The position numbers and the translations under genes were made by a program. A model generated the notes under the pieces. That model worked only from the letters and a program-made list of their open reading frames with translations. It was not told the DNA's origin and did not search any database. From a virus, in IMG/VR virus record IMGVR_UViG_3300006947_000119, positions 1 to 20,255 of that record: 20,255 bases of DNA, one strand, 5' to 3'. Positions 1 to 20,255 of this stretch are shown here, one piece after another. Each line of letters begins with the position of its first letter. The stretch's first letter is position 1.

Positions 1-97
1 CTGGATGCGGTATCATACCTCTCTGACCATACAATGGCCACTTTGAAGATCCGCCGTATGTGTTACGCATATAATTATCATAGATAACACTTTTCAT
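1..97 (-). CDS. Partial unknown protein (N-terminal 32 residues)
   Basis: An open frame starts with ATG at 97..95 and runs off the window edge without a stop, giving 32 residues that begin MKSVIYDNYMRNTYGGSSKW. The start lies one base after the TAA of the upstream 84-residue gene, and the GGGGAT run before that stop can serve as a ribosome binding site. This tight coupling is the pattern seen throughout the window and is the main reason for calling the fragment. The peptide is rich in Gly, Tyr and Pro, and I do not recognise it. It probably belongs to the transcript from the promoter at 389..417. Confidence 0.6.
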   Translation of the reverse strand, partial: MKSVIYDNYMRNTYGGSSKWPLYGQRGMIPHP

Positions 98-98
98 T

Positions 99-353
99 TT
101 ATCCCCAATCCTTATGGTCACCAAATTCTTCATTTTGTCTATAGCCTTCATTGTAGGCTAGGATTTCTGCTTCTGTCATATCCTCTTCTTTTACTTTTGT
201 AGAATTATGTGTTCCCCCTAGGAAGTAATGAGGGCGTCCTGGGCGTCGATAATAACTATCAGCTCCACCTCTGTCGTGTGGACCACCATGTCGTTTGTCA
301 AACTCAGTAAGTTTGTCAATTGTATTTTGAATATCGTGTCCAAGAGTTTCCAT
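99..353 (-). CDS. Conserved small phage protein of unknown function
   Basis: This 84-residue protein has no recognised enzymatic motif. It has a distinctive middle segment: HDRGGADSYYRRPGRPHYF at residues 26-44, followed by an acidic tail containing MTEAEILAYNEGY. The layout (HDRG.ADSYY, a Pro-rich turn, then an E-AYNxGY helix) recalls small conserved proteins I associate with many tailed phages, but I cannot give a function. Translation starts at ATG 353, with AAGGAA a suitable distance upstream. It is the first gene after the strong sigma-70-like promoter at 389..417, so it is probably expressed early or strongly. It is followed one base later by the partial gene at the window edge. Confidence 0.8.
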   Translation of the reverse strand: METLGHDIQNTIDKLTEFDKRHGGPHDRGGADSYYRRPGRPHYFLGGTHNSTKVKEEDMTEAEILAYNEGYRQNEEFGDHKDWG

Positions 354-388
354 AGTTTTATTCCTTATATTTTCTATGTAGTAGTTCT

Positions 389-417
389 ACAATAACATGT
401 AAAGAACTGTATGTCAA
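389..417 (-). promoter_or_regulatory. Sigma-70-type promoter upstream of the 84-residue gene
   Basis: On the minus strand there is a perfect -35 TTGACA (417..412), a 17-base spacer and a -10 TATTGT (394..389, four of six matches to consensus). The predicted start of transcription near 382 leaves about 28 bases of leader containing an AAGGAA ribosome binding site. The site fills most of the 70-base gap between the endolysin stop and the 84-residue gene. It is host-type, not T4-late-like. No rho-independent terminator is evident in the same gap. Confidence 0.6.
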
Positions 418-423
418 CCTAAA

Positions 424-999
424 CTAGGTAAAGTCTTTAAAAAAGTCTTTCCTATACAGACATGCCATTATTTCTCTTATAAGATATACGTACTTACTAC
501 CTTGTTCGCTCCATGGTGAAATGTGTAACGCAAGTTCAATTGCTGATGTAGATTTCCATATTGTATTTTGCCATTCTAGTTCTTTTCTAAAGTCTGCATA
601 TACCTCTAAGTTACTAAGTATCCACATATAGTGTTTAATACTTTCACAGTAGTTTGCATATTTCTTAACACCCCAAGGTGCGTTTGGATTTCCTTTAGCT
701 TTCATTTGTGGATCCTCTTTATTCCACGTTCTAATACCAAATAAATTATTTCCTTCTACTGCAAATCTGCTTTTGCCCCATGCTGTTTCATGTGCGGCCA
801 TTGCAACGATAAGTTCTATTGGAATTTGTGTGTTTTTAGGATAGGCGGTTGTATCGGCATATATAACATCAACGCATCGTTTGATATCATATGCAAAGTC
901 TCTACTACTTATTTCTGATGCATTTGCCTGTAATGTAAACATAGCAACTGCAAGGAACGCTAGTATTCTTTTCACTAAATATTTATTAATATTTGGCAT
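424..999 (-). CDS. Secreted GH73-type glucosaminidase, probable endolysin
   Basis: This 191-residue protein resembles the Bax/FlgJ-type N-acetylglucosaminidase family (GH73), which cuts the glycan strands of peptidoglycan. The segment PIELIVAMAAHETAWGKS (60-77) carries the expected catalytic Glu at 71, followed by NNLFGIRTW (84-92). Residues 10-27 form a Sec-type signal peptide (KR, then a hydrophobic core, ending QANA), with likely cleavage after Ala27, so the enzyme should reach the periplasm without a holin. The ATG at 999 has no Shine-Dalgarno sequence. A GTG at 975 would give a more typical signal peptide starting (M)KRILAFLAV. A perfect sigma-70 promoter ends just upstream at 1008. The lipoprotein gene upstream at 1026..1199 suggests a lysis pair. 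A role in entry or as a virion hydrolase is less likely because of the signal peptide. Confidence 0.85.
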   Translation of the reverse strand: MPNINKYLVKRILAFLAVAMFTLQANASEISSRDFAYDIKRCVDVIYADTTAYPKNTQIPIELIVAMAAHETAWGKSRFAVEGNNLFGIRTWNKEDPQMKAKGNPNAPWGVKKYANYCESIKHYMWILSNLEVYADFRKELEWQNTIWKSTSAIELALHISPWSEQGSKYVYLIREIMACLYRKDFFKDFT

Positions 1000-1007
1000 A
1001 TAGTAAT

Positions 1008-1036
1008 ATTATACGTTTACTTCGATTAGTTGTCAA
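1008..1036 (-). promoter_or_regulatory. Perfect-consensus sigma-70 promoter ahead of the endolysin gene
   Basis: On the minus strand TTGACA (1036..1031) is followed by exactly 17 bases and TATAAT (1013..1008), matching consensus at all twelve positions. The -35 lies in the last codons of the lipoprotein gene. Transcription would start near 1001, only about two bases before the endolysin ATG at 999. A transcript from here would therefore be essentially leaderless for that ATG, or would use the GTG at 975 with a leader of about 26 bases. Confidence 0.7.
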
Positions 1037-1199
1037 TGGTTCTTTTACTGGGTTTTTTGCGTATTTTGTCTATTATTTTCTTCTTTATAGGCGAAATAGC
1101 AACATCTCCAACAGTAACAGTACCAATTCCCTTTAATGTAAACAGTGAAGGGCCACATGCATTAAGCATTAAAAAGCAACTAATCAATAGTAATCGCAT
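1026..1199 (-). CDS. Small lipoprotein, candidate lysis (o-spanin-like) or exclusion protein
   Basis: A 57-residue ORF starts at an ATG overlapping the polymerase stop (TAATG) and ends with TAA at 1028..1026. It begins MRLLLISCFLMLNACGPS, a textbook short lipoprotein signal: an Arg after Met, a hydrophobic core and the lipobox LNAC with the lipidated Cys at 15. Gly at position +2 of the mature protein does not match the Asp inner-membrane retention signal, so outer-membrane sorting is expected. The mature part is about 43 residues and basic (PIKKKIIDKIRKK). It sits between DNA polymerase and the secreted endolysin, so a lysis role such as an outer-membrane spanin subunit is plausible. It lacks the Pro-rich body of lambda Rz1, and superinfection-exclusion lipoproteins such as T5 Llp are an alternative. 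The lipoprotein call is firm; the function is inferred. Confidence 0.75.
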   Translation of the reverse strand: MRLLLISCFLMLNACGPSLFTLKGIGTVTVGDVAISPIKKKIIDKIRKKPSKRTIDN

Positions 1200-3892
1200 T
1201 ACCACTCAAATAGGTTAGTGAACGTTGTTTTAGCTGCCGCTTTATCTAAGCCCCAATCGAGAACACCAAGTAAGTTTTCTAACTTCTTACTTACTACAAT
1301 TTCTTCCATTTGATCATCATCAAAAGGCAATACCTTAAACCATTCTGGGAGCCTTGTTTCGTCTGTGGGATATCCTACACTTGTAAAGCCCATTGGATTA
1401 TCTTTCAAACGACATACAATTGTTTTCATACCATCTGTAATTTCTACTGCATAATTATCGCTGTTAATCTGACGTAACTTATTCCAATTCAATGCCGCTG
1501 TAACGTGTCCAGGCATAGCAGGCTTCTTAACATCTTTAAGAGCTTTGCCGTTGTTGTGTGCATGATTACGATCTTTATCATAACGTGCCATTTTACCTCG
1601 ATACGCTGTTAAGTTATTAACACGCTTTGGACTACCTTTTTGCCAACTAGGCTTTTCACGATACTCTTTACGGAACTCAATAATACGTTCAAGTACTTCT
1701 TGTTCTTCTGTACCAGTAAGTACTTTTAACAATAGCTCTTTGAGAAAGTCTTGCATCCATACAGGAGTATCACTACGTTTTAGATCTAAGCCCATTGCTT
1801 TAATATAACCATCTTTGCCGTCATTGTCCTCACGTTTACCTTCATTATCAAACACAAGCATTGCATAACGCTTCTTTGTAATAAAGATACCTGCACTACC
1901 AACCATTTCTCGTCCTGCGGCAATAATCTCACCTAGTTCAAGTGTTGTGTGAAATGACTTATTCATAAAGCCAGGAAATGTTTTGTTTACTTCTTCACAA
2001 ACTGCATCATAGTAAGCAATAATATTATCTCTATCCCAATTAATTTCACCCTTGTTAATCTGTTCCTTTAACATAGGATATGCACTAAAGTAAGTAGAGT
2101 CAGTATCACCATATACAATTGCATCACCTTGGTGATCATAAACGCCTGCCATAACCTTATTAAGTTCGCCTGCCATGTGTTTAGCAATGCAACGACCTGT
2201 AAGTGTTGTACTCTGTCCCAAGCGACTATCAAAGAATCTACTACCAGGATTAAGTAACGCACCATATAAACTGTTCAAGTTAATCTTCTTAACCAACTGT
2301 CGCTTATCCCAATACGCAAACTTATCGCCACCTTCATCACGTGCCGCACGTGCTTTCGATTGTAAAACTTTACGTTCAGCATACCAACGCTCTAGCAATC
2401 CAGGAATAACACCTTTCTTTTCATATGTAAAGATTGTGCCGTTTGCACTCATTATCCAAGGCTGTCCACTATTAAATACAATTTCATATATCTCTGCACC
2501 TGTTGCTTCAAAACTAGTTCCGTCTTCAAAGTCTAAGTGTAGTATTTCTTCAATATCTTTTTCCATTACCTTTTCATATTCCGGACACGCAAATCGTCCT
2601 TCCCATGCTTCAGCAACTGTCTTAGCATTTGCAATTAATTCTTTTGTGTACACTTGTCTAACTTGACCAATAATAGTTTCAGTACTCATATTACAACTAC
2701 GGATAATACTAGGATACAGTGAGTTCAAGTCAATACTGCCTACCCATTTATGCATACCTTTTTTAGGTGTTGCAACATATGCACCTGCCGCTGATGTTGT
2801 GTCTTTGTCATAACGTTTGTCTGGACAGATAAGACCCTGTGCATGTGCTTCGTTAAGAATAGCTTGGTCTGTTTGTGCAACTGCACCCATTGTTGTTTGT
2901 AGTAGAACTGTGTTAGAGTGTGCTAGTACATTAGCTAAGTCAATAAACTGTAGCTTTGCATCTAGTTTAACAAGCAAGTCAACGTCTTGCCTCGAATATG
3001 CAATAAACTTTTCAAAGTCATTGTTGTATAACTGATCTAGTGTGCCTTCGTATTCTACTTTACGCTCACCAAGCTCATAATCACCAATTGCATCTAATGC
3101 ATAACTGTGCATTTCATGATATGTATACTTGCGATAAAGTTGCATGTAATCCATGTGTACACGCCCAATAGTATCATACGTTTGTTGTACAGCACCAAAG
3201 CGTTCAAACTCACGTGGCTTAGGAAACTTATCCCATAAACAAAATCTACGTGTGTGACTCTTGCTTAATACTTTTGCTACACGATTAACAAGATATGGAA
3301 TATCAAAGCCTTCGCTGTTCCAACCAGTCATTACGTCTGCATCATCAATTAGATCTAAAAATGCTTCAAGCATTTCACGTTCAGTACTAAACAAAATAGT
3401 ATTTTCAAACTTATCAGTAATTTCAGTAGCCGCGGCCATTGTTAATGTCTTAGGTGCAATAGATAAACATATAGTTGTATTCATCCAACTGTTGTGTAAG
3501 CTAATTGCTGTTACTGCGTTAAATGGATCATGTGGTGGAGCAAAGCCTACATCTTTATTAAAGTCTGTCTCAATATCAAAGAAACAAATATTAAGATCTG
3601 GTGTTTCAGTAGGATCATAATTCTCTGCGAATGTTTTAAAGATTACATTCACATCACTCTCATACAAGCCTTTGTGTCCGTTAATCTTTTTCTCAGTATT
3701 AAACTTCTTGCTAGTGTTGCATACAACACGCTCAAGCTTCTCGCCAAATATACTAGTATACTTGCCACGTTGCTCTTTATAATAAAATGTATACTTTGCT
3801 GGAATTTCTTTAAATTCACGTTTACCATTAACACGTTCTACAACGTGTACAATGTCTTTATCTCTGTCGTGTGTTGCGTCTACATAGCTCAT
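1199..3892 (-). CDS. 43: Family B DNA polymerase, T4 gp43-like
   Basis: This 897-residue replicative DNA polymerase has a 3'-5' proofreading exonuclease and is almost the same length as T4 gp43 (898). Exo I is FFDIETD (104-110, Asp106/Glu108). The region MTGWNSEGFDIPYLVNRV (188-205) closely parallels the T4 sequence. Exo III is YSRQD (299-303). Polymerase motif A is SIDLNSLYPSIIRS (386-399), motif B is KINLNSLYGALLNP (536-549) and motif C is YGDTDS (594-599). The extreme C-terminus FTNLFEW resembles the sliding-clamp-binding tail of gp43. The ATG at 3892 overlaps the GNAT stop by ATGA, suggesting coupled translation, and the gene is probably also served by the promoter at 4399..4426. All catalytic residues I checked are present and the frame is intact. 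Confidence 0.97.
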   Translation of the reverse strand: MSYVDATHDRDKDIVHVVERVNGKREFKEIPAKYTFYYKEQRGKYTSIFGEKLERVVCNTSKKFNTEKKINGHKGLYESDVNVIFKTFAENYDPTETPDLNICFFDIETDFNKDVGFAPPHDPFNAVTAISLHNSWMNTTICLSIAPKTLTMAAATEITDKFENTILFSTEREMLEAFLDLIDDADVMTGWNSEGFDIPYLVNRVAKVLSKSHTRRFCLWDKFPKPREFERFGAVQQTYDTIGRVHMDYMQLYRKYTYHEMHSYALDAIGDYELGERKVEYEGTLDQLYNNDFEKFIAYSRQDVDLLVKLDAKLQFIDLANVLAHSNTVLLQTTMGAVAQTDQAILNEAHAQGLICPDKRYDKDTTSAAGAYVATPKKGMHKWVGSIDLNSLYPSIIRSCNMSTETIIGQVRQVYTKELIANAKTVAEAWEGRFACPEYEKVMEKDIEEILHLDFEDGTSFEATGAEIYEIVFNSGQPWIMSANGTIFTYEKKGVIPGLLERWYAERKVLQSKARAARDEGGDKFAYWDKRQLVKKINLNSLYGALLNPGSRFFDSRLGQSTTLTGRCIAKHMAGELNKVMAGVYDHQGDAIVYGDTDSTYFSAYPMLKEQINKGEINWDRDNIIAYYDAVCEEVNKTFPGFMNKSFHTTLELGEIIAAGREMVGSAGIFITKKRYAMLVFDNEGKREDNDGKDGYIKAMGLDLKRSDTPVWMQDFLKELLLKVLTGTEEQEVLERIIEFRKEYREKPSWQKGSPKRVNNLTAYRGKMARYDKDRNHAHNNGKALKDVKKPAMPGHVTAALNWNKLRQINSDNYAVEITDGMKTIVCRLKDNPMGFTSVGYPTDETRLPEWFKVLPFDDDQMEEIVVSKKLENLLGVLDWGLDKAAAKTTFTNLFEW

Positions 3893-4356
3893 ATTTTATA
3901 CTCAAAGTTTTGGGTAGTAGGATTAATGTTAATTAACCTAGCACCGTTTCTAATGTGATAATGTGTCGCCATTGGCGTTAGTGGTGATAATGTCATAATA
4001 GTTTCTATGTTACCTTTTGTCCTCATAAATTTTAAAAGCTCTTCCATGATCTTTTTGCCTGCACCTTTTTTCAAAGACCAAACTGTGTATGCTATTGCTA
4101 TCTTGCCATCTACGTGACTCATAAGATCTAGTTCTTTAACAGTAGTAGGAATTTCATCTGTGTACGCAATACAAATAACACCTTCTATATCGCCATCGTA
4201 TTGTAGTCCAAATATCTTCCTACCTTTGTCTTTGCGAAATTCGTTGCTTAGTTCGGGCCTAACAGGATCATGTGTTATATCAATGCTATCTAATTCTACT
4301 ATTTCTGCTCGTTTGATCCAACTATAAAAGTCGAAATCGTATCCTGCTATTTTCAT
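3889..4356 (-). CDS. GNAT-like acetyltransferase
   Basis: This 155-residue protein looks like a member of the GNAT fold, which transfers an acetyl or other acyl group from CoA. After an N-terminal strand-rich half (KIFGLQYDGDIEGVICIAYT, 47-66), IAIAYTVWSLKKGAGKKIMEE (86-106) resembles motif A, with the Q/RxxGxG/A loop replaced by KKGAGKK. A C-terminal strand ends LININPTTQNFEYKI. The substrate is unknown. The gene is bound by ATGA overlaps to the radical SAM gene upstream and the polymerase downstream, so the three are probably co-translated. A promoter candidate lies about 43 bases upstream inside the radical SAM gene. The motif is divergent, so the family call is moderate; a structural GNAT homologue without activity is possible. 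Confidence 0.65.
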   Translation of the reverse strand: MKIAGYDFDFYSWIKRAEIVELDSIDITHDPVRPELSNEFRKDKGRKIFGLQYDGDIEGVICIAYTDEIPTTVKELDLMSHVDGKIAIAYTVWSLKKGAGKKIMEELLKFMRTKGNIETIMTLSPLTPMATHYHIRNGARLININPTTQNFEYKI

Positions 4357-5537
4357 AAATTGATTTTCCAGTATTTTTCTAATTGTGGGATATAGTTAAG
4401 TATACTTGTTTTTCTGTGTTTGTCAAGTATTTCCGTTGTTTTACAGAAGAAATTCCAATCATCTATATCTTCTTCTGTGCGAGGTTTTCTAAGTGAATAT
4501 ATTAATGCGTCTGTATATTTTGAATTAGCTTCTAACCAATCTGCTAATTCCAACTTGTACTCTACATCAGGGTGAACTGACATACGCAAGTATCTAGGAA
4601 ATGCAAGTGGGCTATTAAATAAGCCGGCGTTATGTGTTAAAACATGTTCACTACCCCATTCAACATATTCTTTAATGTTATACACATTGAGTAGTTGTGG
4701 AGTATATGACATACTAATTTTAAAATTGTGCTGTTGTTCTATAATTCTATCTTGTATTAACTTACCTTTATACTTTCCAATTGGTGTGCTTGGACGAATG
4801 TATTCATACAAATGATTTATGCCGTCCATACTTACAATTAGTTTTGCATTTAGTTTTGTTAATTTCTTTACAATATCATCTTTTACTAATGTAAGATTAG
4901 TTATAATTTTTAACTCTCCTTTGTAGCTGTGTTCATTTAACTTATCCAATAGGTAAACAAACTGCGGTGTATAAAAAGGTTCGCCACCACTTACATCAAT
5001 TAATGATGCATTTAAAAACTCTTGTAAATTATCATCTACAACATTACTTGGTAGCCCATAATCTCTGCCTTTGGGATTAAAAATTGCTCTTCCAACTTCG
5101 TCTCCTAATGCATCGGATAATACTTTAGCATCTTTATACCAACCTGTGCTTCTATGCGGACTGCACATAGTACATCTTAGATTACATGCATTACTAAAGT
5201 CTATCTTAATCTTACGTAGTTTTCCCGGTTGAGTTCCTTTGGTTGCTCCATGAGCAAATTCGCTAAAGTTATTATAACGCATACTTTGACCAACAGCTTC
5301 TTCACCATTAATACAAAGTTCACATCCAGATGGTAAAATATTAGTAAGTGTTTGCTTTCTTGCTAACTGATAATCTTCACTATCAAATGCTTGCTGTATA
5401 CTCATGTCGTTAATGTTTCCAACAAAGCCTTTATGTATGCAACAGAATCCTATACGTCCTTCTTGATCAACGTGTACTTCGTTATGTGGACTTACGCAAT
5501 AAGTGTTATCTGGACTGGGTCTATTTTGTGAAGACAT
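4353..5537 (-). CDS. Radical SAM enzyme with N-terminal SPASM/twitch-like cysteine cluster
   Basis: Radical SAM enzymes use a [4Fe-4S] cluster to cleave S-adenosylmethionine and start radical chemistry. The cluster motif CNLRCTMC is at residues 118-125 and the SAM-binding SGGEPF at 183-188 of the 394-residue form. Before the core are Cys14, Cys32-Cys33 and CELC (72-75), a pattern like the auxiliary-cluster ligands of SPASM/twitch proteins, though those usually lie after the core. A reading from GTG at 5585 adds 16 residues. I prefer ATG at 5537 because GAGGG sits just upstream and it overlaps the methyltransferase stop by only 17 bases. The downstream GNAT overlaps by ATGA. It is a paralogue in layout of the gene at 18875..20104. 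The substrate is unknown; peptide or protein modification is a reasonable guess. Confidence 0.88.
   Translation of the reverse strand: MSSQNRPSPDNTYCVSPHNEVHVDQEGRIGFCCIHKGFVGNINDMSIQQAFDSEDYQLARKQTLTNILPSGCELCINGEEAVGQSMRYNNFSEFAHGATKGTQPGKLRKIKIDFSNACNLRCTMCSPHRSTGWYKDAKVLSDALGDEVGRAIFNPKGRDYGLPSNVVDDNLQEFLNASLIDVSGGEPFYTPQFVYLLDKLNEHSYKGELKIITNLTLVKDDIVKKLTKLNAKLIVSMDGINHLYEYIRPSTPIGKYKGKLIQDRIIEQQHNFKISMSYTPQLLNVYNIKEYVEWGSEHVLTHNAGLFNSPLAFPRYLRMSVHPDVEYKLELADWLEANSKYTDALIYSLRKPRTEEDIDDWNFFCKTTEILDKHRKTSILNYIPQLEKYWKINL
4399..4426 (-). promoter_or_regulatory. Sigma-70-type promoter inside the 3' end of the radical SAM gene
   Basis: On the minus strand TTGACA (4426..4421) is followed by 16 bases and TATACT (4404..4399, five of six). 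The predicted transcript start near 4391 would give a leader of about 35 bases before the GNAT ATG at 4356. It would let GNAT, DNA polymerase and the lipoprotein be transcribed independently of the upstream genes. It lies in coding sequence, so chance is possible, but a perfect -35 with a near-perfect -10 at allowed spacing is uncommon. Confidence 0.5.
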
Positions 5538-6630
5538 ACACACCCTCGAATTTTTCTCTACCCTCTTTCTTATCATTGCCCACACCGGGTCTAGTGTTAA
5601 GCATCATCTTAATTGTTTCTGTGTGTTTAAACCCACACTTCTCAGCTAATTCAATCCAACGGTCAACTACAAAGTATTCTTTATTACCATAGCTTTTATA
5701 ATCAGCAATGTTAGTAGCAAATACTCCATCTGAGTTTAAACCTTTGTGTATGTTTTGCATTGTGGGTGCAACATATCCTTCAAACCAATCATCCATTGTA
5801 GTGTATTTAACCATGCACTGCGTTGGTTCGTCTGAGTATTTTTCTAAATTAAAATAAGGTGGGCTACTAAATGCTAAGTCAATATTTTCGCATTGGTATT
5901 CTTCTGAAGGTGAACAAATAATCTCAGAATCATTTCCCATTAATTTATCTAAATAATTTAAATAGTTAAATGTTTCTGTGTTTGGATCTGTGCCAATATA
6001 AGTGTAGTTCATGTTACTACTATTGATACCCAACAACCTACCTCCGTATCCACAACTGTAATCATATACTCTGCCCCATAGTACAGGACATAAACGTTCT
6101 GCAATTGCCCTTGCATTTTTAGGTTTAAAGTTTTGTACGTTCTCACCTGTTACTAATTCAAGTGAACGTCTAACGGCTGTGGGATATACTAACTTGTTGC
6201 CTTCTCTAAACTCAAAACATATTCTTATAGCTCTGCGTAGTTTTGCATCATTAAAGAACCTGTCTTTTAAACTATTACTACCTCGGCCTTTTGGTTCAGC
6301 TGTTTGCATATTAGTAAATACAAACCTGTTGATTGTTTGACCTTGATTATTTCCAAGTCCTATTCTATTGTTTTCTACTTTGTTGTAAGATGAAGATTTA
6401 AAATTCTTAATTGCAGTTTTTAAACCTTGTTCAGTGAAATAGATAATTGGTACAATACCTCTGTTACGATAGATATTGAATACACGCTCTATTGTGTCTT
6501 GTGGATCTTTTTGATATACTTCGTTGGTAAACGTATCCAATTCACTATAGTGATCTTCATATCCTGTGAACTCATCATTGTGAATGTGTTCTGGTTTGAT
6601 ACCCCAGAATGAATGGATACGCTCTATCAA
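5521..6630 (-). CDS. DNA methyltransferase (SPPY-type amino-methyltransferase)
   Basis: This 369-residue protein carries the two hallmarks of SAM-dependent N-methylating DNA methyltransferases. The SAM-binding motif I is YDYSCGYGGRLLG (189-201), with the following acidic turn YIGTDPN (211-217), and catalytic motif IV is SSPPYF (255-260), a form typical of N4-cytosine and some N6-adenine enzymes. Motif I precedes motif IV closely. The 185-residue N-terminal part has no motif I recognise and could hold target recognition. The start is a TTG at 6630: the frame is closed by a stop four codons earlier, GGAGAG sits at ideal spacing, and no ATG follows for about 100 codons. No restriction enzyme lies beside it, so it is probably a solitary phage methylase protecting or marking DNA. 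Confidence 0.87.
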   Translation of the reverse strand: MIERIHSFWGIKPEHIHNDEFTGYEDHYSELDTFTNEVYQKDPQDTIERVFNIYRNRGIVPIIYFTEQGLKTAIKNFKSSSYNKVENNRIGLGNNQGQTINRFVFTNMQTAEPKGRGSNSLKDRFFNDAKLRRAIRICFEFREGNKLVYPTAVRRSLELVTGENVQNFKPKNARAIAERLCPVLWGRVYDYSCGYGGRLLGINSSNMNYTYIGTDPNTETFNYLNYLDKLMGNDSEIICSPSEEYQCENIDLAFSSPPYFNLEKYSDEPTQCMVKYTTMDDWFEGYVAPTMQNIHKGLNSDGVFATNIADYKSYGNKEYFVVDRWIELAEKCGFKHTETIKMMLNTRPGVGNDKKEGREKFEGVYVFTK

Positions 6631-6631
6631 T

Positions 6632-6958
6632 TTACTCTCCTAGAAAGTACTTGAGTAATCCGGTTGTGTAAATGAAAATGGCAACTCCGTTAATAAAGAC
6701 TAAGGCTCTATCATGCCATATCATACCAACTACTAACCAACCAGTAACTCCAATAAGAGAAATAAGCATACTCCATGGATGAACGTTTGCACTTACTAAC
6801 GCCATACCACAAAGAATAAAGAAACTAGCTGTCCATTTAATATACCAGTCTGTAGTATGTAATGGAGTAATTTTCTTAAAGACTCTAGTGGAGTCTAACT
6901 TCTTGATCTTCTCATCAAGTTTTACCCGAGCTACTTGCTCAATACTTTCCTTGGCCAT
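6632..6958 (-). CDS. Small integral membrane protein, unknown function
   Basis: This 108-residue protein has a charged N-terminal region (1-35, rich in Lys and Glu) and then three predicted membrane segments, roughly 41-58 (ASFFILCGMALVSA), 62-81 (WSMLISLIGVTGWLVVGMI) and 85-103 (LVFINGVAIFIYTTG). The likely topology puts the basic N-terminus in the cytoplasm. Its start overlaps the stop of the DsbA-like gene (TAATG) and its stop lies two bases before the methyltransferase TTG. It resembles small conserved membrane proteins of marine phages, but I cannot assign a function. A holin is conceivable from size and topology, but it sits far from the endolysin and in an early-type unit. Confidence 0.75.
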   Translation of the reverse strand: MAKESIEQVARVKLDEKIKKLDSTRVFKKITPLHTTDWYIKWTASFFILCGMALVSANVHPWSMLISLIGVTGWLVVGMIWHDRALVFINGVAIFIYTTGLLKYFLGE

Positions 6959-7215
6959 TAGTCTGCTCGTCCAACAACTTCGAGAATAGTTTCAAGTGTA
7001 TCGAAATCATCTCTGTGCTTGTGGAATTCTGCTTTGTGTGCAACTTTGATTGCTTTAGTTAACACTCCGGGCTTAATGCCCATTTCTTCAGCAATATGTT
7101 TTACAGTATCTCGAAGACCCTCATTTAAAGTCTCGACCTCTGTCATAACATGTGTGCCTTCTGTGATAAGCTGTTTTAGCTTATTGATATCTTCCGTACC
7201 GAACGTAATGCTCAT
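6958..7215 (-). CDS. dsbA: T4 DsbA-like double-stranded DNA-binding protein
   Basis: This 85-residue all-helical protein resembles T4 DsbA in size and arrangement: an N-terminal helix (EDINKLKQLITEGTHVMTEVE), a middle helix with NEGLRDTVKHIAEEMGIKPG, a KAIKVAHK segment and an acidic C-terminal helix (FDTLETILEVVG). T4 DsbA binds double-stranded DNA near late promoters and has been proposed to modulate late transcription; that is family knowledge. It is the first gene after a perfect sigma-70 promoter, with AGGAGA ahead of the ATG, so it should be strongly expressed. The membrane-protein gene overlaps it by TAATG. The match is by recall of sequence pattern, so distant paralogy remains possible. 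Confidence 0.7.
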   Translation of the reverse strand: MSITFGTEDINKLKQLITEGTHVMTEVETLNEGLRDTVKHIAEEMGIKPGVLTKAIKVAHKAEFHKHRDDFDTLETILEVVGRAD

Positions 7216-7242
7216 AGTTTACTTCTCCTGTGTTAATATGTT

Positions 7243-7271
7243 ATTATACAGTTATTTTAAGCAATTGTCAA
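7243..7271 (-). promoter_or_regulatory. Perfect-consensus sigma-70 promoter ahead of the DsbA-like gene
   Basis: On the minus strand TTGACA (7271..7266), a 17-base spacer and TATAAT (7248..7243) match consensus completely. The -35 hexamer encodes Leu-Thr near the C-terminus of the upstream 288-residue protein. Transcription would start near 7236, about 20 bases before the ATG at 7215, with AGGAGA in the leader. It would head the unit from the DsbA-like gene through methyltransferase, radical SAM, GNAT and polymerase. Confidence 0.75.
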
Positions 7272-8123
7272 TTGATTTCTGATGATATTTTGTACCTTTT
7301 GCGTGATTAGTTTAATATCTGCTTCTTCGCCACGGTTTCTACGAACGGCTTCTAGCGTTGCTAGTGCAAACATTGTTTTAGCTTGTAAGGTCTCAAAATT
7401 GTGTTGATACTGCTGATACAGGTAACTAATTGTCTTTAACTTGTTAGCTACTGTGTTAAGGTTGATATCCCATTTGTGATATCCGTTATGTTGCTTATAT
7501 TCAGTTATCCATGGTTTCATATTTGTATTAGGTTTAATTCCTAACTTGCTATATGTTGCTGTAGCATCTTCTAACCAATCGTCCATTTCTAGTATTACAT
7601 CTGTATGTCTTGCCCAGTCAATGTCTTGATTTTGATATTGGTTATATACGTACTTCCAGGTTTCTTTTAAACTTACAAACTTATTCATTTCGTCGCTGTA
7701 TTCACGCTTTAAGAATAAGTCCATATACTTATAACTGTTTTTGCCCATTGCAGTAGTAATTACTTTGATTGGGAGGTTATGCGTATCTCTCCATTCAATT
7801 AATTGTTCTGTGTTTGTAGCATGTGTAAACAATGCAATATTCTTATCTGTGGATAAGTTTTTCCATTGTAAACATAAATCTTGGATTGTTTTAAGAGACA
7901 TCGTTTCATTGTTTCTTGCGGTGTGAGTGTATATTGATGCATACGAAGTTGGAATATTCCACCAATCTTCTATTACTGTTGCACTGTTAAACTCTGCACC
8001 GGGTTCTTCTAGCCAAAGGTTTTTGTGTACTATATTATAAAATTCAGGGCTTTGATTAATTATGTATGTTAACGCACTTGCACTGATTGCACTACGGGTA
8101 CATACTAGATATATTTGATTCAT
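7257..8123 (-). CDS. Unknown protein, possibly sulfotransferase-like
   Basis: This 288-residue protein begins MNQIYLVCTRSAISASALTY. A hydrophobic strand followed by a TRS-type turn and a helix resembles the PAPS-binding loop at the N-terminus of sulfotransferase-like proteins. The match is weak: there is no classical P-loop and I could not identify the 3'-phosphate motif with confidence. The remainder is rich in Trp, Tyr and Asn and helical, and includes TDVILEMDDWLED (about 194-206) and a C-terminal helix. The start overlaps the nitroreductase-like gene upstream by ATGA, so the two are probably co-translated. Its 3' end contains the -35 of the DsbA promoter. Function is not assigned. Confidence 0.75.
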   Translation of the reverse strand: MNQIYLVCTRSAISASALTYIINQSPEFYNIVHKNLWLEEPGAEFNSATVIEDWWNIPTSYASIYTHTARNNETMSLKTIQDLCLQWKNLSTDKNIALFTHATNTEQLIEWRDTHNLPIKVITTAMGKNSYKYMDLFLKREYSDEMNKFVSLKETWKYVYNQYQNQDIDWARHTDVILEMDDWLEDATATYSKLGIKPNTNMKPWITEYKQHNGYHKWDINLNTVANKLKTISYLYQQYQHNFETLQAKTMFALATLEAVRRNRGEEADIKLITQKVQNIIRNQLTIA

Positions 8124-8902
8124 TTATTCATGAATACTTTGGGTAGGTAGTTCCATGCTTTGCCTTGTATTTTCCATTGCATATAATCGTATCCTTCCCA
8201 TTGAGTAAATCGGGGTAATGATGGGTCAAATACTTTACGAGTAACGGGATCAGTAAACTGTTCGGCTTCTGGTCCAAAGCATACTGCTACACCTGGGTCG
8301 AACCAAATAGCATCATTAGCCTGTTCATTGGAAACCTGGTTGGGCTTTGTTCCATCTCTATTACCAAAGATTCCTGTTAGCTTGTCTTCATAATTATTCC
8401 ACATCCAGTTAGTAAAGTATGCTATTTTCTGGTCTTCATTGCCTTCATGAAACTGACCTTCTGTGCAACGAAATGTTCCTACTTTATGTCCTAGGTTTAA
8501 TATCTCACTAAGTAGTACACCAAGTCCCATACCTTCGTGTCTAGTAGCTAATTCGTGTATAACTTTTTCTTTATGTTCTTCTGAATACAACCATGTGCTT
8601 GGTCCACTCTTAACACATAGGAACATAGCTGGTGCTTGTGCTACTGGTATCATGTACTCACGTGGAATATCGGGATGTTTAACATCATTTTTAGGCTGCC
8701 AGTATATGTTTTTAAGTAGCCAGTGTCTTATATCTGAATCGCTATCGTCAAGATAGATCCAAATATCAGATTTAGCATCACATTGTAATGGTAGGTTGTT
8801 TAGAACTGTTTCTAGATGATCTATATGTTCTGTAGGTATTGTTCGGTTGGTCTCTGAAAATTTTCTAACGGTATATCGATTAGTCCACTGTTTAGCGTCC
8901 AT
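8120..8902 (-). CDS. Nitroreductase-like protein
   Basis: Nitroreductase-family proteins bind FMN and reduce nitro groups, quinones or flavins, or carry out unusual oxidations and dehalogenations. The N-terminal RYTVRKFSETNRTIPTEHID (9-28) has the family's R.(S/T)VRKF start, whose Arg contacts the FMN phosphate, followed by the usual IP-x-x-h segment. The central HEGMGLGVLLSEILNLGHK corresponds to the family's helical stretch with xxGLG near the flavin. The protein has 260 residues, within or slightly above the usual size. GAGG lies ahead of the ATG at 8902, and the sequence overlaps the next gene by ATGA. The C-terminal third diverges, so the substrate and even catalytic competence are open. 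The N-terminal evidence for the fold is reasonable. Confidence 0.65.
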   Translation of the reverse strand: MDAKQWTNRYTVRKFSETNRTIPTEHIDHLETVLNNLPLQCDAKSDIWIYLDDSDSDIRHWLLKNIYWQPKNDVKHPDIPREYMIPVAQAPAMFLCVKSGPSTWLYSEEHKEKVIHELATRHEGMGLGVLLSEILNLGHKVGTFRCTEGQFHEGNEDQKIAYFTNWMWNNYEDKLTGIFGNRDGTKPNQVSNEQANDAIWFDPGVAVCFGPEAEQFTDPVTRKVFDPSLPRFTQWEGYDYMQWKIQGKAWNYLPKVFMNK

Positions 8903-8905
8903 TGT

Positions 8906-9190
8906 CTATCGCCTCTTTTTCTCAAGTGCTTTTATACGTTTTTCTAATTCTTCTATTTTTATAGTTAGTTTTGGATTGGCTGCTTTCCATGCATCTGGGT
9001 TATGCTGTAACCAAGTAAAGCCCCAACGATTAACTAAAAAGTCTAACGTTGCTTGCCACTTGTTAATAGCCCAAAAAGCCATGTAAGTATCTTTAATCCA
9101 ATATATGAATAAAGCACCAAATATACTACCTGCTAGTGCTGTCCAGATCCATAACCTGTTTGTCGCCATTTCTAATATAGTATCCCACAT
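8906..9190 (-). CDS. Small membrane protein with C-terminal coiled coil
   Basis: This 94-residue protein has one clear membrane segment near the N-terminus (about 13-32, LWIWTALAGSIFGALFIYWI), a Trp-rich middle, and a highly charged C-terminal heptad-like helix (IEELEKRIKALEKKRR). Its ATG overlaps the stop of the 358-residue gene (TAATG). Its stop lies three bases ahead of the nitroreductase start and supplies that gene's GAGG ribosome binding site. The layout, one membrane anchor followed by a coiled coil, resembles inner-membrane spanins in outline, but the gene is far from the endolysin. It may equally be a membrane-anchored accessory. I do not recognise a family. Confidence 0.7.
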   Translation of the reverse strand: MWDTILEMATNRLWIWTALAGSIFGALFIYWIKDTYMAFWAINKWQATLDFLVNRWGFTWLQHNPDAWKAANPKLTIKIEELEKRIKALEKKRR

Positions 9191-10266
9191 TATGCGTTCG
9201 CCCTGTTAAGTGTTAGCTGTGCCCACTGTTCTCTACCTGCACCAGCTTGTGTTGGTATAATACTAATGCTTGTCGAAGCACTATGTCCGCCTCGTCTAAA
9301 GGCAATTAAATCATTTTCGTTTTTAATCATTGCAAACTTTTGGTTAGGAAAACTGCATAGCAATAATGCATCAAAGTCATCTCTATTTTTATACCATGCA
9401 AAGTTAGCTTTTAAATAAGCATCTTCTATTGCTATTGGATCATCTGTCGATTCAAATGCTTTTACAACAGGATCTGCAAAACTATCTAAATCCATTTTTA
9501 GTAGCTCTGACATTAAAGCCCTTCTATTATTTCTACTGGCTGGATCCGATAATGGTAAGTCAATTGCTAGTGCTTTAATAAATGGACCAAGACCTAAACT
9601 GCCGCCTTTGCCTCCAATAGCACCTATAATTGATTCAAGACCCAATTGATTAGCAAATTTGTCTAGTATTGAACGTTTAGCTTTTTGTGATCCGCCGCCG
9701 TAACCTATACGTCCGCCTGTGCTTGATACTGCTGATTTTAATTCAACTTTACCAATGCCATCAATTTCTAGATCACCTTCGCCACTTGCTAGTCTAATTT
9801 TATTACTTAAACATGCTAGTGCGTATTCGCCTGGGCCTTTTTGTTTACGCCCTGTTCCGTAGTTCTTTAAATCGTGGAATACTTTTAGTGCTGTTGGGTG
9901 TGTAAATACATTTGAAAAACTTGTTAATGGTGAGTCCAAACTTCCGATATCAATAACTCCACCTTTTCCTAGCTGGTCTGTCATTTCTGATATTGACTTA
10001 TAATCACTATCTGCATCAGCAATAATTTTAGTTAAGTCTTGCATAACTAAAGTCTTTTCTTTATCACTTAATGGTTCACCTTCTAAAGGAACGTTAAACG
10101 CTTGTGCGACATTATCGCCAATTACTCCGGTATTTAATATTCTATAAATTTTGTCTAACAGTTTAGCATCTTCTTCATTGTCTGCTTTTAAGCCTGCAAT
10201 CTTGGACACAATGTTTTGTTGTTCCGTTGACAAGTCTTCATATTCGAATAATTTTTGTAGTCTCAT
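9190..10266 (-). CDS. Unknown protein with PD-(D/E)xK nuclease-like signature
   Basis: This 358-residue protein starts MRLQKLFEYEDLS, one of several similar N-termini in this region. In the middle, KGPGEYALACLS (143-154) supplies a Glu, followed by GDLEIDGIGKVELKSA (164-179). The spacing Glu147 ... Asp165 ... Glu175-x-Lys177 fits the restriction-endonuclease-like core, in which a helix Glu, an Asp and an ExK triad bind metal and cut DNA. Gly-rich loops (SSTGGRIGYGGGS, GGKGGSLGLG) follow. The C-terminal part contains many Asp and Asn residues and I recognise nothing in it. AAGGAAG precedes the ATG at 10266 and a TATAAATA late-type box lies 28 bases upstream. It could be a virion-packaged or DNA-processing nuclease; a purely structural role cannot be excluded. 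Confidence 0.75.
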   Translation of the reverse strand: MRLQKLFEYEDLSTEQQNIVSKIAGLKADNEEDAKLLDKIYRILNTGVIGDNVAQAFNVPLEGEPLSDKEKTLVMQDLTKIIADADSDYKSISEMTDQLGKGGVIDIGSLDSPLTSFSNVFTHPTALKVFHDLKNYGTGRKQKGPGEYALACLSNKIRLASGEGDLEIDGIGKVELKSAVSSTGGRIGYGGGSQKAKRSILDKFANQLGLESIIGAIGGKGGSLGLGPFIKALAIDLPLSDPASRNNRRALMSELLKMDLDSFADPVVKAFESTDDPIAIEDAYLKANFAWYKNRDDFDALLLCSFPNQKFAMIKNENDLIAFRRGGHSASTSISIIPTQAGAGREQWAQLTLNRANA

Positions 10267-10292
10267 AGTTTTACTTCCTTTTGTATACAGTA

Positions 10293-10940
10293 CTATTTAT
10301 AATAAAAACCTATTTGTGCATTGGACAAATTGCCATCTGCATCATCTTCGGCTTTCTTAAAAACATATCCACATTGTTCAAATTCCATGAACATTTGCGG
10401 GTCTTCATGTGCCCATATAGGTATAACTATATTTGCCCACTTAGGGTAACTAATGTTGTGCTTAAGATGCACTTCAATTACTTTCCCACCCTTAAAATCA
10501 ATGTTTATATGCTTTGCCGCTGTTAACGTGTCGACCCAATCCGGTAGTTCTAACTTAGGCAGTGGATCAACTCTTGTCCATTTGTTAAACGTTGTAAGGT
10601 TGCTCATATGATGATGGCCTTGCATCGCTTGCTGTGGATATAACTCTCCTTTACGGAAAGTATAATCTACACTAATTAAATCACCTTCAAAAAACTCACA
10701 CCAAAAATGTCCTGGTGTGGTAATAGTTTCACCTTCTTTAAGTTCTACTATCCTAGCTGATACAGACATATTACTTAAATTGATAATAGGTCTCTCAACA
10801 TACTTGCCAGTCTTTGGAACTGGCACTGTGCTAGGTCCACATAAGTATCCAAGTTTTTCACTTAGTTCTAACTTATTGTAAACCCATTTTAACGTTGGAT
10901 AATTAACCCAACTATCTGCGTTCTTTAATAGATCGTCCAT
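10293..10940 (-). CDS. Unknown protein, weak ATP-grasp-like features
   Basis: This 215-residue protein is intact but unrecognised. Residues 44-60 (TGKYVERPIINLSNMSV) and 145-162 (INIDFKGGKVIEVHLKHN) faintly recall ATP-grasp enzymes, in which a Lys/Arg-rich strand holds ATP and a D...ExN-type strand binds magnesium; both matches are loose. A His cluster (GHHH, 108-111) lies between them. The ATG at 10940 overlaps the upstream Cys-rich gene by 29 bases, with a weak GGAA ahead of it. The last codons form the TATAAATA late-type box for the next gene. I give the coding call with confidence but not the function. Confidence 0.8.
   Translation of the reverse strand: MDDLLKNADSWVNYPTLKWVYNKLELSEKLGYLCGPSTVPVPKTGKYVERPIINLSNMSVSARIVELKEGETITTPGHFWCEFFEGDLISVDYTFRKGELYPQQAMQGHHHMSNLTTFNKWTRVDPLPKLELPDWVDTLTAAKHINIDFKGGKVIEVHLKHNISYPKWANIVIPIWAHEDPQMFMEFEQCGYVFKKAEDDADGNLSNAQIGFYYK
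10294..10301 (-). promoter_or_regulatory. T4-late-type promoter box TATAAATA
   Basis: On the minus strand the octamer TATAAATA (10301..10294) is identical to the T4 late promoter -10 consensus. It lies 28 bases before the ATG of the 358-residue gene and overlaps the stop codon of the 215-residue gene. A start of transcription about six bases downstream would leave a leader of roughly 20 bases containing AAGGAAG. There is no good -35, as expected for sigma-gp55-type promoters. Confidence 0.5.
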
Positions 10941-11133
10941 TTTGTATTCCAGTACACTGTGTACATCTACAACTATCGCATGCTTTTATTGAATATGGCT
11001 GATGGCCATTGTTTGCATCGACTGCATAGTGTTTCACTTGTTCCCAACGTGCAGACCCACAGTGACTTGGACTTCCACAATTCTGGCAACTACTGCCTGT
11101 ATGTCCTACTGCTTTGTTAACGAATTCTACCAT
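10912..11133 (-). CDS. Small Cys-rich zinc-ribbon-like protein
   Basis: This 73-residue protein contains seven cysteines in two groups: CQNC (16-19) with Cys25, and CDSCRCTQC (52-60). Two CxxC knuckles separated by about 35 residues are the usual layout of a structural zinc ribbon, so nucleic-acid or protein binding is likely. The C-terminus is basic (SIKERR). The ATG at 11133 has no good Shine-Dalgarno sequence; a palindrome GCGATCGC lies just upstream. The gene overlaps the start of the next one by 29 bases, the longest overlap in the window apart from alternative starts. Exact function is unknown. Confidence 0.75.
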   Translation of the reverse strand: MVEFVNKAVGHTGSSCQNCGSPSHCGSARWEQVKHYAVDANNGHQPYSIKACDSCRCTQCTGIQNGRSIKERR

Positions 11134-11192
11134 TTGGCGATCGCTTTATACAACTGTTGTTGGGTATTTGCGTTCTGAAATCTGTTAATCAA

Positions 11193-11456
11193 TTACTTGA
11201 TTGCTTTCCATAACTGTGTTACTAACTTGTCTTTAGTAAGCCGTCTATCAAGTTCAATACCATGTATTCTACCAATCTCTTCTAGCTTGGCTTTTGATAA
11301 TGAAGAAAGATCTTTCTTTGCTTTAAAAGTAGGCTTGATTACTAATTCGTTTGTAACGTCTTTAGCTTTCTTAGCTGTCTTCTTAACTTCTTTTGTCAGT
11401 ACTAATGCTTCTTCAACTGGTGCTGAGTGAAACATTGTTGTTATCCATTTAAACAT
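11193..11456 (-). CDS. Small basic protein with HeH/SAP-like helix-extended-loop-helix
   Basis: The 87-residue protein has a hydrophobic N-terminus (MFKWITTMFHSAPVEEAL), a Lys/Ala-rich linker (KEVKKTAKKAKD) and a C-terminal region of about 38 residues. That region reads LSSLSKAKLEEIGRIHGIEL followed by DRRLTKDKLVTQLWKAI. The pattern L..ls.a.L..ia...gi......tK..Lv..l is that of the HeH/LEM/SAP superfamily, short helix pairs that often bind DNA and occur in phage structural and terminase-adjacent proteins. Strong AGGAG precedes the ATG. A short hairpin lies between it and the upstream gene. Confidence 0.75.
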   Translation of the reverse strand: MFKWITTMFHSAPVEEALVLTKEVKKTAKKAKDVTNELVIKPTFKAKKDLSSLSKAKLEEIGRIHGIELDRRLTKDKLVTQLWKAIK

Positions 11457-11474
11457 ATTTTTCTCCTAGTTTAA

Positions 11475-11492
11475 CTAATACGGATGTATTAG
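11475..11492. repeat. Short inverted repeat (7-bp stem, 4-base loop)
   Basis: CTAATAC (11475..11481) and GTATTAG (11486..11492) are perfect inverted copies around GGAT. The hairpin spans the stop codon of the 433-residue gene and precedes the ribosome binding site of the 87-residue gene. The T-rich tract follows on the plus-strand side, so as a terminator it would act on antisense transcription; in the coding direction there is no U-tract. It may be an RNA stability or processing element, or chance. Confidence 0.3.
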
Positions 11493-12790
11493 CTTTTCTT
11501 TCTGTTTGCCAGCCATTTAACTCTTTCCTCAATTCGGTTAGCGTTGTTACGACTGTCTTCTTTCTTAGTTATATATCTTAATAACTGTGTTTTAACTCCT
11601 GTTGGAACACCTTCTTCATACTCTTTGGTATCCATTTTGTAGACACTAATGTCTTCATCACTAAATGGTGTACCGCCTTGTATATCATGTCCAACATGAA
11701 TCTGTGATTTGTTTCCACTTGTATTATTATAGTCTATTCTTGCGTCTAAGTCAAGTGCTTTTACTTCTTTATCTGAAGCTTTTTCTACGCCTACAAAGTT
11801 AGCTTTATCGTTCTGTCTATGTCCACCACCTGTTACAGTACCAGTATTACGGTATGATACTTTATAGTACTCACCATCTGGACCATTAATGTAGTCAACA
11901 TTTTTTGCTAACAAGTCTAATTCGTTTAACGAGTGTTGCTTGGCATCTACTCTTACGTGTGGTACTTTATGTACAACGTTTGCAACTTCAAGTAAACCTA
12001 AATTATCTAATTCATCATTTATCCACTGATACGGGTCGCCATCTCTAGCTTTTTGTGTACCATATGGCATATCGCCGTTGTCTGAAAAGTATGAAAATAA
12101 TTCATAGTATATTTCATCAAAGTCCATAATATCAGCACCTTGCTTTAACTGTTCCCATTCTTTTGGATACTTAGCTAATATGGTTTCTGGAGAACTTGAT
12201 GCACTGAAATAAGCATCTGCTTCGTTAGTATGGCTATCTTCCATTTTAGCAAATCTATCTCTTTGTGCTTTTTTAGCGGCTTCATCTTCGGCATCCATCT
12301 TTGCAACACTAGCGTCTCTATGCTTTTGTAAAGCATCGCCTTTTAGTTTGTGTGCTAAGTCTGCATTGCCATCACCATTGCCTGCTAAACTCTTACCACC
12401 ATTATAAGCGCCTGCTTTAGCCGCTTGGTCTGATGCACTTGATCTAGCTTCTTCAACTCCACGTTGACTACCAATGTGATTCTTAATCATTGCTTTAATA
12501 TCTTCGCCTGCAATTCTAAATGCACTAGCAAACTCACATTCACTCATGCCCATTGCATCAGCAAGTCCAGGTTCGCCATCGCCTCTGTACATATCCCATA
12601 ATTCTTGATACGTACCTTCTGCTAACATAGTATCCCATGTTAAATTAAGTTTACGTGTTGACACTTCCATAGCAATTTCTTTAGCCGAGAATCTATCATG
12701 TGATTGACTAGTATATTTACGTAGGTCTCTGTTCTTCATTGTTTCCAACGTTTCGCCTAATCTTAAAAATGATCCATTGCTAAATTTCAT
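11489..12790 (-). CDS. Unknown protein, possible virion or head-associated protein
   Basis: This 433-residue acidic protein has no recognised motif. The first 110 residues look helical and globular. Residues about 110-215 are an Ala/Lys/Asp-rich low-complexity stretch (HKLKGDALQKHRDASVAKMD, DAEDEAAKKAQRDRFAKMED) that may form coiled coil. The C-terminal half is Tyr/Asp-rich (IMDFDEIYYELFSYFSDNGD) and ends basic (VKWLANRKKS). An AAGGA site lies upstream of the ATG at 12790, five bases after the stop of a 52-residue gene. The neighbours are similarly unrecognised, which fits a block of structural genes, but that is inference. Confidence 0.8.
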   Translation of the reverse strand: MKFSNGSFLRLGETLETMKNRDLRKYTSQSHDRFSAKEIAMEVSTRKLNLTWDTMLAEGTYQELWDMYRGDGEPGLADAMGMSECEFASAFRIAGEDIKAMIKNHIGSQRGVEEARSSASDQAAKAGAYNGGKSLAGNGDGNADLAHKLKGDALQKHRDASVAKMDAEDEAAKKAQRDRFAKMEDSHTNEADAYFSASSSPETILAKYPKEWEQLKQGADIMDFDEIYYELFSYFSDNGDMPYGTQKARDGDPYQWINDELDNLGLLEVANVVHKVPHVRVDAKQHSLNELDLLAKNVDYINGPDGEYYKVSYRNTGTVTGGGHRQNDKANFVGVEKASDKEVKALDLDARIDYNNTSGNKSQIHVGHDIQGGTPFSDEDISVYKMDTKEYEEGVPTGVKTQLLRYITKKEDSRNNANRIEERVKWLANRKKS

Positions 12791-12794
12791 GTGC

Positions 12795-12953
12795 TTAGTC
12801 CTTAATAATTGTTTTTACTTTTGTTTCAGATGGCTTACTAGCTGACTGAAGTAGTAGTGACTTAGGAACTGCTATCTTTGCAGTATCGCCTGTAGTCTTG
12901 CCTACATCTATCTTGTTAAGTAATTGTCTCATACTCTCTGTTGCTTTTGACAT
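12795..12953 (-). CDS. Small unknown protein (52 residues)
   Basis: A 52-residue ORF begins at ATG 12953 with a strong AGGAGA site, MSKATESMRQLLNKIDVGKT, and ends in TAA at 12797..12795, four bases before the start of the 433-residue gene. It fills a 172-base gap that would otherwise be the longest non-coding stretch in the window. The composition is polar with an N-terminal amphipathic helix and a Lys/Ser-rich tail (ASKPSETKVKTIIKD). The ribosome binding site, its fit in the gap and tight spacing on both sides support it. I do not recognise the family. Confidence 0.75.
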   Translation of the reverse strand: MSKATESMRQLLNKIDVGKTTGDTAKIAVPKSLLLQSASKPSETKVKTIIKD

Positions 12954-12962
12954 AGTTATCTC

Positions 12963-13169
12963 CTATTTCTTTTTAGATTTATTAAAAATTCCATCAGCAA
13001 TGCCTCTACGTTTTTTCTTAGGTGCTTTTACTACTGGAGCTTCTTGTTTTATTTCTGCAGGCTTTACGACTGCTGGTTTAGTAGCAACTGCTGTTTCTGG
13101 CTCTGCAGATGCTAATTGTTGGCGTCTTGCTTCTGCATTGGCCAATTGTTGTTCATTCATGTGATCCAT
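12963..13169 (-). CDS. Small Ala/Pro/Lys-rich protein
   Basis: The likely product is 68 residues starting at ATG 13169, with AGGAAA just upstream and the stop of the 553-residue gene two bases before it. A longer reading from 13196 adds nine residues but would overlap that gene and lacks a ribosome binding site. The N-terminus is a Gln/Ala-rich helix (NEQQLANAEARRQQLASAE), the middle is a repetitive Val-Ala-Lys-Pro linker and the C-terminus is strongly basic (KKKRRG and KSKKK). It looks like a flexible linker or a nucleic-acid-contacting tail. No family is recognised. Confidence 0.7.
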   Translation of the reverse strand: MDHMNEQQLANAEARRQQLASAEPETAVATKPAVVKPAEIKQEAPVVKAPKKKRRGIADGIFNKSKKK

Positions 13170-13170
13170 A

Positions 13171-14832
13171 TTAGTTTCCTGCTTTTTTCTTAGCATTAGC
13201 TAGTGCATTTTTAAACATGTCTTTTGCTACTACTTTTAATTCACCTGTACGTTTTTCGTCAAACGCCATACCTTCTTTAACTGAAGCAAACACAGGCTTA
13301 TCATAAAAACCTTTTTTCTTTAGTTTCTTTGGTTGAGTTGGTTGCTTTGGGTCTTTTGGTGCTGGTTTACTTGGTTGTGGCACTGCCGGTTTACTTGGTT
13401 TATTTGGTACTGGCATTGGCTCTACACTTGGTTTTGGTGAAGGTTGTGCTGGTTTACTTGGTGGTTTTTTCTGCATTGGTTTTTTTGGTGCGTCAGGAGC
13501 ACTAGGCTTGTGGTGTGGGTGTTTGTGAGCACCAAAGTCTTCTTTAATATCTTTAGCTTTAGGCTTATCGTGTCCCCAACCTTTTTTCTTTAACTCTAAA
13601 TGATCAGCTTCAACTTTACACATTTTGCCTTTTCCTGTTTTAGGATCGTACATCATGTGTGGTTTAAACTTATCACCAGCTTTGCTTTCTGAAACCTTTT
13701 GAGCAATGTTTTTAAATACATATGCTGGGTCGCCTGCTTTATAACGTTGCCAAGCTGGAGTATTAGCATTTTTATCTGCTTGTGTTACTTCCATCTTTGG
13801 TGTATCAATATTGTCAGCTCCGCCACTGCCTTCGTTTCTCAACGGTGCATTTGGTAAGTCCATTTCTTTCCAGTCTTCGTATGTAATGTACATGTCTGAA
13901 TCTGGATCGTAGTAAGAACCTTCTCTTGGATCATAATATACTACTTTGCCAATACGTGTCATAAACGGACCTTCTAATCCATCACGTTCTTGATATCTAT
14001 CTTTATCAATTGGCTTCATTGATTCCCAATCTTCTTGTAACGCTGAATCGTGCATACGTTCAGGTATCTTTCCAAGTGGAATAGGTCTAGCATGTTTTAA
14101 ATCTGCGTTTGCAACTGAACCTTCATAACCGTATGAACGATCAAATATATGTTCCCATCCGCCTTCTGCTGTTTTACGTATATAAGATATTGATGTGTCT
14201 GGATAAGAAATTAATGCGTATTCACTTGCACTAACACTTTCAGCACTTTCATATGCGCCTGCGGCTAACATATCTTCTGGTCCTTGCGGCATTACTGCTG
14301 GTAAGTTTTCGTCTCCCATATCAGGTGACATTTGTGGCTCTACATCCTGCTCCATAGCATTGTATTCAGTGTAACGACGAACTGCATCAATGTCTTTGCT
14401 GGATTGAGCTATTTTAGACTGTACCCAAGGCTCTAAATCTTCTTGGTCTTTAATTATACCGTGTAGTGTAATTGCATCTCTAGCTAGGAAGTATAACTGT
14501 GAACGTGCCATAAAGCCGTCTTCGTCATCTCCGTCTAGTATGCCTTCTGCTACCATGCCTACTGGAGTTTTATTTGTAATTTTTTTCTTCTTACTTAAAG
14601 ACTCCATAGCTTCATCGTCCATATGGCCCATTGCGCCATAGTGTGCAGCTTCTAGCATTTCATAAGCATTTGATAATGCTTCTGCTACGTCTTTTAGATA
14701 TGATGGATCTCCACCTATATCCATGACTGCTTTCTCTAAACCTTTTCCAGGTTGAAAAGCCTTTTCAAGTTTGTTTACTTCGTCCATACATCTTGTGAAT
14801 GTATTTTCTATTCTATTTTCGGGGTTGCTCAT
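13171..14832 (-). CDS. Large unknown protein with Pro/Lys linker and YYDP repeats
   Basis: This 553-residue protein has several distinct regions. Residues 1-160 are helical and acidic. Around 297-316 are aromatic repeats, VVYYDPREG then SYYDPDSDMYI, resembling the OCRE-type octamer (YYDPxxGxYYDP). Residues about 393-424 contain MMYDPKTGKGKMC and ADHLELKKKGWGHDKP. Residues 442-501 are low complexity, rich in Pro, Lys and Ser with PSKPA units. The C-terminus is basic (KNALANAKKKAGN). AAGGT precedes the ATG at 14832. Two Tyr-Asp-Pro segments and a long Pro/Lys linker suggest a multi-domain virion or adaptor protein. I know of no established name for it. Confidence 0.8.
   Translation of the reverse strand: MSNPENRIENTFTRCMDEVNKLEKAFQPGKGLEKAVMDIGGDPSYLKDVAEALSNAYEMLEAAHYGAMGHMDDEAMESLSKKKKITNKTPVGMVAEGILDGDDEDGFMARSQLYFLARDAITLHGIIKDQEDLEPWVQSKIAQSSKDIDAVRRYTEYNAMEQDVEPQMSPDMGDENLPAVMPQGPEDMLAAGAYESAESVSASEYALISYPDTSISYIRKTAEGGWEHIFDRSYGYEGSVANADLKHARPIPLGKIPERMHDSALQEDWESMKPIDKDRYQERDGLEGPFMTRIGKVVYYDPREGSYYDPDSDMYITYEDWKEMDLPNAPLRNEGSGGADNIDTPKMEVTQADKNANTPAWQRYKAGDPAYVFKNIAQKVSESKAGDKFKPHMMYDPKTGKGKMCKVEADHLELKKKGWGHDKPKAKDIKEDFGAHKHPHHKPSAPDAPKKPMQKKPPSKPAQPSPKPSVEPMPVPNKPSKPAVPQPSKPAPKDPKQPTQPKKLKKKGFYDKPVFASVKEGMAFDEKRTGELKVVAKDMFKNALANAKKKAGN
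13330..13509 (-). repeat. Low-complexity Pro/Lys/Ser repeat within the 553-residue gene
   Basis: Codons 442-501 encode a tandem-like series of PSKPA, QPSPKPS and NKPSKPAV units, with about 40% proline. The DNA shows repeated CAAGTAAACC-type blocks when read on the minus strand. Such tracts form extended, poly-proline-like linkers and are prone to length variation by slippage. Confidence 0.6.
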
Positions 14833-14837
14833 TGTCG

Positions 14838-15587
14838 TTACCTTTTTTGTATGCCACGACTGTTCTTACCGCCGCGTTTTCTAATTTCTTCTAACTCTTT
14901 ATAAGTGTCAGTAATAGCTTTAATAAATGACTGTACTAAACCTTTATTTAGGTTGTACTCTACATTGTCCCAATTACCATCTTTAGCAAAACCTGCCATC
15001 TCAATGAACATTCGTTCTACTTTTGTTTCCAATGTATTTAAATTTAAACGACCATATCCCTGAATTAATACTTCGGGATTCATTTGGTCTTCTTCGTTGT
15101 TTGCATAAATGCTTTCTGTTGCAGGTTGTTGATCATTGCCATAGTAATTATTAATAGTTGTATTGCCTGATTCTTTTTCTTTATCACCTGCCATATAATC
15201 TTTAAGTTTTTTTCCACCATACAACACAGCTATTACAGCCGCGGCAGGAAGTTTATATTTCCATACAAGATTAGCTGTTGTTTCAATTGCTTCGTTGTCC
15301 ATTAGGTCGCCGACATATTCTCTTACCATCTCAACAACATCATGTACACTTTTAAATATATAACCTGCTCCAGCCCATTTTAAAGTTGTGCCTGGGTTTT
15401 TAACTATAACTTTAGCAGTGTTAACTACACCCGGTTTTACTAGTTTGGATGCTGCTCTACCGCCTTTATATAGTTTATATAATGCTGGTCCACCTACTCT
15501 AACTGCTGTTGCTAATGCTGGTAATAGCCATACCCATTCATTTAACTGCTGTCTTTCTTCAGTGATTTTTAATTGGTTATAATTCAT
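14838..15587 (-). CDS. Unknown protein with hydrophobic segments, possible virion protein
   Basis: This 249-residue protein begins MNYNQLKITEERQQLNEW and then has a hydrophobic and glycine-rich segment (WLLPALATAVRVGGPALYKLY, about 19-39) and a second one near 114-126 (PAAAVIAVLYGG). A polar Asn/Gln-rich linker (NTTINNYYGNDQQP) joins these to a helical C-terminal domain and a basic tail (KRGGKNSRGIQKR). Amphipathic segments like these occur in ejected or membrane-interacting phage proteins, but no motif proves it. Its ATG overlaps the stop of the 63-residue gene (TAATG). Confidence 0.78.
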   Translation of the reverse strand: MNYNQLKITEERQQLNEWVWLLPALATAVRVGGPALYKLYKGGRAASKLVKPGVVNTAKVIVKNPGTTLKWAGAGYIFKSVHDVVEMVREYVGDLMDNEAIETTANLVWKYKLPAAAVIAVLYGGKKLKDYMAGDKEKESGNTTINNYYGNDQQPATESIYANNEEDQMNPEVLIQGYGRLNLNTLETKVERMFIEMAGFAKDGNWDNVEYNLNKGLVQSFIKAITDTYKELEEIRKRGGKNSRGIQKR

Positions 15588-15778
15588 TACATTTTTACCT
15601 CTTTAGGATACCCAGGTTGTGCCTTTAGGTTCTTTGGTTTGCCCAAGTACCCTTTAGGATCAACTGCCCTGCGTATCTGCTTTTCTTTGCCAAAGAGCGG
15701 AAACGATACACTGGCAACATTGCCAGACATAGTAGTTCCTGCATCCGCATCTTCACTTATAATGTCTAATATCTTCAT
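15587..15778 (-). CDS. Small protein with capsid-targeting-like N-terminus
   Basis: The 63-residue product starts MKILDIISEDADAGTTMSG, which resembles in length and character the T4 capsid targeting sequence (MKTYQEFIAEA), where a short amphipathic segment ends in a Glu cleaved by the prohead protease. The rest is basic, Gly/Lys/Pro-rich (PKGYLGKPKNLKAQPGYPKE). There is no Shine-Dalgarno sequence; an ATAAATA box lies six bases before the ATG, so a leaderless transcript is possible. A small internal head protein is one guess. It ends in a TAATG overlap with the 249-residue gene. Confidence 0.7.
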   Translation of the reverse strand: MKILDIISEDADAGTTMSGNVASVSFPLFGKEKQIRRAVDPKGYLGKPKNLKAQPGYPKEVKM

Positions 15779-15783
15779 ACATA

Positions 15784-15791
15784 TATTTATC
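15784..15791 (-). promoter_or_regulatory. Possible late-type box GATAAATA
   Basis: On the minus strand GATAAATA (15791..15784) differs by one base from the T4 late consensus and lies in the 31-base gap between the oxygenase and the 63-residue gene. The predicted transcription start would coincide with the ATG at 15778, giving a leaderless message. The AT-rich setting makes chance likely. Confidence 0.3.
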
Positions 15792-15809
15792 TAATTAATA
15801 TCAAACGGC

Positions 15810-16568
15810 TTAGTAATTGAGTGTAGCACTCATTAACTTAACCACATTTTCCCATGTTTTAGGGATATTCATTACTAAATGCATGCTATTGTCTTTCCAA
15901 GCATGAGTTCTGTGCGTTTTACGTGTATCAATGTAGTACACGCCGCCAGCTTTGATAGGCCATCTACGTCCATCCATCTCCCATTCGTATGCATCATGTG
16001 TTACGTTGTTTGATATAAATGCACATACTCTAAATGTATCTCTTGTAAGCATTGGTTGGTCTTTATGTGGTGGGAACCAGCCTCCTGCTCCACTATTAAC
16101 AATAATTGTACGCCCAATAGGTTTCCAATAGTCTAGTAACGGATGTAAACTTTTAAGATCCTTGTATAACTGTGTTGGAACATTAAAGTCTAATTCACTT
16201 AATTTTCTGCCTGTACGCCTACGTGCTTCTGGCATACTTAAACTATCCCAAGGTTCGTCACCTTCAAGTCCTACTACACATAAACCTTCTCTATTGTTTA
16301 CAACGCCTTCTCTGCGTAAATATGGAACCCATTTATCTTCGTATGCTTTAATTTCTTTCTTAAACCAACCTAGATCAATTTCCCACTTTAATGGTTCAAA
16401 TGATGTTAATGCTTGTAGCTGTAGTTCACATTTAATATCTTCAGCTGTAGGTTCCCATTGTTCTGGGCTCTCTAGCCACTTATCATAATAACCTGCTTGT
16501 TTAGCTTGATTGGCTTTTGGAACTGTATTAAGTTCTTTGCCATCTTTATCTACTTTAGAATAGTCCAT
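15810..16568 (-). CDS. Asp/Asn beta-hydroxylase-like Fe(II)/2-oxoglutarate oxygenase
   Basis: This 252-residue protein resembles the aspartyl/asparaginyl beta-hydroxylase branch of 2-oxoglutarate oxygenases, which hydroxylate residues in proteins or free substrates. The iron site appears as GGWFPPHKDQP (162-172, with His168 and Asp170) and a distal His in TRKTHRTHAW (215-224), most likely His222. The segments RVCAFISNN and AGGVYYIDTR correspond to the family's double-stranded beta-helix strands, and MHLVMNI to the C-terminal strand. The N-terminal 150 residues are extra and helical. GAGGAG precedes the ATG, which overlaps the stop of the 76-residue gene. The target is unknown; a basic neighbour or a virion protein is possible. 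Confidence 0.78.
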   Translation of the reverse strand: MDYSKVDKDGKELNTVPKANQAKQAGYYDKWLESPEQWEPTAEDIKCELQLQALTSFEPLKWEIDLGWFKKEIKAYEDKWVPYLRREGVVNNREGLCVVGLEGDEPWDSLSMPEARRRTGRKLSELDFNVPTQLYKDLKSLHPLLDYWKPIGRTIIVNSGAGGWFPPHKDQPMLTRDTFRVCAFISNNVTHDAYEWEMDGRRWPIKAGGVYYIDTRKTHRTHAWKDNSMHLVMNIPKTWENVVKLMSATLNY

Positions 16569-16798
16569 TATTTCTCCTCTGCACTCTTCAAGATACTTTT
16601 ACTTATCTTACGGTCATGTTTCTTAGAACTGACCTTAGCTTTATTCTTTTTAGCTTGTATAATTCTTCTCTTTTGTTTTTCATCATAGTCTTGTCCTGAC
16701 GCTTGTTCAGTCCAAATTATTGCATCATCTTTAGATACACTGTTCATAGGTCCGTGTGTATCTTTAATAATGTCTTTAGTAATATTCTTATTTGACAT
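16568..16798 (-). CDS. Small basic protein, unknown
   Basis: This 76-residue protein has a polar N-terminal half and a Lys/Arg-rich C-terminal half (KQKRRIIQAKKNKAK, KKHDRKISKSILKSAEEK), probably helical and suited to nucleic-acid contact. The ATG at 16798 lacks a Shine-Dalgarno sequence, and the stop overlaps the oxygenase start (TAATG), suggesting translational coupling. No motif is recognised. Its position directly ahead of the hydroxylase raises, without proving, a substrate or partner relation. Confidence 0.7.
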   Translation of the reverse strand: MSNKNITKDIIKDTHGPMNSVSKDDAIIWTEQASGQDYDEKQKRRIIQAKKNKAKVSSKKHDRKISKSILKSAEEK

Positions 16799-16804
16799 AT
16801 ATTT

Positions 16805-17185
16805 TTAGCTAATGAAACTTACTCTTAAGTTTGCATTGTTAGCTACCTTTAAACTTGTTACGTTGTCCGGATTAATAACACACCATAATTGTTTATTTCC
16901 AAAGTGTTGTTTACATAATCTAACTGCTTTAGTAGCAATTCCAAGGTTTCTGTAAAGTTCACTAACAAAATATGCTGTTTCTAAATCTTCCTTGACTTCT
17001 ACAGCACCAACTAATACGCCACTATTAATCCATATACCCCATGTATTATAACTTGAAATGAAAGAAATTGCAACCTCTTTTGTGAAGGGCCATGGAATAT
17101 ATGCTGCATCTGCTGTGTTTTTAGTAAGGATACTTCTTAATTGGTAGATATGTTTGGGCTGTAATCGTCTCAGCTCTACTTGCAT
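16805..17185 (-). CDS. GNAT acetyltransferase (RimJ/RimL-like)
   Basis: This 126-residue protein shows the GNAT layout: an N-terminal segment (VELRRLQPKHIYQLRSIL), a central strand (GIWINSGVLVGAVEVKEDLE), then YFVSELYRNLGIATKAVRLC (72-91). The R-N-x-G-I/G-x-A loop there is motif A, which binds the CoA pyrophosphate. It is followed by INPDNVTSLKVANNANLRV (104-122), the Asn...Ser segment characteristic of RimJ/RimL-like N-acetyltransferases. It is shorter than the usual 150-180 residues, ending soon after that helix, so the last strands are reduced. The substrate is unknown; it could acetylate a protein N-terminus or lysine. Confidence 0.8.
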   Translation of the reverse strand: MQVELRRLQPKHIYQLRSILTKNTADAAYIPWPFTKEVAISFISSYNTWGIWINSGVLVGAVEVKEDLETAYFVSELYRNLGIATKAVRLCKQHFGNKQLWCVINPDNVTSLKVANNANLRVSFIS

Positions 17186-17186
17186 G

Positions 17187-17378
17187 TTACTTATCCATTA
17201 ATTTAACTATTCGGGGTTTGAATAATTTTTGATCGCCTTTAGTTGTTTTTAAGACAGGTTGATTATTTTCGTCAGTGTCAAATCCCGTTACTGTTGCTTT
17301 ACGGTTTTTGAACTTGCCTACTAGTATCTCGTCGCCGATTTCTATGTTAGGCAGTGTTAATATATCTTTTATTTTCAT
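17187..17378 (-). CDS. Small conserved protein with beta-barrel-like core
   Basis: This 63-residue protein starts MKIKDILTLPNIEIGDEILV. It then has a strand-rich core, GKFKNRKATVTGF ... PVLKTTKGDQKLFKPRIVKL, of a KOW/SH3-like character (short basic strands with conserved Gly and Lys). The family seems common in T4-like marine phages, but I have no function for it. Its N-terminus shares the M-K-I-x-(D/E)-I form of other proteins here. It lies one base ahead of the GNAT gene. Confidence 0.7.
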   Translation of the reverse strand: MKIKDILTLPNIEIGDEILVGKFKNRKATVTGFDTDENNQPVLKTTKGDQKLFKPRIVKLMDK

Positions 17379-17386
17379 TGCTAATA

Positions 17387-17701
17387 CTACATTCCGTATA
17401 ATTCAGCAGACTCGTCCCAACCATTGTATAATTCTTCAAGTTTTGACTTTAAACTATCTAGTTCACCAGTACCTGCTTTGTTACCGTTGTTTAGCATTAA
17501 GTGACTATTCTTATATCTATAAGTTATAGCTTGCTCTAGGTGACTAATAACTTGGTCTAGTTCTGCTTTGACATGATCAGTGTATTGCTTATCTTGTGCT
17601 TTGTAATACTCTGTGCCTCTTTCTTCATCTTCATATACTCCAGGATTAGCTATCGTATTCATACGCTGTCTAATTTCTTCTGCTTGTGTTTTAGGTTGCA
17701 T
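17387..17701 (-). CDS. Unknown helical protein (104 residues)
   Basis: The likely start is ATG 17701, giving 104 residues beginning MQPKTQAEEIRQRMNTIANP, because GGAGAG lies at ideal spacing upstream. Readings from 17713 or 17749 would add 4 or 16 residues and the latter overlaps the previous gene by 35 bases. The sequence is polar and helical (DHVKAELDQVISHLEQAI, LDSLKSKLEELYNGWDES) with a coiled-coil character. No motif is recognised. Confidence 0.72.
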   Translation of the reverse strand: MQPKTQAEEIRQRMNTIANPGVYEDEERGTEYYKAQDKQYTDHVKAELDQVISHLEQAITYRYKNSHLMLNNGNKAGTGELDSLKSKLEELYNGWDESAELYGM

Positions 17702-17714
17702 GTTACTCTCCATT

Positions 17715-17987
17715 TTATTTAGACTCTTTGAGGCCATTTTTTCTAACAAGGTTACTAAGTTGCTGTTCTAAATCATCTATACGATTGATGTTACTTTTTT
17801 GTTTTACATCTTGTTCAGAATCAACTCTATCACCATCTAATTCATTTTTTTCAACGTCAGCTAGTAACGCAGAAATCAAATCATCAGCATGTGGATACTT
17901 TGCCTGTAGTCGCTTAATAGCATATGTAGTTTTACTATCAAATGCTTTTAGTGTTCCATCTGTTCCGGTGACTTCAAAAATATTCAT
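17715..17987 (-). CDS. Small helical protein with MNIFEV N-terminus
   Basis: This 90-residue protein begins MNIFEVTGTDGTLKAFDSK, followed by helices (YAIKRLQAKYPHADDLISAL) and a C-terminal coiled-coil-like stretch (RIDDLEQQLSNLVRKNG). A GAAGAAG ribosome binding site at the end of the preceding 37-residue ORF serves its ATG at 17987. The short hydrophobic-acidic N-terminus is of the type discussed as capsid-targeting-like. Its stop lies 13 bases ahead of the preferred start of the 104-residue gene. Function is unknown. Confidence 0.7.
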   Translation of the reverse strand: MNIFEVTGTDGTLKAFDSKTTYAIKRLQAKYPHADDLISALLADVEKNELDGDRVDSEQDVKQKSNINRIDDLEQQLSNLVRKNGLKESK

Positions 17988-17997
17988 TTTGCTTCTT

Positions 17998-18111
17998 CTA
18001 ATTCTTTTTTAACTCTTCGATTATTTCGTTAAGCTTCTTTATTGTTTCTAAGTGTTGCTGTACTTCGTGCAATCCTCTGTATCCGTATTCACTGTAGCTT
18101 TCTTTTGACAT
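17998..18111 (-). CDS. Very small helical protein (37 residues)
   Basis: A 37-residue ORF starts at ATG 18111 with AGAGAG upstream and ends in TAG at 18000..17998. It reads MSKESYSEYGYRGLHEVQQH and then a helix rich in Lys, Glu, Ile and Leu (LETIKKLNEIIEELKK) with clear heptad character. It fits exactly between the 247-residue and 90-residue genes, filling 142 bases, and provides the next gene's ribosome binding site. Independent support is limited to that fit and the coiled-coil pattern. Confidence 0.6.
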   Translation of the reverse strand: MSKESYSEYGYRGLHEVQQHLETIKKLNEIIEELKKN

Positions 18112-18129
18112 ATTTAAATCTCTCTATAT

Positions 18130-18873
18130 TTAAACTTTCTTAAGTAGCTCCGCAACTCCTTGCGAAGTCCATAGCATTTTGTCAATGCTAGCTTGTCCAG
18201 CTTCTGATGCGTCTAGGTATTTCATTACAACACGTCTAGCTGTGCCTGGTCTAACCTTTATAACTGAACCGTCATCTAATTTAATTGGAAACGGCTCATT
18301 GTCTTTACGTGCCGCTAAGTTGTACATTACTTTAATTGGTGATGATTGTTTAACAAGTGCTTCAAGCATCATCTTTTGGCCTTCAGTCAATCCCATATTA
18401 AATAATGCATGTGGACTGCTGTTAGCTGCTGCTTTCTTATGTAACGGCTTAATTTTTCCATTACCAAATTTTGCTGCCTGACGTTCTGTTTCGCCTGGCT
18501 TAACATCTACTGTAGTATTAACACCAGGAACTATAACACCATCTTCACGGACGCCAATAGTTTTACCTGAGGACATTTTATATGAGGCACTTTTAACTTT
18601 TGGTATATTACTACCTTTAACAGGTGCAGTGTTAACTTTCATGTTACCTGCGGACATATCAGTATTAGTTTTTATTCCATTTACACGTGTTGTACTGATG
18701 TTTGTTGCACCAACATTAGTTTGATTGGTTTGCTTAATACTTCCATCAGCATAATTAGTTGTTTTCATTCCACCAATTTTAGGTGTACTTCTTGCTATTT
18801 CATTTCCACCAACAGTCGTAACAGATCCTGCGCCTGTGCGTTTTGTTACTGGTGCGAATTCATTTATTCTCAT
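18130..18873 (-). CDS. Unknown protein with MRINEF N-terminus, possible virion protein
   Basis: This 247-residue protein begins MRINEFAPVTKRTGAGSVTT. The first 110 residues are Thr/Asn/Gly-rich low complexity with repeated short units (TNQTNVGATNIST, GIKTNTDMSAGN), predicted to be extended or fibre-like. From about residue 160 it is helical and globular, with GLTEGQKMMLEALVKQ and a basic segment (DGSVIKVRPGTARRVVMKYL). It starts two bases before the radical SAM stop, with GGAG ahead of the ATG and an ATAAATA box further upstream. It may be a substrate, partner or unrelated neighbour of that enzyme. Confidence 0.78.
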   Translation of the reverse strand: MRINEFAPVTKRTGAGSVTTVGGNEIARSTPKIGGMKTTNYADGSIKQTNQTNVGATNISTTRVNGIKTNTDMSAGNMKVNTAPVKGSNIPKVKSASYKMSSGKTIGVREDGVIVPGVNTTVDVKPGETERQAAKFGNGKIKPLHKKAAANSSPHALFNMGLTEGQKMMLEALVKQSSPIKVMYNLAARKDNEPFPIKLDDGSVIKVRPGTARRVVMKYLDASEAGQASIDKMLWTSQGVAELLKKV

Positions 18874-18874
18874 A

Positions 18875-20104
18875 TTATAACTCCATATCCTTGTTGTAAG
18901 TATTTATCGATTTATTTAAATCAACAAACGTTTTAGGCCAGTCGGTGCCTCTTAACCTGTCTAGAGAGTCTAGGAACTCGGCACAGCTATATGGATCGCT
19001 ATTGTATTCTAAGTTAGCTTGTAAATAGCTTATTAAGTGTGCAATCTTGTCACTATGTACAGAGTCTGTGTATAACTGTATTAGTTCTAGTTTTGCTTCC
19101 TTTGTTAAATTTTTAGCATCAAACATGTCTGGATGTGACAATATTCTAATATTAATATAATACTTGCTAAAATGATCTAGTAGTTTTAAGAATGTAAACG
19201 CATTTAATACTTGCCATGTAATACTTATTTCTATTTGTGTATTTGGAAGTGTGTCTTCCATGCGTTTAACGTTTTCGTTTATCTTGTACCATTTACTTGG
19301 AAAACGTATATAGTTATTCTGGTCTCCATAATCGTCTATACTTACTCTTAGCATTAACTTCTTAAAATGTTTCCATTGATCAATTGCACGTTGATGTACG
19401 TTTGTAATATTAGTGTCGTACTCTAGTGTAACATTGCCTGCTACACCTGCATCTATTAGCTTTTGTAAAAATACATAATGATGTTCTATAAGCATAGGTT
19501 CACCACCTACTAGATATACATGTTCTAACTGATCTATGTTAGCTTCCATTTGTTCCCAAAAATGTTCACTTTTCCACCAATCATATTCTACGTTTGATTT
19601 ATTGTTTATATCTATTTTTGTATCACTGTCGTAGAAATGATCTGTCTTGTAAACACTAGCCCAATCTTTGTACCACATGTTACTGCTTTGTGGTCCACAC
19701 ATTACACACTTTAAGTTGCATAAGTTTCCAAATCGTAAATCCCAATATATAGGCTTTTGTGTAGTACTTCCATCTGGTGCTGTTAGCTGTACTGCTTTAT
19801 CGTAATCAAATGTGTCTTTGTACATCTTGTTTGTAAATGTACGTCTACTCTTGCCACCATTTTCTTCTTTAACCCAACATGTATTACACTCTGTAGGCTT
19901 TTCTCCTGCAAGAAACTGCTTACGTATTTTACGTGTAAATTCACTGTTGTGGATTTCTTCTATGGTGTGTTCTTTAAAGTTGTGTCCAGTAAGTCCGCCA
20001 TTGCCCGAATCGTGATTACTCATTAGGCAACAAACTCTACTAGCTCCGTTTGTTTTACTTGCAGAGTGAATCCACGGAATAGAACAAAAGCTAGTCTGGG
20101 ACAT
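18875..20104 (-). CDS. Radical SAM enzyme with N-terminal SPASM/twitch-like cysteine cluster
   Basis: This 409-residue enzyme carries the radical SAM cluster motif CNLKCVMC at 129-136 and the SAM-binding GGEP at 200-203. An auxiliary cluster site precedes the core: Cys7 in FCSIPWIH, Cys25-Cys26 and CNTC at 73-76. The shared segment after the cluster motif (C-G-P...WYKDW) recurs as CSP...GWYKD in the paralogue at 4353..5537. The start is ATG 20104; a GTG directly before it (20107) is also open. It overlaps the end of the upstream gene by 14 bases, like the paralogue. The substrate is unknown. Peptide modification, as in SPASM enzymes acting on RiPP precursors, is possible, but no precursor peptide is evident. 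Confidence 0.88.
   Translation of the reverse strand: MSQTSFCSIPWIHSASKTNGASRVCCLMSNHDSGNGGLTGHNFKEHTIEEIHNSEFTRKIRKQFLAGEKPTECNTCWVKEENGGKSRRTFTNKMYKDTFDYDKAVQLTAPDGSTTQKPIYWDLRFGNLCNLKCVMCGPQSSNMWYKDWASVYKTDHFYDSDTKIDINNKSNVEYDWWKSEHFWEQMEANIDQLEHVYLVGGEPMLIEHHYVFLQKLIDAGVAGNVTLEYDTNITNVHQRAIDQWKHFKKLMLRVSIDDYGDQNNYIRFPSKWYKINENVKRMEDTLPNTQIEISITWQVLNAFTFLKLLDHFSKYYINIRILSHPDMFDAKNLTKEAKLELIQLYTDSVHSDKIAHLISYLQANLEYNSDPYSCAEFLDSLDRLRGTDWPKTFVDLNKSINTYNKDMEL
18901..18908 (-). promoter_or_regulatory. Possible late-type box GATAAATA
   Basis: On the minus strand GATAAATA (18908..18901) lies inside the last codons of the radical SAM gene, 28 bases before the ATG of the 247-residue gene. That is the same distance as the TATAAATA at 10294..10301 has from its gene. 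A transcription start about six bases downstream would leave a leader of roughly 22 bases with GGAG in it. It matches the T4 late consensus at seven of eight positions. It could also be chance in AT-rich coding sequence. Confidence 0.4.
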
Positions 20105-20255
20105 CACCGTAAATCCAATCGGCTAGCTCCGAATCAAAACTTTCCATTGTTACTGCTCCGTTTATATCGTAGTATTCAACAAACTGCTTTACTGTTGCTT
20201 TACGTTTGGGATCGTTAATGTAAGGCTTACGCATCTCATTAATTACATGATCAAC
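20091..20255 (-). CDS. Partial unknown protein (C-terminal 54 residues)
   Basis: An open frame enters from the window edge and ends in TAG at 20093..20091, giving 54 residues that end ELADWIYGDVPD. The preceding part is basic (NEMRKPYINDPKRKATVKQF), then acidic. It overlaps the radical SAM start by 14 bases, which mirrors the overlap between the methyltransferase and the other radical SAM gene. The gene is incomplete and unrecognised. Confidence 0.65.
   Translation of the reverse strand, partial: VDHVINEMRKPYINDPKRKATVKQFVEYYDINGAVTMESFDSELADWIYGDVPD

Follow-up and report, generated by a model that had tools for sequence, protein, structure and literature searches.

Spanin genes commonly sit beside the endolysin gene. 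The o-spanins are outer-membrane lipoproteins that are paired with an i-spanin (PMC6139136). Llp of phage T5 is a small lipoprotein that is made early in infection and lies on the periplasmic face of FhuA, and it contains a Cys11-Cys58 disulphide (PMC9586334). The locus described here has traits of both systems. Like the o-spanins (lambda Rz1, T4 PseT.2 and phrog_812), its product is a short Sec/SPII lipoprotein encoded near an endolysin gene; unlike them, it lacks an adjoining i-spanin and its homology to them is confined to the signal. Like T5 Llp, it is probably expressed before the late genes; unlike Llp, to which no sequence similarity was found, the mature protein (43 aa) has the lipid-bearing Cys as its only Cys.

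A conserved lipoprotein gene downstream of the polymerase

The window, i.e. the whole stretch of 20,255 nucleotides of viral DNA that was analysed, carries on its minus strand a T4-type family B DNA polymerase gene (polB), a short lipoprotein gene and a gene for a secreted endolysin-like glucosaminidase (Table 1). The initial annotation described a 57-residue ORF with an LNAC lipobox that starts within the polymerase stop codon and lies directly before a secreted endolysin, and our analysis bears out both parts of this description. The translation of the ORF is MRLLLISCFLMLNACGPSLFTLKGIGTVTVGDVAISPIKKKIIDKIRKKPSKRTIDN, followed by a stop, and its ATG has an A in common with the TAA stop codon of polB (TAATG). 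The adjoining endolysin scores 56.7 bits against the Pfam Glucosaminidase model, for which the cut-off is 30.2, and begins with a Sec-type signal that ends in a cleavage-like site between ANA and S.

Table 1. Coordinates of the features of the locus and of the spanin genes in relatives (window coordinates unless a contig is named)
Feature	Coordinates	Strand	Basis
Secreted endolysin-like glucosaminidase, 191 aa	424..999	-	Pfam PF01832 E 5e-15; PHROG 3513 endolysin E 2e-13
Sigma70-type promoter for endolysin, perfect TTGACA-17-TATAAT	1008..1036	-	12-of-12 consensus match
Lipoprotein gene, 57 aa, start overlapping the polB stop (TAATG)	1026..1199	-	ORF, conservation, dN/dS
Antisense ORF, 62 aa, interpreted as a consequence of the sense frame	1030..1218	+	ORF list, homologue comparison
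Lipobox LNAC	1155..1166	-	sequence; ACGP invariant in alignment
Signal peptide, residues 1-14 (MRLLLISCFLMLNA)	1158..1199	-	sequence
T4-type family B DNA polymerase (polB), 897 aa	1199..3892	-	PHROG 262 E 2e-196; Pfam DNA_pol_B
Candidate promoter for GNAT-polB-lipoprotein unit, TTGACA-16-TATACT	4399..4426	-	promoter scan
i-spanin/o-spanin pair, G002	146994-147467 / 146527-146997		phrog_739 / phrog_812; adjacent, 4-nt overlap
i-spanin/o-spanin pair, G004	38181-38654 / 37802-38251		phrog_739 / phrog_812; overlap ~70 nt
i-spanin/o-spanin pair, G006	90541-91312		phrog_739/phrog_812
i-spanin/o-spanin pair, G008	67557-68424		phrog_739/phrog_812

By consensus scan and alignment, the protein has the features of a bacterial-type lipoprotein and SPII substrate: a K/R n-region, an h-region and a lipobox Cys within the first ~30 residues. 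The n-region R and the hydrophobic h-region are retained across all homologues in the alignment, and the residues at -3 to -1 before the lipobox Cys are L-N-A in the window and L-T-A in the relatives. Cys15 is the predicted lipidation site, and Gly at +2 should direct the protein to the outer membrane by the E. coli +2 rule. An AlphaFold model (pLDDT 57) was too poor for use.

Apart from the window, 11 IMG/VR contigs of marine T4-like phages keep the lipoprotein gene. The copies in L001 and L002 are identical to that of the window, L007/L008/L085 encode a 62-aa homologue and L086-L090 a 57-aa homologue, and the copy in L091 has an altered N-terminus and a rebuilt start and retains the lipobox. 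ORF, frame and lipobox are thus maintained in three divergent lineages at 52-68% aa identity, and the invariant residues include ACGP, LFT, VT.GD, PIK and KPSK. In a comparison of the five distinct DNA versions, dS between lineages was 1.1-1.5 and dN 0.21-0.38, giving a dN/dS of 0.15-0.26. The gene is under purifying selection, and the conservation of lipobox and frame on which the initial annotation had made its proposal depend is present in relatives. From conservation and dN/dS we reject a chance ORF. A strict lipobox scan of G001, a 138-kb contig with the window's locus, gave only two matches outside larger ORFs, both of which are conserved in G002. A second conserved lipobox ORF (57-59 aa), whose product has a hydrophobic segment at its C-terminus, was observed at L104:13218-13397 (G001 51218-51397) and G002 52358-52531; it has a u-spanin-like plan, is very short and has no family match.

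The antisense strand also carries an open frame, and this frame is open in all lipoprotein homologues. Its third codon positions face those of the sense frame, in which only a Tyr, His or Gln codon could give an antisense stop. Because the lipoprotein lacks Tyr and Gln and almost lacks His, the antisense frame stays open without any need for a second gene, and we reject an antisense gene.

No Pfam or PHROG family covers the lipoprotein, a PDB profile search gave chance matches only and PADLOC found nothing. No relatives were found in the isolate phages searched. A bacterial origin was also rejected, given that a GTDB scan with exact-pattern seeds, which could miss distant relatives, returned none. 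The gene adds a conserved, unnamed lipoprotein family in uncultured marine T4-like phages.

Promoters and transcription units

The promoter of the endolysin gene overlaps the last codons and the stop of the lipoprotein gene. Equivalents with 0-1 mismatches are present in all relatives checked (L003, L008, L015, L086, L087, L089 and L091), and matches this close are seldom found upstream of genes in these genomes: in G001, 8 of 191 genes have one within 2 penalty units, with 2.4 expected from shuffles. The endolysin ATG lies 8 nt past the end of the -10 box, and the endolysin mRNA is possibly leaderless; a few further genes in G001 have a similar promoter-to-start spacing. In L003, L004, L006 and L012-L015 an element of the TTGACA-16-TATACT type precedes polB by ~40 nt, and in the window the promoter of this class stands upstream of an inserted GNAT gene. 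Two radical SAM/SPASM proteins are encoded in this same phage segment, at 4353-5585 and 18875-20107 (minus strand).

The TAATG coupling of polB and the lipoprotein gene is found in the window, L008, L086 and L089, and within 150 nt upstream in these four no separate lipoprotein promoter was detected. Given the sigma70 promoter between the two genes, we suggest that the lipoprotein gene reads with the polymerase and that the endolysin gene forms its own transcription unit, i.e. judged from its promoters, the apparent lysis cassette is split between lipoprotein and endolysin. Since both promoters resemble host sigma70 sites, promoter class alone does not distinguish lysis from other functions.

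Spanins of the relatives

The initial annotation proposed that the protein might be a novel outer-membrane spanin subunit. Its mature size and lipobox are o-spanin-like and its site beside the endolysin gene is a common one for spanins; to work as an o-spanin, it would have to do so with an unlinked i-spanin. No embedded, overlapping or adjacent gene encodes an i-spanin with an N-terminal TM and a coiled coil, the neighbours being polB and the glucosaminidase. By sequence the lipoprotein belongs to no known o-spanin family: matches to Rz-like PHROGs are weak (E 0.2-0.5), and that to phrog_6073 covers residues 4-18 only, which is the signal peptide. It has no hydrophobic segment past the signal and its C-terminus is hydrophilic; a u-spanin, with its C-terminal transmembrane segment, was accordingly rejected.

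An i-spanin/o-spanin pair is encoded elsewhere in all four relatives whose contigs cover the region, two with the lipoprotein (G002 and G004) and two without it (G006 and G008). In G002 and G004 the i-spanin is an N-terminal-TM coiled-coil protein that matches phrog_739 'Rz-like spanin' (E 5e-13 and 2e-13), and the o-spanin lipoprotein matches phrog_812 'Rz-like spanin' (E 4e-10). This o-spanin has homologues with a spanin annotation in Xanthomonas phage Mallos and Stenotrophomonas phage A1432, and the match in HTVC008M is annotated as hypothetical only. G001, the longest contig with the window's locus, has no homologues of the G002 genes at 130-150 kb and thus lacks the syntenic spanin region. 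In samples 3300021087 and 3300021185 the lipoprotein and the o-spanin lie on different contigs, which is suggestive only. Given the separate pair in lipoprotein carriers and the endolysin promoter that splits the implied lysis operon, the proposal of a novel spanin subunit is not supported, and we regard an o-spanin function of the lipoprotein as highly improbable. Proximity of a lipobox ORF to an endolysin gene is thus insufficient for a spanin call; in these relatives the spanin pair lies elsewhere.

An M15 peptidase without a signal peptide, a candidate second endolysin, is encoded ~5 kb from the spanin pair in G002 (151755-152207, minus strand). On the minus strand of the window, 6632-6958 encodes a DUF6552 three-TM protein (E 4e-20) with holin-like topology, and 8906-9190 encodes a 94-aa protein that has a single TM and a charged helix at its C-terminus and is present in six other relatives at 49-82% identity, irrespective of whether they carry the lipoprotein.

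Candidate roles at the outer membrane

The lipoprotein gene lies directly before the endolysin gene in all its contigs and directly after polB in all except L091. In L003, L004, L012 and L015, which lack the lipoprotein, the endolysin gene comes immediately after polB, and L005 and L006 have neither lipoprotein nor endolysin at this place. G007 has the endolysin (L140), and neither the lipoprotein search nor the lipobox scan found the lipoprotein in it. The lipoprotein search in G006-G009, run without a positive control, was negative, which by itself carries little weight, and the lipobox scan concurs for G006-G008. This patchy presence among close relatives fits an accessory function.

Combining these data, we tentatively favor a model in which the protein is an accessory outer-membrane lipoprotein that acts on a host component of that membrane, with superinfection exclusion as its most plausible function, and is not the o-spanin of the phage. 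An envelope role is likeliest, with superinfection exclusion first, because in the relatives another pair has the spanin duty and because the gene is polB-linked and patchy. The following speaks for this model: (i) lipobox, frame and selection are conserved, (ii) TAATG couples the gene to polB, and the endolysin gene is transcribed, as judged from its promoter, as a unit of its own, (iii) the spanin pair is found in relatives irrespective of the lipoprotein, (iv) the distribution is patchy, and (v) T5 Llp provides the type example. In the model, the lipoprotein would be translated from the polymerase transcript through stop-start coupling, exported by Sec, cleaved by signal peptidase II and lipidated on Cys15; Gly at +2 would then place it in the inner leaflet of the host's outer membrane, where it would act on a host component from mid-infection onward, such that a receptor is blocked or changed and related phages cannot superinfect, as with T5 Llp. 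Superinfection exclusion, the second suggestion of the initial annotation, is compatible with all findings; a protein of this function could lead to the receptor that these uncultured phages use in the outer membrane. Against it, the lipoprotein had no match to Llp, Cor or any other superinfection-exclusion family at E up to 10, and its constant site before the glucosaminidase gene, even in L091, suggests a possible link to the enzyme. The gene inserted between polB and the lipoprotein gene in L091 (L091:5505-5981) has weak similarity, below the cut-off, to APH (phosphotransferase).

Such a link could mean that the lipoprotein is a lysis accessory that cooperates with the glucosaminidase apart from spanins, e.g. 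by restraining it until lysis or by weakening the outer membrane. The lipoprotein is always encoded immediately before the enzyme and never without it, and both proteins are predicted to be exported. However, the enzyme is retained without the lipoprotein in L003, L004, L012, L015 and L140, a separate promoter splits the two genes, and the linkage may reflect only a common insertion site after polB. We therefore consider this role possible but rather doubtful. The bolder form, in which the lipoprotein is the dedicated partner of a secreted, possibly leaderless-translated glucosaminidase in an undescribed spanin-independent module for envelope breaching or enzyme restraint, appears very unlikely.

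The glucosaminidase is 30-36% identical in alignments to endolysins of the pelagiphages HTVC008M, HTVC109P, HTVC115P and Mosig EXVC030M, which, unlike the window, have no lipobox gene beside the endolysin. When 74 endolysin relatives were surveyed for adjacent lipobox ORFs, those in other contigs proved to be mostly larger lipoproteins (~86-165 aa) that are unrelated and do not belong to this family, nearly all of them 0.7-2 kb off.

Alternatively, the lipoprotein could take part in host takeover at the outer membrane in another way, such as through LptM- or entericidin-like interference with envelope biogenesis or stress signalling. The weak matches to LptM (best E 0.0005), which cover the signal and the CG.P start, point in this direction, but nothing past the signal peptide and the first residues is aligned, and the match falls below the curated cut-off. 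Moreover, the basic C-terminus is not conserved, its net charge being ~+7 in the window and ~0 in L086, which argues against a membrane-disrupting helix, and we regard a function of this kind as unlikely.
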